Source: Prevotella sp. (GTDB lineage Bacteria; Bacteroidota; Bacteroidia; Bacteroidales; Bacteroidaceae). From it: a stretch of DNA of 64,000 bases. Below, one piece after another: positions 1-64,000 of this stretch (within the stretch, counting starts at the first letter, position 1; every line of letters starts with the position of its first letter). Below the pieces are notes generated by a model. That model saw only the letters and a list, made by a program, of their open reading frames with translations, was not told the DNA's origin and did not search any database. Made by a program: the position numbers and the translations under genes. The DNA is taken from positions 42,553 to 106,552 of the forward strand of contig JAFUAY010000035.1 in NCBI GenBank assembly GCA_017460515.1, written 5' to 3'.

Positions 1-155
1 CGCTGGAAGAGGTGTTTGAGAACCGCGAGCAGATTGAAATCTCGCGCTATTACGAGAAACTGCCCAAGGCCACACTGTTGGCTACTCAGGAGTTCATCGA
101 GGGCAAAGTGTATTACCGCGATCCCGTTCGCGAGGCTCAGCAGGCTGAAGCCTAA
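1..155 (+). CDS. DNA-directed RNA polymerase omega-type subunit, C-terminal part (partial)
   Basis: The window opens inside a reading frame that runs in frame from base 3 to a TAA at 153-155. About 50 residues remain, beginning LEEVFENREQIEISRYYEKL. This tail matches my recollection of the short Bacteroidetes omega/Rpb6-like RNA polymerase subunit, which lies just upstream of a DUF4293 gene in related genomes, as here. Omega helps assemble and stabilise RNA polymerase. The start lies outside the window. The assignment rests on recalled sequence and gene order, so it is probable rather than certain. Confidence 0.7.
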   Translation, partial: LEEVFENREQIEISRYYEKLPKATLLATQEFIEGKVYYRDPVREAQQAEA

Positions 156-170
156 TCACTCCCTGGCGCT

Positions 171-614
171 ATGATACAACGCAAACAAACGTTGTTCTTG
201 CTGATGGCGGTCGTACTGACCGTCATTTGCATGTCTACACGACTGGCAACACTCGTCAGCCAGGGCATCCCCTTTGGCTATCTCTACAACCTCTGGGTTA
301 CTAACGGCCAGGGACAACATGCCTTCACATCAGCACCACTGTTCGTTGTGCTGCTGCTGTCGGCACTGCTCTCGCTGACCACAATCTTCCTCTACACCAA
401 GCGCAAGCTGCAGGCCTCTATGTGTCTGCTTATTATCGTGCTGAACATCATCTGGTACGTGCTGCTGGCAGTAATGCCTCAGCTGACCGGTGGCGAGATG
501 GTGCTGGAGTGGCCCGCCGTATTGCCCGCCATCAGCATCATTCTCAGTTTCATGGCTCGAAAGGGCATCCTGGCCGACGAAAAGCTGGTGCGCTCGCTGG
601 ATAGAATCAGATAG
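171..614 (+). CDS. DUF4293 family integral membrane protein
   Basis: A 147-residue protein with four hydrophobic segments (roughly residues 7-27, 54-74, 82-104, 112-130). The N-terminus MIQRKQTLFLLMAV is typical of the Bacteroidetes DUF4293 family, whose function is unknown. It starts 15 nt after the stop of the upstream omega-like gene and engB follows after 33 nt, so the three are probably one transcription unit. Apart from inner-membrane location, no role can be inferred from the sequence. Confidence 0.85.
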   Translation: MIQRKQTLFLLMAVVLTVICMSTRLATLVSQGIPFGYLYNLWVTNGQGQHAFTSAPLFVVLLLSALLSLTTIFLYTKRKLQASMCLLIIVLNIIWYVLLAVMPQLTGGEMVLEWPAVLPAISIILSFMARKGILADEKLVRSLDRIR

Positions 615-647
615 CGTTGAGAGTTAAGAGACCTTAGTTTAAGAGTT
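615..647 (+). repeat. ACTCT-family junction repeat, short copy
   Basis: The short gap between DUF4293 and engB is made almost entirely of GTTGAGAGTTAAGAGACCTT followed by AGTTTAAGAG. The same GAGAGTT/AGAGACTTTAG words recur, in one orientation or the other, at about 12782-12862, 32013-32037 and 41435-41480. It ends at the ATG of engB and so forms the whole leader of that gene. Confidence 0.6.
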
Positions 648-1253
648 ATGGAGATTAATACTGCCGAATTCGTCATCTCAGCTGCTACCGTATCGCAATG
701 TCCTGCTGATACGAAGCCCGAATATGCCTTCATAGGCCGCTCGAACGTGGGTAAGTCGAGCCTGATCAACATGCTTGCGCGCAACAAGAAACTGGCCAAG
801 ACATCAGCAACACCCGGCAAGACACTCCTCATCAACCACTTCATCATGAACAAGGAGTGGTATCTGGTTGACCTGCCCGGCTACGGCTTTGCCAAACGCT
901 CGAAGAAAGAGATTGCCAAGCTCGACCAAATGATTCGCGGCTATATCCTCGGACGACAGCAGTTGGTCAACGTCTTTGTGCTTATCGACGTGCGACTGGA
1001 GGCTCAGGCCATCGACCTGGAGTTCATGAACTGGCTGGGATTGTCAAGCATCCCGTTCTCCATCGTGTTCACAAAGGCCGACAAACTCACGCCTTCGAAG
1101 GTGAAGACCAACGTGGCTGCCTACGAAAAGAAAATGCTGGAGACCTGGGAGGAGATGCCACCATACTTCGTCACCTCGTCAGAGAAAAGACTGGGACGCG
1201 AAGAGCTCCTTGAATATATAGAAGGTATTAATAAAGGACTGGCTCAGTCATAA
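648..1253 (+). CDS. engB: Ribosome biogenesis GTP-binding protein EngB/YsxC/YihA
   Basis: A 201-residue GTPase of the TRAFAC EngB family, needed for maturation of the large ribosomal subunit. All G motifs are visible: P-loop GRSNVGKS at residues 30-37, G2 threonine in the TPGKT stretch near 55-59, G3 DLPG at 75-78, G4 TKAD at 142-145 and a G5-like TSS near 176. Length fits the family. It lies in a + strand run between DUF4293 and an ABC-F gene (30 nt downstream), a housekeeping and translation-related neighbourhood. Confidence 0.95.
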
Positions 1254-1283
1254 CTGCCACACCCACTATCTGTTAAGAGGAAC

Positions 1284-3113
1284 ATGGCCAAGGAAACACC
1301 CTACTTAGACGTTCAGAACCTGACCAAGTCGTTCGGCTCGCTGGTACTCTTCGAGGATATCAGCTTCTCAATTGCTGAAGGACAGAAAGTGGGACTCATC
1401 GCCAAGAACGGTACGGGTAAGTCGACACTCCTCTCCCTGCTGATGGGCAAGGACGGCTATGACGAGGGAAGCATCATCTTCCGCCGCGACCTGCGCGTAG
1501 GACTATTGGAACAGTCGCCGAAGTTCGACCCTAACGATACGGTACTTGATGCGTGCTTTAATCACGAGGGCAATGAAGAGAAGGTGCTCAAGGCCAAGCA
1601 GATTCTGACCCAACTGAAGATTCGCGACCTGAACCAACCCATGGGACAACTGTCGGGAGGTCAGCAGAAACGTGTGGCGCTGGCCAACGTGCTGATACTG
1701 GAGCCCGACTTCCTCATCCTTGATGAGCCTACCAACCATCTCGACCTGGAAATGATAGAATGGCTGGAGGGCTATCTGAACCGTGGGCGCAAGACGCTCC
1801 TGATGGTCACCCACGACCGATATTTCCTCGACCGTGTTTGTTCGGTCATCCTGGAACTAGACGACCGTACCATCTATACCTATCGCGGCAACTACTCCTA
1901 TTATCTGGAAAAACGACAGGAGCGCATCGACAACCGGCGCGCTGAGATTGCCCGTGCCAACAACCTCTACCGGACGGAACTGGAGTGGATGCGACGAATG
2001 CCACAGGCTCGTGGACATAAAGCGAAATACCGTGAGGATGCTTTCTACGAACTGGAACGCATCGCGAAGTCGCGTATTGAGGAACGACAGGTTCGACTGA
2101 AGGCTTCAAACGTGTATATCGGCTCGAAAATCTTCGAGTGCCAGTATATCTCGAAGGAGTTTCCTAATATCACCATCCTCAAGGACTTCTACTACAATTT
2201 CTCCCGTTTCGAGAAGATGGGTATCGTGGGTAACAACGGTACCGGCAAGTCAACATTCCTGAAAATGCTCCTGGGCGAGATGCAACCCGATGAGGGAAAA
2301 ATCGTCATCGGTGATACCGTTCGCTTCGGCTATTTCTCACAGGAAGGACTGAAGTTCGACGAACAGCAGAAGGTCATTGACGTCGTTCGTGATATAGCCG
2401 AATATGTTGACCTCGGCTCTGGTCGTCATCTCTCAGCCAGTCAGTTCCTGCAGCATTTCCTGTTCACTCCCGAACAGCAGCACAACTACGTCTACAAGCT
2501 CTCCGGTGGTGAGCGCCGCAAACTATATCTCTGCACGGTGCTGATGCGGAACCCCAACTTCCTCGTGCTCGATGAGCCAACGAACGACCTTGACATCGTG
2601 ACTCTTCAGATTCTGGAAGAGTATCTGCAGGACTTTCCCGGTTGCGTCATCGTGGTCAGCCACGACCGCTACTTCATGGATAAGGTAGTCGACCACCTGC
2701 TTGTGTTCAAGGGCGAGGGTGTGGTGAAGGACTTCCCCGGCAACTATACCCAGTATCGCGAATGGACAGCCTTGCAGCCGCAGGAATCGGCTCCCAAATC
2801 CAGCCTTTCTAGTAAGTCTAGTCAATCTAGTAGTTCTAGTCAATCTAGTACTTCAAATAATTCTAGTACTTCTAACCCTTCTAGAAATAATAATCCTCGC
2901 AAACTCTCCTTCAAGGAGAAACGCGAAATGGAACAACTGGAGAAAGACATTGCTGCCCTTGAGGCAGAGAAGAAACAATTGGAAGAGGCACTCTGCAGCG
3001 GAACTCTCTCCGTAGACGAGCTGACGGAGAAAAGCAAACGACTGCCCCTGCTCAATGACGAACTCGACGAGAAATCCATGCGATGGCTGGAACTATCTGA
3101 GATCGGGGGCTAA
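1284..3113 (+). CDS. ABC-F family ATPase with Ser/Asn-rich linker and C-terminal coiled coil (Uup-like)
   Basis: A 609-residue protein with two ABC nucleotide-binding domains and no membrane segment, so a soluble ABC-F ribosome-associated or resistance-type ATPase rather than a transporter. The first Walker A (NGTGKST) is near residue 42, first signature LSGGQ near 124 with LDEPTNHLD downstream; the second Walker A is near 319 and second signature LSGGE near 409. Residues about 505-535 are almost pure Ser/Asn/Gln, encoded by repeated TCTAGT hexamers, and are followed by a charged coiled coil (about 540-605) as in Uup. Whether it acts on stalled ribosomes or on DNA-related processes cannot be told from sequence. 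recR follows after 61 nt. Confidence 0.9.
   Translation: MAKETPYLDVQNLTKSFGSLVLFEDISFSIAEGQKVGLIAKNGTGKSTLLSLLMGKDGYDEGSIIFRRDLRVGLLEQSPKFDPNDTVLDACFNHEGNEEKVLKAKQILTQLKIRDLNQPMGQLSGGQQKRVALANVLILEPDFLILDEPTNHLDLEMIEWLEGYLNRGRKTLLMVTHDRYFLDRVCSVILELDDRTIYTYRGNYSYYLEKRQERIDNRRAEIARANNLYRTELEWMRRMPQARGHKAKYREDAFYELERIAKSRIEERQVRLKASNVYIGSKIFECQYISKEFPNITILKDFYYNFSRFEKMGIVGNNGTGKSTFLKMLLGEMQPDEGKIVIGDTVRFGYFSQEGLKFDEQQKVIDVVRDIAEYVDLGSGRHLSASQFLQHFLFTPEQQHNYVYKLSGGERRKLYLCTVLMRNPNFLVLDEPTNDLDIVTLQILEEYLQDFPGCVIVVSHDRYFMDKVVDHLLVFKGEGVVKDFPGNYTQYREWTALQPQESAPKSSLSSKSSQSSSSSQSSTSNNSSTSNPSRNNNPRKLSFKEKREMEQLEKDIAALEAEKKQLEEALCSGTLSVDELTEKSKRLPLLNDELDEKSMRWLELSEIGG
2808..2885 (+). repeat. TCTAGT hexamer repeats inside the ABC-F linker
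   Basis: Six TCTAGT hexamers (2808, 2817, 2826, 2835, 2844, 2862) and one TCTAGA (2880) lie in frame, encoding Ser-Ser pairs. Most of the spacing is 9 bp, giving a degenerate 9-bp period. AGT is rare among serine codons elsewhere in the gene, so the block looks like a microsatellite-type expansion in a flexible linker. Confidence 0.8.
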
Positions 3114-3115
3114 CA

Positions 3116-3164
3116 ACTTGAACCTGAGTCTTGATACTTGAACCTGAGTCTTGAAACTTGAAAC
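3116..3164 (+). repeat. 20-bp tandem repeat between ABC-F gene and recR
   Basis: ACTTGAACCTGAGTCTTGAT at 3116-3135 is followed directly by a copy at 3136-3155 differing only in the last base, then a partial third copy ACTTGAAAC at 3156-3164. It fills most of the 61-nt gap upstream of recR. No hairpin or promoter motif is evident in it. Confidence 0.85.
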
Positions 3165-3174
3165 AAAATAAAAG

Positions 3175-3789
3175 ATGCTACAGCAATACCCATCCCAACT
3201 ATTGGAACGCGCCGTTCAGGAGTTCTCGAAGCTGCCCGGCATAGGCCGCAAGACCGCCTTGCGACTGGTGCTCCACGAGCTGCGACGTACCAACGACGAG
3301 GTGGAACAGTTTGCTGACGCACTCCTGAAGATGAAGCACGAGGTGCAGTTCTGTCGTTGCTGTCATAATATCAGCGACAGCGAACTGTGTCCTATCTGCA
3401 GCGATGAGCGTAGAGACAAGTCGACGGTTTGTGTCGTAGAGAATATCCAGGATGTAATGGCCATAGAGAATACCCAACAGTTCAAGGGACTCTATCACGT
3501 ACTGGGAGGCGTCATCTCGCCGATGGACGGTATCGGGCCGTCTGACCTGGAGATAGAGTCGCTGGTCAGTCGTGTGGCAGAAGGAAATGTGCAGGAAGTA
3601 ATCCTCGCACTAAGTCCGACGATGGAGGGCGATACCACCAATTTCTACATCTTCCGCAAGCTGGCTCCGGCCGATGTGAAGCTCACCATCCTGGCTCGTG
3701 GTGTGGCGGTAGGAAACGAACTGGAGTATACCGACGAGGTCACACTGGGACGATCTATCCTGAACAGGATACCGTTCAGCAGTAAATAA
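3175..3789 (+). CDS. recR: Recombination mediator protein RecR
   Basis: A 204-residue protein of the RecF pathway, which with RecO helps load RecA at gaps. A helix-hairpin-helix motif (PGIGRKTA, residues 21-28) is followed by a four-cysteine zinc finger (C60, C63, C72, C75), then a Toprim domain covering roughly 81-175 and the C-terminal strand region. Length and domain order are canonical. The ATG at 3175 gives the expected N-terminus ([16 protein letters not shown]). Confidence 0.96.
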
Positions 3790-3821
3790 CCTCGATTCCG
3801 ATTAACAAGTGACACCTTATT

Positions 3822-3875
3822 TATATATAAGAGTAAATGAAACAAATGTATATATAAGAGAAAATGAAACAAATA
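3822..3875 (+). repeat. 27-bp tandem duplication of a translation start region
   Basis: Two 27-bp units, 3822-3848 and 3849-3875, differ at only two positions. Each contains TATATATAAGAG, a short A-rich spacer and ATGAAACAAAT. The second ATG (3864) starts the membrane protein gene. The first ATG (3837) reads MKQMYI and then hits TAA inside the second unit, so the duplication creates a six-codon upstream ORF. Confidence 0.9.
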
Positions 3876-4328
3876 GTCAAAGAACTAAAAATGATATATT
3901 GGGGGCTCACGACCGGTATGGCCCTTTTCGCTTTGGTAATCGAGTTCGTATTAATTGAAAGCACGGGCGGTAGCTTTGTGGGTAGCACGGCTGAGTTCAT
4001 CTACCAGTCATGCATGATCTTGTTGACTCTCGGCGGCATCTACGCTTGCCTTCGCTACTTCAAGTTCGGCTTCATCCAGCGACAACTCAAAGAGAACACA
4101 GAGAAAAAGTATAAGGAGTTGAGCATTTTGCGATTCGGCATCATAGAAATGATGGTTTGTATCAACCTGTTTGGCTATCTGTTCTTTGTCTCGGCATCCT
4201 TCGCTTGGCTTGCCGTGATTTCCGCCATGACTCTCTTCTTCGTCTATCCTTCTGAAGAACGCTACTGCAGTGAGGTGGGCTTCGATGTGGATGGAAAGTC
4301 TGCAATCCGTAACACATTGGAAGACTAA
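3864..4328 (+). CDS. Conserved hypothetical inner-membrane protein, four predicted TM helices
   Basis: A 154-residue protein with four hydrophobic segments (about 10-31, 44-64, 93-112, 113-129) and a hydrophilic C-terminal tail. I recognise no characterised family; similar small proteins occur next to glycosyltransferases in Bacteroidales, which is recollection only. Its stop overlaps the start of the glycosyltransferase gene by one base (TAATG at 4326-4330), implying translational coupling. The start lies in the second unit of a 27-bp duplication, so its expression may be affected by an upstream mini-ORF. Confidence 0.7.
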   Translation: MKQIVKELKMIYWGLTTGMALFALVIEFVLIESTGGSFVGSTAEFIYQSCMILLTLGGIYACLRYFKFGFIQRQLKENTEKKYKELSILRFGIIEMMVCINLFGYLFFVSASFAWLAVISAMTLFFVYPSEERYCSEVGFDVDGKSAIRNTLED

Positions 4329-5455
4329 TGAAACTGAGCGTCATCATAGTCAACTACAACGTTCGCTACTACGTGAGCCAATGTATCGAGAGCGTTGAAC
4401 GAGCCACACAGGACATCGACACTGAGATCTTCGTGGTCGACAATCATTCCAGCGACGGCTCGGTGGCTTATCTGCACAAGCGGTTCGGCAATCGTATCCA
4501 CCTGATAGAGAGCAACCACAATCTGGGATTCGCTCGCGCCAACAATACTGCTATCCGACAGTCGCAAGGCAATTATATCCTCCTGTTGAACCCAGACACC
4601 ATCGTGGCCGAGGATGCCATCAAGAAGGTGCTCGACTTCATGGAGAAAACCGAGAATATAGGAGGCGTTGGCGTGATGATGCAGAATGCTGACGGCACGA
4701 TAGCCCGTGAGTCGCGTCGCGGATTGCCCACGCCCTTCGTCTCGCTGCTGAAGATGTGCGGATTCACCCGTCGCTACTATATGAGTCATCTCTCATGGGA
4801 CAAGCCCGGACAGATCGAGGTCATCAGCGGAGCCTTCTTCATGGTTCGACGGGACGTACTCGATAAGGTGGGCCTTTTGGACAAGGATTTCTTCATGTAT
4901 GGCGAGGATATAGACCTTTCTTATCGCATCCTGAAGGCTGGCTACCAGAACTGGTACGTGCCAGCCAATATCCTACACTATAAAGGTGAGTCAACCCATA
5001 AGTCCTCGTTTGGCTACGTCCACGTGTTCTATCGAGCTATGCTCATCTTCTTCCGCAAGCATTACGGACATCTCTCGTTCCTGCTGACCACACCTATCCG
5101 TCTGGCCATTTATCTCAGGGCACTGATGGCGCTCATGCAGATGCAGTACCAGAAAATGGCAAAAGCCTTAGGATTGGAACATAGCGAGGTGGAGTCGCCC
5201 CTCTACTGTTTCGTAGGTTCAGGAGCCATGCTTCGCGAGTGCAGGAAACTGGCTCAGCGAAAAGGTCTGGACGCAGTGTTCTGCCATAAGCTGAATGAGG
5301 TCGACGATTGTAATGTCGTGGTGTGCGATATCGACTCTACATTCTCTTTCAAGGATGTGCTGAACTTTGCGCGTCAGCATTCCGGGCGTTATCAGATGGG
5401 CACCTACAGTAGGAAGACAGGTGTGCTACTGACTATCAATGAGATTATCTATTAA
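4328..5455 (+). CDS. Family 2 glycosyltransferase (rhamnosyltransferase-like) with C-terminal extension
   Basis: A 375-residue cytoplasmic-face GT-A enzyme. The N-terminus MKLSVIIVNYN is typical of GT2. Nucleotide-sugar binding acidic residues are at D38 and D43, a metal-binding NPD triad at 88-90 replaces the classic DxD, and GEDIDLSYR near 197 supplies the acceptor/catalytic acidic site. After a short amphipathic segment (about 245-280) there is an extra domain of about 90 residues containing FVGSGAMLRECRKLAQRKG, with alternating strands and helices. Substrate unknown; cell-envelope polysaccharide is likely. Coupled to the membrane protein upstream and followed 8 nt later by a GNAT gene. 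Confidence 0.88.
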   Translation: MKLSVIIVNYNVRYYVSQCIESVERATQDIDTEIFVVDNHSSDGSVAYLHKRFGNRIHLIESNHNLGFARANNTAIRQSQGNYILLLNPDTIVAEDAIKKVLDFMEKTENIGGVGVMMQNADGTIARESRRGLPTPFVSLLKMCGFTRRYYMSHLSWDKPGQIEVISGAFFMVRRDVLDKVGLLDKDFFMYGEDIDLSYRILKAGYQNWYVPANILHYKGESTHKSSFGYVHVFYRAMLIFFRKHYGHLSFLLTTPIRLAIYLRALMALMQMQYQKMAKALGLEHSEVESPLYCFVGSGAMLRECRKLAQRKGLDAVFCHKLNEVDDCNVVVCDIDSTFSFKDVLNFARQHSGRYQMGTYSRKTGVLLTINEIIY

Positions 5456-5463
5456 AAAGAACG

Positions 5464-5967
5464 ATGAGTCGAACCCTGTTGAGAGCCCTGGAGCCAGAAG
5501 ACCTGGAAATCCTGTATCAGATAGAAAATGATCAGGAGCTGTGGAATGTTGGAGTGACCAATGTGCCTTACTCCCGTTTCATACTGCGCCAGTATCTGGC
5601 CAACAACTCCGGCGATATCTATGCCGACGGTCAGGTTCGACTGATGATTGAAGATGGCGAGGGTAGGGTGGTAGGCATTGCCGATCTGGTCAATTTCGAC
5701 CCTCGTAACTTGCGAGCAGAGGTAGGAATCGTGATAGCCGTTCCCTATCGTCGCTGCGGTTACGCTATGAAAGCTCTCAGCGAGTTGGCCGATTATGCCC
5801 GTCGCGTCATTCATCTGCATCAGCTCTATGCCATCGTGGACCCATCCAATACCGCTTCGATCGCATTGTTTGAAAAAGCAGGCTATCAAAAAACGGCAGA
5901 AATGCCCGATTGGTTGTTCGACGGACATTCCTACCGTTCTGCAAGTCTCTTGCAATTATTCCTGTAG
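5464..5967 (+). CDS. GNAT family N-acetyltransferase (RimJ/RimL/SpeG-like)
   Basis: A 167-residue acetyltransferase. The acetyl-CoA pyrophosphate-binding motif is seen as VPYRRCGYAMKAL (residues 93-105), preceded by the EVGIVI strand, and the typical C-terminal NTASIALFEKAGYQ signature is near 133-146. The substrate cannot be deduced; the RimJ/SpeG branch acts on ribosomal protein N-termini or polyamines. It ends the + strand operon and is convergent with proS. A dispersed repeat begins at the base after the stop codon. Confidence 0.85.
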   Translation: MSRTLLRALEPEDLEILYQIENDQELWNVGVTNVPYSRFILRQYLANNSGDIYADGQVRLMIEDGEGRVVGIADLVNFDPRNLRAEVGIVIAVPYRRCGYAMKALSELADYARRVIHLHQLYAIVDPSNTASIALFEKAGYQKTAEMPDWLFDGHSYRSASLLQLFL

Positions 5968-6041
5968 GGCGGTAGCCGCTCGGCGCTTTGCGACGCTTGC
6001 TACCAACGGGACGCAAGAAACTCTACACTCTACACTAAATC
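5968..6041 (+). repeat. Dispersed structured repeat, copy A (between GNAT and proS)
   Basis: Fills the convergent gap. GGTAGC (5971-5976) pairs with GCTACC (5999-6004) to form a stem, and bases 5994-6031 are identical to 49449-49486 over 38 nt. It ends in the ACTCTACACTCTACACT words shared with other junction repeats here. It lies between two stop codons and could serve as a transcription end for both genes, although no U-tract follows the stem. Confidence 0.85.
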
Positions 6042-7515
6042 AGTAGCTTCGTGCAATAATCACGCGGCATTTAGCAGGTTTGCCGGTAACCATATCCACG
6101 CCAGGAGTCTGTTCAACGCCGAAAGGCACGCAGCGGATAGTAGCCTGAGTCTCCTCCTTGATCTGAGCCTCGGTTTCGGCAGTACCGTCCCAGTGGCACA
6201 GGAAGAATCCACCGTCCTTCACCTTCTCCTTGAATTCCTCGTAGTTCTCGCACTCGTAGATGTGAGCATCACGATAGTCCTTAGCCTTCTTGAAGATGTT
6301 CTGCTGGATATCCTCAAGCAACTGCTCTACATATTCGGTGATTCCCTCGATAGGACGAGTTTCTTTCTCCAGCGTATCGCGGCGCATCACCTCGATAGTA
6401 CCGTTTTCCAAATCGCGAGCACCCAGCACCAGTCGCACGGGAACACCCTTCAGCTCGTAGTCGGCAAACTTGAATCCAGGACGCTTGTTGTCGGCATCAT
6501 CAAACTTCACGCTGATGCCTTTCGCACGCAGAGCCTCGATAATCGGAGTCACCTCCTTGTTCACCTGCTCCATCTGCTCAGGCTTAGTGGCAATAGGAAT
6601 GATGACTACCTGGATAGGAGCCAGACGCGGAGGCAGAACGAGACCGTTATCGTCAGAATGAGTCATGATCAGCGCACCTATCAGTCGGGTAGAAACGCCC
6701 CATGAGGTTGCCCATACATACTCAGGCTTGTTCTCCTTATTAAGATAGGTAACCTCGAAAGCCTTTGCAAAGTTCTGACCCAGGAAGTGACTGGTACCGC
6801 TCTGCAGCGCCTTACCGTCCTGCATCATAGCCTCGATGGTGTAAGTATCCAGTGCTCCGGCAAAGCGCTCTGTCTCACTCTTCACGCCCTGAACGACAGG
6901 TACAGCCATCCACTCCTCAGCAAACTTGGCGTATACCTTCAGCATCTTCTGTGCTTCCTCTTCAGCCTCCTCGCGAGTAGCGTGAGCGGTATGACCTTCC
7001 TGCCAGAGGAATTCGCTTGTGCGCAGGAAAGGACGAGTACGCATCTCCCAGCGCATCACGTTGCACCACTGGTTGCACATCAAGGGCAGATCGCGCCAAG
7101 AATGAATCCAGTTCTTATAGGTGTTCCAGATAATTGTCTCTGATGTAGGACGAACTATCAGTTCCTCTTCCAGCTTAGCAGCGGGGTCAACAACCACACC
7201 GCCATCGGCAGCCTTCAGACGATAGTGGGTCACCACTGCACACTCCTTCGCAAAGCCTTCTACATGTTCTGCCTCGCGGCTGAGGAACGATTTCGGAATG
7301 AGCAGGGGGAAATAGGCATTCTGTGCTCCGGTTTCCTTAAACATCTTGTCCAGTTGCTGCTGCATCTTCTCCCAGATGGCGTAGCCGTAGGGCTTGATAA
7401 CCATACAGCCGCGTACTGCGCTCTGCTCAGCCAAGTCAGCTTTAACGACCAAATCATTGAACCATTGGCTGTAATTATCAGCTCTTTTTGTTAATTCTTT
7501 TAATTCTTTTGCCAT
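6040..7515 (-). CDS. proS: Prolyl-tRNA synthetase, archaeal/eukaryote-type (short form)
   Basis: Class II aminoacyl-tRNA synthetase charging tRNA-Pro. The frame is open further upstream, but the ATG at 7513-7515 ([18 protein letters not shown]) gives the usual 491-residue protein, and the upstream bases hold a promoter rather than coding sequence. Motif 2 region reads [12 protein letters not shown], then [18 protein letters not shown], and [10 protein letters not shown] follows. There is no bacterial editing insertion; the anticodon-binding domain and the C-terminal zinc-type domain follow, ending RVIIARSY. This short form is usual in Bacteroidetes. Divergent from the OmpA-like lipoprotein gene. 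Confidence 0.95.
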
Positions 7516-7545
7516 AATAATTTTACTATGTATTAATTTTGGCTG

Positions 7546-7553
7546 CAAAAATA
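7546..7553 (-). promoter_or_regulatory. Candidate -7 box for proS
   Basis: On the minus strand the sequence reads TATTTTTG, fitting the Bacteroidetes -7 consensus TAnnTTTG, about 31 nt upstream of the proS ATG. A TTG lies 22 nt further upstream, slightly too far for an ideal -33 element. Confidence 0.5.
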
Positions 7554-7596
7554 CAAAAAAAAGTTGGAAAACATACAATATTCCGAATAAATAGAT

Positions 7597-7604
7597 TATC
7601 TTTG
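7597..7604 (+). promoter_or_regulatory. Candidate -7 box for the OmpA-like lipoprotein gene
   Basis: TATCTTTG matches TAnnTTTG and is followed by GCATCAC, 49 nt before the ATG. No good -33 TTTG is present at the standard spacing. Confidence 0.55.
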
Positions 7605-7653
7605 CATCACGAAATTTATCGTTTAACTCTTTAAATAACATTTTTCTAAAGTT

Positions 7654-8352
7654 ATGAAGAAACTTAAAGTTGTAATCCTGACGCTTTGCGCAGGTATCGT
7701 GATGGCAGGTTGCTCTAACACTGCCAAGGGTACGGCTATTGGTGCCGCAGGTGGTGCCGTTCTCGGTGCTGTAGTAGGTAAACTGGCTGGTAACACAGCT
7801 ATCGGTGCTGCTGTCGGTGGTGCTGTAGGTGCTGGTGCCGGTGCGCTGATTGGTAAGAAGATGGATAAGGTGAAGGCTCAGGCTCAAGCTGTACAGAACG
7901 CACAGGTTGAGGAAGTGAAGGATGCTAACGGTCTCGATGCCGTAAAGGTTACCTTCGATTCTGGTATCCTCTTTACCACTGGTAGCGCTACACTTAGCCA
8001 GACAGCTAAGAACTCACTCACCAGCTTTGCAAGTGTGCTGAAGCAGAATGCCGACTGTGACGTTGCCGTTCAGGGTTATACAGACAACGCTGGCTGGAAG
8101 AACAGCACAGCTGAGCAGAGCGCTCAGAAGAACTTGGATCTGTCTCAGCAGCGCGCACAGGCTGTGACCTCTTATCTGCAGTCACTGGGCGTTAGCGCTA
8201 ATCAGATTCGCAGCACTACCGGTTTCGGCGAGGCTAATCCCGTTGCTGACAACGCTACTGCTGCTGGTAAGGCTCAGAACCGTCGTGTAGAGGTTTACAT
8301 GTATGCTTCACAGGCTATGATTCAGGCTGCTCAGAACGGTACGCTCCAGTAA
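7654..8352 (+). CDS. OmpA-family lipoprotein with glycine-zipper segment
   Basis: A 232-residue outer-membrane lipoprotein. A type II signal sequence ends in the lipobox VMAGC with Cys20. Residues about 27-70 are Gly/Ala-rich ([17 protein letters not shown] and following), a glycine-zipper domain able to insert in or span a membrane. Residues about 95-215 form an OmpA-type peptidoglycan-binding domain, with GYTDNAG and the LSQQRAQAV segment near 153-161 that holds the conserved Arg. The likely role is tethering the outer membrane to peptidoglycan. mtgA starts 12 nt after its stop, which fits an envelope operon. Confidence 0.9.
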
Positions 8353-8364
8353 ACAGCTTTGCCG

Positions 8365-9087
8365 ATGCTGATCATCAGCTATATCAAGAAAATATTGAAA
8401 TGGATCGTGGTGGCATTCTTCGCCTCCACGATTCTTTCTGTTATCATCTATCGTTTCGTACCAGTCTTTATCACCCCTTTGATGGTTATCAGGGTGATAG
8501 ATCAGATGAAAGCTGACAAAGAGGTGAAGATGAAGCACGATTGGACACCACTTGAACAAATGTCGCCCTATATGCCGGTGGCGGTTATCGCCAGCGAGGA
8601 TGCCCGTTTCCTGCATCATCACGGATTCGATTTCGAAGCTATTCAGAAAGCTGCGGAGCGCAACAGGAAGCATCCTGAAAAACGCGTTCACGGTGGTTCG
8701 ACCATCTCACAACAAACCGCGAAAAACGTTTTCCTGTGGCCGGGTCGCACCTGGCTTCGAAAGGGATTGGAAGTCTATTTCACCACACTCATCGAACTGT
8801 TGTGGTCGAAACATCGCATCATGGAGGTCTACCTCAATTCCATCGAGATGGGTGACGGCATCTACGGTACTGAAGCTGTGGCTCGTGAACATTTTGAATG
8901 TTCGGCAGGCGAACTCACTCGAAGCCAATGTGCCCTGATTGCTGCAACGCTGCCTAACCCACGCCAATTCAGTTCGAAGCATCCCAGCAAATACATGCTG
9001 AAACGACAGAAGAAGATTATGCACGAAATGAAAAGCGTTCCACTCTTTCCCAAAGAAGGAGAGGACCTTAAAGAAGAAAAAGAATAG
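8365..9087 (+). CDS. mtgA: Monofunctional biosynthetic peptidoglycan transglycosylase
   Basis: A 240-residue GT51 enzyme polymerising lipid II into glycan strands at the periplasmic face. One N-terminal TM helix (about 9-32) is followed by the catalytic-Glu motif ASEDARF (E78) and HGGSTISQQTAKN (about 108-120). The later ELLWSKHRIMEVYLN and YGTEAVAREHF motifs are also typical. There is no transpeptidase domain. I chose the ATG at 8365 rather than an in-frame TTG at 8359. The stop codon lies inside the 5' arm of a terminator-like stem. Confidence 0.93.
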   Translation: MLIISYIKKILKWIVVAFFASTILSVIIYRFVPVFITPLMVIRVIDQMKADKEVKMKHDWTPLEQMSPYMPVAVIASEDARFLHHHGFDFEAIQKAAERNRKHPEKRVHGGSTISQQTAKNVFLWPGRTWLRKGLEVYFTTLIELLWSKHRIMEVYLNSIEMGDGIYGTEAVAREHFECSAGELTRSQCALIAATLPNPRQFSSKHPSKYMLKRQKKIMHEMKSVPLFPKEGEDLKEEKE

Positions 9088-9121
9088 AGGCTGAAGCATA
9101 TTTTCGTCTTCAGCCTCTATT
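9083..9121. terminator. Bidirectional stem-loop terminator after mtgA
   Basis: AATAGAGGCTGAAG (9083-9096) pairs perfectly with CTTCAGCCTCTATT (9108-9121) across an 11-nt loop. T-rich bases follow on the + strand and A-rich bases precede it, so it can work both ways: for mtgA and for the convergent C1 peptidase gene. Confidence 0.85.
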
Positions 9122-9199
9122 TAGTTTAACGATCTTCTGAGCTCTAACCCTTGTCGGAAAGATTTAGTTCTGCCGTCGGAAACTAAGAGCTCATTATTT

Positions 9200-10399
9200 T
9201 TACAATCCCAGCTTCTTGCGTATATTCTTGGGAATAGCATTCTTGTTGATGAGGAAGTCCATCGTATTGGCGGCGATGAAGTTCTTGGTCATATACCAGA
9301 TTCCCTTGTAGTCGCCAGTTTCGCCCCAAGAATTCTTCACCATATAATACTCCTTGCCGTTCTGATCCTTGGCGACACCAAAGATCAACATGCCGTGATC
9401 ATCAGTCAGTTCCCAGTTGTCGAAGCGCTCCTGACGCAACTCCTGTGTCGGAACAATTTCAGGAACTGTGCAACCCAGCGAGTCAATAATGTCACGTTTC
9501 TTGGTAGTAGTCAATTTCAACCATTTTGCCATATCGCTTCCACGAAGGCTCTGAGCAGCTTTTCCGTCAACGGCATAGGCAAGACCTGAACGTGTAAAGC
9601 CATCCTCACTCACATCACCGCCCCAGGCAATGGTATAGCCCTGATTGATGGCATTGTCGATGACCTGCATCATCTCGTCCATCGGCAGGTTATAGCTGAG
9701 AGGGAAACGCCAGTTATCCTGTACCTCAACAGCAAAAGCGGTATAGAAAGGATGGTGAGTATAGCTGGTGATGCTCACGTAGTCTTCCAGATTGATACCC
9801 AGCGACTGAACGAAGCTCTTCGGTGTGTATTTCTTGCCCTGATACTCAAACTCTTCGGGACACTTACCCAGGTAGGCGTCAAGGATGCCCTGCAAGCCCA
9901 CTTTCCATTGGTTGGAGATCTTCTTGGCTGAGCTCTTTGAAATAGCTGCCACATAAGGCTCCAGCAGCGAGAAGAACTCATTGAAATTGTTCAGCGAGTC
10001 GCCATAAAGCGAACCGGGGAAAGGCATCGCGCCTTCAGGACAAATACCGAAGTCCTTCAACGTGGCAAGCACATCCTCAGCAGAACCGCCTTGTGAGAAC
10101 TGGCAGTCACCATGATAGCGAACCACCTGAGTAGCGCGAGCCATATAGGTCTTGTTAGCCACAAACGACTCGCAAAGGTCGTACTCTTTACCCGTGGCCT
10201 TCAGGATCTCCGCCTCAAAGAAGGAGAGGGTAGAGTAATCCCAGCAGGTACCCGAACGGTTCTGGTCTTTGATACCGGTTATCTTATTCTCTTTGATGGT
10301 GGTAAACACCGGTTTGTTTGATTTTACTGAGTCTTTTTCCTCAGCTTGTGCACCAAGGGCGAGCATCGCCATGAGTGCAAGTGATAAGATTTTCTTCAT
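9200..10399 (-). CDS. Secreted C1-family (papain-like, bleomycin hydrolase/PepC type) cysteine peptidase
   Basis: A 399-residue protein with a Sec signal peptide (MKKILSLALMAMLALGAQA). Papain-fold residues are visible: oxyanion Gln46 and nucleophile Cys52 in DQNRSGTCWDYS, His335 in DDHGMLIFG and Asn356 in VKNSWGE. Size and arrangement fit the peptidase C1B aminopeptidase C group common in Bacteroidales. A periplasmic or surface location is inferred from the signal. It lies 82 nt downstream of the M24 peptidase gene on the same strand, so the two may be co-transcribed for peptide breakdown. Confidence 0.9.
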   Translation of the reverse strand: MKKILSLALMAMLALGAQAEEKDSVKSNKPVFTTIKENKITGIKDQNRSGTCWDYSTLSFFEAEILKATGKEYDLCESFVANKTYMARATQVVRYHGDCQFSQGGSAEDVLATLKDFGICPEGAMPFPGSLYGDSLNNFNEFFSLLEPYVAAISKSSAKKISNQWKVGLQGILDAYLGKCPEEFEYQGKKYTPKSFVQSLGINLEDYVSITSYTHHPFYTAFAVEVQDNWRFPLSYNLPMDEMMQVIDNAINQGYTIAWGGDVSEDGFTRSGLAYAVDGKAAQSLRGSDMAKWLKLTTTKKRDIIDSLGCTVPEIVPTQELRQERFDNWELTDDHGMLIFGVAKDQNGKEYYMVKNSWGETGDYKGIWYMTKNFIAANTMDFLINKNAIPKNIRKKLGL

Positions 10400-10439
10400 A
10401 CTATTTATTTATTATTGCGTTTGTCGTGATGATGTTTAT

Positions 10440-10487
10440 CGTTATTTCGTTATGCCGTTATTTCGTGATGTCGTTATTTCGTTACTC
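10440..10487. repeat. 16-bp tandem repeat x3 between two peptidase genes
   Basis: CGTTATTTCGTTATGC (10440-10455), CGTTATTTCGTGATGT (10456-10471) and CGTTATTTCGTTACTC (10472-10487) are direct tandem copies. The third carries the stop codon of the M24 gene (10482-10484). It fills most of the 82-nt spacer. Confidence 0.9.
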
Positions 10488-11891
10488 TTTATTTGAAGCC
10501 ATGAATTCCTCCAGTTCGTCAGGATGATAAGGAATACGCTTCGAGCCCATAAAACGACATCCGTCCTTCGTGATGAGCAGGTCGTCTTCAATACGTATTC
10601 CGCCAAAGTCCTTATAGGTCTCCAGCTTGTCAAAGTTCAGGAATTCCTTACAATGACCGCTGGCTTTCCAGTCGTCTATGAGTGCAGGAATGAAGTAGAT
10701 GCCAGGTTCATCGGTAACCACGAAGCCTTCCTCCAATCGTCGACCCATGCGCAGGCAGTTGGTACCAAACTGTTCCAGGTTCGGACGCGTCTCCTCGTCA
10801 AATCCAACGTAAATCTGTCCTAATCCTTCCATATCATGCACGTCCATACCCATCATGTGACCCAATCCGTGAGGCAGGAACATCGCATGAGCTCCGGCTC
10901 TTACAGCTTCTTCCGTATCGCCCTTCATCAATCCGAGCTCTTTCAGACGGTCAGTCATGAGTCTGCATACAGAGAAGTGAACGTCAGCATATTTCACGCC
11001 CGGCTTTGCCACTTCGAGCACGTGGTCATGACAAGCTTCCACAATTGAATAGATTTCAAGTTGACGCTGGTTGAACTTACCATTGACAGGCATCGTACGC
11101 GTATTATCGGAGCAATAGTCGTTGAGTTCGCATCCTGAATCACAAAGAGCTAAGCGACCGTCTTCCAATAATGCATCTGAAGGACACCCATGCATAATCT
11201 CTCCATGTTGGGTGAAGATGGTGGCAAAGCTTACGCCTTGTGACAACGAACGTGCAATACCGTCAACCTGTCCGCCAACAAACCTCTCGGTGACGCCCGG
11301 ACGAATCAGCAGCTGAGCAGTTGTATGCATAGCGTAACCCACATCACAGGCACGATCGATAGCTTCTATCTCCTGCGGCTCTTTGGTGGCGCGCATCTTC
11401 ACTACCGCCTTAATCAGGTTCAGCGATGCTTTCTCCTTCTGTTGTGAAGGATGAATGCCCAAGAGGTCCATAATCTGGATCTTCGTGTCGTGGCGATAGG
11501 GAGGCAGGAAGTGGATGGTTCTTTTGGTTGCGACACAGTCGCAACATACTTGACTAAGTTTAGCCATTGGAGCCGTCTTCGCGACACCTACCTCGGCAGC
11601 AAGGTCGGCAACCGATGGTGTATAGCCCATCCAAACGATATCTTCAACATCTATATCATCGCCAAACAATATCTCTTCGTTGTTGTCTACATCAATGACG
11701 CCAACGAGGCCATCGCGATGCTGTCCGAAGTAATACAGGAACGACGAGTCCTGACGCATAGGAGCATAGCTGTTGGCAGGATAGTTGGCAGGAGCCTCGT
11801 TGTTACCAAACAATATGATGATTCCTTCTCCTACTAACTTCCGGAGTTGCTCTCGTCGAGAAATGTAAGTATTCTTTGAAAACATAGTCAT
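10482..11891 (-). CDS. M24 family Xaa-Pro aminopeptidase
   Basis: About 469 residues; ATGs at 11891 (MTMFSKNTY) or 11885 (MFSKNTY) are both possible and I keep the longer. An N-terminal creatinase/aminopeptidase P domain is followed by the pita-bread metallopeptidase domain. Metal ligands are seen in ALCDSGCELNDYCSDNTRT (two Asp), HGLGHMMGMDVHD (His), TDEPGIYFI (Glu) and GGIRIEDDLLIT (Glu). It removes N-terminal residues ahead of proline. There is no signal peptide, so it is cytoplasmic, unlike the C1 peptidase downstream. Confidence 0.93.
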   Translation of the reverse strand: MTMFSKNTYISRREQLRKLVGEGIIILFGNNEAPANYPANSYAPMRQDSSFLYYFGQHRDGLVGVIDVDNNEEILFGDDIDVEDIVWMGYTPSVADLAAEVGVAKTAPMAKLSQVCCDCVATKRTIHFLPPYRHDTKIQIMDLLGIHPSQQKEKASLNLIKAVVKMRATKEPQEIEAIDRACDVGYAMHTTAQLLIRPGVTERFVGGQVDGIARSLSQGVSFATIFTQHGEIMHGCPSDALLEDGRLALCDSGCELNDYCSDNTRTMPVNGKFNQRQLEIYSIVEACHDHVLEVAKPGVKYADVHFSVCRLMTDRLKELGLMKGDTEEAVRAGAHAMFLPHGLGHMMGMDVHDMEGLGQIYVGFDEETRPNLEQFGTNCLRMGRRLEEGFVVTDEPGIYFIPALIDDWKASGHCKEFLNFDKLETYKDFGGIRIEDDLLITKDGCRFMGSKRIPYHPDELEEFMASNKE

Positions 11892-11907
11892 TATAGTTTT
11901 AACTGTG

Positions 11908-11915
11908 CAAAGTTA
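11908..11915 (-). promoter_or_regulatory. Candidate -7 box for the M24 peptidase gene
   Basis: The minus strand reads TAACTTTG, an exact TAnnTTTG match, followed by CAC, 17-23 nt before the two candidate ATGs. No TTTG lies at -33 spacing. Confidence 0.6.
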
Positions 11916-11975
11916 CGAATATTATTTCAATTTTCCATACATTTTACCAACTTATTTGCACCTTTGATGAAATCA

Positions 11976-12779
11976 TCAGTTCAAACTATAGGTATGAACG
12001 CTGGAGTCTTGTGCTGAAGGCAGGTAGTTGATTCCCCACCAGCACATCTGAAGCAGTACGAACGAGATGACAAGCATGATGTAGGCCAACCGGGAATTCT
12101 GTCGGGGGAGTTGTCGGTAGTGTATATATAAAAGGTATGCAAACCAAGTGATGGCAGCCCAAGTCTCCTTCGGATCCCACGACCAGTAGTGTCCCCAGGC
12201 CTCCTTTGCCCATAATGCACCAAAGAGCATGCCGATGGTCATAAAGGACAAGCCAACGTAAACCAAATCATCCAAGCCCCCTAAGTTCTTGTCCACGTTC
12301 AGCTCCCGATGACTCCCTAACTTAGGCGACAAAAGGAGGAATATTGCCATCAGCGTTGCCACCCCAAACACGGCATAGGCAAACATATAGACAATGACGT
12401 GAGGTGCGAACCAAGGACTCTGTAGCGCGGGCATCAGAGTCTTGTCGTGAATCTCCGGCTTGAAGATGTTCACACAGATAAACACGATAGCCAATAGGGT
12501 AGAAAACGACAGAATCCACTTGTATTTCCAACGAGAGTAGACGATAACACCTGCCAAGGGAAGGAAGAATGAATACCAAAGACGTGTCTCGCCCATCGTT
12601 CTAAGTGGCGGACGCTCAAGCGATATCCACATCATCAGTATAAACGAAAAGAACACCACAAGTCCGATGACAGTCGATGTGTAGGCTACTACCGTTTTAT
12701 CCCTCCACGCGGCCCATGCTCCAATCATCCAAAGCAGTACCGCAGTTGCTGCATAATATATAAAATAACTCCAATCCAT
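11976..12779 (-). CDS. ccsA: Cytochrome c biogenesis protein CcsA/ResC-like
   Basis: A 267-residue polytopic membrane protein with about eight hydrophobic segments. The tryptophan-rich heme-handling motif is clear: WGHYWSWDPKETW, near residue 201. With ResB it forms the system II heme exporter and ligase that attaches heme to apocytochrome c in the periplasm. It follows resB by 67 nt on the same strand. No cytochrome c or nitrite reductase gene is adjacent in this window, although such genes often accompany this pair in Bacteroidetes. Confidence 0.92.
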   Translation of the reverse strand: MDWSYFIYYAATAVLLWMIGAWAAWRDKTVVAYTSTVIGLVVFFSFILMMWISLERPPLRTMGETRLWYSFFLPLAGVIVYSRWKYKWILSFSTLLAIVFICVNIFKPEIHDKTLMPALQSPWFAPHVIVYMFAYAVFGVATLMAIFLLLSPKLGSHRELNVDKNLGGLDDLVYVGLSFMTIGMLFGALWAKEAWGHYWSWDPKETWAAITWFAYLLYIHYRQLPRQNSRLAYIMLVISFVLLQMCWWGINYLPSAQDSSVHTYSLN

Positions 12780-12781
12780 AC

Positions 12782-12862
12782 TAAACTCTCTTAACTAAAG
12801 TCTCTCAACTCTCAACTCTCAACTCTAAACTCTCAACCCTTGACTCTCAACCCTTAACTCCT
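12782..12862. repeat. ACTCT-family junction repeat between resB and ccsA
   Basis: A run of CTCAACTCTC, CTAAACTCTC and CTCAACCCTT words with about an 8-bp period occupies the spacer and extends over the last codons and stop of resB (12847-12849). On the minus strand it reads GAGAGTTGAGAGACTTTAG, the core shared with 615-647 and 41435-41480. Confidence 0.8.
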
Positions 12863-13770
12863 CCCTTGACAAACATGAGTATCGCTCCTGCCAGCATCAG
12901 ATAGATACCCGTATACACATACGGCAGCCACGGGTCGCTCACCAGTTCGAGTATCGATGTCTGGCTCATAGGTCCTAATTGTGTATCGTAACCATACTGA
13001 TAAATCTTCCATCCATCCACTTCAAACGGGTTGTTCACATCTACCGTTGTATGGATATTTTTCCCCGATTTGGTCAATATTTGTATCTCTGAGGCAAACC
13101 GTTTGGGCGAACCGTCATCATAGGTCTCCATGATAAACTGTTTCAACTCGATAGCAAGCGGTAGCTCACGGATTGCATTCTCCTTTGTCAGCGCGCGCCA
13201 TTCCGGTTCACCCACTACCGTGATCATCTTCAGTCGCTCCATATCAGCATTGCCAAGCGTAGCTGTTGTCATGGCCAGGAACAATCCTAAGTGGGAAAGC
13301 AGTGAGAACGGGAAACCGGTAAACAACTGACGAAAGGAATGGAAGTGCCGTATCTTGTTGATTTCTGCTTGTATCTGCTTGAGAATGACCAATCCCAGAA
13401 TCACAGCCATATACACATAGATAAGCACGAAGGGCCAGAATGTCAGCATGTTGTTCAGCCACGTGCCGTCAACCGTCTGGCGAGTCAATCCCATGATGGT
13501 CGTTAAGACTACCGCATAAGCCAACACCGGTATAGCGGCCTGATAAGTGCTGATAAAGCGGAAAGCATATACCTTCTTGCGGAACAGGAACAGTGAAATG
13601 ATGATAGCAAGGAATAGGGCCATCACTATACCATTGGCTGGCCAGGCGAAAGCATCCCAATCAACGCCTCCTACGCTTAATTCTAGCAGCATGCCCGCAA
13701 TGATCAGGCCTCCTCCGATGAGGAAGCCTTCTTTCATTGTCCAAGGCTTATTCCAAATGTTTATATTCAT
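12847..13770 (-). CDS. Cytochrome c biogenesis protein ResB-like
   Basis: A 307-residue membrane protein with hydrophobic segments near residues 15-35, 42-62, 73-95, 106-128 and 282-302, and a periplasmic domain (about 165-280). The domain ends FEVDGWKIYQYGYD, the ResB-type segment that precedes the last helix. ResB holds apocytochrome c in the system II machinery. Directly followed by ccsA. The last codons fall in a dispersed repeat, so the extreme C-terminus (GGVKG) may be repeat-derived. Confidence 0.88.
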   Translation of the reverse strand: MNINIWNKPWTMKEGFLIGGGLIIAGMLLELSVGGVDWDAFAWPANGIVMALFLAIIISLFLFRKKVYAFRFISTYQAAIPVLAYAVVLTTIMGLTRQTVDGTWLNNMLTFWPFVLIYVYMAVILGLVILKQIQAEINKIRHFHSFRQLFTGFPFSLLSHLGLFLAMTTATLGNADMERLKMITVVGEPEWRALTKENAIRELPLAIELKQFIMETYDDGSPKRFASEIQILTKSGKNIHTTVDVNNPFEVDGWKIYQYGYDTQLGPMSQTSILELVSDPWLPYVYTGIYLMLAGAILMFVKGGVKG

Positions 13771-13798
13771 ACCTTTTCTATCTTTTCTCTAACAGGTG

Positions 13799-13830
13799 CA
13801 AAGGTACAAAAAAAAGAGGAAAAAAACAAA
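13799..13830 (-). promoter_or_regulatory. Promoter for resB-ccsA
   Basis: The minus strand has TTTG (13830-13827), a 20-nt spacer and TACCTTTG (13806-13799), matching the Bacteroidetes -33/-7 consensus, about 29 nt before the resB ATG. The -33 box lies inside the terminator of the upstream gene. Confidence 0.75.
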
Positions 13831-13849
13831 TTATTTTGCCTTTTTCCTC
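13807..13849 (-). terminator. Rho-independent terminator of the minus-strand carbohydrate-binding protein gene
   Basis: On the minus strand GAGGAAAAA (13849-13841) pairs with TTTTTCCTC (13824-13816) over a 16-nt loop, followed by a run of T. It lies 29 nt past the stop at 13878 and overlaps the resB promoter. Confidence 0.75.
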
Positions 13850-13877
13850 GTTGCTGTAACGTTAATTTTTTACTACC

Positions 13878-15620
13878 TCAACGTCTTCCTCCAGGACCGC
13901 TCGTTCCCCCCATACTGTTGCCTCCCGTATAGCTTGTGAGCGAGACGCTGTTTCCCCCTTCAACAGTTCCGTTAGTGATGCCGAGACCTCCAAAATAGGA
14001 TGTGCCGTTGCTGACGGTGATGTCCGACGAGAGAGTCGGCTGGCTACTACCGCTGACCACGAGCCCTGAGCCGCCACTCGAAGGCGTCTTGAACGAGAAA
14101 GTGTTATTGCCAATGGTTAGCGCATACCAGGTATCACTGTTCCACGATGCACTCTGATAGCAGGCTTGTGTCAAACTGCTACCGTTCTCAAGTCCTCCTA
14201 CGGCAACGATTGTTCCCCCCGTCACGTAGAGTTTGTAGCCGCCCTCAGTATTAGCGTCGATAGCCACTTCCGGTTGTCCTGAACAGACGGCATAGATCAC
14301 GCCACCTTTGATATAGCAGTTGCCGTTGGCATCAAGTCCATCGTTATGCTGTCCCTGTGCATAAACATATCCGCCGCTGATTGTCATCGTGCTCTTTGAA
14401 TTGATAGCATCGTCGTAGGCATAGCTAGCCACCTCTCCACCAGTAATCGTCAGTTCTTTCTTCGTCTCGATACCCTCACCATTTGTTCCGCTGGTGCGCA
14501 CCCAGATTCGTCCGCCGCTGACAGTGATATTGCCGTCGGCCTTAATACCTTTGGGCGACGAGGTATCGTTATTGCTCTTAAACTGTCCGCCGGTGGTGAC
14601 TATATAGACATTGCCCCCATTGAACAACGCTTCCATATCCGTGCTGATGCCCTTGCCGCCTGAGCCGGTGCTCTTCAACCGCAGTTCTCCTCCGTTTACC
14701 GTCAGGACGGAATCACACTTCATGCCAGCAGCACCCTTTGCCTCTGTGTCATAGGTTCCGTTACCGGTAGTGATGACAGTCGTCCGTCCACCGTTTACGA
14801 TGATGTGGCTCTCGCTGTTGATACCTTTCGCAGCTGCTGCCGTCACCTCTACGTTGACAATACCGCCATTGATGAAGATGCCGTCATTGGCTTTGATGCC
14901 GTGATTGGCAGTCGACTTCACATAGACGTTGTTTCCCTTACGGAATACGATATAATCTGCCGAATGGATACCATTGTTCGAATTACCTGTGACGCTCAGC
15001 GAACCGCTACCGTTGAAAAGCAGCTTGCCCTTGCAATACAGCGCTCCCTTCTGACTACCTCCTGTTCCGTCGGTCAACGTGTTGGACGTTCCATCAACCA
15101 GGATGATGAAGGCGCGCTTGCCGCTCAACAGGTTCAAGGCAGCCGAATCAGGGTTCGTGATGTTGACCCCATTGAGCTTAACGGCATATTTCTTGTCGCC
15201 CAGTACGGTGAAAGAACCGTTGCTTGTCGTTCCGCTCAACACGTAGCATACCTTTTTCGTCTCGCCGTGATTGGCAGTTATGTGACCTCCATTGACCGTT
15301 ACCTCAACGCCGTTTTCAGTCTTTGCCGTGGGGTTCGAAAGGTCGATGCTCACCTCTGTGGTGAAGGTATTGTTCTCCAGTGCATCCTCTTCTTCCGGGA
15401 AATACTCGCTGGCACTATTCGTAGGTTCAGCACTCGTCTTGTCGATGTCTACGCTGAAAGAAGCCAACTCGCCCGATGCTACTGAGCTGCCTCCGTTCGT
15501 CTGCCAACCACCATAATTAATAGTACTATATTCGCTAAACGGATCGTCAGCCGAGCAGCAGGTTATCACGCTTAATGATGCTACGAGCACCGCAATTGTC
15601 AAAATCTTTTCCATATTCAT
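13878..15620 (-). CDS. Carbohydrate-binding domain (DUF4353-type) lipoprotein, beta-helix repeats
   Basis: 580 residues. The signal sequence ends at a lipobox-like VITCC (Cys21/22). From about residue 95 there are many short repeats of the form G-I-x-(S/A)-x-G-x-(I/V)-x-(I/V)-x-G-G, the pattern of a right-handed beta-helix. The tail is Gly/Ser-rich (SMGGTSGPGGRR). I match it to the carbohydrate-binding domain family DUF4353. A surface or secreted polysaccharide-binding role is inferred, and no enzymatic residues are recognised. It is a divergent paralog of the gene at 15867-17774, with near-identical stretches such as DANTEGGYKLYVTGGTIVA, and shares its regulatory region. Confidence 0.82.
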   Translation of the reverse strand: MNMEKILTIAVLVASLSVITCCSADDPFSEYSTINYGGWQTNGGSSVASGELASFSVDIDKTSAEPTNSASEYFPEEEDALENNTFTTEVSIDLSNPTAKTENGVEVTVNGGHITANHGETKKVCYVLSGTTSNGSFTVLGDKKYAVKLNGVNITNPDSAALNLLSGKRAFIILVDGTSNTLTDGTGGSQKGALYCKGKLLFNGSGSLSVTGNSNNGIHSADYIVFRKGNNVYVKSTANHGIKANDGIFINGGIVNVEVTAAAAKGINSESHIIVNGGRTTVITTGNGTYDTEAKGAAGMKCDSVLTVNGGELRLKSTGSGGKGISTDMEALFNGGNVYIVTTGGQFKSNNDTSSPKGIKADGNITVSGGRIWVRTSGTNGEGIETKKELTITGGEVASYAYDDAINSKSTMTISGGYVYAQGQHNDGLDANGNCYIKGGVIYAVCSGQPEVAIDANTEGGYKLYVTGGTIVAVGGLENGSSLTQACYQSASWNSDTWYALTIGNNTFSFKTPSSGGSGLVVSGSSQPTLSSDITVSNGTSYFGGLGITNGTVEGGNSVSLTSYTGGNSMGGTSGPGGRR

Positions 15621-15644
15621 AGTCGTTATTAATTGATTTCAATG

Positions 15645-15675
15645 CAAAAGTACATGACACTTCTCATCTCTCAAA
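15645..15675 (-). promoter_or_regulatory. Promoter of the minus-strand DUF4353-type gene
   Basis: The minus strand reads TTTG (15675-15672), 19-nt spacer, TACTTTTG (15652-15645), a full consensus -33/-7 pair about 25 nt before the ATG. A pair of 15-bp sites begins directly upstream of the -33 box. Confidence 0.8.
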
Positions 15676-15711
15676 ATTCATTCAGCGAAAGTCATGATTC
15701 GTTCAGCGAAA
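15676..15711 (-). promoter_or_regulatory. Paired 15-bp operator, minus-strand promoter side
   Basis: Read on the minus strand, TTTCGCTGAACGAAT (15711-15697) and TTTCGCTGAATGAAT (15690-15676) are direct repeats exactly 21 bp apart, the geometry expected for a LytTR-type regulator binding two half-sites on one DNA face. The proximal edge is 23 nt from the -7 box. Confidence 0.7.
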
Positions 15712-15774
15712 AGCAAAGGATGCCGATAATGATACTGTTCACTCTATTTTCGCATGACAGCTACACACATCGGG

Positions 15775-15810
15775 ATTCATTGAAAGAAAATGGCGTTTCA
15801 TTGAAAAATT
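15775..15810 (+). promoter_or_regulatory. Paired 15-bp operator, plus-strand promoter side
   Basis: ATTCATTGAAAGAAA (15775-15789) and TTTCATTGAAAAATT (15796-15810) are direct repeats 21 bp apart. They match the other pair under the consensus WTTCRYTGAAHGAAW (the last copy is weakest) and end 24 nt before the -7 box of the + strand gene. Confidence 0.68.
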
Positions 15811-15834
15811 TTTCTTCGTTTAATGAATAATTCG

Positions 15835-15842
15835 TATTTTTG
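15835..15842 (+). promoter_or_regulatory. -7 box of the plus-strand DUF4353-type gene
   Basis: TATTTTTG, followed by CAAGCG, 25 nt before the ATG at 15867. No canonical TTTG lies at -33, which would fit a promoter that depends on an activator bound at 15775-15810. Confidence 0.65.
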
Positions 15843-15866
15843 CAAGCGAAATTAATCTATTTTTCT

Positions 15867-17774
15867 ATGAATATGACAAGAAAGATTTATACAACCATCA
15901 TCGCGCTCATGCTGACGATAGTAGCATGCGGCCAAACGCTGAACGTCAAGGTGGGCAGCGTTGTTTATCAGTTTCCATCAGCCCAAACAGGTGAGATGAC
16001 CTATGCCGACGGTAAGACGGTCACTATCATGGGCAAGACCTTCACCCTTACCGACATCACGGAGATGACTGTTGATGATAGCGAGGTTACCAACAACGCT
16101 GTCAGCATCAGCTACGAAGGCACGTCGGCTTCGGTTACCGTGGCTGGCAATGTGGCCCAATACGTCACGCCTACAGTGAATGGCGCCCATGTGACCATCT
16201 TGCAAAGTAATACCGATGCCGTTGACGGTGATGAGATTACCTACACGCTGTCAGGCACCTCTACCGATGGCGAATTTGCATTGGGTGGCTCCTACAAATG
16301 TTCTGTTGCATTGGCTGGCGTGACGCTGACCAACCCCAGCGGAGCAGCTATCTACATCACAAACGGCAAACGCATTCAGATCAGCGCGAAGAAGAACACC
16401 ATTAATACGTTGACCGACGGAGCGAATGGTGAGCAGAAGGGCTGTATCTATAGCAAGGGACAGATCCAACTGCAGGGCAACGGAACGCTGAACGTCGTTG
16501 GCAAAACGAAACACGGCATCAAGAGCGGTGACTATATCGAAGTGAAGAACCTGACGCTCAACATCACGTCGGCAGTTGGCGACGGCATCTCCTGTAATGA
16601 GTACTTCCTGATGGAGAGCGGAAACGTCAGCATCAGCGGTGTGGGCGACGACGGTATACAATGTGATCTGGACGGAACAACCAATACCGGCGAGACCACC
16701 AATCATGAGGATGAAGACTCTGGCAACATCTACATTCAGGGCGGTACGCTGACCATTGCTACTACGGCAGTAGGTTCGAAGGGCATCAAGGCTACGGGTA
16801 CACTGTTTGTCAACGAGAGCAGCAGTTCTACTACGCTCAACGTGACCAATTCGGGTGGCGTGGACACCAGCGACAGCACTGACCTTGCTGGCAGCGCTTG
16901 TCTGAAGAGCGACATCGCTATCAACATCGCCGGCGGAACACTCACGCTGACCAATACCGGTCAGGGCGGACGCGCTATCAATAGCGATGGTACGCTGACC
17001 ATCAGCGGCGGCACCATCACAGCCAAGGCTCAGGGCTCTAACTACGGATCATCAAGTGGCGGAGGTCGTTGGGGCAGCACCACCTCATCCAGTCATAAAT
17101 ATGCGAAAGGCGTGAAGGCCGACGGCAACATTGTCATCACGGGCGGCACGATGATCATCACCTCGGCTAATCATGAAGGACTGGAATCAAAGGGTACTAT
17201 CGACATCAGCGGTGGAGAAATCTATGTTCAGGCAAGCGATGACGCCATCAATGCAGCCAGTCATCTGACAGTCAGCGGAGGCTACGTGTGCGGTTATTCC
17301 ACCGGCAACGACGGACTTGACTCCAACGGAAATATGTATATCAAGGGTGGTGTGGTTTACGCCATCTGTTCAGGCAGCCCCGAAGTAGGCCTCGATGCCA
17401 ATACCGAAGGTGGATATAAGCTCTACCTAACCGGCGGAACCGTTATCGCCATTGGCGGATTGGAGAACAACAGCAGCCTTCAGCAGGCTTGTTATAATGC
17501 ATCTTCATGGAGCAAGAGCACTTGGTATGCTATCACCGTCGGTCAAGAGACCATTGCTTTCAAAACCCCATCAAGTGGCGGCTCAGGCATCGTGGTATCC
17601 GGCTCAACACAACCTACGCTCAAATCAAGCGTCAGCGTGAGTGGAGGCACAAGCATCTTCAATGGTATGGGTTATCTGAATGCCACCGTCAGCAACGGTT
17701 CTACGGTGTCGCTGAGCAGCTATACAGGAGGCAACAGCGGTGGCGGTCCTGGCGGTGGTGGAGGTCGCTGGTAA
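15867..17774 (+). CDS. Carbohydrate-binding domain (DUF4353-type) secreted protein, beta-helix repeats
   Basis: 635 residues from ATG 15867 (MNMTRKIY; 15873 is also possible). A longer frame from 15840 would begin inside the -7 box, so I reject it. A signal peptide ends near VACGQ, possibly a lipobox. An N-terminal segment (VKVGSVVYQF and MGKTFTLTDITEM) lies before the beta-helix-like G-G repeats, which run from about 95 to 600. The protein ends in a Gly-rich tail (GGGPGGGGGRW). It is larger than its divergent paralog and carries a Ser/Gly-rich insertion around residue 395. A LytS-type kinase gene starts 34 nt downstream, so structural gene and two-component system appear to form one operon. 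Confidence 0.82.
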   Translation: MNMTRKIYTTIIALMLTIVACGQTLNVKVGSVVYQFPSAQTGEMTYADGKTVTIMGKTFTLTDITEMTVDDSEVTNNAVSISYEGTSASVTVAGNVAQYVTPTVNGAHVTILQSNTDAVDGDEITYTLSGTSTDGEFALGGSYKCSVALAGVTLTNPSGAAIYITNGKRIQISAKKNTINTLTDGANGEQKGCIYSKGQIQLQGNGTLNVVGKTKHGIKSGDYIEVKNLTLNITSAVGDGISCNEYFLMESGNVSISGVGDDGIQCDLDGTTNTGETTNHEDEDSGNIYIQGGTLTIATTAVGSKGIKATGTLFVNESSSSTTLNVTNSGGVDTSDSTDLAGSACLKSDIAINIAGGTLTLTNTGQGGRAINSDGTLTISGGTITAKAQGSNYGSSSGGGRWGSTTSSSHKYAKGVKADGNIVITGGTMIITSANHEGLESKGTIDISGGEIYVQASDDAINAASHLTVSGGYVCGYSTGNDGLDSNGNMYIKGGVVYAICSGSPEVGLDANTEGGYKLYLTGGTVIAIGGLENNSSLQQACYNASSWSKSTWYAITVGQETIAFKTPSSGGSGIVVSGSTQPTLKSSVSVSGGTSIFNGMGYLNATVSNGSTVSLSSYTGGNSGGGPGGGGGRW

Positions 17775-17808
17775 TAGGAAACCGCATCCTTCTATTCTGA
17801 AATTACTC

Positions 17809-18984
17809 ATGATGAAAAGGAACTACTGGACAATACAGTCAAAACAGGAGAACCTGATATACTTGGTAGCATGGGGCTTACTATTCGTGGCCCCACTACT
17901 GAGTTTGTATGTTCGTACAGTCAGCAACGCCGACATCGAACTGAACTGGAACGAGGTGGGCATTGTGTGGAAGCATTTCGCTGCCTATCTGCTGCTGTTC
18001 GTCATCCATAATTTCCTTTTGGCGCCTGTGCTCGTTCACGGCCATAAGCGTGCTGCTTACGTTACCACCGTAGTGGCTATCCTGACGGCATTCACCATCT
18101 ACCAATGCAGCAGCAGACCTGACGAGATAGGTCCCAGGCCTCGCATAGAACATAACAGACACCATGAGCCACCACACGACGAGCCTCCCTTTGAGTTTGA
18201 CGAGGAGCGTCCGCCATTACCCGACGAGAAAGCTGAACATCGTCCTCCTCGCAGAATACATAAGGCAGACGCGCCACCGCCCATCGTTGGCGAACGCGAT
18301 ATCCTGGCCATTATGGTGGCATTACTCATGTTTGGCGCCAATCTGGGCATCAAATTCTACTTCCGCAGCAGGAGCGACCGGAAGCGACTTGCCATACTGG
18401 AACGTGAGAATCTGGAGCAGCAATTAGAGTATCTGCGGTATCAGATCAACCCGCACTTCTTCATGAATACGCTCAATAATATCCATGCACTCGTGGATAT
18501 TGATCCAGAACAGGCAAAAGACACCATTCTGGAACTCTCAAAGATGATGAGGTTCGTACTCTACGAAGGCAATAAGCAGAGCGTAGCCCTATCGCGTGAG
18601 TTCGACTTCATTCGCCATTATGTGGCGCTGATGCAGTTACGCTATACGGAGAAAGTAAAGATTACGCTCAATCTGCCGCAAGAATCACCCGACCGGCAAA
18701 TACCGCCGCTGATACTCATCACCTTCATTGAGAACGCCTTCAAGCACGGCATCAGCTATCAGCACGACTCCTTTATCGAAGTGACGGTCACTGTAGATGA
18801 TGACAAATTATGTTTCCTTTGTTGCAACTCAAAGGCAGACCGGCCCAACAAGGAAAAGGGCGGGGTAGGGCTCGACAATGTTCGTAAGCGCCTCAAACTG
18901 CTCTATGACAATAACTATTCGTTGAAGATTCACGACACCAGCGATGTCTACCAAGTTGAACTATCCTTACCTCTCAAATCATAA
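17809..18984 (+). CDS. LytS-type sensor histidine kinase with Pro/His/acid-rich periplasmic loop
   Basis: 391 residues from ATG 17809. Four TM helices (about 16-35, 54-73, 82-100, 163-185) precede a His_kinase (PF06580-type) domain with phospho-acceptor H216 in YQINPHFFMNTLNN, then an HATPase with IENAFKHG and GGVGLDNVRKRL. With the N-terminus inside, the loop at 101-162 is periplasmic. It is unusually long for the family and made of Pro, Glu, Asp, Arg and about eight His (for example HNRHHEPPHDEPPFEF). It looks suited to binding metal or a polyanion, which is inference. The partner regulator starts 6 nt downstream. Confidence 0.92.
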   Translation: MMKRNYWTIQSKQENLIYLVAWGLLFVAPLLSLYVRTVSNADIELNWNEVGIVWKHFAAYLLLFVIHNFLLAPVLVHGHKRAAYVTTVVAILTAFTIYQCSSRPDEIGPRPRIEHNRHHEPPHDEPPFEFDEERPPLPDEKAEHRPPRRIHKADAPPPIVGERDILAIMVALLMFGANLGIKFYFRSRSDRKRLAILERENLEQQLEYLRYQINPHFFMNTLNNIHALVDIDPEQAKDTILELSKMMRFVLYEGNKQSVALSREFDFIRHYVALMQLRYTEKVKITLNLPQESPDRQIPPLILITFIENAFKHGISYQHDSFIEVTVTVDDDKLCFLCCNSKADRPNKEKGGVGLDNVRKRLKLLYDNNYSLKIHDTSDVYQVELSLPLKS

Positions 18985-18990
18985 AACATC

Positions 18991-19710
18991 ATGATACGTT
19001 GTCTTGCCATCGATGACGAGCCGCTGGCTCTTAAGCAGCTTGTCGCCTATATCAATAAAGTGCCATTCCTCGAACTCGCTGCCCAGTGTCAGAGTGCGAT
19101 GGAAGCCCGGAAGTTTCTGGAGAATGACACCGTGGATGCCATCTTCTGCGACATCAACATGCCCGACCTCAACGGCATGGACTTCGTGAAGTCGCTCGTG
19201 GCGCCACCGCTTATCGTCTTTACTACCGCCTACAGCGATTATGCTGTCGAGGGATTCCGCGTCAATGCCGTCGACTATCTGCTGAAGCCCTTCGGTTTAC
19301 AGGATTTTCAGCGGGCTGCCCAGCGACTTCGTGAGAGACTGGAGGGTACTCACTTGCCTGAAGAACCGATTGTCGAACAGCCTGAGACGCTCTTCCTGAA
19401 AACTGATTATCGCATTGTCAACGTAAATATTGCCGATATTCGCTATGTTGAAGCGATGAGTGAGTATCTGAAAGTTTGGCTCGAAGGTCAGCCAAAACCG
19501 ATCATCACACTGCTGTCGATGAAGAAAATGGAGGAGAACCTGCCTGCCTACTTCATGCGCATCCACCGTTCGTACATCATCAACCTCAAGAAAATTCAGG
19601 AGGTCAACAAGAACCGCATCATCATGGATGCTGATACATACCTTCCCATTGGCGACCTTTATAAGGAGGCCTTTCAAAAGTATCTGAGCACCAAATTCCT
19701 GGGGAAGTAA
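18991..19710 (+). CDS. LytTR-family response regulator
   Basis: 239 residues. Receiver domain residues 1-120 carry acidic D8/D9, phospho-acceptor D54 (IFCDINMPDLNG), a T/S pair in FTTAYSDYA and Lys in YLLKPF. A LytTR DNA-binding domain occupies about 135-235 (VNIADIRYVEAMSEYLKVW, then FMRIHRSYIINLKKI). LytTR proteins bind pairs of direct repeats about two helical turns apart, which is what the divergent region at 15676-15810 contains. It is the last gene of the unit and a repeat block follows. Confidence 0.95.
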   Translation: MIRCLAIDDEPLALKQLVAYINKVPFLELAAQCQSAMEARKFLENDTVDAIFCDINMPDLNGMDFVKSLVAPPLIVFTTAYSDYAVEGFRVNAVDYLLKPFGLQDFQRAAQRLRERLEGTHLPEEPIVEQPETLFLKTDYRIVNVNIADIRYVEAMSEYLKVWLEGQPKPIITLLSMKKMEENLPAYFMRIHRSYIINLKKIQEVNKNRIIMDADTYLPIGDLYKEAFQKYLSTKFLGK

Positions 19711-19721
19711 CCGCTAACAGA

Positions 19722-19783
19722 GCGTTCTTGGCTTTCGCTCCCAGTGAAATTGGCTTTCACTCCCAGCGTTCTTGGCTTTCACT
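19722..19783 (+). repeat. 22-bp palindromic-unit repeat, locus 1
   Basis: Three tandem units of 22, 22 and 18 bp: 19722-19743 and 19766-19783 begin GCGTTCTTGGCTTTC, while the middle one (19744-19765) begins GTGAAATTGGCTTTCAC and can fold as GTGAAA-TTGGC-TTTCAC. A second array with the same units is at 51229-51296. Confidence 0.88.
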
Positions 19784-19823
19784 GTCTCGGACCTTATAAT
19801 TTTTTTTAATTTTTGGCTCTCGC

Positions 19824-19966
19824 TGTTGCAGTGTTGCAGTGTTGCAGTTCTCCAAAGGGTATTTCCATACCCTAAAAATACTTCTATATTTATTATATAA
19901 ATATAGAGTTAAATTTTGACTATCATAGAACCTATTTTGGAACTGCAACACTGCAACACTGCAACA
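19824..19966. repeat. 143-bp element with perfect 27-bp inverted ends and two internal hairpins
   Basis: The left end (19824-19850) is three head-to-tail copies of TGTTGCAGT, the last ending TTC. The right end (19940-19966) is its exact reverse complement. Inside are AGGGTAT/ATACCCT (19856-19873, 4-nt loop) and CTATATTTA/TAAATATAG (19884-19906, 5-nt loop). There is no ORF of note within. It could be a miniature inverted-repeat element, a protein-bound iteron-like site or a structured RNA. Confidence 0.9.
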
Positions 19967-20044
19967 ACCAATGCGACAAATCAGGAAACCGACTGTTAAC
20001 TAAGATTTCATGTTCGTTATATCGTCATTCAGAAATAATATTCG

Positions 20045-20052
20045 TACTTTTG
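20045..20052 (+). promoter_or_regulatory. -7 box for the EamA transporter gene
   Basis: TACTTTTG matches TAnnTTTG and is followed by CAGCC. The ATG at 20071 is only 18 nt further, so the transcript leader would be very short. Confidence 0.6.
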
Positions 20053-20070
20053 CAGCCAAAATGACGAGGA

Positions 20071-20991
20071 ATGGAAGCATCAAGAATATCCATATTTCAA
20101 AGGCCTACCTGGGTAGTCGTGTTTGCCCTGACAGCCGCTATCGCTTGGGGTTGGGCATTTCCGCTGATTAAGATAGGGTTCAGTGCCTTTGGTATTACCC
20201 CAGACATGACGGGCAGTAAAATGCTCTTTGCAGGCATCCGCTTTGCCCTGGCAGGCTTCATCGTGCTGACGCTGGCGCGTGGGAATGGCAGGTCGTTCAG
20301 GACGGGCAGCGGGAGTGACTGGTGGTTCATCCTCGCCTTTGCACTGATGAACACAGCGCTCCACTATTTCTTCTTCTATATCGGCATGTCGCACAGTGAA
20401 GGCTCGCGGGCCGCTATCCTCAACTCACTGAGCACATTCCTTGTGGTGCTATTGGCCTGTGCCTGTTTTAAAAGCGACAAACTGACTTCAAGGAAACTAC
20501 TTGGCTGTATAGTAGGCTTCGGAGGCGTGCTTTCGTTGAACCTCGGCGGAGCCGAAAGTGGACAGTTCACGTGGCTGGGCGACGGCATGATTATTCTCAA
20601 TGCCCTCTGTGGCGCATCGGCAAACCTGATGACTCGCGGCTTGAGTCGACGGGTGGATGTGTTCGTGGGAACGGGATACAGTCTTGCCATCGGAGGCTCG
20701 CTGCTCGTCGTCTCAGGGTTAAGTCTGGGCGGCTCGCTGCCCCATGTCAATGCACTCGGCATCAGCTGTCTGTTGCTGCTTACAGCCATCTCTGCCATCG
20801 GATTTGCGCTTTACAACAAACTGCTCAGCTGTAATCCGGTGGGAAGGGTAGCCATCTACAATTCGCTGATACCCATTGTCGGTGCTGTCACGTCCTGCCT
20901 CTGTCTTGGCGAGACGTTCCATCTGAAATATGCACTTGCCGGCGGACTTGCAGCATTGGGCATATACATCATTAACAAAGGTAAGAACTGA
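20071..20991 (+). CDS. EamA/DMT-superfamily transporter
   Basis: 306 residues with ten hydrophobic helices arranged as two EamA repeats (about 12-145 and 160-300). The second repeat contains PIVGAVTSCLCLGETF, the usual conserved segment before the last two helices. The family exports or exchanges amino acids and other small metabolites across the inner membrane. Substrate unknown. No neighbours suggest a pathway; it stands alone between repeat elements and the BadF-type kinase gene 165 nt downstream. Confidence 0.88.
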   Translation: MEASRISIFQRPTWVVVFALTAAIAWGWAFPLIKIGFSAFGITPDMTGSKMLFAGIRFALAGFIVLTLARGNGRSFRTGSGSDWWFILAFALMNTALHYFFFYIGMSHSEGSRAAILNSLSTFLVVLLACACFKSDKLTSRKLLGCIVGFGGVLSLNLGGAESGQFTWLGDGMIILNALCGASANLMTRGLSRRVDVFVGTGYSLAIGGSLLVVSGLSLGGSLPHVNALGISCLLLLTAISAIGFALYNKLLSCNPVGRVAIYNSLIPIVGAVTSCLCLGETFHLKYALAGGLAALGIYIINKGKN

Positions 20992-21032
20992 TCATTTGAA
21001 CGTTACAATGTTGTTACGATAATATTTTTTAT

Positions 21033-21050
21033 TCAACTTTCTCAAGTTGA
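21033..21050 (+). other. Small hairpin downstream of the EamA gene
   Basis: TCAACTT (21033-21039) pairs with AAGTTGA (21044-21050) around TCTC. A second, imperfect hairpin (CGTTACAA/TTGTTACG, one mismatch) precedes it at 21001-21018. There is no T-run directly after, so calling it a terminator is uncertain. Confidence 0.4.
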
Positions 21051-21119
21051 GCGAATGCGAAACTTAAATTTTTTTACTAAAAAACTAACGAAAAAGAAGG
21101 GCGTTTCAAAAAAAGTTCG

Positions 21120-21127
21120 TATCTTTG
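21120..21127 (+). promoter_or_regulatory. -7 box for the BadF-type kinase gene
   Basis: TATCTTTG matches TAnnTTTG, 29 nt before the ATG at 21157. No clear -33 element is seen. Confidence 0.55.
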
Positions 21128-21156
21128 CGTTGAAAAAATAAAACATCACTACAACT

Positions 21157-22053
21157 ATGATATTAATAGCAGACAGCGGAAGCACCAAGACCGATTGGAC
21201 ATTGCTCCATTCGCCTTATCCTACGAAGTGGGACATCATTGCAACCTTTCAGTGTCAGGGCATCACTCCTATTCACCAGACAGCCGACGATATTCGTCAG
21301 ATTCTGGCACGCGAGCTGATCCCACAGCTCTCTACCTTCCCACGTGCAGCACTCATCAACTCAAAGGTGCTGGAGGGGGCTTTGCTGTCGCAGATAGGCG
21401 TATATTTCTATGGTAGCGGGTGCACGCCTGCGCACGTACCTATGATGAAGACAATACTGGGCGACATGTTCTCACCGCAGAATATTGAGGTGCATAGTGA
21501 CCTGACGGCTGCCGCACGCGCCCTCTGTCAGCACGAACCGGGCATTGCCTGCATTCTGGGAACAGGTGCCAACAGTTGTATGTATGACGGTAACGAGATT
21601 GTTCAGAACACGCCAGCACTTGGCTACATCCTCGGCGACGAGGGTAGTGGGTCGGTTCTCGGCAGGATGTTTATGAATGCCATCTTCAAGAATCCGCAGT
21701 TTGCCGCTATCCGTGATGAGTATCTGGAAAAGGAGAAGCTGACACAGGCCGACGTCATCCAGAAGGTGTATCGCGAACCGCTGGCCAACCGTTTCCTGGC
21801 CACCACCTCGAAATATATCAAGGAGCATCTCGACAATCCGTTGCTTCGCGATCTGGTGATTCAGAATTTCCGTCAGTTCTTCCGCAGCAATATCTCACCT
21901 TATCAGCATCCGGAGCTGCCCGTTCACTTCGTAGGCTCGATGGCATTTATCTATCGTGAGCAACTTGAACAGGCTGCCGAGCTTGAAGGATTCCACGTAG
22001 GGCGCACATTGCAGAGTCCTATGGAAGGATTGGTGACTTACCATCAGGTATAG
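21157..22053 (+). CDS. BadF/BadG/BcrA/BcrD-type ATPase, probable N-acetylglucosamine kinase
   Basis: 298 residues of the ASKHA sugar-kinase fold. The phosphate-1 loop DSGSTKTDW is at residues 6-14; the phosphate-2 region reads ILGTGANSCMYDG (about 131-143), then GYILGDEGSGSVLG. Bacteroidetes members of this size resemble eukaryotic N-acetylglucosamine kinase and may phosphorylate GlcNAc recovered from cell wall or host glycans. The exact substrate is inferred. It appears to be a single-gene unit with its own promoter and a terminator-like stem after the stop. Confidence 0.85.
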   Translation: MILIADSGSTKTDWTLLHSPYPTKWDIIATFQCQGITPIHQTADDIRQILARELIPQLSTFPRAALINSKVLEGALLSQIGVYFYGSGCTPAHVPMMKTILGDMFSPQNIEVHSDLTAAARALCQHEPGIACILGTGANSCMYDGNEIVQNTPALGYILGDEGSGSVLGRMFMNAIFKNPQFAAIRDEYLEKEKLTQADVIQKVYREPLANRFLATTSKYIKEHLDNPLLRDLVIQNFRQFFRSNISPYQHPELPVHFVGSMAFIYREQLEQAAELEGFHVGRTLQSPMEGLVTYHQV

Positions 22054-22071
22054 ACGCTCCGACAGAAAGTT

Positions 22072-22160
22072 ATAGCCTCCCTAACTCATTTTTCCCTCCC
22101 TGCTTGTGAAAGTAGTCTATTCGTCTAATAAAAGTCACGGTTAGGGAGGCTATTTTTATT
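22072..22160 (+). terminator. Terminator-like stem with long loop after the kinase gene
   Basis: ATAGCCTCCCTAAC (22072-22085) pairs perfectly with GTTAGGGAGGCTAT (22140-22153) and is followed by TTTTATTT. The 54-nt loop is longer than usual, so a structured 3' element or processed small RNA is also possible. Confidence 0.7.
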
Positions 22161-22252
22161 TGAGGTGTTGAAGAATATTCCAATCCTATTCACCGATAAA
22201 AATTTATACTTTTTTTACAATATAAATGATACGCAAATTGGAAAATTTGTTG

Positions 22253-22260
22253 TACCTTTG
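22253..22260 (+). promoter_or_regulatory. -7 box for nrdDG
   Basis: TACCTTTG followed by CAAGCGG, 129 nt before the nrdD ATG. The long leader contains the threefold repeat described separately. No TTTG lies at the standard -33 distance. Confidence 0.6.
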
Positions 22261-22277
22261 CAAGCGGAAAAATAATC

Positions 22278-22338
22278 AAAACGGAAAACTTTTTCCGAAC
22301 CTAAAACCGAAAAGTTGTCCAAAACGGATAACTTTGGC
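22278..22338 (+). promoter_or_regulatory. Threefold imperfect repeat in the nrdD leader
   Basis: Units begin at 22278 (AAAACGGAAAACTTTTTCC), 22303 (AAAACCGAAAAGTTGTCC) and 22321 (AAAACGGATAACTTTGGC). The first also forms a hairpin, CGGAAAA/TTTTCCG at 22282-22297, and units two and three form an imperfect inverted pair. It lies downstream of the -7 box, so it would be in the transcribed leader or a downstream operator. Confidence 0.6.
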
Positions 22339-22388
22339 ATTAAAACAAGAGACCTAAAGTACATAAAAAGTATAACAAAGAGATAACA

Positions 22389-24485
22389 ATGGAAATTAAA
22401 AATTTTACCATTACGAAGCGCGACGGTTCAAAAGATCGCTTCTCGCTTGACAAAATTATGAATGCCATCATCAAGGCATTCGAGAGTGTGAACGAGCCCT
22501 CTGACCTGGGCACGGTGTCAAAGATACTGAGTCATCTCGACATCCATGAGGATATCAAGGTGGAAGACATCCAGAACCAGGTGGAAGAGGCCTTGATGCG
22601 CGAAGGTCACTTTAAGGTGGCGAAGTCGTTCATCCTCTATCGTCAGGAACACACAGAAGACCGTGAGACACTGGAAAAGATGCTGTTCCTTTCTGAGTAC
22701 ATGGAAGAGACGAAGAACGCGGCAACGGGTTCGAAGTATGACGCCAACGCCAACGTGGAGCACAAGAACATTGCCACACTGATTGGCGAGCTGCCGAAGT
22801 CGAACTTCATCCGTCTGAACCGTCGTCTGCTCACTGAGCGCATCAAAAAGATGTACGGCAAGGAACTGGCCGACGAATATATCGACAAGCTGACACACCA
22901 CTTTATATATAAGAACGACGAGACCTCGCTGGCTAACTATTGTGCATCAATCACCATGTATCCCTGGCTCATCGGAGGCACGACTGCCATCGGCGGCAAC
23001 TCTACGGCTCCCACCAATCTGAAGTCGTTTGCAGGCGGTTTCGTCAACATGGTGTTCATGGTCAGCTCCATGCTGAGCGGTGCATGTGCCACCCCGGAGT
23101 TCCTCATGTACATGAACTATTTCATCGGTAAGGAGTACGGACTTGACTACTGGCAGCATCCCGAACAGCAGGCCGACCTCTCGCTGAAGAAGCGCACCAT
23201 CGACAAGGTGATCACCGACTACTTCGAGGAGATTGTCTACACGATGAAACAGCCCACCGGCGCACGGAATTACCAGGCAGTGTTCTGGAACGTGGCCTAC
23301 TACGACAAGTATTACTTCCAGAGCATCTTCGGCGAGTTCTACTTCCCCGACGGAAGCCAACCCGATTGGGACGGACTCTCCTGGCTGCAGAAGCGCTTCA
23401 TGAAGTGGTTCAACCACGAGCGCACGAAGACCATGCTGACCTTCCCCGTAGAGACAATGGCACTGCTCACCGACGAGAACGGAGAGTGCAAGGACAAGGA
23501 GTGGGGCGACTTCACAGCTGAGATGTATGCCGAGGGACACTCGTTCTTCACCTATATGAGTGACAATGCCGACTCGCTGAGCTCCTGCTGTCGTCTGCGC
23601 AACGAGATCACCGACAACGGATTCAGCTATACACTTGGTGCCGGTGGCGTCAGCACAGGTTCGAAGAGCGTGCTCACCATCAACCTGAACCGCTGTATCC
23701 AATATGCCGTCAACCACAAGATGGATTACCTGGAGTATCTGGGCAGCGTCATCGACCTCTGCCATAAGGTGCAGTTGGCTTACAACGAGAACCTGAAGGA
23801 CTTGCAGGCTCACGGAATGTTGCCACTCTTCGATGCCGGCTATATCAACATCGGTCGTCAGTATCTGACTATCGGTATCAACGGCCTGGTAGAGGCTGCT
23901 GAGTTCATGGGATTGAAGATTACACCTAACGAGAAGTATCAGAAGTTTGTTCAGGGCATACTCGGTCTCATCGAGAAGTATAACAAGCAGTATCGCACGA
24001 AAGACGTGATGTTCAACTGCGAGATGATTCCTGCAGAGAACGTGGGTGTGAAGCAAGCCAAGTGGGATCGCGAGGACGGCTACTTCGTACCACGCGACTG
24101 CTACAACTCTTATTTCTATGTAGTGGAAGACGACAGCTTGAGCGTCATCGACAAGTTCAAACTGCACGGCGCTCCCTATATCGAGCACCTCACAGGCGGT
24201 TCAGCCCTCCACATGAACCTGGAGGAGCACCTCTCGAAAGAGCAGTACAAGCACCTGTTGAAGGTGGCTGCACAGGAGGGATGTAACTACTTCACGTTCA
24301 ATATCCCCAACACCGTCTGCAACGAGTGCGGTACCATCGACAAGCGCTACTTGAAAGAGTGTCCGCATTGCCACTCGAAGAATGTTGACTACATGACTCG
24401 CATCATCGGTTACCTGAAGCGCGTGTCAAACTTCTCACAGGCACGTCAGGAAGAGGCAGCAAGGAGATTCTATGCACAGGCGTAG
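22389..24485 (+). CDS. nrdD: Anaerobic (class III) ribonucleoside-triphosphate reductase
   Basis: 698 residues. An N-terminal ATP-cone (about 5-95, starting FTITKRDGSKDRFSLDKI) senses ATP/dATP. The ten-stranded barrel catalytic domain follows, with conserved segments such as NADSLSSCCRLRNE. Near the C-terminus are the zinc cysteines (CNECG and CPHCHS) and the glycyl-radical site G674 in RIIGYLKRV. It makes deoxynucleotides without oxygen, using a radical installed by NrdG, encoded 29 nt downstream. A long leader with repeats suggests regulation. Confidence 0.96.
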   Translation: MEIKNFTITKRDGSKDRFSLDKIMNAIIKAFESVNEPSDLGTVSKILSHLDIHEDIKVEDIQNQVEEALMREGHFKVAKSFILYRQEHTEDRETLEKMLFLSEYMEETKNAATGSKYDANANVEHKNIATLIGELPKSNFIRLNRRLLTERIKKMYGKELADEYIDKLTHHFIYKNDETSLANYCASITMYPWLIGGTTAIGGNSTAPTNLKSFAGGFVNMVFMVSSMLSGACATPEFLMYMNYFIGKEYGLDYWQHPEQQADLSLKKRTIDKVITDYFEEIVYTMKQPTGARNYQAVFWNVAYYDKYYFQSIFGEFYFPDGSQPDWDGLSWLQKRFMKWFNHERTKTMLTFPVETMALLTDENGECKDKEWGDFTAEMYAEGHSFFTYMSDNADSLSSCCRLRNEITDNGFSYTLGAGGVSTGSKSVLTINLNRCIQYAVNHKMDYLEYLGSVIDLCHKVQLAYNENLKDLQAHGMLPLFDAGYINIGRQYLTIGINGLVEAAEFMGLKITPNEKYQKFVQGILGLIEKYNKQYRTKDVMFNCEMIPAENVGVKQAKWDREDGYFVPRDCYNSYFYVVEDDSLSVIDKFKLHGAPYIEHLTGGSALHMNLEEHLSKEQYKHLLKVAAQEGCNYFTFNIPNTVCNECGTIDKRYLKECPHCHSKNVDYMTRIIGYLKRVSNFSQARQEEAARRFYAQA

Positions 24486-24514
24486 GATCTCAGGTGAAAA
24501 ATGAGAAATGAATA

Positions 24515-24994
24515 ATGCTTAAATACGTAAACACAGGAATCGTATTTCAGGAGATACCCGACGAAGTGACACTGGCAATCAACATCAGCAATTGCCCGTG
24601 TCGCTGTCCGGGGTGCCACAGCCATTACCTCTGGGAAGATATCGGATTGCCGCTGAACACTGACGCCATCGATGCGTTCATCAGCAAATACGGCAACGAG
24701 ATCACTTGTCTGGCTTTCATGGGCGGAGATGCTGACCCGAAAGGTGTGAACCTGTTGGCACAGTATATCCACGAAGAATACCCTCAATTCAAGGTGGCTT
24801 GGTACAGCGGTCGGCTGCGTGTTCCCGCAGGTATCAAGAAAAACGATTTCGACTATATCAAGATAGGCCCTTATATCCGACACCTGGGACCTTTGAAACA
24901 ACCGTCGACCAACCAGCGTATGTACCGTCAGGAACCTAACGGTGAGTTTACCGATATCACCTACCGCTTCTGGCATCATCAAATGGCACAATAA
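24515..24994 (+). CDS. nrdG: Anaerobic ribonucleotide reductase activating protein
   Basis: 159 residues of the radical-SAM activase family. The [4Fe-4S] motif CX3CX2C is in NCPCRCPGCHSHYLW (residues about 28-42). FMGGDADP is the GGE-like SAM-binding motif. It abstracts hydrogen from the NrdD glycine using S-adenosylmethionine. Length is normal for the family. It follows nrdD by 29 nt and is closed by a terminator. Confidence 0.95.
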   Translation: MLKYVNTGIVFQEIPDEVTLAINISNCPCRCPGCHSHYLWEDIGLPLNTDAIDAFISKYGNEITCLAFMGGDADPKGVNLLAQYIHEEYPQFKVAWYSGRLRVPAGIKKNDFDYIKIGPYIRHLGPLKQPSTNQRMYRQEPNGEFTDITYRFWHHQMAQ

Positions 24995-25005
24995 CTACAA
25001 CAAAG

Positions 25006-25037
25006 AAACCTGCTTCCCTACGGACGGCAGGTTTTTT
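25006..25037 (+). terminator. Rho-independent terminator after nrdG
   Basis: AAACCTGC (25006-25013) pairs with GCAGGTTT (25027-25034) across a 13-nt loop, running into six T (25032-25037). It lies 11 nt after the nrdG stop. Confidence 0.85.
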
Positions 25038-25065
25038 GTTTGAGTGACGATTTAACAGTTAATAG

Positions 25066-25096
25066 TTTGAAAATAGCGGAAAAATTATTATCTTTG
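25066..25096 (+). promoter_or_regulatory. Promoter of the HMA/TonB-receptor operon
   Basis: TTTG (25066-25069), 19-nt spacer and TATCTTTG (25089-25096) form a full Bacteroidetes promoter 16 nt before the ATG at 25113. Confidence 0.85.
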
Positions 25097-25112
25097 CACA
25101 AAATTACTAATT

Positions 25113-25859
25113 ATGAAAAAAAAGATATTCCTTACGATAGCTGCCTGTGGCTTGTTCACGGCTGCTTTCGCCACGGGTACCGACACCCTCGTAGTTCGCA
25201 TCAAAGGGATGCGCTGTGAAGAATGCGCACATAAGGTGGGCACAGTATTAAAGAAGATTGACGGCTTCGAGCGCGCCAGCTATGATTTCGAAAAGCGCAC
25301 AGCCAGCATCATCTTCGACGCGCAGCGCACTTGTGCTGATACCATCAAGAGCCGACTGACCGCCACGGGACGTTATAAACCGACCGAGTACGACGCCAAC
25401 GAGGTGATTCGTCGCGGAATGGGATTGCAGATTAGCGACATGCATTGTCAGAAATGTGCTGAACGTATTACGAAACGCATCAGCCAAGTGGAGGGCGTTG
25501 ACAGTATCGCTCCACATCTTGACAAGCACTACGTGTTCTTCCGCTACGATGCCAACAAGACTTCGAAGGCAGAGATTCGCGAGATACTGGCAGGAATGGG
25601 CTACACACCCGTGACCTATTACACCAGCAAGAACATCAGCTTTGCCTATTTCATCATTCCAAAAGACAAAGCCAACGAGGAAACCATAGAGGCTGCACTT
25701 GCTCTCGACGGGGTCGATGATGCTAATGTCAACATGAAGCGCACGTCACTCGCCATCACCTATGTGAACAACGAGACATCGCCTGAAAAACTGATACAGG
25801 GACTGAAAGAGGCCGGTATCAAGGCAGAGGTTCCCAAGCCCCACGAGTGTAAAGAATAA
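25113..25859 (+). CDS. Periplasmic heavy-metal-associated (HMA) domain protein
   Basis: 248 residues with a signal peptide (about 1-20). Two ferredoxin-like HMA domains follow: the first about 24-88 with metal-binding C35/C38 in GMRCEECAH, the second about 102-163 with C112/C115 in MHCQKCAERI. A third, cysteine-free HMA-like fold seems to occupy about 168-240. Such domains usually bind Cu(I) or similar soft metals. An export signal is unusual for an isolated HMA protein and suggests periplasmic metal sensing or delivery. First gene of the operon; the TonB receptor starts 33 nt downstream. Confidence 0.87.
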   Translation: MKKKIFLTIAACGLFTAAFATGTDTLVVRIKGMRCEECAHKVGTVLKKIDGFERASYDFEKRTASIIFDAQRTCADTIKSRLTATGRYKPTEYDANEVIRRGMGLQISDMHCQKCAERITKRISQVEGVDSIAPHLDKHYVFFRYDANKTSKAEIREILAGMGYTPVTYYTSKNISFAYFIIPKDKANEETIEAALALDGVDDANVNMKRTSLAITYVNNETSPEKLIQGLKEAGIKAEVPKPHECKE

Positions 25860-25892
25860 ATAATCATGTTTTGCTGACGCTAACGATAAAGT

Positions 25893-28682
25893 ATGACGAA
25901 ACGAATCCTATTTCTACTGTCATTCATCACCTGCATCCTGATGGGAGCCACCGCTCAGAAGAATGGACACGAGCTAACTGTTACGGTGATGGAACGAGGC
26001 AGTAAGGAACCGGTGGTAATGGCCACCTTGAAACTGTTGCCTGCAGAAGTAATGGCGGTGACAGACATGAATGGTGTAGCCATCATGCGCAATGTGCCCA
26101 AGGGCGAGTATATGCTGCAGATCAGCTACGTAGGCTTTGAAACGATCAACGCCCGCGTCAAAGTTGATGGCGACAGGAAGATGAGTTACGTGATGCACCC
26201 CACCTCACTATCACTGAAGGAAGTCAAGGTGACCGCCCGACAGCGAGAGAGTGGAGCATCGACTGCCAGCGTAATCGGTCGACAAGCCATCGACCACCTG
26301 CAAGCTTCTTCATTGGCAGACGTGATGCAGCTGATACCCGGACAACTGATGGGTAACAACAATCTGATATCACCTACCAACCTGCAACTGCGCTCCATTG
26401 CGCCCAACAACGCAACAGCTGCCTTTGGTGCAAGTATTGTCATCGACGGAATGCCTGTCTCGAACAACGGCTCCATCAGCGCTGGAGGATTCACGCCAAC
26501 AGCCTTCTCAGGTACTGACCTCCGACAAGTGGCAGCCGACAATATTGACGAGGTGGAAGTGATTCGTGGCATCCCGTCGGCAGAATACGGCGACCTGACA
26601 AGCGGTCTTGTAGTCGTTCACTCGAAGGTGGGTGTCACTCCGCTACAGGTGAAGGCAAAGATCAACCCCGCACTTCAGAACTTCTCCGCAGGAAAGGGCA
26701 TGAACCTGGGCAAGTGGGGTATCGTCAACTTCAATGCCGACTACGCCAAAGCATGGGGCGACCCGCGTGAGAAGAGTCGTTCGTATGACCGCTATACCAT
26801 CCATGTGGGTTACGGCAAAGACATCACACGTCGCTGGCATACGGATACGAAGTTGCGTTTCGTTCATACGAAAGACTGGAACGGAGAAGATCCCGATGCC
26901 GTACAAACAGGTAATGAGACAAAAAACAAGAACCTGACACTCGGCATCACCCATAACGGACGTATTCAGCTGGATATGCCATTAGCACGAACGCTGAAAT
27001 ATACCGCAGGTCTTAACTATACGCAGACAGACAACCGCACCACAGCTTTCGTGGGCAACTCATCAGGACGCAACGACATCGTGATGGCTATGGAGACGGG
27101 CTATAACAATATCAACTGGATACAGGGCTCGTATCAGGCAACGGGTTATACGGAAAGCCGACCGGGAAATGTATTCTTGAAGCTGACTGACGACTTCTTC
27201 TGGCGAAAAGGCAAGACCGTACAGCGCTTCAAGATTGGTGCCGACTACCGTTACGACTGGAACAACGCCAAGGGATTCTACAACGAGGATGATTCACATC
27301 CCTACAAGACGAACGAGAATAGTCGCCCGCGTCCGTTCTACGATATCCCTGGGCTTCATCAGCTTTCATTCTTCGCTGAGAACAACTTCCTGTATAATAT
27401 TAATAAGGTGAACAAGCTGAGAGTGAATTTCGGATTACGATTCAGTTCGATGCAGCCCTTTGGCGATGTGGCTACCACAGCCCTCTCACCTCGACTGAAC
27501 GTTGCCTTCTCGGTGACGGAATGGCTCGACCTGAGAGCAGGTATCGGCATGAACTCGAAAGCTCCCGGATTAAACCATCTCTATCCAGACAAGAAATATA
27601 TTGACAAGGTAGCTGCACAGGAAATCTCACAGAGCGATCCCGTGACCAGTATTGTGAACTATCATACGGTGGTTTACGATGTGGAGTACTCGCGACAGCT
27701 GAAGAATGCCACCACCACGAAGATTGAAGCAGGTATCGATATCAAACTGCCCGGTAATCGCAAGTTGAGTCTGCTTGCCTATCACGACAAGACGCCCAAC
27801 GGATTTGGCAACGAGACGGAATACCTGGCTTACTATCACAATACCTACAGCAACGGTTCTGGCTATACCATCAAGCCCGGACAACCCACCACTATCAGAA
27901 ACTATGACAACTATGCTTCGCACTATCTGTACTACATGACAACGGGTAAGGTGGGCAACACGAACACAACTGTCAACAAAGGTGTGGAGATAGACTTCGA
28001 CCTGGGCGAGGTAAAGCCTCTGCGTACTTCAATCTACCTGAGCGGAGCTTGGAATGAGTCGAAATCATGGGACACCGACCTGAACACCAGCAATCCCAAA
28101 CAATTGCCTTCAACAGGAGCGCCCACTGATTATACTCCCATTAAGTTCATTTATCCTTCAGGCGAAGATTTCACCCGCTACCGTCGTTTCGTAACGACAC
28201 TCCGACTGGTGACCCATATCCCCGAACTTCGAATGGTGGCTTCGCTGACCGGACAGGCCATCTGGCACGACAGCAACTGGACCTATACCTCGAACAAGGT
28301 GCCTACGGGATGGCTGCATACCATTGACAACGGAGGAGTGCTGACGGTGGTACAGGAAAATCTGAGTACTGACATGCTGACGGGGTATATCGGTTATAAT
28401 GACGGACAGTATCACGCCACGAATACTGATGGTACTCAGCCTTATATCTCGATTGCCGACAACAACCGTACCTATACCGATACGGAACCTACGAAGCAAT
28501 CCATCACCTGGAACACCCAGTTCCGTCTGACCAAGGAACTCGGAAGGGTAGGGAGCCTGTCGTTCTACGTCAGCAACGCCCTGTTCTATGAACCCTACAT
28601 GAGCACAAACAAATCGTCGACACCAACACAGCGCAACACGGGAACATTCAGCTTCGGTGCTGAGCTGTCGCTGAACCTCTGA
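25893..28682 (+). CDS. TonB-dependent outer-membrane receptor
   Basis: 929 residues. A signal peptide (about 1-21) precedes a carboxypeptidase-regulatory-like domain (about 25-108; GVAIMRNVPKGEYMLQISYV), then a plug (about 120-235, with DEVEVIRGIPSAEYGDLTSG) and a beta-barrel to the C-terminus (SFGAELSLNL). It imports a ligand using TonB energy. No SusD partner is adjacent, which argues against a glycan-uptake PUL and favours a metal chelate, peptide or cofactor. Neighbours (HMA, DUF4876, DUF6850, FMN_bind) support metal-related uptake, by inference. Confidence 0.93.
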   Translation: MTKRILFLLSFITCILMGATAQKNGHELTVTVMERGSKEPVVMATLKLLPAEVMAVTDMNGVAIMRNVPKGEYMLQISYVGFETINARVKVDGDRKMSYVMHPTSLSLKEVKVTARQRESGASTASVIGRQAIDHLQASSLADVMQLIPGQLMGNNNLISPTNLQLRSIAPNNATAAFGASIVIDGMPVSNNGSISAGGFTPTAFSGTDLRQVAADNIDEVEVIRGIPSAEYGDLTSGLVVVHSKVGVTPLQVKAKINPALQNFSAGKGMNLGKWGIVNFNADYAKAWGDPREKSRSYDRYTIHVGYGKDITRRWHTDTKLRFVHTKDWNGEDPDAVQTGNETKNKNLTLGITHNGRIQLDMPLARTLKYTAGLNYTQTDNRTTAFVGNSSGRNDIVMAMETGYNNINWIQGSYQATGYTESRPGNVFLKLTDDFFWRKGKTVQRFKIGADYRYDWNNAKGFYNEDDSHPYKTNENSRPRPFYDIPGLHQLSFFAENNFLYNINKVNKLRVNFGLRFSSMQPFGDVATTALSPRLNVAFSVTEWLDLRAGIGMNSKAPGLNHLYPDKKYIDKVAAQEISQSDPVTSIVNYHTVVYDVEYSRQLKNATTTKIEAGIDIKLPGNRKLSLLAYHDKTPNGFGNETEYLAYYHNTYSNGSGYTIKPGQPTTIRNYDNYASHYLYYMTTGKVGNTNTTVNKGVEIDFDLGEVKPLRTSIYLSGAWNESKSWDTDLNTSNPKQLPSTGAPTDYTPIKFIYPSGEDFTRYRRFVTTLRLVTHIPELRMVASLTGQAIWHDSNWTYTSNKVPTGWLHTIDNGGVLTVVQENLSTDMLTGYIGYNDGQYHATNTDGTQPYISIADNNRTYTDTEPTKQSITWNTQFRLTKELGRVGSLSFYVSNALFYEPYMSTNKSSTPTQRNTGTFSFGAELSLNL

Positions 28683-28702
28683 ATATCAAAAACTTCAAGA
28701 TA

Positions 28703-29881
28703 ATGAAAAAGATAATCACCATATTATTTACCTGCGTAGCCCTGCTGACTGCCTGTATTGACTACGACAGTGCTACTCACGGTACTTCCTTTAACGTACA
28801 ACTGGTCATGGCTGACACATCGTTGAAGGTAAGTCTGGCAGGCAGAACAGTGTCGATCAAATCACATGAGGGACGCGTCATACGACTCATTACCGATTCT
28901 ACGGGACGAGCTCATACGGACGACCTGATTCCTGACTTGTATACAATCTCGACTAGTTGGAACGAAAACAAAGGTCTGATAGTGTCAGGAACGCTTCCAC
29001 AGCAAGCCATTACCAGTAGCACAGAGATCACGTTGACGCTTCGTGCATCAATCATCAGTCCGCTGCTGATCAGTAAGATCTATATGGCTGGTTCAAAGGA
29101 CAGGAACGATACGAACTACCTGAACGGCACCTATATGGAAATCTATAACCAGTCGGACAGCACCATTGATGTGGCAGGACTATATATCGGACTTTTGGAG
29201 TCGAACAGCACCATTGCCTATACATTGGAGAACTTGCACGAACAACATGCCGACTCGGTAGTACTCTTGAAGCAGGTGTTCCGTATCCCAACGGCAAAGC
29301 CCTATCCCGTTGCACCCGGTGGTACCGTATTGCTTTGCAACAGCGCTATCGACCACTCACAATACACCGATATGGAACATAGTTTGCTGGATGCTGACTT
29401 TGAGGCAAAAGACCTGCAGATGAAGGTTACGAACAACCCCGATGTGCCGGCGCTGGAAGCTGTCTATCTGCAAACAACTGCATCACTTTCGAACCTGAAC
29501 CTGACTCGTGGAGGACCTGCAGGGATCGTAATTTTTAATACCGAAGAAGACGTTACGGCAATGCCGCTCACCTATAAATATCCAAATACGGCAACAACGG
29601 GTGCTCAATGGATTTTACTGCCCAAGCGACTCATCATTGACGGCGTGGATGTGCTGCACCGTAAGAATACAGGCATCGATATTCAGACGAAGCGCCTGTA
29701 TACCGAAATAGATGCTGGTTACGCAGTGCTGAGTACGCTGAGCGGACTTGATGGAGAGGTAATCTACCGCAAGACCTCGGAACAGCAAGGAGCTAACGGA
29801 CAGAAACGGCTGGTTGACACCAACAACTCGACGGAAGATTTCCAGCTGTCGAAGACGATTAAGCCAAGAGAATATGATTAA
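28703..29881 (+). CDS. DUF4876 family lipoprotein
   Basis: 392 residues with a lipoprotein signal (MKKIITILFTCVALLTAC, Cys18). I recognise the Bacteroidetes DUF4876 architecture: an N-terminal Ig/carboxypeptidase-like segment (about 30-115) followed by a domain beginning LLISKIYMAGSKDR. Function is unknown. Its position between a TonB receptor and a DUF6850 barrel suggests a surface-exposed or periplasmic ligand-binding partner, analogous in place to SusD, which is inference. Confidence 0.82.
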   Translation: MKKIITILFTCVALLTACIDYDSATHGTSFNVQLVMADTSLKVSLAGRTVSIKSHEGRVIRLITDSTGRAHTDDLIPDLYTISTSWNENKGLIVSGTLPQQAITSSTEITLTLRASIISPLLISKIYMAGSKDRNDTNYLNGTYMEIYNQSDSTIDVAGLYIGLLESNSTIAYTLENLHEQHADSVVLLKQVFRIPTAKPYPVAPGGTVLLCNSAIDHSQYTDMEHSLLDADFEAKDLQMKVTNNPDVPALEAVYLQTTASLSNLNLTRGGPAGIVIFNTEEDVTAMPLTYKYPNTATTGAQWILLPKRLIIDGVDVLHRKNTGIDIQTKRLYTEIDAGYAVLSTLSGLDGEVIYRKTSEQQGANGQKRLVDTNNSTEDFQLSKTIKPREYD

Positions 29882-29950
29882 GAGTTCTTCGCAACGAGGC
29901 GTTCCTATGGAACAAGCGGAGAGTTTAGATATTTCAGACTTTTTGAGAAA
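29882..29950 (+). other. Spacer with a degenerate junction repeat
   Basis: The 69-nt gap contains GCGTTCCTATGGAAC, a small palindrome (GTTCC/GGAAC), followed by AAGCGGAGAGTTTAG, whose end matches the ACTCT-family repeats in reverse orientation. Probably a decayed copy. Confidence 0.45.
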
Positions 29951-31480
29951 ATGAGACGAACCATTATAATTTTATCATTACTGAATACAATAGTGGCTGG
30001 TGCACAGGAAGAGAGTGCCTACCGCTATGCTGACGCTACGGAACTATGGCGCAACACGCAGAATGCAGCAGGAATGAGTCTTGATTCAGCCAAGACACGA
30101 GGCTTTGCTTCGTTTACCCTTCAGCATAAGAGCGGTAGCTATCACCGAGTGCAGGAAGGAGGACAACAGAACCTGTTGCGCTTCGAGTCGGAACGCTATC
30201 AGCCCATTGGAAAGTATTTGGTGGGTTATGGACATTTCAGCTTCGAGATGGACAGGACGAAAGACCGCAGATGGGCTGACGTCTTCGACCCATACAACGG
30301 CAATCCATACTTCCCAGGCAGCGATGTGAATGGTAAGTATGACCGACAGGCATTCGACTTTACAGGATCGATAGGTACTCAGGCCATTGGCAACTTCCGT
30401 TTTGGTCTTCGACTGGATTATCAGGTGGCTGACCTCAGCAGACTTCGTGACCCGCGTTCACGTTCGCAACTACTTGAGTATCAGTTGACTCCAGCGATTA
30501 CCTATACTATCGGTAAGCACTCCTTGGGACTTTCACCTTACTATCATCGACGCAAGGAGAAGATGCCGTCATTGACCACCGTACAGAACGACCCGAATCT
30601 GGCTTATTACGAAATGCGAGGACTGGAACAGGCTTACGGTTCGATAGGTGCCTATAAGGGATTCAACCGACAGTGGGTTGACCATCGGCTGGGATTCTCG
30701 CTGAATTACGGCATAAAAACTGATTTCATCAATTCGCTGACCGCAATCACATTGGAACGCGGTGAAGAGGATATCCTGGAAAAGGAAAAACGTGAACCTG
30801 CTCATTACGCTACCCGTTCAATAGGAGTGAATAGTCAAAACCGCATTAAGAGTGGCTCCCTGTTGCATGAGGCTGACCTTCGTATTGACTATCAGCAGGC
30901 CTATGGTGATGAATATACCCAACAGCGCATGCAGACAACTGACGCGGAAACAGGTGTTACCTCATACTATCACGAAACGGTGGTTGCCTACGAAAAACGC
31001 TATCAGGCCAAACGACTGAATGCACAACTTCGTTATCGACTGAATTTTACGGAGGGACAACAGACAAAGGCTTACGTGGGACTTCTTGCGCAGATGGCTA
31101 CCACCAACCTCAAGCACAAGCTACCATCCTCTACCTTCGACTATAACCGCTATGCACTTACCGTAGAAGGAGGGAAAACGCTACTGAACAACAAACTCTG
31201 GATTGATGTCAATGGTGGCTACCATTTCACGAACACAAAGGATGAAGACCTGCAACTGGCAGAACCTAATTCCGTTTACGCTCAACAAGTGCTGTTGCCT
31301 GATATGGCCTACTATACAGCAAACTATTGGCAGGCTCATCTGCAATTGACCTACGCTTTCCCGCTGCACATTAAAAGCTTAGAAGCTAAATGGTTCGTGA
31401 GGGCTTATGGTGACTATCTGAAAACCAATAATTCACTGGACAACAAATGCGTAGGTATCTCAATTGGCATTCTGAATTAA
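29951..31480 (+). CDS. DUF6850 family outer-membrane beta-barrel protein
   Basis: 509 residues with a signal peptide (about 1-19) and a body of alternating amphipathic strands ending in an aromatic-poor C-terminus (CVGISIGILN). Assigned to DUF6850 by its pairing with DUF4876 and a TonB receptor and by its N-terminal YRYADATELWRNTQNAAGM segment. There is no plug domain, so it would be a porin-like or scaffold barrel. Substrate unknown. Confidence 0.78.
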   Translation: MRRTIIILSLLNTIVAGAQEESAYRYADATELWRNTQNAAGMSLDSAKTRGFASFTLQHKSGSYHRVQEGGQQNLLRFESERYQPIGKYLVGYGHFSFEMDRTKDRRWADVFDPYNGNPYFPGSDVNGKYDRQAFDFTGSIGTQAIGNFRFGLRLDYQVADLSRLRDPRSRSQLLEYQLTPAITYTIGKHSLGLSPYYHRRKEKMPSLTTVQNDPNLAYYEMRGLEQAYGSIGAYKGFNRQWVDHRLGFSLNYGIKTDFINSLTAITLERGEEDILEKEKREPAHYATRSIGVNSQNRIKSGSLLHEADLRIDYQQAYGDEYTQQRMQTTDAETGVTSYYHETVVAYEKRYQAKRLNAQLRYRLNFTEGQQTKAYVGLLAQMATTNLKHKLPSSTFDYNRYALTVEGGKTLLNNKLWIDVNGGYHFTNTKDEDLQLAEPNSVYAQQVLLPDMAYYTANYWQAHLQLTYAFPLHIKSLEAKWFVRAYGDYLKTNNSLDNKCVGISIGILN

Positions 31481-31490
31481 ACCATTTACT

Positions 31491-31568
31491 GATTCCTGCG
31501 TCAGAAAAGATGTAAAACATATTGAAATAGATTCTTGCGTCAGAAATGACGTAGTACATATTGAAACA
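31491..31568 (+). repeat. 39-bp tandem duplication upstream of the FMN-binding gene
   Basis: Unit 1 (31491-31529) and unit 2 (31530-31568) match at 33 of 39 positions. Each contains TGCGTCAGAAA and ACATATTGAAA. They fill most of the 112-nt gap between the DUF6850 gene and the FMN-binding gene and could be operator sites or a decayed duplication. Confidence 0.88.
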
Positions 31569-31592
31569 GAAATAATTATCAGATAATAAACG

Positions 31593-32000
31593 ATGAAAAG
31601 TATTATGAAAATGATGAACAGCCTTGCTGTGATTGCTGTGGCTGCCACGTTAGTAAGTGCAGCACCCAAAGAGGACAATGAGGTGATGACAAAAGAAGAC
31701 GGAATGTATGTGGTAAACACCACGACACTGGGAAAGACCGTTACCGGATACGTCAGCACAACTCCCGTCAAAATTTACATCAAGAAAGACAAGATTGTAA
31801 AGGTTGAAGCCTTGAAGAACGAGGAAACACCCAAATACATGGCAAAGGTTAAGAAGGGCCTCATGAACAAATGGGACGGAATGAAGGTTAAAGACGCCAT
31901 GAAGACAAAGGTGGATGGCGTTACAGGAGCAACATTTACTTCGGATGCCATTATGCAAAACATTCAACTTGGACTTGAGTATTACAAGAAGAATAAATAA
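31593..32000 (+). CDS. Secreted FMN-binding domain protein
   Basis: 135 residues. A signal peptide (about 1-23) is followed by a small FMN_bind domain with the signature VDGVTGATFTSDA near residues 109-121, the (S/T)GATxTS motif where NqrC/RnfG-type proteins carry covalently linked FMN on a Thr. In isolated, exported form it could be a periplasmic electron carrier. Being last in an operon with an HMA protein and TonB receptor, it may reduce a metal or its chelate, which is inference. Confidence 0.85.
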   Translation: MKSIMKMMNSLAVIAVAATLVSAAPKEDNEVMTKEDGMYVVNTTTLGKTVTGYVSTTPVKIYIKKDKIVKVEALKNEETPKYMAKVKKGLMNKWDGMKVKDAMKTKVDGVTGATFTSDAIMQNIQLGLEYYKKNK

Positions 32001-32049
32001 AAGACAATTGTCGAGAGTTTAGGGTTTGGAGTTAAGAGACGATTGTCTT
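32001..32049 (+). repeat. Hairpin enclosing an ACTCT-family repeat
   Basis: AAGACAATTGTC (32001-32012) pairs with GACGATTGTCTT (32038-32049) with one mismatch. The loop is GAGAGTTTAGGGTTTGGAG plus TTAAGA, a copy of the dispersed junction repeat. It starts immediately after the stop codon of the FMN-binding gene. Confidence 0.7.
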
Positions 32050-32079
32050 AAAACATACAAATTCTTGACCTGTATAATT

Positions 32080-32120
32080 AATTAAGGTGGGAATGAAAAT
32101 TTTCCCACCTTAATTTATTT
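32080..32120 (+). terminator. Rho-independent terminator of the HMA/TonB-receptor operon
   Basis: AATTAAGGTGGGAA (32080-32093) pairs with TTCCCACCTTAATT (32102-32115) over an 8-nt loop, followed by T-rich bases. A strong 14-bp stem. Confidence 0.9.
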
Positions 32121-32138
32121 ATTCTGATATAAAATTTG

Positions 32139-32146
32139 TAACTTTG
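32139..32146 (+). promoter_or_regulatory. -7 box for the purH-mre operon
   Basis: TAACTTTG, an exact TAnnTTTG match followed by CAACCGC, 54 nt before the ATG at 32201. The preceding terminator insulates it. Confidence 0.65.
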
Positions 32147-32200
32147 CAACCGCTAAGACAGCAGAAACATTTTATAACGTTATAAGATAAATAATTCAAC

Positions 32201-32794
32201 ATGGCAGAAGCAAAGAAAATTAAGACTGCATTGATTTCCGTATTCCACAAAGACGGTTTGGATGAGTTACTGAAGAAGCTAAACGCAGAGGGCGTGAAAT
32301 TCATGTCAACTGGTGGCACGCAGACATTTATCGAATCATTAGGTTATGAGTGCCAGAAGGTTGAGGACGTAACCACCTATCCCTCAATACTTGGCGGTCG
32401 TGTGAAGACACTCCATCCAAAAGTGTTTGGAGGAATTCTGGGACGCCGCGACAACGAAGGTGATCGGGAGCAGATGGCAAAGTATGAAATTCCCGAAATC
32501 GACCTTGTCATCGTTGACCTTTATCCGTTTGAACAAACTGTTGCCAGCGGTGCTTCTGAAGCTGATATCATCGAGAAGATTGACATTGGCGGAATCTCGC
32601 TCATCCGTGCTGGAGCAAAGAATTTCAAGGATGTAGTCATCATTCCTTCAAAGGCTGAATACGGCGTACTGCTCGATATGCTGAACAAACAGGGAGCAGA
32701 GACAACCCTCGAACAGCGTAAGATGTTTGCTGCCCGTGCCTTTGGAGTAAGCTCTCATTACGACACTGCCATCCATAGTTGGTTTACAAAATAA
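32201..32794 (+). CDS. Standalone IMP cyclohydrolase (PurH N-terminal domain only)
   Basis: 197 residues corresponding to the MGS-like IMP cyclohydrolase half of PurH, which closes FAICAR to IMP, the last step of purine synthesis. Conserved blocks are visible: STGGTQTFIESLGY, LGGRVKTLHPKVFGGIL, DLYPFEQTV and IDIGGISLIRAGAKN. The protein stops after SSHYDTAIHSWF, where bifunctional PurH continues into the AICAR transformylase domain. No such domain follows: mreB starts 5 nt later. The transformylase must be encoded elsewhere. Confidence 0.92.
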   Translation: MAEAKKIKTALISVFHKDGLDELLKKLNAEGVKFMSTGGTQTFIESLGYECQKVEDVTTYPSILGGRVKTLHPKVFGGILGRRDNEGDREQMAKYEIPEIDLVIVDLYPFEQTVASGASEADIIEKIDIGGISLIRAGAKNFKDVVIIPSKAEYGVLLDMLNKQGAETTLEQRKMFAARAFGVSSHYDTAIHSWFTK

Positions 32795-32799
32795 GAAAT

Positions 32800-33822
32800 A
32801 TGGGATTTTTTAGTTTCCGACAAGAGCTGGCCATGGACCTTGGCACAGCAAATACGATTATCATCAGCGACGACAAAATTGTTGTCGATGAGCCTTCGGT
32901 AGTGGCACTTGACCGCCGTACGGATAAGATGATTGCCGTAGGCGAGAAGGCAAAGATGATGTATGAGAAGACGCATGACAATATACGAACCATTCGTCCG
33001 CTCCGTGACGGTGTGATTGCAGACTTCTCAGCCTGTGAGCAGATGATGCGAGGCTTGATCAAGATGGTACATTCTGGGCGTCATCTCTTCTCACCCTCCC
33101 TGCGCATGGTGATTGGAGTTCCTTCTGGTTCTACTGAAGTGGAGCTACGTGCTGTACGCGATTCTGCTGAACATGCTGACGGACGAGATGTGTACCTGAT
33201 CTTCGAACCTATGGCTGCCGCTATTGGTATCGGTATTGATGTGGAAGCACCTGAAGGCAATATGATTGTCGATATCGGTGGCGGTTCAACAGAGATTGCG
33301 GTCATCTCACTGGGAGGTATTGTCTCGAACAACTCCATCCGTACAGCTGGCGATGACCTGACAGCTGATATCCAGGAATATATGAGTCGTCAGCATAACG
33401 TGAAAGTTTCTGAACGTATGGCTGAACGTATCAAGATTGCCGTAGGATCGGCTCTTACCGACCTGGGCGATGAAGCTCCTGAAGATTATGTCGTTCACGG
33501 ACCTAATCGTATCACGGCATTACCGATGGAGGTACCTGTCTGCTATCAAGAAATTGCGCATTGTCTGGACAAGACCGTTGCTAAGATAGAGAACGCTGTG
33601 CTTTCGGCTCTTGAGAATACTCCTCCAGAGTTGTATGCCGATATTGTAAAGAACGGTATTTACCTTTCAGGAGGCGGTGCACTCTTACGTGGTCTTGACA
33701 AGCGTTTGGAGAGTAAGATCTGCATTCCATTCCACGTTCCCGAAGATCCTTTGCACTCAGTTGCCAAAGGTGCAGGTATCGCTTTGAAGAATGTAGACCA
33801 CTTCTCGTTCCTGATGAGATAA
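32800..33822 (+). CDS. mreB: Rod shape-determining actin homolog MreB
   Basis: 340 residues from ATG 32800 (MGFFSFRQELAMDLGTANT); an earlier in-frame start at 32779 would overlap the cyclohydrolase gene and lacks family similarity. Phosphate-1 motif DLGTANT, the EPMAAAIGIG segment and DIGGGSTEIAVISLGG are typical. It polymerises on the inner membrane and organises lateral wall synthesis with MreC, MreD, PBP2 and RodA, all encoded next in order. Confidence 0.97.
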   Translation: MGFFSFRQELAMDLGTANTIIISDDKIVVDEPSVVALDRRTDKMIAVGEKAKMMYEKTHDNIRTIRPLRDGVIADFSACEQMMRGLIKMVHSGRHLFSPSLRMVIGVPSGSTEVELRAVRDSAEHADGRDVYLIFEPMAAAIGIGIDVEAPEGNMIVDIGGGSTEIAVISLGGIVSNNSIRTAGDDLTADIQEYMSRQHNVKVSERMAERIKIAVGSALTDLGDEAPEDYVVHGPNRITALPMEVPVCYQEIAHCLDKTVAKIENAVLSALENTPPELYADIVKNGIYLSGGGALLRGLDKRLESKICIPFHVPEDPLHSVAKGAGIALKNVDHFSFLMR

Positions 33823-33836
33823 AAGCTGACGGGTGA

Positions 33837-34703
33837 ATGGAAAATCTTTGGAAGTTCCTCTCCCGACATTTCCACTGGCTGCTCTTCATTATTCTGGAGG
33901 CAGTCAGTGTTGTCATGCTGTTCAGCTACAACAGCTATCAGTCAAGTGTATGGATTTCATCTGCGAATCTCGTGGCAGGCAAAATCTACGAATGTCAGGC
34001 GGAGATAGAACAATTCTTTTCGCTGAACCAACAGAACGAACAACTATCACAGCACAATCTCATCCTGGAAAAGCAACTCGATATGCTGAGGACACGCTAC
34101 GAGAGATTATCGGGTGACACCATCGTGTTCCAGCAGGAAATGGAAAACCTGGACGACTATCAGCTCATACCGGCTAAAGTGGTATCGAACTCAGTGAATC
34201 AGCGCGACAATCTGATTACCATTAATAAAGGAAGTTCAGACGGAATTGAGACGGATATGGGAGTGCTTTGTGGCAACGGTATCGTAGGAGTTGTTTATCT
34301 GACAAGCCTACATTATGCTATCGTGATTCCAGCGCTGAACAATCGCTCACGCATCAGTTGTTCTATTCGTGGAACCGATTATTTCGGATATCTCACTTGG
34401 TCGGGTGGTGACCCCACAAGGGCTAATGTGGAAGATATTCCCCGTCATGCAAAATTCAAGAAAGGCGATTGGATTGAAACCAGCGGATATTCTTCTATCT
34501 TCCCGCACGGTATCTCGGTGGGAAGGATTGAGAAAATCTTCAACTCCCATGACGGCCTGTCTTATCGACTACAGGTTAGATTATCGACTGATTTCTCTTG
34601 TCTGAGAGATGTTTACGTGATAAACGATAAGAGCATGGCTGAGCGGATGCGACTGAAAGAAGCCGCTATCGACTCGCTGATGCTAACTCCTATTAAAGAG
34701 TAA
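33837..34703 (+). CDS. mreC: Rod shape-determining protein MreC
   Basis: 288 residues: one TM helix (about 16-34), a coiled coil (about 58-95, rich in Gln/Glu) and a periplasmic beta domain with GSSDGIETDMGVLCGNGIVG and the later RVSTDFSCLRDVYV-like segment. It links MreB to the periplasmic wall enzymes. It starts 14 nt after mreB. Confidence 0.94.
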   Translation: MENLWKFLSRHFHWLLFIILEAVSVVMLFSYNSYQSSVWISSANLVAGKIYECQAEIEQFFSLNQQNEQLSQHNLILEKQLDMLRTRYERLSGDTIVFQQEMENLDDYQLIPAKVVSNSVNQRDNLITINKGSSDGIETDMGVLCGNGIVGVVYLTSLHYAIVIPALNNRSRISCSIRGTDYFGYLTWSGGDPTRANVEDIPRHAKFKKGDWIETSGYSSIFPHGISVGRIEKIFNSHDGLSYRLQVRLSTDFSCLRDVYVINDKSMAERMRLKEAAIDSLMLTPIKE

Positions 34704-34707
34704 ATAC

Positions 34708-35205
34708 ATGACCATTGATACGCTGAAAAGACTGTCGTTTTTCCTGGTGCTCTGTTTAGCACAGGTATTGGTGCTGAACCGCATCCAGCTGTTCAACATG
34801 GCGACTCCATTGCTCTACGTATACTTCATCTTGACGTTTCCCGTTGGCTATCCGAAATGGGGACTTTTGCTGTGGAGCTTCACGATGGGACTCATTATCG
34901 ACACCTTTTCGAATACTCCAGGTGTTGCAAGTGCTTCATTAACCCTCATAGGTTGTATTCAGCCCTATCTGTTGTCGCTATTCCTTCCTCAGGAGGTTAA
35001 TGAGATGATGCATGTTTCAATCAAGACACTCGGATTGGGCAAGTTTTTTACCTATTCATTGCTTTCGGTATTCATCTTCTGTGTAGTATTCTTTTCACTC
35101 GAAGCTTTCACTTTCTTCAACTGGCAATATTGGCTGGGTAGTATTGTGGGGAGTACAATCCTTACGATCATGCTTGTAATGGCATTCCAAAGTTGGAAAG
35201 AATAG
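34708..35205 (+). CDS. mreD: Rod shape-determining protein MreD
   Basis: 165 residues with about five TM helices. The family is poorly conserved, but size, topology, the FNMATPLLYVYFILTFP segment and the position 4 nt after mreC and upstream of mrdA support the call. Confidence 0.9.
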   Translation: MTIDTLKRLSFFLVLCLAQVLVLNRIQLFNMATPLLYVYFILTFPVGYPKWGLLLWSFTMGLIIDTFSNTPGVASASLTLIGCIQPYLLSLFLPQEVNEMMHVSIKTLGLGKFFTYSLLSVFIFCVVFFSLEAFTFFNWQYWLGSIVGSTILTIMLVMAFQSWKE

Positions 35206-35245
35206 CTTTCGTACCTTCTACTTATTACTCCATACTATTTTGCTC

Positions 35246-37093
35246 ATGATAGATTACGGGTTGGAAAATAGGCGTTACGTTATTGGCGGTATAGCTGTCA
35301 TGATTGTGGTGATCTATATCATCCGGTTGTTTACCCTCCAACTCATGAGTGACGACTATAAGAAGAATGCCGACTCAAATGCATTCCTAAAAAAAGTAGA
35401 CTTCCCCTCACGTGGTATCATCAGAGACAGAAATGGACAACTGTTGGTATTCAATCAGCCTGCTTATGATATTATGGTAGTAATGAATGAGGCCCGTGAC
35501 CATCTGGACACACTGGAGTTCTGTCAGACTTTGGGTATTACCCGCGAGGAGTTCAATACAAGAATGGCCAGTATCAAGGACCGACAGCGTAATCCTGGCT
35601 ACTCCCGCTTTACGCAGCAAATGTTCATGAACCAGCTATCAGACAAGGACTTTTCAGTCTTTCAAGAGAAGATGTACCGTTTTCCGGGCTTCTATATCCA
35701 ACGACGCACCATTCGTCAATATCAGTATCCTTATGCAGCTCATGTATTGGGCGATATTGCCGAAGTATCACCTGCTGATATTGAAGCTGACAACTATTAT
35801 CAGCCAGGCGACTATATTGGTAAACTGGGTGTTGAACGCAGTTATGAGAAGCAGTTACGTGGTGAAAAGGGTATTCAGATCTTGCTCCGTGATGCTCATG
35901 GGCGCGTCAAAGGTAGCTACCAGAATGGCGCTTTCGACCGTCGACCTGTTCCAGGAAAAGATCTGACATTGGGTATTGACTACCGCCTGCAAGCCTTAGG
36001 CGAGCGACTAATGGAAGGAAAGATTGGTAGTATCGTTGCTATTGAACCACAGACAGGCGAGGTGCTCTGCATGGTAAGTTCTCCTTCTTACGACCCTCGA
36101 TTGATGGTTGGACGCAAACGTGCCAAGAGCCATCGTGAACTGAGCAGAGATACTTGGAAGCCTCTATTGAATCGCAGTATCATGGGACAGTATCCGCCAG
36201 GTTCTACCTTCAAGACATCACAAGGTCTGACCTTTCTCTCTGAAGGTATCATCACCCCACAGACACCTTATCCCTGTTCTCACGGTTTCATTTTCAAGGG
36301 GTTGCGAGTTGGCTGTCACGGTCATGCAGCTCCGCTACCGCTGATACCAGCTCTATCCACCTCTTGTAACGGATTCTTCTGTTGGGGACTCTACTACATG
36401 ATTGGCAACAAGAAATACGGTTCTGTCCAGAATGCGATGAACATTTGGCGTGACTATATGGTATCAATGGGATTTGGCTACCGGTTAGGGATAGATTTGC
36501 CTGGTGAGAAAAGAGGCTTGATTCCTAACGCGGAATTCTACGACAGAGCCTATAAGGGTTCATGGAACGGACTGACCATTATATCTATCAGCATCGGACA
36601 GGGTGAGGTGAACCTGACACCCCTCCAGATTGCGAACCTTGGTGCTACCATTGCGAACCGAGGATATTATATTACTCCCCACGTAGTAAAGAAAGTGGAA
36701 GGCGAAAAGCTCGATACTGCTTATACCACGCGTCACTATACAAGAGCCACACGTGAGAGTTACGACTATGTCGTACAAGGTATGCGAGCATCAGCTTTGG
36801 GCGGTACTTGTCACGAGTTGTCTCGATATGATTTCGAAGCTTGCGGAAAGACTGGTACAGCACAGAACCGCGGACACGACCATTCTGTTTTCATGGGCTT
36901 TGCTCCGATGAACGACCCAAAGATTGCAATAGCTGTCTATGTGGAGAACGGTGGTTGGGGTGCTACCTACGGTGTTCCCATTGGTGGATTGCTCATGGAG
37001 CAATACTTGCACGGAGAGCTTTCTGAAGCTTCTGAAGCAAAAGCTACTGCCATTCAAGAGAAGAGAATTAACTACGGTAGCGATGCTAGATGA
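35246..37093 (+). CDS. mrdA: Penicillin-binding protein 2 (elongasome transpeptidase)
   Basis: 615 residues from ATG 35246 (MIDYGLENRRYVIGG); a TTG at 35240 is in frame but less likely. One TM anchor (about 12-32), a dimerisation domain and a transpeptidase domain. Active-site motifs are SxxK in GSTFKTS, SxN as STSCNGF and KTG in CGKTGTAQNRG. It cross-links peptidoglycan during cell elongation with RodA. Confidence 0.95.
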   Translation: MIDYGLENRRYVIGGIAVMIVVIYIIRLFTLQLMSDDYKKNADSNAFLKKVDFPSRGIIRDRNGQLLVFNQPAYDIMVVMNEARDHLDTLEFCQTLGITREEFNTRMASIKDRQRNPGYSRFTQQMFMNQLSDKDFSVFQEKMYRFPGFYIQRRTIRQYQYPYAAHVLGDIAEVSPADIEADNYYQPGDYIGKLGVERSYEKQLRGEKGIQILLRDAHGRVKGSYQNGAFDRRPVPGKDLTLGIDYRLQALGERLMEGKIGSIVAIEPQTGEVLCMVSSPSYDPRLMVGRKRAKSHRELSRDTWKPLLNRSIMGQYPPGSTFKTSQGLTFLSEGIITPQTPYPCSHGFIFKGLRVGCHGHAAPLPLIPALSTSCNGFFCWGLYYMIGNKKYGSVQNAMNIWRDYMVSMGFGYRLGIDLPGEKRGLIPNAEFYDRAYKGSWNGLTIISISIGQGEVNLTPLQIANLGATIANRGYYITPHVVKKVEGEKLDTAYTTRHYTRATRESYDYVVQGMRASALGGTCHELSRYDFEACGKTGTAQNRGHDHSVFMGFAPMNDPKIAIAVYVENGGWGATYGVPIGGLLMEQYLHGELSEASEAKATAIQEKRINYGSDAR

Positions 37094-37138
37094 TAGATGA
37101 AAGACTTTAGTTGAAAAAAAAGAATCTGTAAAGCGAAT

Positions 37139-38611
37139 ATGTACAACGAAAGCGGAAATAGGAAGGAACAGGGCGTTCTTCGCTCGATAGATTGGTGGAC
37201 GATTATGATTTATATCGCCCTCCTTACTTTCGGATGGATTAGCGTCTGCGGTGCCAGCTATACTTATGGTGAGACGGATTTATTCTCACTATCCACTCGA
37301 TCGGGTATGCAGATCGTATGGATTGGAACCTCGCTATTGCTGGGACTTGTTTTACTATTACTTGATGACCGTTTCTACGATACGTTTGCCTATGTGCTGT
37401 TTGCGTTCTTCCTGATTCTGCTGTTTGCCACTATCTTCAATCCTCATAGCATCAAGGGTTCCCGATCGTGGTTGGTATTGGGACCGTTACGACTTCAGCC
37501 AGCTGAGTTTGCAAAATTTGCTACAGCGTTGGCACTGGCAAAGTTCATGAGTAAATACGGGTATAATATTCATGGATGGAAAGACTTCCTTTCAACGCTG
37601 GCCGTTATCTTCATCCCAATGTTGTTCATCGTCATGCAACGCGAGACGGGATCAGCATTGGTCTATCTTAGCTTTTTCCTTGTGCTCTATCGGGAAGGAA
37701 TGACTGGCAGCATTCTGTTTACTGGTGTTGCGATGGTCTTATATTTTGTGGTAGGCATCCGGTATGCTGAAGTGCCGCTCTTCGAAACACCCACTTCTGT
37801 TGGAAAATTTGTTGTGTTACTACTCATACAAATCTTCTCTGGTGCGATGGTATGGATATTCTGTCAGCGCCAGAAAGATTCTTTCCGAATATTAGAGGCA
37901 TGCGTTGGCATAACGCTGATAGCTCTTTTAGTCAATATTTTTATTTTGCCGTTCGATATGTTCTGGCTTCAAGTAGGTATGACGGTGTTCTTGATGTTCT
38001 ACCTCATCTGGCAAGCCTTGAACACTCGTATCTACAACTATCTTTGGATAGCTCTCTTCGCGCTTGGTTCCGTATTGTTTTTTAATACTGCCGACTATGC
38101 GCTGAATAATATCTTGGAACCTCACCAACGAACGCGTATTAACGTGCTATTGGGGTTGGAAGAAGACTTGCGAGGAGCTGGTTATAATGTTCATCAGAGT
38201 GAGATTGCCATCGGATCAGGAGGTCTGGAGGGTAAAGGCTTTTTGAATGGTACGCAGACAAAGTTGAAATATGTGCCTGAACAAGATACTGACTTTATTT
38301 TTTGTACGGTAGGAGAGGAGGAAGGTTTTGTAGGTGCTGCAGGCGTACTGCTACTGTTCTTGTCATTGATTCTTCGTCTGATTCATCTGGCAGAGCGACA
38401 GATAAGTACCTTCGGAAGGGTCTACGGCTATTGTGTGCTGTCCATTTTCTTATTCCACATTTTTATCAATGTGGGAATGGTGTTAGGATTGACGCCAGTT
38501 ATTGGTATTCCGCTACCGTTCTTCAGTTATGGCGGATCTTCGCTTTGGGGATTTACCTTCCTACTCTTCATATTCCTCCGCATCGATGCTGGCAGGCGCA
38601 TGAAGCGTTAA
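37139..38611 (+). CDS. rodA: SEDS peptidoglycan polymerase RodA
   Basis: 490 residues with about ten TM helices, longer than E. coli RodA because of extra central helices seen in Bacteroidetes. SEDS motifs are GSRSWLVLGPLRLQPAEFAK, the QSEIAIGSGGLEGKG-like loop and PFFSYGGSSLWGF. It polymerises glycan strands with PBP2. The last 51 bp overlap, tail to tail, the 3' end of gldH on the other strand. Confidence 0.95.
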   Translation: MYNESGNRKEQGVLRSIDWWTIMIYIALLTFGWISVCGASYTYGETDLFSLSTRSGMQIVWIGTSLLLGLVLLLLDDRFYDTFAYVLFAFFLILLFATIFNPHSIKGSRSWLVLGPLRLQPAEFAKFATALALAKFMSKYGYNIHGWKDFLSTLAVIFIPMLFIVMQRETGSALVYLSFFLVLYREGMTGSILFTGVAMVLYFVVGIRYAEVPLFETPTSVGKFVVLLLIQIFSGAMVWIFCQRQKDSFRILEACVGITLIALLVNIFILPFDMFWLQVGMTVFLMFYLIWQALNTRIYNYLWIALFALGSVLFFNTADYALNNILEPHQRTRINVLLGLEEDLRGAGYNVHQSEIAIGSGGLEGKGFLNGTQTKLKYVPEQDTDFIFCTVGEEEGFVGAAGVLLLFLSLILRLIHLAERQISTFGRVYGYCVLSIFLFHIFINVGMVLGLTPVIGIPLPFFSYGGSSLWGFTFLLFIFLRIDAGRRMKR

Positions 38612-39076
38612 GGACAATCCCAACCCCATAATACCAGGCAAATGTTCTTTGCGCATATAGTGAGTCATTCTGATACTGAGGGAGTCTCCTTTATGGAGCC
38701 ACAGTTCTTTTAATGTTGCCTGATAGTCTTTTAAGTTCAATCCCTTTCCCAGGTTGTTTCCTTCCGTGTCAGTTACATGGAAGGTGACGGTATCCATCCG
38801 TATTCGACCTTCTGGCAGTACTTTTTGACGTATAACTACAACAAGTTCCGTAAATGGATATTCGCTGTTGGCTCGAAGGGAAATCTTTTCTGAATAGCTT
38901 CCTTCTGTTTTCACGGGGGGAACGTTATAATAGAGCGTGTCTGTCTGTTCCCATCCCTGCTCATTCAGAGGCCTTAGCTCATAATGACTATATATGGTAT
39001 TACGGTTGCAGCCGATGAAAATCAGCGCAACCGTAAAGACCAATAATATCAATATGTGCCTATTGCTCTGTCTCAT
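38561..39076 (-). CDS. gldH: Gliding-motility-type lipoprotein GldH
   Basis: 171 residues from ATG 39076 (MRQSNRHILILLV); a longer frame reaches 39223 but runs through ricT. The lipoprotein signal ends in IFIGC. The beta-rich body (YELRPLNEQGWEQTDTLYYN, then PFTELVVVIRQKV) fits GldH. GldH is required for gliding in Flavobacterium, yet non-gliding Bacteroidales keep it, where its role is unclear. It overlaps ricT by 17 bp upstream and rodA by 51 bp at its 3' end. Confidence 0.88.
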   Translation of the reverse strand: MRQSNRHILILLVFTVALIFIGCNRNTIYSHYELRPLNEQGWEQTDTLYYNVPPVKTEGSYSEKISLRANSEYPFTELVVVIRQKVLPEGRIRMDTVTFHVTDTEGNNLGKGLNLKDYQATLKELWLHKGDSLSIRMTHYMRKEHLPGIMGLGLSLTLHAPASIDAEEYEE

Positions 39077-40214
39077 AATTCTGTTCTTGTTGGCCTTCTT
39101 GAGACTTCTGCTTTTTTCCTTGTGGCTTTTTTTTCTTCTTTTTCTTTGTTTTATCAAAGCGAGTGATACTATCGCCTGCGAGCAGGTCGACGGGTACTTT
39201 CTGTTCTTTCTGATGCTCTTCATGCAGCAGCGATTCAGGTTTCTCTCCGCGACGGTTCATTTCAATAATCTCCTTGGCTCGCTCAGCGGTAATGGTTTCA
39301 AGATTAGCAGCCATTCGCTTGTCGGTACTATAAGTAATAAGACCTGCCAAGATATCGCGCTTGAACAGATAATAGTCGGAGTCGAGCGTTTGCAGTACGA
39401 TATCACTATTGGGCATCTTCTTGCCAGCCTCTATATAGTCATCGACCTCGTAGTTCAGACAGCATTTCAATTTGGCACACATTCCTGCCAACTTCTGCGG
39501 ATTCAGCGAGATATCCTGATAGCGGGCAGCACTCGTAGAAACAGAGACGAAATTCTTCATCCATGTAGCACAGCAGAGCTCACGTCCACAAGGGCCTGTT
39601 CCACCTATACGACCAGCCTCCTGACGTGCTCCAATCTGTTTCATCTCGATTCGCACGTGGAAAGCAGCAGCCAGGTCTTTGATGAGCTGTCGGAAGTCAA
39701 CGCGTTCGTCGGCAATATAGTAGAAAATTGCTTTTTGTCCGTCGCCTTGATATTCCACATCGCCGATTTTCATCTGAAGTCCCAGACGCTTCGCAATCTC
39801 GCGGCTCTCAATCATCGTAGCATGTTCACGCGCCTTTGCCTCGTGATATTTGTCCATATCAATCTGGCGAACCAAACGATATACTCGCTTGATATCCTCA
39901 GCCGATTTCAGATTAGCTTTCTTGATCTGAGTTTTTACTAATCTGCCTGTCAGCGTAACCACACCGATATCATGTCCTGGACTTGCCTCTACAGCAACGA
40001 TGTCACCTTTCTTCAATGGCAAGTTGTTCACGTTGTGATAATAGCCTTTTCGAGTATGCTTAAACTGAACTTCAACCAAATCGGTCGACTCGGCATTCCC
40101 AGGTACATCAGCCAACCAGTCGTAGGTGTTCAGCTGGCGATCCTGTCGTCCGATGGCAGCGCGGCAAAGTCCGCGGTCGCAACCTGTACGTATTTCGAGA
40201 TCTTTCTTCTCCAT
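39060..40214 (-). CDS. PSP1-domain protein (RicT/YaaT-like)
   Basis: 384 residues. The PSP1 core includes HDIGVVTLTG, the VDFRQLIKDLAAAFHVRIEM segment and the cysteine-rich RIGGTGPCGRELCCATW plus AGMCAKLKCCLNYE. In Bacillus the homolog (RicT) is part of a complex carrying [4Fe-4S] clusters that affects RNA processing. N-terminal GCDRGLC adds two more Cys. The C-terminus is a Lys/Gln-rich tail. It lies between holB and gldH, a conserved Bacteroidetes order. Confidence 0.88.
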   Translation of the reverse strand: MEKKDLEIRTGCDRGLCRAAIGRQDRQLNTYDWLADVPGNAESTDLVEVQFKHTRKGYYHNVNNLPLKKGDIVAVEASPGHDIGVVTLTGRLVKTQIKKANLKSAEDIKRVYRLVRQIDMDKYHEAKAREHATMIESREIAKRLGLQMKIGDVEYQGDGQKAIFYYIADERVDFRQLIKDLAAAFHVRIEMKQIGARQEAGRIGGTGPCGRELCCATWMKNFVSVSTSAARYQDISLNPQKLAGMCAKLKCCLNYEVDDYIEAGKKMPNSDIVLQTLDSDYYLFKRDILAGLITYSTDKRMAANLETITAERAKEIIEMNRRGEKPESLLHEEHQKEQKVPVDLLAGDSITRFDKTKKKKKKKPQGKKQKSQEGQQEQNYETEQ

Positions 40215-40252
40215 TTTTTATTTGACGTTATGTCTTTTATTTCATTGTATTG

Positions 40253-41410
40253 TTATTTCTGTAGTAATAGCACGATCATTTGCAGGGCAAAGTCGAAGAA
40301 CACAATTCTCGCCGTAGCGTTCTGTCCGATATCTCGGATAGCTCGATTGGTCAGATCGTATATGGACAGCACATTGCCTTCGTTGACGAAGCGTGCAAAG
40401 TTCTTGGCGAAGTCCTCTTCCTGCCGGGTCATATAGCAGAGCTCCTGCTGCTTGAAGTTGTACATGAAGTTCTCACGCGTCAGTCGGAGGAAGAACTCCA
40501 GGAATCTTTTCTGTTTCTCACGTCCAAATGAAGCCATCGTATCGCTCCATTTTCTGAGGTCTCTCACCCTTCGCTGGTAAGCCAGTCGCATCAGCATGAT
40601 AAACATGTCGAGGAACTGCTCATTCTCGGTACCCACCTTCAATTCCTGAAGGGCTTTCAGCCAAGAGCCATTGGCCAACCGAGAGATTCTGCGGGCATCC
40701 TCTTCACCAATGCCCTGTTTTTCTACAAGTGCTTTGCTGATGCTTTCGCTGTCAATTCGTTTTACGTCAATACGTTGCACTCTGCTTCTGATGGTCTCCA
40801 AGAGCTTGTCAGGCTCTTCAGATATCATGATGAAAACAGTCTGCTGTGGTGGCTCTTCTATGAGTTTCAGCAGTTTATTGGCACAGGCGATATTCATTCG
40901 TTCGGGCATCCAGATAATGCTGACCTTATAGCCGCCTTGACTGGATTTTAACGATAACTTTCTGACCAACTCATCACTTTCGCCTGCGGTAATGATGGCT
41001 TGTTGGTTCTCAGCACCTACGGCTTCCATCCAATCATCCATTCCGAAGTAGGGTGATGTGGTCATCAACTGACGCCATTCAGCAATAAAATCATCACTGA
41101 TAGGCATGTGGGTCGACCCCATGGAGGGCAGTTTGATAGTAGGGAAGGTGAAATGCAGATCTGGATGCTCCAGCTTTTTGAGCATTGGATGTTCGGCAGG
41201 TTCTACCGGTTCTCCGAACATAGAGGGCTGTGCAGCTTGCTGTTCTGCTTTTTTTGAGAGCAGATAGCAGCCAAAGGCAGTAGCCAATGCCTTCTTTCCG
41301 ACACCCTGCGGTCCGCAAAGCATAAGGGCATGGGGCAGACGATTCTCGTTTACCATCTGCATGAGGCGTTCTTTTACCTCTTCCTGACCTATAACTTCAT
41401 TAAACTTCAC
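40253..41410 (-). CDS. holB: DNA polymerase III delta' subunit, lacking the zinc-binding cysteines
   Basis: 385 residues of the AAA+ clamp-loader family. The N-terminus MKFNEVIGQEEVKERLMQM and P-loop GPQGVGKKALA are normal, as are the IIWMPERMNIACANKLLKLIEEPP and RSRVQ segments. The zinc module that normally follows the P-loop (four Cys before the HPDLHF motif) is replaced by a Cys-free stretch, AEQQAAQPSMFGEPVEPAEH. It loads the sliding clamp with DnaX and delta. It is followed by ricT after 38 nt. Confidence 0.92.
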   Translation of the reverse strand: MKFNEVIGQEEVKERLMQMVNENRLPHALMLCGPQGVGKKALATAFGCYLLSKKAEQQAAQPSMFGEPVEPAEHPMLKKLEHPDLHFTFPTIKLPSMGSTHMPISDDFIAEWRQLMTTSPYFGMDDWMEAVGAENQQAIITAGESDELVRKLSLKSSQGGYKVSIIWMPERMNIACANKLLKLIEEPPQQTVFIMISEEPDKLLETIRSRVQRIDVKRIDSESISKALVEKQGIGEEDARRISRLANGSWLKALQELKVGTENEQFLDMFIMLMRLAYQRRVRDLRKWSDTMASFGREKQKRFLEFFLRLTRENFMYNFKQQELCYMTRQEEDFAKNFARFVNEGNVLSIYDLTNRAIRDIGQNATARIVFFDFALQMIVLLLQK

Positions 41411-41434
41411 CTCTTATTAATATATAAAACGAAA

Positions 41435-41480
41435 GACTCTAAACTCTAAGCTCTAAAGTCTCTCAACTCTGAACTCTCAA
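41435..41480. repeat. ACTCT-family junction repeat at the 3' end of metF
   Basis: GACTCTAAACTCTAAGCTCT then AAAGTCTCTCAACTCTGAAC, continuing over the metF stop (41463-41465). The last metF codons (RVQS) are spelled by the repeat, as seen for resB. Confidence 0.75.
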
Positions 41481-42428
41481 CCTCTTTACAATCTCTACAA
41501 CGGAATCAACAGCTCCGATGGTGTAGAAATGAATATCACAGATACCGTGGGAATAAAGGTCGAGACATTGATTGGTAGTCCACTCAATACCGAGTCTCCG
41601 CGCATCATCGTCGGTCTTGCATTTCACGATTTCTCGTGCCAACGGCTCTGGAATATCACAATGGAACGTTTTCGGTACAACCGTCAGCTGACTGAGTTTT
41701 GCCAGCGGCTTGATGCCGGGGATGATAGGGATTGTGATTCCCATGTTGCGCGCCTTCTCTACAAAGTCGAAATATTTCTGGTTGTCGTAGAACAGTTGGG
41801 TGACAGCATATTGTGCGCCCAGTTCCTGCTTTTGCTTGAGATACTCCATGTCGCGCTCCAGATTGGGTGCTTCCTCATGTTTCTCAGGATAGCAGGCTAC
41901 ACCATAATTGAATTTCTGTCCTGGATTCTTGATAGGTGTTCCGTCGGCGAAGAATCCCTCGTTGAATCTATTCACCTGCCGTATCAGGTCGGTAGTATGA
42001 GTATGTCCGCCTGGAGTAGGCTTGAAGGTAGAGTCATCCTTCGCTTTATCACCTCTCAAGAGCAGCAGGTCGTTGAGCCCCAGAAACTGCAGGTCGAGCA
42101 GTTCATACTCGATGTCCTCGACAGTAGCTCCGCTACAGATAATGTGTGGCTGAACGGTAACACCGAACCGCTGTTGGATAGCAGCGGCAACAGCAATCGT
42201 TCCAGGACGTCTTCTGATACGCTGACGTTCATACCGTCCATCACTTAGTTCACGATAGACGTATTCACTATGATGGGTGGTGATATTGATAAATGCAGGA
42301 TTCAGCTCGCAAAGCTTTGCTATGTCGGCAAACAGTTTCTCGGTTCCTGTCCCCTTCAACGGGGGTAGTACTTCGAATGAAAACTGTCGTTCATTGTGCC
42401 CATGATTGATGATGTCTGCAACTGCCAT
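41463..42428 (-). CDS. metF: Methylenetetrahydrofolate reductase
   Basis: 321 residues from ATG 42428 (MAVADIINHGHNERQFSFEVLPP); the frame continues upstream but would include the promoter. A TIM-barrel flavoprotein that reduces methylene-THF to methyl-THF for methionine synthesis. Catalytic Glu in FEVLPP and the later LLLRGDK, YPEKHEEAPN and TQLFYDNQKYFDF segments are typical. It appears to be transcribed alone. The C-terminal four residues are within a dispersed repeat. Confidence 0.95.
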   Translation of the reverse strand: MAVADIINHGHNERQFSFEVLPPLKGTGTEKLFADIAKLCELNPAFINITTHHSEYVYRELSDGRYERQRIRRRPGTIAVAAAIQQRFGVTVQPHIICSGATVEDIEYELLDLQFLGLNDLLLLRGDKAKDDSTFKPTPGGHTHTTDLIRQVNRFNEGFFADGTPIKNPGQKFNYGVACYPEKHEEAPNLERDMEYLKQKQELGAQYAVTQLFYDNQKYFDFVEKARNMGITIPIIPGIKPLAKLSQLTVVPKTFHCDIPEPLAREIVKCKTDDDARRLGIEWTTNQCLDLYSHGICDIHFYTIGAVDSVVEIVKRLRVQS

Positions 42429-42454
42429 TTTCTTCGTTAACGAATAATTTTGTG

Positions 42455-42485
42455 CAAAGTTACGAAAAATATAATGAATCACAAA
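42455..42485 (-). promoter_or_regulatory. Promoter of metF
   Basis: The minus strand has TTTG (42485-42482), a 19-nt spacer and TAACTTTG (42462-42455), an exact consensus pair 27 nt before the ATG. Confidence 0.85.
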
Positions 42486-42502
42486 GGGATTTCATCAAAA
42501 TA

Positions 42503-42536
42503 ATGAGAGTCAGCCAAGTTGATGACTGACTCTCAT
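42503..42536 (-). terminator. Terminator of the galactose operon
   Basis: ATGAGAGTCAG (42503-42513) pairs with CTGACTCTCAT (42526-42536), 12-nt loop. On the minus strand it is followed by TATTTTG. It lies 26 nt past the galK stop. Confidence 0.8.
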
Positions 42537-42562
42537 ATTAGAGATTATACTCAGAGACTAAA

Positions 42563-43729
42563 TTAGCAGAGACGACGTGAGCCATCGCCGATAACGACAT
42601 CATATACCTTCGGCTCATGACCATACTTGGCGTTGAACTTCTGCTTAGCATCTTCTACGAACTTCTTGTAGAGGTCGTTGCGAACCAGGTTGATGGTACA
42701 GCCACCGAAACCGCCACCCATGATACGTGAACCTGTAACGCCGTTCTCCTTGGCAATATCGTTCAGGTAGTCGAGCTCTTCGCAGCTTACCTCGTAGTCC
42801 TTTGACAGACCTTCGTGGGTCTTGTACATCATCTCGCCAACCTTCTCGTAGTCGCCTTCGTTCAAAGCATCACAGACGGCAAGTACGCGATCCTTCTCAC
42901 CGAGTACGAACTTAGCACGCTTGTAGTCCTCTTCGCCTACTTCAGCCTTTACTTCCTCAAGCTGCTCCCAAGTGCAGTCACGGAGTGTCTCATACTTTCC
43001 TTCGGGATGCTTAGCCTGAATATGCTTCACCACATTCTCGCAAGAGTTGCGACGATCGTTGTAGGGCGAGCCAGCCAGCTGGTGCTTCACTACTGAGTCG
43101 AGCAGTACGAGGCGATAGCCATCGGGCTTGAATGGGAAATATTCGAACTCGCGGCTGCGGCAGTCGAGACGCATCAAGCAGCCAGCCTTGCCGAAGACTG
43201 AAGCGAACTGGTCCATAATACCGCAGTTCACACCGCAATAGTTGTGCTCTGTAGCCTGACCAGCCAGCACCATATCCCACTGAGAAACCTTGTTCTCACC
43301 AAAGATATCATTCAGACCGCAAGCGAAACAGCTCTCCATAGCTGCTGAAGAAGACATACCTGCACCGAGGGGTACATCACCTGCGAAGGCAATATTGAAA
43401 CCTTTAACAGGAACACCCAGCTTCTTCATTTCCAGAGCGATACCAAAAATGTATCGAGCCCATGAAGCTTTAGGGCCATCGGGATCAGAGAGTTTGAAAT
43501 CTACGCGGTCCTTTAGGTCGATGGCATAAGCCATTACGGTATCTTCTGTACCGTTGGCACGCATCTCGGCTGTTACGCCTTTATCTACTGCTCCGGGGAA
43601 TACGAATCCGCCGTTATAGTCGGTGTGCTCACCAATCAGGTTGATACGACCTGGAGATGTGTATACATTACCTGTCTGTCCGTCAAAGTGCTTGATGAAG
43701 CGACTTCTTACAAATTCAATGTCAATCAT
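42563..43729 (-). CDS. galK: Galactokinase
   Basis: 388 residues of the GHMP kinase family. Galactokinase signature GRINLIGEHTDYNGGFVFP near residue 28, ATP motif PLGAGMSSSAAME near 121 and C-terminal GGGFGGCTINLV near 334. It phosphorylates galactose to galactose-1-phosphate. It is the last gene of galM-gluP-galK; the uridylyltransferase (galT) is not in this window. Confidence 0.96.
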   Translation of the reverse strand: MIDIEFVRSRFIKHFDGQTGNVYTSPGRINLIGEHTDYNGGFVFPGAVDKGVTAEMRANGTEDTVMAYAIDLKDRVDFKLSDPDGPKASWARYIFGIALEMKKLGVPVKGFNIAFAGDVPLGAGMSSSAAMESCFACGLNDIFGENKVSQWDMVLAGQATEHNYCGVNCGIMDQFASVFGKAGCLMRLDCRSREFEYFPFKPDGYRLVLLDSVVKHQLAGSPYNDRRNSCENVVKHIQAKHPEGKYETLRDCTWEQLEEVKAEVGEEDYKRAKFVLGEKDRVLAVCDALNEGDYEKVGEMMYKTHEGLSKDYEVSCEELDYLNDIAKENGVTGSRIMGGGFGGCTINLVRNDLYKKFVEDAKQKFNAKYGHEPKVYDVVIGDGSRRLC

Positions 43730-43765
43730 AATGTGTTTGTTTATAAGTTATTAGTTGTGTGAATA

Positions 43766-45001
43766 TCATTTTACGTTGATACCAATCTTGCTTCCCCAGT
43801 TGCAGAACCAGAGTACATAAGCGTAGTAAACGAACATGAGCATGATGGCGACACCTACTCCGAGAGAAGGATTGTCAACGATAGAGCCCATGATGAGGGG
43901 GAGGGTAGCACCACCCAGTACGCCCATGTTGATGAGGCCGGAGGCATTCTTCGTGTGAGGACCAAGCTCTTGCAAACCGAGGTTAAAGATGAGGGGCCAC
44001 ATCACTGAATGGAACAGACCAGCAGCCAGCATTGCATAAACGGCAGCCATACCTGAGAGGAAGAACGAGATGCCTACGCAGCAAGCGCCGAGAACCAGAC
44101 AAGCGGTGAGGAGCTTGCGTGCCTCAAACTTAGCCAGGATAGCAGAACCGACGAATCGGCCTACCATCATTCCGCCCCAGTAGAGGAACAGATAATCGGT
44201 TGCAGAACCAGGCAGAGAAGCGTCGGCTTTCCAGTATGCAGGAAGCATTGAGGGGATACCGATTTCCAGTCCCATGTACATAGCGATGGCAAGTGCACCG
44301 AACCAAACATGAGGATATTGGAACACATTTGCCTTATACTTCGACATGTCGTAGCTTTCCTCTTCAGAAGTAGCATTCTTCTTATCCATATCGGGATCGG
44401 GCAACTTGATGAAGAACAGGATAGCTGCAATCACGATGGCGAAGATACCCAGCATAAGGAACGGACCAGGCACATTCTCAGGCAGTTTGGGTTTGTCTGC
44501 GATGATGACAGTAGTGATGAAGATAGGAGCAACGGTTGTGGCTACTGAGTTCAAGGCCTGCGACAGCGTCATGCGGAAGGCGCCGCTCTCAGGCTTGCCA
44601 AGTACCATCACATAGGGATTAGCCACCAACTGGAGCATTACCACACCCAGAGCCACAATACTCATGCAACAGAGGAATACGGTATACACGTTTGCCGATC
44701 CTAATGCAGCCGTGACGCCGAGGTTGTTGGCAATGAAACCGCAACCTACGACAATCAGACCCAGAACAAGCGTAGCTTTGTAGCCAATCTTGTTCATCAT
44801 CATAGCGAACGGAATGGAGAAGAAATAAGCTCCATAGAAGAAGGTGTTGACAAGCTGACCCTGTGTATCGCTCAGTTTGAAGGCTTCCTTACAGAACTCA
44901 ATCATCGAGTTGTTCATCGTCGTGATGAATCCGATGAGGAAGCACACGATGAACACTATAATCAACGGGAACAAGTAGTTCGGAGATTGTTTTTGTGACA
45001 T
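43766..45001 (-). CDS. gluP: Glucose/galactose MFS transporter (GluP/FucP family)
   Basis: 411 residues, 12 TM helices. The N-terminal GFITTMNNSMIEFCKEAFKL stretch and NTFFYGAYFFSIPFA are characteristic of the fucose/glucose/galactose proton symporter subfamily. It is flanked by galM and galK (36-51 nt spacings), which supports galactose or glucose uptake. Confidence 0.93.
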   Translation of the reverse strand: MSQKQSPNYLFPLIIVFIVCFLIGFITTMNNSMIEFCKEAFKLSDTQGQLVNTFFYGAYFFSIPFAMMMNKIGYKATLVLGLIVVGCGFIANNLGVTAALGSANVYTVFLCCMSIVALGVVMLQLVANPYVMVLGKPESGAFRMTLSQALNSVATTVAPIFITTVIIADKPKLPENVPGPFLMLGIFAIVIAAILFFIKLPDPDMDKKNATSEEESYDMSKYKANVFQYPHVWFGALAIAMYMGLEIGIPSMLPAYWKADASLPGSATDYLFLYWGGMMVGRFVGSAILAKFEARKLLTACLVLGACCVGISFFLSGMAAVYAMLAAGLFHSVMWPLIFNLGLQELGPHTKNASGLINMGVLGGATLPLIMGSIVDNPSLGVGVAIMLMFVYYAYVLWFCNWGSKIGINVK

Positions 45002-45052
45002 ATTCTTAAATTTGAGATTTGAGATTCTTGATTTGAAGTTTGATTCAAATCA

Positions 45053-46144
45053 TTATTCAACAACGCCGAACTTATAGATAGTCTTCTGCTTATAGCGCTG
45101 TCCGGGGTTCAGGACTACGCTGGGGAAGTAGGGACGGTTAGGAGTGTCGGGGAAATGCTGTGTCTCCAGACAAACAGCTGAGCGGCGGGGATAGGTAGCT
45201 CCGTTAGCGCCCTTGTAGCCACAGAGGTAGTTACCTGTGTAGAGCTGCATGCCGGGTTCGGTGGTGTAGCACTCCAGTGTGCGTCCGCTCTTCGGTTCGG
45301 TCAGACGTGCAGCCAGGCTCAGTTCGCCCTCTTCCTGTTTGTTCAGTACATAGTTATGGTCGTATCCGTTACCAAACTTAATCTGCTCGAAGTCGGCATC
45401 GATATCCTTGCCAATTGCCTTTGGCTTACGGAAGTCGAAGGGAGTTCCCTCAACCTTCAGGATCTCGCCGGTAGGAATAGCGGTATCATCGGTGGGCAGG
45501 TAGAAGTCGGCGTTGATTTCGCAGATCAGGTCATCGATGGTCGGAGTTGGATCGGCTGTTCCTGCCAGTGAGAAGAAAGCATGGTGAGTCAGGTTCACGA
45601 TGGTCTTCTTGTTGGTTGTAGCCAGATACTCCAGGATCAGTTCGTTCTGATCTGTAAACGTGAACTCTACGGTTACGTCCAGTTCGCCTGTGTAGCCTTC
45701 TTCACCATAAGAAGAGATGCGGTGAAGAGCTAGCGAGCGTGGTCCCATTTGACGTGCATCCCAAATCTTGGCGTTGAAGCCCTTCAGACCGCCGTGGAGG
45801 TGGTTGGGACCATTGTTGATAGCCATCTGGTACTCCTTGCCGTTCAGTATGAACTGGCCTTTGCAGATACGGTTACCCCATCGACCAATCAGGGTTGAGA
45901 GGTAAGGCTCGTTTCCGCTCATGAGCGACTGGATGTTGGCATGTCCTTGGACCACATTGCCTACATTGCCGTTCTTGTCGGGCACCATGATAGCGCAGAT
46001 AGCACCGCCATAGTTTGAGATTGCTACTTCGTAACCTTTACGGTTGCGCAGGATGTAAAGATCGGTTTTCTTACCATTTACTGTGGTCTGAAAATCTTCG
46101 CGTTTCAGACCGCACAAATTCGCATTTTCAGTTGTGTTCGCCAT
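45053..46144 (-). CDS. galM: Aldose 1-epimerase (galactose mutarotase)
   Basis: 363 residues from ATG 46144 (MANTTENANLCGLKREDF); the open frame upstream covers the terminator and promoter. Conserved active-site segments are GNRICKGQF, NNGPNHLHGG (catalytic His), LTHHAFFSLAG (second His) and the C-terminal VCLETQHFPDTPN (catalytic Glu). It interconverts alpha and beta anomers so that galactokinase gets its substrate. No signal peptide, so cytoplasmic. Confidence 0.95.
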   Translation of the reverse strand: MANTTENANLCGLKREDFQTTVNGKKTDLYILRNRKGYEVAISNYGGAICAIMVPDKNGNVGNVVQGHANIQSLMSGNEPYLSTLIGRWGNRICKGQFILNGKEYQMAINNGPNHLHGGLKGFNAKIWDARQMGPRSLALHRISSYGEEGYTGELDVTVEFTFTDQNELILEYLATTNKKTIVNLTHHAFFSLAGTADPTPTIDDLICEINADFYLPTDDTAIPTGEILKVEGTPFDFRKPKAIGKDIDADFEQIKFGNGYDHNYVLNKQEEGELSLAARLTEPKSGRTLECYTTEPGMQLYTGNYLCGYKGANGATYPRRSAVCLETQHFPDTPNRPYFPSVVLNPGQRYKQKTIYKFGVVE

Positions 46145-46176
46145 ATTTTTTTGGTTATTGGTTATTGTATTTGTTG

Positions 46177-46184
46177 CAAAGTAA
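46177..46184 (-). promoter_or_regulatory. Weak -7-like box for galM
   Basis: The minus strand reads TTACTTTG followed by CAAC, close to but not matching TAnnTTTG exactly, 33 nt before the ATG. It directly follows the U-run of the folC terminator. Confidence 0.4.
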
Positions 46185-46185
46185 C

Positions 46186-46218
46186 AAAAAAAAGCCGACA
46201 TGAACAAACATATCGGCT
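46186..46218 (-). terminator. Rho-independent terminator of folC
   Basis: On the minus strand AGCCGATATG (46218-46209) pairs with CATGTCGGCT (46202-46193, one G-U) around a 6-nt loop and runs into eight T. It starts 22 nt past the folC stop. Confidence 0.88.
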
Positions 46219-46239
46219 AAAATTTGGTGTTAAAAACAC

Positions 46240-47559
46240 CTAATTGAGTGATTTCAGCAAATCTGCCACCACATAAGTGCTGCCTCCGACGAATACAAAA
46301 TCGTCAGGATGGGCTTCGCTCATGGCTTTCTGATATGCCTGAAGCACAGTAGGATAGCACTCTCCCTGGAGTCCGAACTGATCGCCGAAAACTTTCAGCG
46401 AGGTCTCCGGGAAGGCTCTTTTCGTATCTGCCTTTGTATAATAATAGGTGGCATCCTTTGGCAGCAGATTCATGATACCATAGATGTCTTTATCGTCGAC
46501 GGCACCGTAGATGATGTGCATCTGACGACATTTGACGTTAGCAAGCTGTCGGCTGATGTATTCCCATCCTGCCACGTTATGACCTGTATCGCAGACGACG
46601 GTTGGCTGCGTCCTGATGGTCTGCCAGCGTCCCATGAGTCCGGTCATCTCGCAGACATGCTGGAAGGCCAGGTTCATCTCGCCCTGAATCTTTTCTAGAT
46701 TGTCGGGTGTGGTCATGCAAACGTAGCCTTTCTCTTCCAACCGGTGCATGGCGCACATGACGGTATTGGTGTTCTTCTCCTGATAGATGCCGCTCAGCTC
46801 GCCCTCAAAGTCGTTGATATGGTTGGTGTGATAGTGCATGCCTCCTTGTGGCAGTGGTTCTGCGGAGAGAATGACACGCTCCTCGTCATCATCGGCAAAG
46901 TAGATAGGACTGTGCTTCTCTTCAGCCACAGCCTCGAAGACGGGACGCGTCTCCGGCAGTGACTCTCCGATAACTACGGGCACGTTTGGCTTGATGATTC
47001 CAGCCTTCTCCATCGCAATTTGCTCAAGGCTGTCACCCAGCAGTTGGGTGTGGTCGAGTGAGATATTGGTGATGATAGAGAGGATAGGGGTAATCACGTT
47101 GGTGCAGTCGAGTCGTCCACCCAGTCCTACCTCGATGACAGCGATGTCGACGTCGGCTTCCTTGAAATAGCTGAAAGCCAGGGCGGTGGTAATCTCGAAG
47201 AATGAGGGGTTGAGCGGTTCGAAGAAGCTGCGGTTGCGCTCTACGAAGTTCACAACGTAGTCTTCACTCACGGGAATGCCGTTCACGCGGATTCGTTCAC
47301 GGAAGTCGACCAGATGGGGCGATGTGTACAGACCTACGCGATAGCCGAACACCTGAAGCAGGGCGGCGATGCTGTGAGATACCGAACCCTTACCATTTGT
47401 TCCAGCTACGTGGATGCAACGGAAGGATTCATGTGGGTGCTCGAAGTGCTCGTCAATCTTTAGTGTGTTGCCGAGGCCTTCTTTATAGCCTGTCAGTCCC
47501 TGCTTTTCGAAGCTTGGCACCTGACTGTACAGATAATCGATTACCTCTTTGTATGTCAT
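46240..47559 (-). CDS. folC: Bifunctional folylpolyglutamate/dihydrofolate synthase
   Basis: 439 residues of the Mur-ligase superfamily. ATP-binding HVAGTNGKGSVSHSIAALL near residue 50, TSPHLVDFRERIRVNG near 79, SLDHTQLLGD and CDTGHNVAGWEYI follow. It adds glutamate to dihydropteroate and to folates. It lies downstream of dnaJ across a repeat-filled 75-nt gap. Confidence 0.95.
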   Translation of the reverse strand: MTYKEVIDYLYSQVPSFEKQGLTGYKEGLGNTLKIDEHFEHPHESFRCIHVAGTNGKGSVSHSIAALLQVFGYRVGLYTSPHLVDFRERIRVNGIPVSEDYVVNFVERNRSFFEPLNPSFFEITTALAFSYFKEADVDIAVIEVGLGGRLDCTNVITPILSIITNISLDHTQLLGDSLEQIAMEKAGIIKPNVPVVIGESLPETRPVFEAVAEEKHSPIYFADDDEERVILSAEPLPQGGMHYHTNHINDFEGELSGIYQEKNTNTVMCAMHRLEEKGYVCMTTPDNLEKIQGEMNLAFQHVCEMTGLMGRWQTIRTQPTVVCDTGHNVAGWEYISRQLANVKCRQMHIIYGAVDDKDIYGIMNLLPKDATYYYTKADTKRAFPETSLKVFGDQFGLQGECYPTVLQAYQKAMSEAHPDDFVFVGGSTYVVADLLKSLN

Positions 47560-47563
47560 GAAA

Positions 47564-47597
47564 GTGTAGAGTTTAGAGTGTAGAGTTTGCTACCGCC
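47564..47597. repeat. Dispersed structured repeat, short copy C (dnaJ-folC gap)
   Basis: GTGTAGAGTTTAGAGTGTAG followed by AGTTTGCTACCGCC. The last 20 bases match 19 of 20 with the copy embedded in rlmD (61892-61911). It shares the ACTCT words and the CTACCGCC end with the longer copies A and B but lacks their middle. Confidence 0.8.
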
Positions 47598-47634
47598 GTT
47601 GATTGCTTGCGCCGTTGTTAATTGATACCGCAGT

Positions 47635-48798
47635 TTAGTTGAAGAAATTCTTGAAGCGCTGGAAGATGGAGTCACGCGTCTGCTGGTCGCCCTTGAAGTT
47701 ATCGCTGTTGCGGAAGCTTTCGAGTGCTTGCTTCTCCTCGCGCGAGAGTGTCTTCGGCACGTAGACGCTGATGTTGACCACCAGGTCGCCGCGACCATTG
47801 CCGTAGCCTTGAACTGCTGGCAGACCTTTCCCGCGAAGACGGAGCGTCTTGCCCGGCTGAGTGCCGTTCTCTATCTTGATCTTCAGTTTCGTTCCTTCAA
47901 TAGTGGGAATCTCCACGTCACCGCCCAGGGCCGCTGTGGGGAAGTCGAGCAGGAGGTTATATACCAGGTCGTTGCCGTCGCGAACGAAGGTATCGTGTTC
48001 TTCTTCCTCAATAAACACCTGAATGTCTCCACTAATACCGTTGTTCGGACCTGCGTTGCCCTTTCCGGGCACATTGACCACCATTCCCTCGGCTACGCCG
48101 GCAGGGATATTGATCTCTACGACTTCCTCGCCCTTTACGACGCCGGTGCCGCCACACTCGTGACATTTGTTCTTGATCACCTCGCCCTGCCCGTGACACG
48201 TAGGACAAACGCCCTGTGTCTGCATCATTCCGAAGATGCTCTGGGTGGTGTGGGTGATGACACCGGTGCCGTGACAGGTAGGACAGGTCTCCTTGCCGCT
48301 GCCACCTTCTGCACCGCTGCCGTGGCAATGGCTGCACTCTATATCTTTGCGCACCTTGAATTTCTTGGTGACGCCCTTGTTGATCTCTTCGAGTGTCAGT
48401 CGGACCTTCAGTCGCAGGTCGCCACCACGCATCTGCTGTGGGCGTCCACTGCGAGCGCCTCCGAAGCCACCACCGAAGCCGTGGCCTCCAAAGATATCGC
48501 CAAACATCGAGAAGATATCGTCCATGTTCATCGAGGCACCTCCGCCGAAACCTCCGAAGCCGCCACCGCCCATCGGTCCGTTAAAACCGAACTGGTCATA
48601 CTGCTGACGCTTCTTTGCATCGTGGAGCACGTCGTAGGCCTCTGCGGCCTCCTTGAATTTTTCCTCAGCTTCCTTGTCGCCGGGGTTGCGGTCGGGGTGA
48701 TATTTGATGGCTATCTTTCGGTAAGCCTTCTTAATCTCATCCTCAGAGGCGGTTTTGGCTACGCCAAGCACCTCATAGTAGTCTCGTTTCTGTGCCAT
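47635..48798 (-). CDS. dnaJ: Chaperone DnaJ
   Basis: 387 residues. J domain (1-70) with HPD at 34-36, Gly/Phe-rich region (about 75-120), four zinc-finger repeats of the form CxxCxGxG ([32 protein letters not shown]) and C-terminal substrate-binding domains. Type I DnaJ, co-chaperone of DnaK. Its ATG overlaps the grpE stop by one base, so the two are translationally coupled. Confidence 0.97.
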
Positions 48799-49367
48799 TA
48801 TTGTCCTACTGCCACTTTTGCGTGGCGAATTACTTTGTCGTTGAGTTTATATCCGGGCATCAGACAGTCGATGACCTTTCCTTTCTTATCGTCACCCATA
48901 CCGGGAACCATTGCGATGGCCTCGTGGATGTCGGTATCGAAATCGGCATCCTCGGTGTCAATCTTCTTGACGCCATTACTTTCCATCACCTTCACCATCT
49001 TGTGGTAGATGAGTTCCATTCCTTCGCGCAGCACGGCAGGATCATTGGTTTTCTGACCGCTCTCAATGGCGCGCTCCATATCGTCCAGGATGGGGAGTAG
49101 GGTGGTGATCACCTTCTCGCCGCCGTTCAGGATCAGCTCGGCTCGCTCCTTGAGTGTACGCTTGCGGTAGTTATCAAACTCTGCCACTTGGCGCAGGTAC
49201 TTATCCTTCAGGTCGGCGATCTCTTCCTCGGCCTTCACCAGCGGGTCTTTCTCCTCAGCCGTTTCCTGCTCGTTTTCGGGTTCTGCCTTTTCGTCAGTCA
49301 TCTCGCTGTCTGCCATTTCGTCAGTCAGTTTCTCTTCTTCTTCAATATTGAGCTTTTCTTCTGTCAT
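48798..49367 (-). CDS. grpE: Nucleotide exchange factor GrpE
   Basis: 189 residues: an acidic, Glu-rich N-terminal region (1-55), a long coiled coil (about 55-110) and the beta domain with the [11 protein letters not shown] and [20 protein letters not shown] signatures. It releases ADP from DnaK. Directly upstream of dnaJ. No CIRCE-type inverted repeat was recognised upstream. Confidence 0.95.
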
Positions 49368-49427
49368 AATAATTTGTGTTTAAATCGTTTTCAGAGATAA
49401 TTGCAAATAGCGTGCCATATCTTCGGA

Positions 49428-51206
<1,779 letters not shown>

Positions 51207-51228
51207 TCAACACGCTATACTCTAAACT

Positions 51229-51296
51229 GAGCGAAAGCCAATTTCGCACCCAGTGAAATTGGCTTTCACTCCATGCGTTCTTGGCTTTCTCTCATG
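51229..51296 (+). repeat. 22-bp palindromic-unit repeat, locus 2
   Basis: GAGCGAAAGCCAATTTCGC (a GCGAAA/TTTCGC hairpin with the loop inverted) is followed by units at 51253-51274 and 51275-51296 that match the second and third units at 19744-19783 nearly base for base. Confidence 0.85.
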
Positions 51297-51413
51297 TCCG
51301 CAAAAGTGCAAAAGGGAAAAAAACGTGGGCTGATTTTTCTGCCGACGTATTGCAGTATTTTTCTATTCAAAAAGATTTTTTCGTTTAATTTTTCAAAAAA
51401 ACGCGGGAAATAT

Positions 51414-51444
51414 TTTGCCATTTCAAATTAAATGTCTAACTTTG
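51414..51444 (+). promoter_or_regulatory. Promoter of tRNA-Lys
   Basis: TTTG (51414-51417), 19-nt spacer and TAACTTTG (51437-51444), an exact Bacteroidetes consensus, 22 nt upstream of the mature tRNA 5' end. Confidence 0.9.
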
Positions 51445-51466
51445 CACCCGCAAAACGAAAAAGGAT

Positions 51467-51539
51467 GCACCCTTAGCTCAGTTGGTAGAGCACCTGACTC
51501 TTAATCAGGGTGTCCAGAGTTCGAGCCTCTGAGGGTGTA
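51467..51539 (+). tRNA. tRNA-Lys (anticodon CTT)
   Basis: 73 nt that fold as a standard cloverleaf. Acceptor GCACCCT/AGGGTGT (first pair G-U), D arm with AGCTCAGTTGGTAGAGC, anticodon stem CCTGA/TCAGG with loop CTCTTAA (anticodon CTT, reading AAG), T arm CAGAG/CTCTG with TTCGAGC loop, discriminator A. CCA is not encoded. Confidence 0.97.
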
Positions 51540-51546
51540 CAAAATA

Positions 51547-51578
51547 AGGTGAACAGGTATCTGTTCACCTTTCTTTTT
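51547..51578. terminator. Bidirectional terminator after tRNA-Lys
   Basis: AGGTGAACAG (51547-51556) and CTGTTCACCT (51561-51570) form a 10-bp stem with a GTAT loop, followed by TTCTTTTT. On the minus strand the same stem is followed by TATTTTG, so it can also end the antiporter transcript. Confidence 0.9.
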
Positions 51579-51595
51579 CCCCTGAAAGCACCTCT

Positions 51596-53848
51596 TTAAT
51601 GCAGCGCTTTGAGTGAGTCCTGTTCGCCTACCACCCAGATGATGTCGCCTTCCTGGAACTTTCGGTTCGGTGGGAAGGGTGAGAGGTTCTCCTTTCCCTC
51701 CTCCAGTCCTACAACCATGATGCCATAGGCACGACGGATATCGCTCTCTTGCAGCGTCTTACCGATGAACGGACTCTCGCTGCCGATGATAAGCTGTTGC
51801 AGTTTCATCTCGCGTTTTTCCAGGTCCCCGTCTTCGCCCATTACCTCGCTCTCGATGGCAGCACTCAGCTTAGCCAGCTGTTCGTCGCTACCGATGGCCT
51901 GCAGTTTGTCGTAAGGAAAGATGATGTAGTCGCCGTCAGGAATGTTCAGACGGAACCCACCACGCAGGATGCTGCTGACGTGAACACCGAACTTTCTACC
52001 GAGGTTCAGTTGACGAAGCGTCTGTCCCATCCATCGGGAGTTGGCAGGCACGTCGAAGTCTGCAATATGGATATCGCGATCCAGCAGTCGGCCTTCATAG
52101 AGCGGGCGCTTCTTGCCGTGCACTTGTGCCTCGATATCACGTGAGCGCAGGTTGTTGATGAACAGGCGCTCCAGCATGATACTGTTTCGCTTGGTCTGTC
52201 GCGAAAGAACGATGAGGATCATAGCCACGAAGCCCACCGTAATCATGATGGCGGGGGTGTAGTGGAACAGGTAGCTGCAAATATTGAAGATGAAGCCCAC
52301 GGCAATCATGATCCTAACGAGGAAGGTGAAGAGCAGCGGCAGACGATTGCGGTTGCTCTCCTGCCAGAGGGCTTTCCACTCCTCTGAATGGTTCTTCTTC
52401 ATCACCATTGCACGGAGGAAGGGCGAGATCAGCAAGACGGTTATCAGTCCTATTGCTGCATTGAAATACCAACGGTCGGCCCATGAGGGCACCAGCTGCT
52501 TGGCAAACGGAACGATAAACGTGAACATCACCGTAATCACAGCTACTGAGAGGATGCTGTAGACGCACGTGTTGACTGCCATCTGGGTGAGCAGACTCTT
52601 CCATTTGTTCTTCTCGGTGCTGTTGGGACGGCTCATCGACAAGCGGTTCAGCATCTGGATGAGTCGTGAGGGCAGTCGGTGTTCCAACTGATTGTAAGCC
52701 GGTGTGGCGAACCGTATCATGTAAGGTGTGAGAAAGGTTGTTATGACCGATACGGCCACCACCACCGGATAGAGGAAATCGCTAATCACGTCGAGTGACA
52801 ATCCCAGCGAGGCGATGATGAAAGAGAACTCACCAATCTGTGCCATCGAGAAACCGCAACGCATCGCTGACTTCAGGCTCTCGCCACCCAGCATGAAGGC
52901 GAAGGAGCCCAGCACACTCTGTCCGATGAGGATGGTGAGCACCAGGGCGATGATAGGAAGGGCGTAGTTGACGAGGATCTGCGGGTCGACCAGCATACCC
53001 ACCGAGACGAAGAAGATGGCTCCAAAAAGGTTCTTGACTGGTTCTACGAGTTTTTCAATCCTGTCGGCTTCTATGGTCTCGGCAAGGATACTACCCATGA
53101 TGAAGGCTCCGAAAGCCGACGAGAATCCTACCTTCGTAGAGAATACCGCCATCGCACAGCACAAGCCCAAGGACACCACCAGCAGCACCTCAGCATTGAC
53201 CAGCTTACGCACCGAGCGCAGGAATATAGGAATGGCAAAGATACCCACCACGAGCCACAACACGAGGAAGAATCCTATCTTCAGGATAGACCCGATCATC
53301 TGTCCACCGTCAGGATTGTTTCCGCTGGCAATGGCACTCAGCATCACCATCATTACGATAGCCAGGATATCCTCCAGAATCAGTACAGACATCACCAAGC
53401 CGGTGAACTGCTGCTGGCGAAGTCCCAAGTCGTCGAAGGCCTTATAGATAATCGTAGTACTACTCATGGCCAGCATGCCGCCCAGGAAGATGCAGTCCAT
53501 CTTTGACCAACCAAAAGCATGACCCACCAAAACGCCCAGCAGCGACATGGAGAAGATGATGCTGATGGTTGAGATAATGGGCGAGGCTCCCATCTTCAGA
53601 ATCTTCTTGAACGAGAAATCCAATCCCAGCGAGAACAGCAGGAACATCACGCCGATGTCTGCCCACAGATGGATGTTCGACATGTCTACTACGGATGCCG
53701 TATAGGGCATGTGGGGCGATACGAGGAAGCCCGCCATGATATAGCCGAGCACCAGCGGTTGTTTCAATTTCTTGAAGATAATGGTGACAATACCGGCAAC
53801 CATCAGCATCAAGGCGAGGTCTTGGATGAGTGGGGGAAGTTCAGACAT
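51596..53848 (-). CDS. CPA2-type monovalent cation:proton antiporter with C-terminal TrkA_C domains
   Basis: 750 residues. An N-terminal Na+/H+ exchanger domain of about 12 TM helices (about 5-385) contains LFSLGLDFSFKKILKMG and GAIFFVSVGMLVDP, typical of KefB/KefC relatives. Four more TM helices lie around 425-555. The cytoplasmic tail has two RCK_C/TrkA_C domains (about 585-660 and 670-750), with LNIPDGDYIIFPYDKL and KFQEGDIIWVVGEQ. Likely K+ or Na+ efflux coupled to protons, gated by the RCK tail. Confidence 0.9.
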   Translation of the reverse strand: MSELPPLIQDLALMLMVAGIVTIIFKKLKQPLVLGYIMAGFLVSPHMPYTASVVDMSNIHLWADIGVMFLLFSLGLDFSFKKILKMGASPIISTISIIFSMSLLGVLVGHAFGWSKMDCIFLGGMLAMSSTTIIYKAFDDLGLRQQQFTGLVMSVLILEDILAIVMMVMLSAIASGNNPDGGQMIGSILKIGFFLVLWLVVGIFAIPIFLRSVRKLVNAEVLLVVSLGLCCAMAVFSTKVGFSSAFGAFIMGSILAETIEADRIEKLVEPVKNLFGAIFFVSVGMLVDPQILVNYALPIIALVLTILIGQSVLGSFAFMLGGESLKSAMRCGFSMAQIGEFSFIIASLGLSLDVISDFLYPVVVAVSVITTFLTPYMIRFATPAYNQLEHRLPSRLIQMLNRLSMSRPNSTEKNKWKSLLTQMAVNTCVYSILSVAVITVMFTFIVPFAKQLVPSWADRWYFNAAIGLITVLLISPFLRAMVMKKNHSEEWKALWQESNRNRLPLLFTFLVRIMIAVGFIFNICSYLFHYTPAIMITVGFVAMILIVLSRQTKRNSIMLERLFINNLRSRDIEAQVHGKKRPLYEGRLLDRDIHIADFDVPANSRWMGQTLRQLNLGRKFGVHVSSILRGGFRLNIPDGDYIIFPYDKLQAIGSDEQLAKLSAAIESEVMGEDGDLEKREMKLQQLIIGSESPFIGKTLQESDIRRAYGIMVVGLEEGKENLSPFPPNRKFQEGDIIWVVGEQDSLKALH

Positions 53849-53875
53849 CTTATTTATAGTTTTGCAGGAAAAGGA

Positions 53876-55111
53876 TTAATCGCCATAATTGGCTGTCAGT
53901 TCACAGATTTTCACGATGAGACTCATGGCCTTCTGCATTGACTGTATGGGAACGAACTCGTACGGACCGTGGAAGTTCAGTCCGCCGGCAAAGATATTGG
54001 GGCAGGGCAGGCCCTTGAACGAGAGCTGGGCTCCATCGGTACCGCCACGGATGGGCTTCACCTTGGGCGAGATACCTACCTCCTGCATGGCGTGCAGAAC
54101 CAGGTCAATGACGTGCATCTGCGGGTCTATCTTCTCCTTCATGTTATAGTACTGGTCATTGACTTCAGCCACCACCGTGCCTTCTCCGTATTTCTCGTTC
54201 ATCTGCTCGGCACATTGCTTGATCAGTCGCTTGCGAGCCTCGAATTTCTGACGGTCATGATCACGGATAATGTAGCTTAACTTGGCTTGTTCGGTACTGG
54301 TCTGCATGCCTGTCAGGTGGAAAAATCCCTGATAGCCTTCTGTCGTTTCAGGCGTTTCTTCGGCTGGAAGCATTGCTGCAAACTCCATCGCCAATCTGCT
54401 GGCATTCAACATCTTACCCTTGGCATAGCCAGGATGTACGCTCACACCCTTAATGGTGATCTTGGCCCCAGCTGCATTGAAATTCTCAAACTCCAGTTCG
54501 CCCAGTTCTCCGCCGTCCATCGTGTAGGCCCACTGACATCCGAACTTCTCTACATCGAAGTGGTGGGCGCCCATACCGATCTCTTCGTCAGGATTGAAAG
54601 CCACACGAATCTTGCCGTGCTTGATTTCCTGATGCTGACGCAGGTAACACATTGCCTCTACAATCTCGGCAATGCCTGCCTTATCGTCGGCTCCCAGTAG
54701 TGTGTGACCATCCGTCACGATGAGGTCTTCACCCTGATGGCTCAGCAGTTCGGGGAATACCTGTGTCTGCATCACGATGCCCTCTGAGAGTTGGATGTCA
54801 CTACCATCATAGTTGCTAATGATGCTTGGATGGATGTTGGCGCCTGAACAGTCGGGCGACGTGTCGTAATGGCTGATAAAGCCTATCGTGGGCACCTTCT
54901 TGTCACTCGCCCTGCTCATATTGCTGGGCAGCGTGGCATAGATATAACCTTTCTCGTCCATCTCAACCTCTTCCAGCCCTTCCTGTTCCAGTTCCTTCTT
55001 CAGGTATTCGGCAAAGACGAGTTGTTTCGATGTACTGGGCACAGTCTCACTTTCTTCAGATGACTGTGTGTCAAACTTCGTGTAGTTTAAGAATCGATCT
55101 ATGATATTCAT
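53876..55111 (-). CDS. pepT: Peptidase T (tripeptide aminopeptidase)
   Basis: 411 residues of the M20B family. Zinc and catalytic residues lie in ISHYDTSPD (His and Asp), [17 protein letters not shown] (bridging Asp), [16 protein letters not shown] (general base Glu) and [10 protein letters not shown], with a late His in [15 protein letters not shown]. It removes N-terminal residues from tripeptides in the cytoplasm. It is 27 nt upstream of the antiporter gene on the same strand. Confidence 0.95.
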
Positions 55112-55176
55112 ATTGTATGTTGTTTTTTTTTACAGATTCAGTATTGTATTTAGTTTATTTACGTGAATATGTTTCA

Positions 55177-57147
55177 TCAATGCTTATTTTCTCTTTCCTT
55201 GATGATGCCGTGACGATAGGCGTAGAGCAGCTTCCTCAAGTCTTCAATCTGAGAGCGAAGTTCAATACCCTTGTCGGTATCAGCCACCAGCATGCGGTGG
55301 GTCGACATTTCCACAATCTGGGTGGTAGACTTGATATCGGTACCCAGGTTGATGGCATCGCGAGCACTGGTGAAGGGCTCGTGCTGTACGAGCTGGAACC
55401 CTCGGCTGTGGTAGACGAGCGTATATCCGGCAATGCCCGTTTCGGAATGATAGGCTTCCGAGAATCCGCCGTCAATCACCATCAGCAGTCCGCCAGCCTT
55501 GATGGGGTTCTCACCCTTGGAGGCATGAACGGGAACATGTCCGTTGATGATGTGTCGGTTACTGCCTTTCACACCAAAGGCATCGAGGATATGTTCACAG
55601 ACCTCTGCAGAGTTGCGAAGCAGGAAATAGTAACCCTTCGATTCTTTGAACGTCTCCTTATCGGTGAGGAAATAGCGCTCGAAGGTAGCCATCTTTGATT
55701 TGTCGAAGAGGGGAGAGTCTTTGCCACACCAGAGGTAGAGGAAATAGTCCTTAGCATATTGCTTCAGATCGGCAGGGGTGTCGTTCTGGAAGGCAGCCCG
55801 CACCAGCTGACCGATATAGTTCATAAGCTGCCTGCCGGCATACTTCTCTCCCATGATCTCCACATTCTTCAGCGATCCGTCTTCGTTTAGGGGGATGGAA
55901 GCATGGAACAACAGGTTCTGATTACAGATAGTGAACATGCATCCGTGACTCATGATGGTGCGGATATGCTTGCGAAGTTTCTCGCTGACCCGGAATGAGT
56001 GGTGGAGCTTTTGCATGAGCAGGGTCTCCTCAGCAGTCATTACCGAAGGATTGACGGGATCGATGGTGGGGAATGAGCAGGAAGTCATGGGATAGTCGGT
56101 GCCGTCGATACGACAGGTCTGCTTCTCATAGTCGACAGATTCCAGCAGACAGCGGTCTTCCATATTCCATTCCTTGCGGCGATGGAAGATGGCAGCCTCC
56201 TGCTTGAACTGAATGACGGTAATAGCCTTATGCATCTTGGCAGTCAACTGCAGCGTCTTCTCATCCATCTTAGCATCTTTCAGCAGCTTGGGAATGAACT
56301 CAGTGCATGGATCATCTCCATAAGTGTCGAGGGCGAAGGTGGCCAACGGAACGAGGTTGATGCCGTAACCCTCTTCGAGTGTGGCGAGATTGGCATAGCG
56401 CAGCGACAGACGAAGCACGTTGCAGATGCAGGCATCATTGCCAGCTGAGGCTCCCATCCACAGAATGTCATGATTGCCCCATTGGATATCCCAGGAGTGA
56501 TACTGACGAAGCGTATCGAGGATGATGTGTGCACCTGGTCCGCGATCGTAGATATCGCCCAGAATATGCAGTTGATCGATAGCCAGACGGTGTATGACGT
56601 TACAGACGGCAATGATAAAATCATCGGCTCGCCCCGTGCTGATAATCGTATCGACAATCACGGCTACGTAGGCAGCCTTGTCATTATCGTCAGGACGCTC
56701 GTGAAGAAGCTCTTCGATGATATAGCCGAACTCCTCCGGCAACGTCTTTCGCACCTTTGAACGGGTGTATTTTGACGATACCTCACGACAGACTTTCACC
56801 AATTGATGGATGGTGATATGATACCAGTCGTCCAGGTCCTGCTCGACAGCCTTGATCAACTCCAGTTTCTGTTCCGGATAGTAAATGAGCGTGCAGAGCT
56901 CTTTCTTTTCAGCCTCACGGATGGTGTTGCCGAATATCTCAGACACCTTTCGCTTGATGTTGCCCGAGGCGTTTTTCAACACATGAATGAAGGCCTCGTG
57001 CTCACCGTGCAGGTCTGCCAGGAAATGCTCAGTTCCCTTGGGCAGGTTCAGGATGGCCTCAAGGTTGATAATCTCGCTGGCGGCATCAGCTACGGTGGGG
57101 TAGGTGTTTGACAGCAGATGGAGATAACGTTCTTCGTCGATGTTCAT
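55177..57147 (-). CDS. fbp: Fructose-1,6-bisphosphatase class III
   Basis: 656 residues from ATG 57147 (MNIDEERYLHLLSNTYPT), the usual length for the class III (Firmicutes/Bacteroidetes) enzyme. Metallophosphatase-type motifs LADLHGEHEAFIHVLKN, LHILGDIYDRGPGAH and IQWGNHDILWMGA are clear. It catalyses the committed step of gluconeogenesis. It lies 40 nt downstream of a glycosyltransferase-like gene. Confidence 0.95.
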   Translation of the reverse strand: MNIDEERYLHLLSNTYPTVADAASEIINLEAILNLPKGTEHFLADLHGEHEAFIHVLKNASGNIKRKVSEIFGNTIREAEKKELCTLIYYPEQKLELIKAVEQDLDDWYHITIHQLVKVCREVSSKYTRSKVRKTLPEEFGYIIEELLHERPDDNDKAAYVAVIVDTIISTGRADDFIIAVCNVIHRLAIDQLHILGDIYDRGPGAHIILDTLRQYHSWDIQWGNHDILWMGASAGNDACICNVLRLSLRYANLATLEEGYGINLVPLATFALDTYGDDPCTEFIPKLLKDAKMDEKTLQLTAKMHKAITVIQFKQEAAIFHRRKEWNMEDRCLLESVDYEKQTCRIDGTDYPMTSCSFPTIDPVNPSVMTAEETLLMQKLHHSFRVSEKLRKHIRTIMSHGCMFTICNQNLLFHASIPLNEDGSLKNVEIMGEKYAGRQLMNYIGQLVRAAFQNDTPADLKQYAKDYFLYLWCGKDSPLFDKSKMATFERYFLTDKETFKESKGYYFLLRNSAEVCEHILDAFGVKGSNRHIINGHVPVHASKGENPIKAGGLLMVIDGGFSEAYHSETGIAGYTLVYHSRGFQLVQHEPFTSARDAINLGTDIKSTTQIVEMSTHRMLVADTDKGIELRSQIEDLRKLLYAYRHGIIKERENKH

Positions 57148-57187
57148 GATGCTATTGATATCTAAAAAAGGTCGGTAGATGTGTTTG

Positions 57188-58243
57188 TTATATCTGTAGA
57201 TGACAGACGATGCTGGATCGTATCTGTCGGGTCGTATTGTCTTCTTTGGGTGCACAGGGCATGAAGCCTTCATCCAGTCCTGTCTGCTCAGCAATCACGG
57301 TGAGGAGTGATGCCATAAAGTCAGTCAGATGTTCTGTCTCCAACTGCTGCATCACCACATCGTCTTCCACGTCTTCATGACGTAGTGCCACATCCAGATT
57401 GGCAAGTGAAAGCAGCGGCAGGTTGTTGGTCGACACCTGATTCCTGATGATATGAACCATATCGTTGATGGTCTTTCCGGCAATGGATTCGGGCTTCTCG
57501 TAATGATTAGGCAGATAGCTGGGTGCTGCGGGTTGCAGCAGTCCTGTCAGTCCTAAGGTGAGCATGCCTCTTTCGCAGAAGGCTGTGATGCCCTCCTGTT
57601 CAGCATAGGTCGAAAGCAGCCCCCAGTCAACTCCGTTCATCTCACAAGGCGTCACCCATCGCTCATCGCCAGTGATGCCAGCCTTGAGGAATGTCTTGAT
57701 GACGGTGCGAGTTTCATCGTTAAACAGTTCCAAGACGTTGGAATTCAACGCTTTCTCATAGACGGCGAAATATTCGCGGGTCATTCGATCTGCCGAAGTA
57801 GTCTTGGTGATGAAGGGATTGTGTATGATCTCTATCCTTGGGTTCAAGTCGAGATTTCTCAATTCGGCAGCCTCAATCTCACTCCTGGCAACAAGAGCAT
57901 AGGCGTGAGATATAATGGTTCGCATATGACTGCCAATGGCTTCACTGTCCTTGCTCCACGACTCTAATTCTCCGTGGGGCGTGATGATGATGCGATAGCC
58001 CTGCTTCTGGGCCCACACGACGGCTTTATTGGCTTTGGCTGATCCGAATCCGTGCAGGTGGATGATGTCGGGCTGTAACGCTTCGCATTGCTGCTGAATC
58101 CCTTCTGCTTCGTCAGCCATCATCATTTGAAAGCCTCTCTCGCCAGCCGTAGCATTAAGTGCCGATATACCGTTCATCAGCATATTGACATAAGGTGCCA
58201 GGGTAAGTGCCTGGGGCGATAGGATAATCAGGACTTTTCGCAT
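57188..58243 (-). CDS. GT-B-like glycosyltransferase with atypical C-terminal half
   Basis: 351 residues from ATG 58243 (MRKVLIILSPQALTLAPYV). The first half resembles the GT4 acceptor-binding domain: IIHLHGFGSAKANKAV, RIIITPHGELESW and ARSEIEAAELRNL, ending IEIIHNPF. After about residue 165 the expected donor-binding domain with an E-x7-E motif is absent and an unrelated, largely helical region follows (from TREYFAVYEKALNSN). It may be a family-specific partner of the GT2 gene 43 nt upstream rather than an independent enzyme. Substrate unknown. Confidence 0.75.
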   Translation of the reverse strand: MRKVLIILSPQALTLAPYVNMLMNGISALNATAGERGFQMMMADEAEGIQQQCEALQPDIIHLHGFGSAKANKAVVWAQKQGYRIIITPHGELESWSKDSEAIGSHMRTIISHAYALVARSEIEAAELRNLDLNPRIEIIHNPFITKTTSADRMTREYFAVYEKALNSNVLELFNDETRTVIKTFLKAGITGDERWVTPCEMNGVDWGLLSTYAEQEGITAFCERGMLTLGLTGLLQPAAPSYLPNHYEKPESIAGKTINDMVHIIRNQVSTNNLPLLSLANLDVALRHEDVEDDVVMQQLETEHLTDFMASLLTVIAEQTGLDEGFMPCAPKEDNTTRQIRSSIVCHLQI

Positions 58244-58286
58244 GAGGGATGATGTTTTAGCAGACGGTTCGTTGAGCGAGATGTTT

Positions 58287-59270
58287 CTATTTTCTGATAA
58301 AATCGGCTTTGTCTGCCAGGACGTATCGGAATCGCAGGCAGAGCATAGTCCACAAGTAGCGGTAGTCGAAGAAGGGCAGCTTCCACCAGGCAATGCTGAC
58401 ACCGAGTTTCTTCGTGCGAAGGTAGTCAATGGCGAATCGCAGGATGATGAACAGCAGCAGTACCAAAAGAGCTATCGTTGCATACAGCACTTCGCCTTGA
58501 ATACTGGCAAAGGCAGCGTAGGCGATAGTACCCAGCGTGACAGCATGCAGTAGGGTCTGGTCGGCAAGGAGCATCAGTTTGCCGCACCACTTGTGATGTA
58601 GGTGAGGCTGGATGCAGAGATAGTGCAACTGCTCATAGAGCCACTCCTTTTTCGTAGGACACTCTTGCAGTAGATAGCAGTCGTTATCTACCATCCTGGC
58701 AGCAGTCTCACTCTCGTTGACAAGGAAGTCGAACTCGCCTCTTCTGAAAGTCAGGTTCCTGATGAATCCTTCTTTCTGCATGAAGAGTGATTTGCGAATG
58801 ATGACACATGCTCCTGCACACCGATAGGGACGTGCGGTCTGCATGCACCAGCTTTTCAGTCGCAGATAAGAGTAGTATTCGGGCGTTGACTCATCGTAGT
58901 AAGTGAAACAGCAGAGCACATCGTTCTCTTCAGGACAATGATTCGCAATTGTCTCCAGCCAGTGGTTACTGACTGGAGAGCAATCGGCATCTGTGATGAT
59001 AATCCTTTCGTTGTGAGCAGCTTTAATGCCAAGTGTCAGGGCAAGCTTCCTTCGACTGACGTAATGGCTCGAAGCAGGTATGTAGGTCGAATAGAAATTC
59101 GGATAGGCTGCTTTCATCTCGGTCAGCACTTCACTGGTTTCGTCAGTAGAGGATTCATCGACTACAATCACCTCATAGCCTGGTTCGTATTGCTGTTCCA
59201 GCAACTTCTGCAAGTTACGTTTTAAGGCATCTGCCCGATCATGTGCTGCGATGACAACGGAAAAGGACAT
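58287..59270 (-). CDS. Family 2 glycosyltransferase, membrane-anchored
   Basis: 327 residues. GT-A core with MSFSVVIAAHDRADAL, VIVVDESSTDET, the metal-binding DADC motif near residue 94 and RRGEFDFLVNESETAAR toward the acceptor site. Two TM helices (about 243-283) sit near the C-terminus. It would use a nucleotide sugar at the inner face of the inner membrane to build an envelope glycan. It is 30 nt downstream of the DUF4301 gene and upstream of the GT-B-like gene, so the three probably act together. Confidence 0.86.
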   Translation of the reverse strand: MSFSVVIAAHDRADALKRNLQKLLEQQYEPGYEVIVVDESSTDETSEVLTEMKAAYPNFYSTYIPASSHYVSRRKLALTLGIKAAHNERIIITDADCSPVSNHWLETIANHCPEENDVLCCFTYYDESTPEYYSYLRLKSWCMQTARPYRCAGACVIIRKSLFMQKEGFIRNLTFRRGEFDFLVNESETAARMVDNDCYLLQECPTKKEWLYEQLHYLCIQPHLHHKWCGKLMLLADQTLLHAVTLGTIAYAAFASIQGEVLYATIALLVLLLFIILRFAIDYLRTKKLGVSIAWWKLPFFDYRYLWTMLCLRFRYVLADKADFIRK

Positions 59271-59300
59271 ACTGTATACTGTTAATACAAATCGTTTTGA

Positions 59301-60800
59301 TTACTGGTGCTGTTCGCGAAGCAGGTCGTTGACAGTCTTCACGGGGTTGAAGGTGCCCAGGGGTACTTCTACGAAGACGGTGCTCCAGTCGCTCATGGCA
59401 CCATTCCACAGGCCAGGCAGTTCGAGGGCCTTCAGCTCTTTGCCTCCCTTTGACTTGCTGGAGATGAAGCCAGTGGTCTTGTCTACGAAGTCAGGCAGAT
59501 TGAAGGGTTTGCCCTTATAGTCGCGTACAGCACATACCAGGTCGACGGGGTTGAAGTGGGTGCCCTGAGTGAACATCTTCATATATTCAGCATTATTGGT
59601 GTCAATCTGTGAGCTCTCCAGAATCTGCAGGCTGACGGTACCATCCTGATTGTAGGTAAGGAACGGGCCACCACCAGGCTCACCCACATTCTTCACCACA
59701 CCGCAGACACGCATAGGTCTGTTCAACTTGGCACGCAGGTACTCAGTGTCAATTTTCTTACCCTTGGAGTTGGTGCAGAGACATTTCTCCACGAAGTCGG
59801 CAATCTCCTTCAGCTGGGCATCATCGACTCCGGCATCCAGTTTCTTCAGGTATTCGAAGGCCTGCTTCTGGAGCGTTACCAATACACCAGCGATAACCTG
59901 TTTCCACTCAACGGTTTCTGGCTTCAGACGGTCGGGGACCACGTTGTCAATATTCTTGATGAAGATCACGTCGGCATCAATCTCATTCAGGTTCTCAATC
60001 AGCGCACCATGTCCGCCTGGACGGAACAGCAACGAACCGTCGGCTTCGCGGAAAGGCGTGTTGTCGGGATTGGCAGCAACGGTATCCGTAGATGGCTTCT
60101 GCTCAGAGAAAGTGATGTCGTACTTGATGCCGTATTTCTTGGCAAAGCCGTCTGCCTTCTCAGCCACTTTCTGCTTGAAGAATCCCATGTGCTCATGAGA
60201 GACGGTGAAATGTACGTGGGCCTCGCCGTTGGATGCGGCATAGAGAGCTCCCTCGACGAGATGCTCCTCCATAGGCGTACGGGCACCTTCTTCATACTTA
60301 TGGAACAGCAACATACCCTTTGGCAGTTGTCCATAGTTCAGTCCTTCAGCTTTCAGCATATTGGCAGCTACGGCCTTATACTGTCCGGCAGCCATCAGTT
60401 CCTTGATACCTTTGCCCTCATTCTTACGGCAGATGGCATCAAGAGCATCATAGAAAGCGAACTTCTCGATATCAGCGAAGTATTTCTTCTCGAAATCAGT
60501 CGTGGGCACATCATAATCGGCATCCACGAAGGCAAACATATTCTTGAACATGCGGCTGGCTGCTCCTGATGCAGGAACGAACTTCACCACCTTCTTGCCT
60601 TCTGCCTTATACTGCTGCCATGCGGTTACATAGTTCTTACGCTCAGCTTCAGCAGGAGCAATGATACCATTGCCGACAGCTGCTGCTGCTTCAAGTTTCA
60701 GGAAAGGGAACCCCGTTTCAAACTGTTTCAACTGGGTCATAATCTGCTCTTCGCTAATGCCGCGCTGAGCAATCTGCTTTAGGTCTTGTTGTGTTAACAT
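59301..60800 (-). CDS. DUF4301 family protein, nucleotidyltransferase-like motifs
   Basis: 499 residues from ATG 60800 (MLTQQDLKQIAQRGI). I recognise DUF4301 of unknown function. PASGAASRMFKNMFAF, RPGGHGALIENLNEID and FIKNIDNVVPDRL resemble, in order, the phosphate-loop, GHG and DN motifs of eukaryotic-type UDP-sugar pyrophosphorylases. That similarity is mine from reading and is not a database result. A sugar-nucleotide role would fit the two glycosyltransferase genes that follow. Confidence 0.8.
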   Translation of the reverse strand: MLTQQDLKQIAQRGISEEQIMTQLKQFETGFPFLKLEAAAAVGNGIIAPAEAERKNYVTAWQQYKAEGKKVVKFVPASGAASRMFKNMFAFVDADYDVPTTDFEKKYFADIEKFAFYDALDAICRKNEGKGIKELMAAGQYKAVAANMLKAEGLNYGQLPKGMLLFHKYEEGARTPMEEHLVEGALYAASNGEAHVHFTVSHEHMGFFKQKVAEKADGFAKKYGIKYDITFSEQKPSTDTVAANPDNTPFREADGSLLFRPGGHGALIENLNEIDADVIFIKNIDNVVPDRLKPETVEWKQVIAGVLVTLQKQAFEYLKKLDAGVDDAQLKEIADFVEKCLCTNSKGKKIDTEYLRAKLNRPMRVCGVVKNVGEPGGGPFLTYNQDGTVSLQILESSQIDTNNAEYMKMFTQGTHFNPVDLVCAVRDYKGKPFNLPDFVDKTTGFISSKSKGGKELKALELPGLWNGAMSDWSTVFVEVPLGTFNPVKTVNDLLREQHQ

Positions 60801-60836
60801 AATTGTATGATTATTTGTAATAAAAGATTTTGCTTG

Positions 60837-60844
60837 CAAATTTA
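60837..60844 (-). promoter_or_regulatory. Candidate -7 box for the DUF4301 operon
   Basis: The minus strand reads TAAATTTG followed by CAAGC, 36 nt before the ATG. It sits in the 63-nt gap after rlmD. No -33 TTTG. Confidence 0.45.
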
Positions 60845-60863
60845 CAAAAAGTTTCTGAATCGC

Positions 60864-62426
60864 CTAACGTTTTTCCAATAAAACTACATTTTCCACGTGT
60901 GGGGTATGCGGAAACATGTCGACAGGCTGCACGGCAACCACCCGATACCTGACGTCTAAATCGTGCAAATCACGTGCTTGTGTGGCAGGATTACAGCTCA
61001 CATAGACAATTCGCTGGGGTGCAGCATTCAGGATGGTCTTAATCACGTCGGGATGCATACCAGCACGTGGCGGGTCGGTAATGATGACGTCAGGACGTCC
61101 GTGTTCAGCAATGAAGTCATCGGTCAGGATATCCTTCATATCACCAGCAAAGAAGAGTGTGTTATCAATGCCGTTGATCTCGCTGTTGATTTTTGCATCT
61201 TCTATGGCTTCCGGCACATACTCGATACCAATCACCTTCTTAGCTCTCCTTGCCACAAAATTGGCAATGGTTCCCGTACCGGTATAGAGGTCATAGACAA
61301 GGGGGAGAGCAGGTTTCACTGACTGCTCTGAGTCACCCGACAACTCCGAGTCTTCCGATAATTTAGAAAAGGCAAACTCCCTCGCCACACTGTACAGAAC
61401 ATGTGCCTGCTCAGTGTTGGTCTGATAGAACGACTTCGGACCAACCTTGAACTTCAGGTCTTCCATCAGTTCGAAGATGTGGTCATTACCCTTGAACACC
61501 AGAATTGCTTGGTCGCCAATAGTGTCGTTGCACTTCTGATTGTCGAGATAGAGTAGGGAGGTGATCTGCGGGAACTTGTCGGCAATATGCTGCATCAATC
61601 CCATTGCCTCCTGTTCACCACCTGTCTCGTCATAATGGAACTGGAATATCACCATCCATTCACCGCTAGCCGAATTACGGATAATGATATCACGTAGCAA
61701 TCCTACTTGCTGTCGTAAATCAAAGAAACTCAGACTATTGGACTTTGCGTATTCAAGTGCTTCATTACGAATCTGATTATGCAAATCATCCATCAGCCAG
61801 CACTTCTCGATAGGCAGAATCTTGTCGAATGCACCCGTGATATGAAACCCAATAGCAGGGTGATCCTTTAGCGAAGAGTGTAAAGTGTTGAGTGTAGAGT
61901 TTACTACCGCCTTTGACTCAGGTGTATCAGGGAGATCGGTAGGAAACTCTACACGCTCAGTTCTACTCTCTAAACTCTTAAACTGTTCCTTTGTCAAATA
62001 GCGCTTATTCGCACATCCAAAGTCGAGTTTGTTGCGGTATTCCAACGTCTTGACGCTTCCCTTGATAGGCATGAACTCAGGCAGCTCTATTTTGCCAATA
62101 CGCGTCAGCTGGTCGTAGACCTGCTGTTGCTTGAACTTCAGCTGTTCCTCGTAGGGCAGGTTCTGCCATTTACAGCCGCCACAAATGCCGAAATGCTGAC
62201 AGAATGGTATCGCGCGTACATTACTATATTTAATAATACGAACTACCTCGCCTTCGGCAAACGAGTGTTTCTTACGACGAATCTGAACGTCACACACATC
62301 ACCAGGCACACAGAATGGAACAAATACCACAAGGTCGTTCCAGTGGAACAGGCATTTGCCTTCAGCAGCAACTGCCTCTATCGTTATACCCTCCAACAGG
62401 GGTAATGGTTTCTTGCTTCTTGCCAT
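60864..62426 (-). CDS. rlmD: 23S rRNA (uracil-5-)-methyltransferase RlmD-like, with two low-complexity insertions
   Basis: 520 residues from ATG 62426 (MARSKKPLPLLEGI). A TRAM domain (about 8-65), iron-sulfur cysteines (C76, C82, C85 in CQHFGICGGCKW, with a fourth at C209), a central domain and a SAM methyltransferase domain (YDLYTGTGTIANF, then VIITDPPRAGMHP and VSCNPATQARD with the nucleophilic Cys). Relative to the family it has about 40 extra residues at 149-188, spelled by the dispersed ACTCT/CTACCGCC repeat, and an acidic Ser repeat at about 354-372 (SEDSELSGDSE). The frame stays open and all catalytic motifs are intact, so it is probably functional. Confidence 0.9.
   Translation of the reverse strand: MARSKKPLPLLEGITIEAVAAEGKCLFHWNDLVVFVPFCVPGDVCDVQIRRKKHSFAEGEVVRIIKYSNVRAIPFCQHFGICGGCKWQNLPYEEQLKFKQQQVYDQLTRIGKIELPEFMPIKGSVKTLEYRNKLDFGCANKRYLTKEQFKSLESRTERVEFPTDLPDTPESKAVVNSTLNTLHSSLKDHPAIGFHITGAFDKILPIEKCWLMDDLHNQIRNEALEYAKSNSLSFFDLRQQVGLLRDIIIRNSASGEWMVIFQFHYDETGGEQEAMGLMQHIADKFPQITSLLYLDNQKCNDTIGDQAILVFKGNDHIFELMEDLKFKVGPKSFYQTNTEQAHVLYSVAREFAFSKLSEDSELSGDSEQSVKPALPLVYDLYTGTGTIANFVARRAKKVIGIEYVPEAIEDAKINSEINGIDNTLFFAGDMKDILTDDFIAEHGRPDVIITDPPRAGMHPDVIKTILNAAPQRIVYVSCNPATQARDLHDLDVRYRVVAVQPVDMFPHTPHVENVVLLEKR
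61326..61361 (-). repeat. 18-bp in-frame tandem repeat in rlmD
   Basis: On the minus strand TTATCGGAAGACTCGGAG (61361-61344) and TTGTCGGGTGACTCAGAG (61343-61326) are adjacent 18-mers matching at 14 positions, encoding LSEDSE and LSGDSE. They lie just before the SAM-binding motif region. Confidence 0.85.
61876..61985 (-). repeat. Dispersed repeat (copy D) embedded in the rlmD coding sequence
   Basis: 61876-61911 carries GTGTAGAGTTTACTACCGCC (19 of 20 match to copy C at 47578-47597) plus upstream GAGTGTAAAGTGTTGA words, and 61941-61985 carries AAACTCTACACGCTC and TCTCTAAACTCTTAAAC words. Translated on the minus strand this gives residues such as VVNSTLNTLHSSL. No stop is introduced. Confidence 0.8.
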
Positions 62427-62445
62427 AATTAAATGAATTGGGCTG

Positions 62446-62453
62446 CAAAGATA
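62446..62453 (-). promoter_or_regulatory. -7 box for rlmD
   Basis: The minus strand reads TATCTTTG followed by CAGCCC, 19 nt before the ATG. Confidence 0.6.
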
Positions 62454-62653
62454 CAAAAAATATTTTTATTCCTTGCTTTTCGAACATTCATTTACCAAAT
62501 AAACGACAGACATTGTTTAAACAAATCTGAAAAATGTGCCAACGAACAAGTTATTTTTACTATATTAATATATGAGAAATCATTGGAAACAACACAAAAA
62601 AATATGGATTCCTATGGCATAACAATGATTTTTTAATTTTTTTGCTCGTTTTC

Positions 62654-62685
62654 TTTGGTAGTGTGCAAAATATCTGCTAACTTTG
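62654..62685 (+). promoter_or_regulatory. Promoter of ppdK
   Basis: TTTG (62654-62657), 20-nt spacer and TAACTTTG (62678-62685) followed by CACAAC, a strong consensus 57 nt before the ATG. Confidence 0.85.
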
Positions 62686-62742
62686 CACAACTCGAAATTA
62701 TAACAACTTAAATAATTTTTTAATCTTAAATTATCAGAACTA

Positions 62743-64000
62743 ATGAGTCAAAAGAGAGTCTACCTCTTCGGTAACGGAAAAGCCGAAGGTAATGCAAAGA
62801 TGCGTGAGGAACTCGGTGGCAAGGGTGCAAACCTTGCTGAGATGAACCACATTGGTGTTCCTGTTCCTCCAGGTTTCACAATCACAACAGATTGTTGTAA
62901 TGAATACTATCAGGTTGGTCAGCAGAAGATTATGGAGCTGCTCAACGACGACGTGATGGCAGCAGTAAAGCACATTGAGGACTTGATGAACTGCAAGTTC
63001 GGTGATGCTAAGAACCCCCTGCTGGTATCAGTACGTTCAGGCGCCCGTGCTTCTATGCCTGGTATGATGGACACCATCCTGAACCTCGGCTTGAATGATG
63101 AGGTTGCTGAAGGTATGGCAGCAAAGACCAATAATCCTCACTTCGTTTACGACTCTTATCGTCGTTTCGTGCAGATGTACGGCGACGTTGTGCTCGAAAT
63201 GAAGCCCGTCAACAAGACCGATATCGACCCGTTCGAGGAAATCATCGAGAAGGTTAAGAAGGAGAGCGGCGTTGTTCTGGATAAGGACCTCTCTGTAGAG
63301 GACCTTAAGAAGCTGGTGAAGCTGTTCAAGGCTGCCATCAAGGAGCGCACCGGTAAGGACTTCCCCAACGATCCTATCGAGCAGCTCTGGGGCGCTATCT
63401 GCGCTGTGTTCCGTTCTTGGATGAACGAGCGCGCTATCCTCTATCGTAAGATGGAAGGTATTCCCGACGAGTGGGGTACAGCCGTATCTGTTATGGCAAT
63501 GGTATTCGGTAACATGGGCGACACCTCAGCTAATGGTGTATGCTTCAGCCGCGATGCTGCCAACGGTGAGAACCTGTTCAACGGTGAGTATCTTGTTAAC
63601 GCACAGGGTGAGGACGTTGTGGCAGGTATCCGTACCCCACAGCAGATCACGAAGATCGGTTCTCAGCGCTGGGCTGAGCGTGCCGGCATCTCTGAGGCTG
63701 AGCGCGTAGCCAAGTATCCTTCTATGGAGGAGGCAATGCCTGAGATCTATGCTGAGCTGAACGGTATCCAGGAGAAGCTGGAGAACCACTACCACGATAT
63801 GCAGGATATGGAGTTCACCGTTCAGGAGGGCAAGCTCTGGTTCCTCCAGACACGTAACGGTAAGCGTACCGGTGCTGCAATGGTGAAGATCGCTATCGAC
63901 ATGCTCCATGAGGGTATGATCGACGAGAAGACCGCTATCATGCGCTGCGAGCCTCAGAAGCTCGACGAGCTGCTCCACCCCGTATTCGACAAGAAGGCCC
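62743..64000 (+). CDS. ppdK: Pyruvate, phosphate dikinase (5' part, cut by window end)
   Basis: 419 complete codons from ATG 62743 (MSQKRVYLFGNGKAEGN), still open at the window end. The nucleotide-binding domain is shown by ELGGKGANLAEMNHIGVPVPP, VSVRSGARASMPGMMDTILN and later FLQTRNGKRTGAAMVKIAID. The phosphohistidine and PEP-binding domains lie beyond the window. It interconverts pyruvate and PEP with ATP and phosphate, central to glycolysis and gluconeogenesis in anaerobic Bacteroidales. It has its own strong promoter. Confidence 0.97.
   Translation, partial: MSQKRVYLFGNGKAEGNAKMREELGGKGANLAEMNHIGVPVPPGFTITTDCCNEYYQVGQQKIMELLNDDVMAAVKHIEDLMNCKFGDAKNPLLVSVRSGARASMPGMMDTILNLGLNDEVAEGMAAKTNNPHFVYDSYRRFVQMYGDVVLEMKPVNKTDIDPFEEIIEKVKKESGVVLDKDLSVEDLKKLVKLFKAAIKERTGKDFPNDPIEQLWGAICAVFRSWMNERAILYRKMEGIPDEWGTAVSVMAMVFGNMGDTSANGVCFSRDAANGENLFNGEYLVNAQGEDVVAGIRTPQQITKIGSQRWAERAGISEAERVAKYPSMEEAMPEIYAELNGIQEKLENHYHDMQDMEFTVQEGKLWFLQTRNGKRTGAAMVKIAIDMLHEGMIDEKTAIMRCEPQKLDELLHPVFDKKA

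What the first reader, a model, noticed from the sequence alone, without database searches (positions are those of the whole stretch)
15676..15810. Two matched pairs of 21-bp-spaced operator repeats between divergent paralogs, next to a LytTR regulator
Four 15-bp sites fit WTTCRYTGAAHGAAW when each is read toward its own promoter (the one at 15796-15810 is weakest). Within each pair the start-to-start distance is exactly 21 bp (two helical turns), and the pairs lie 23 and 24 nt from the two -7 boxes. LytTR regulators are known to bind paired direct repeats about two turns apart. A LytTR gene ends the plus-strand unit. The simplest reading is that one phosphorylated regulator activates both promoters and so its own operon.
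Basis: partly seen in the sequence, partly recalled or inferred. Interest (0 to 1): 0.78.

Follow-up and report, generated by a model that had tools for sequence, protein, structure and literature searches.

The report
Shared switch of a Prevotella surface regulon
Two matched DNA docking sites between a pair of surface-protein genes in a gut Prevotella look like the on-switches of a two-protein sensing system that lies next to them; related bacteria carry the same switch in front of the sensor genes, a polyphosphate-polymerase-like gene cluster and apparently undescribed small RNAs.

Summary
Each divergent promoter carries an exact pair TTCRYTGAA-N12-TTCRYTGAA (21-bp period) at a fixed distance from a Bacteroidota -7 box. 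They are the only exact pairs in the held assembly (65% complete). A model built only from other genomes finds three full-length sites there: these two and one before a VTC-DUF4956-DUF2490-Cthe_2159 operon. The pair lies upstream of the regulator's operon in 27 of 36 same-genus loci, with a -7 box 58-59 nt after repeat 1 in 28 of 28 promoters, window included, and in 74 of 80 named loci; the six misses have at most 2,459 bases upstream. Sites occur in 35 of 35 genomes with the regulator and 2 of 25 without. The LytTR reading is well supported; binding is untested. Of 174 sites, 61 embed repeat 2 in a terminator-like hairpin; the window's two do not.

The parts
15702..15710 (-). distal repeat (repeat 1, TTCGCTGAA) of the operator of the minus-strand gene
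15681..15689 (-). proximal repeat (repeat 2, TTCGCTGAA), 21 bp from repeat 1
15672..15675 (-). -33 element TTTG, 19 nt before the -7 box
   Evidence: read; T-rich element conserved at this offset in orthologous promoters
15645..15652 (-). -7 box TACTTTTG of the minus-strand promoter
13878..15620 (-). Cthe_2159 (PF14262) protein, 580 aa, probable lipoprotein or secreted surface protein (signal read by eye)
15776..15784 (+). distal repeat (repeat 1, TTCATTGAA) of the operator of the plus-strand operon
15797..15805 (+). proximal repeat (repeat 2, TTCATTGAA), 21 bp from repeat 1
15811..15814 (+). weak -33 element TTTC, 20 nt before the -7 box
   Evidence: read; conserved offset
15835..15842 (+). 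-7 box TATTTTTG of the operon promoter
15867..17774 (+). Cthe_2159 (PF14262) protein, 635 aa, first gene of the operon
17800..18984 (+). LytS-like histidine kinase (PF06580) with a Pro/His/charge-rich loop (read by eye; relatives)
18991..19710 (+). response regulator: receiver PF00072 plus LytTR DNA-binding domain PF04397; proposed operator-binding protein

Best explanation
The two pairs are operators of the LytTR response regulator encoded at 18991-19710. Inferred working: the kinase at 17800-18984 senses an envelope or extracellular signal and phosphorylates the regulator, whose dimer binds the two repeats on one face of the DNA just upstream of the -33 element and recruits RNA polymerase. 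That switches on the divergent Cthe_2159 surface-protein gene, the Cthe_2159-kinase-regulator operon (positive feedback) and, elsewhere in this genome, a VTC-DUF4956-DUF2490-Cthe_2159 operon. Shown here: operator anatomy, its conservation at a fixed distance from the -7 box, its co-occurrence with the regulator, and the other sites. Inferred: protein binding, phosphorylation, activation rather than repression, the signal, and that the targets build a surface layer or matrix.
For: The two exact pairs are the only ones in the assembly and far above chance in the window. Orthologous promoters: 28 used (27 of 36 loci plus the window); core columns of the repeats carry 0.45-2 bits, the 20 columns upstream 0-0.37 bit, and the -7 box TAnnTTTG begins 58 or 59 nt after repeat 1 in 28 of 28. 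A sequence model built without window sequence ranks three full-length sites first in this genome (E 8.6e-12, 1.1e-10, 3.5e-10); the fourth match, 1.9e-4, covers model positions 31-78 and lacks repeat 1. Named loci: 75 hits at E<=1e-4 in 68 of 74 loci, all 75 on the operon strand; weight-matrix scan of all 80: 81 plus, 0 minus, 74 of 80 hit. Genomes: 35 of 35 with the regulator have a site, 2 of 25 without (both 61-62% complete), Fisher p 1e-14, not corrected for kinship. At one conserved small-RNA-like locus, 4 of 4 genomes with the regulator carry the operator and 3 of 3 without lack it. The regulator has a LytTR domain; paired direct repeats about two turns apart are the usual LytTR operator (recalled).
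Against: No binding or expression data. Three diverged relatives of the kinase-regulator pair (L090-L092, regulator 47-57% identical) have no pair with 4 or fewer mismatches within 6 kb upstream, and two regulator genes (L074, L083) have no adjacent kinase and no selected pair. The model was trained on promoters from 27 of the 60 co-occurrence genomes; sites outside the operon escape that, though the motif itself came from the operon promoters. With the looser pattern the split is less clean: 32 of 35 genomes with the regulator and 5 of 25 without have a match. Kinship between genomes is not corrected for. A place just upstream of -33 fits an activator but does not prove it.
Confidence: 0.87

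Rival explanations
1. The operators belong to a different regulator, and the LytTR pair is merely one of its targets.
For: No direct binding evidence; targets lie in many places of these genomes; the window's genome gives 5 matches to the regulator, itself included, so relatives with similar specificity may exist.
Against: Sites follow presence of this regulator (35 of 35 against 2 of 25); its operon promoter carries the site in 74 of 80 named loci; 21-bp direct repeats fit LytTR (recalled); at one conserved small-RNA-like locus the operator is present only where the regulator is.
Confidence: 0.08
2. The pairs bind the LytTR protein but repress: the bound dimer sits next to -33 and blocks polymerase until the signal releases it.
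For: Repeat 2 lies directly before the -33 element, close enough to hinder polymerase.
Against: The imperfect plus-side -33 element (TTTC) and the upstream, not overlapping, position favour activation; LytTR regulators with such paired repeats are mostly activators (recalled).
Confidence: 0.12
3. Chance repeats, or remnants of a duplicated promoter without function.
For: The two sides share paralogous genes, so a duplication could have copied the promoter.
Against: Conservation across dozens of loci with diverged flanks, and sites before unrelated genes.
Confidence: 0.01

Closest known systems
LytS/LytTR two-component systems with paired direct-repeat operators (E. coli BtsS/BtsR and YpdA/YpdB; AgrA, ComE, BlpR in Gram-positives; motifs recalled)
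   Same: His_kinase PF06580 plus receiver-LytTR protein; two short direct repeats about two helical turns apart just upstream of the core promoter; autoregulated operon likely.
   Different: Not BtsR by NCBIfam cut-off (130 bits against 246); Bacteroidota promoter (-33/-7); operon is headed by Cthe_2159; targets are Cthe_2159 proteins, VTC-DUF4956 operons and small-RNA-like transcripts, not pyruvate transporters or bacteriocin/competence genes (those targets recalled).
Accessory module of Gram-positive pel loci (CotH, polyphosphate polymerase, DUF4956, DUF4832; PMC7112168, passages read)
   Same: Polyphosphate-polymerase-like gene together with DUF4956, next to a matrix polysaccharide locus.
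   Different: The operon here is VTC-DUF4956-DUF2490-Cthe_2159, without CotH, DUF4832 or pel genes in it, and under a LytTR-type operator.
Cthe_2159 family (PF14262), carbohydrate-binding beta-helix proteins (fold recalled)
   Same: Both divergent genes and the last gene of the VTC operon match PF14262 well above cut-off.
   Different: No earlier link to a LytTR system was seen in the one search for the name: 7 papers listed (titles and abstract starts only).

Membership tests
LytTR response regulators | receiver domain plus LytTR DNA-binding domain | tested here: met
   PF00072 E 3.1e-19 and PF04397 E 1.1e-19, both over cut-off
LytTR response regulators | paired direct repeats of about 9 bp with a period of about 21-22 bp upstream of the core promoter | tested here: met
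   the numbers for known members are recalled
LytTR response regulators | sequence-specific binding of the protein to the repeats | not testable with these tools
   needs gel shift or footprint
BtsS/BtsR (pyruvate) | regulator over the NCBIfam PRK11697 cut-off | tested here: not met
   130.3 bits against 246
Bacteroidota primary-sigma promoters | -33 TTTG and -7 TAnnTTTG about 19-20 nt apart (consensus recalled) | tested here: met
   -7 box in 28 of 28 promoters; minus side TTTG-N19-TACTTTTG, plus side TTTC-N20-TATTTTTG, so the plus -33 is imperfect
pel accessory module | VTC-like polymerase next to DUF4956 | tested here: met
   L125 genes 1 and 2
pel accessory module | CotH-like kinase and pel genes in the same operon | tested here: not met
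   the four operon genes of L125 are VTC, DUF4956, DUF2490, Cthe_2159; the rest of the genome was not searched for pel or CotH

The most novel reading that the evidence does not exclude
A Prevotella LytTR system commands a dedicated surface-matrix regulon that includes Cthe_2159 proteins, VTC-DUF4956 polymerase operons and new families of small RNAs (one with a 24-nt stretch identical in all 7 of 60 genomes that have it), and many of its operators are fused with an intrinsic terminator: repeat 2 and the -33 element lie inside a terminator-like hairpin whose arms change sequence but stay complementary, so that transcription arriving from the upstream gene ends inside the operator and the promoter is insulated, perhaps coupled to regulator binding.
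Probability: 0.5. Interest if true: 0.78.

Novelty: new member of a known kind. Interest (0 to 1): 0.62.

Why it matters
It gives a precise, testable operator and a genome-wide target list for a LytTR system of rumen Prevotella, and links that system to gene families whose roles are barely known (Cthe_2159, VTC-DUF4956; the word DUF4956 is in only 3 papers of the library searched). The apparent small RNAs and the terminator-operator fusion give concrete objects for experiments.

Tried and rejected
Plasmid relatives: blastn of 15301-16200 against the plasmid collection found none. Rfam: 18 loci holding candidate small RNAs gave no match at gathering score; permissive scans gave nothing for L320 and three matches for L152 with E 0.4-0.77, far under the families' gathering scores. 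PDB search of the regulator: of 136 matches the best 60 were shown, nearly all receiver domains, with ComE (4cbv) among them; no structure was predicted. Paper searches: LytTR with Bacteroidetes and direct repeat (2 listed), with Prevotella (10), with direct repeats and helical turn (2), with polyphosphate (7), VTC domain/DUF4956/CotH (2), polyphosphate/VTC domain/Bacteroides (370 held, 12 listed), Prevotella with small RNA, two-component and regulon (23 held, 10 listed) showed nothing on this system by title and abstract start. PMC7112168 and PMC5552118 were read in passages only; the BtsR/YpdB motif letters were not in those passages, so no letter comparison was made.

Selection to tell: the 28 promoters were picked, which shows each locus's best matches within 6 kb upstream together with the following bases, so the -7 box was in view; L078 had two 4-mismatch candidates and I took the one upstream of the operon. 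Nine of 36 loci gave none: L069, L071, L085, L093 run into the contig end, L074 and L083 lack an adjacent kinase (a 4-mismatch match in L074 was dropped), L090-L092 are diverged. The 23 small-RNA candidates were picked by eye, and at least six of the hairpins drawn there (L126, L135, L144, L151, L161, L308) are not the likely terminator. The shuffle control used the mean of three shuffles per site, which trims extremes; one search repeats it with single shuffles.

Full report
WHAT IS THERE. The window belongs to a 2.27-Mb, 65%-complete assembly; by the regulator, its closest named records are mostly ruminant-gut Prevotella, with Xylanibacter ruminicola among them. Two divergent Cthe_2159 (PF14262) genes face away from each other from 15620 and 15867; the plus-strand unit continues with a PF06580 histidine kinase and a receiver-LytTR response regulator. 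Between them stand four copies of TTCRYTGAA in two pairs. The exact pair TTCRYTGAA-N12-TTCRYTGAA is found twice in the assembly, both times here; in the window 3 matches at up to 2 mismatches compare with 0.07 expected.

CONSERVATION. Relatives of the regulator were sought in 60 same-genus genomes and 36 loci were fetched. In 27 of the 36 a pair lies upstream of the operon; with the window that makes 28 promoters. Core columns carry 0.45-2 bits, the 20 columns upstream of repeat 1 carry 0-0.37 bit, and the -7 box TAnnTTTG begins 58 or 59 nt after repeat 1 in 28 of 28. A T-rich -33 element follows repeat 2. The nine loci without a chosen pair are listed under Tried and rejected.

INDEPENDENT SEARCHES. 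A sequence-only model (R1) from the 27 non-window promoters finds three full-length sites in the window's genome: minus side (E 8.6e-12), plus side (1.1e-10) and G000:C50:27392 (3.5e-10); the next match, 1.9e-4, covers model positions 31-78 and lacks repeat 1. The third site precedes VTC (PF09359), DUF4956, DUF2490 and Cthe_2159 genes. In 74 named loci the model gives 75 hits at E<=1e-4 in 68 loci, all on the operon strand; a weight-matrix scan of all 80 gives 81 plus, 0 minus, in 74 loci, and the six without a hit have 2 to 2,459 bases upstream of the regulator. No minus-strand promoter site was seen in these 80, nor, by the pair pattern, outside genes upstream of the operon in the 36, so the divergent double promoter was seen only in the window.

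LINK TO THE REGULATOR. Of 60 genomes, 35 have a close relative of the regulator (51% identity or more; the next group is at 44% or less); all 35 have at least one site at E<=1e-6. Of the other 25 only G041 and G056 do, both 61-62% complete; Fisher p 1e-14 without correction for kinship. The model was trained on promoters from 27 of these genomes, so the sites outside the operon are the fairer evidence. The earlier pattern search with one mismatch allowed gave 66 matches in 37 of 60 genomes (32 of the 35, 5 of the 25); the reversed-pattern control gave 3 matches (summed by hand). In a family-wide draw, a strict pattern including the -7 box matches 9 of 201 genomes in 4 of 30 genera, control 0. 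Nine of the 25 genomes without the regulator have Cthe_2159 genes over cut-off, yet only G041 and G056 of them have a model site, so the site does not merely accompany that family.

REGULON. Sites outside the operon were fetched and their downstream genes read. One search lists 76 sites (one place is listed twice, L142 and L309_2980): 17 have VTC as first gene by my local profiles, 11 a Cthe_2159 gene first, and 20 a Cthe_2159 gene among the first two. L309_381 is also before a VTC gene. By genome: 22 of the 35 with the regulator have a VTC gene, and in 19 of these 22 it lies behind a site (18 directly, of which G051 and G052 rest on the pattern and not on the model at 1e-6; G055 inside the operon; not in G009, G014, G059; G049 has a second copy without one). 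Of the 25 without the regulator 6 have VTC, none behind a site (counted by hand; Fisher values). Other targets include DUF4890 proteins (two of four over cut-off) and single cases of other families.

SMALL RNAs. I picked 23 sites by eye that have no gene directly behind them but an AT-rich stretch of roughly 100-200 nt, mostly ending in an intrinsic-terminator-like hairpin; 10 of the 23 hairpin loops drawn contain GTGA. Class A shares TAGTTTTTTCATACATA: in 60 genomes 5 of 5 exact matches follow an operator, but these five defined the motif; of 5 one-mismatch matches only one (G007) does. Class B shares TTATAAATTTTGAGTTAATTACTG: 7 of 60 genomes, one exact copy each, no copy with 1-3 mismatches. 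Four of the seven (those that defined the motif) have the regulator and carry the operator; the three newly found ones lack the regulator (G012, G042, G045) and keep a -7 box but no operator (read by eye; no model hits in these genomes). No Rfam family matches at gathering score. That these are RNAs is inferred.

HAIRPIN. Among 174 non-redundant sites, 61 have a stem score of 10 or more between repeat 1 and the -7 box, against 10 of 870 single shuffles and 10 of 174 upstream segments of the same length; 37 of 61 share one register, and the arms differ in sequence while staying complementary. In 53 of 61 at least 5 of 8 bases after the last G/C of the right arm are T. Hairpins are commoner with a codirectional upstream frame (49 of 116) than a divergent one (11 of 52), p 0.009, 6 sites undetermined, by a rough longest-frame rule. 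I read this as the upstream gene's terminator fused into the operator. The window's two sites score 7.5 and 8.7 and are not among the 61; its VTC site (13.5) is.

MECHANISM. Repeat 2 next to -33 suggests activation through contact with polymerase. Of 30 kinases extracted, 27 have a variable stretch rich in Pro and charged residues, in most also His; L090-L092, the three diverged relatives without a pair, do not. That it is a periplasmic sensor loop for metal or polymer is a guess. VTC-like and DUF4956 genes accompany pel matrix loci in Gram-positives (PMC7112168, passages), so a matrix role is plausible, not shown.

VERDICT. What goes beyond it is the regulon content, the apparent small RNAs and the terminator-operator fusion.

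Noticed in passing
G000:C50:27392-27465 (L125:895): Third full-length site of this genome, before a VTC-DUF4956-DUF2490-Cthe_2159 operon; its second repeat lies in a terminator-like hairpin.
   Followed up: yes
L127, L138, L152, L156, L157, L308, L333 (class A); L136, L161, L320, L321 (class B): Conserved transcript-like stretches without an open frame directly behind operator sites, mostly ending in terminator-like hairpins; no Rfam match at gathering score. Candidate small RNAs.
   Followed up: partly
61 of 174 sites, for example L153, L066, L223, L133: Terminator-like hairpin with complementary but varying arms that encloses repeat 2 and the -33 element.
   Followed up: partly
window about 18100-18300 (kinase loop): Variable stretch rich in Pro, charged residues and often His in 27 of 30 related kinases, missing in the diverged relatives L090-L092.
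   Followed up: partly
L145:4854-5234(-), L300:480-854(+), L323:662-1051(+): Small secreted-looking protein of about 125-130 aa that often stands between the site and a Cthe_2159 gene; L145 and L323 have no Pfam match over cut-off.
   Followed up: no
L142/L309 (G047:C95): Two sites within 2.6 kb of each other on one strand, one before a VTC gene and one before a candidate small RNA.
   Followed up: no
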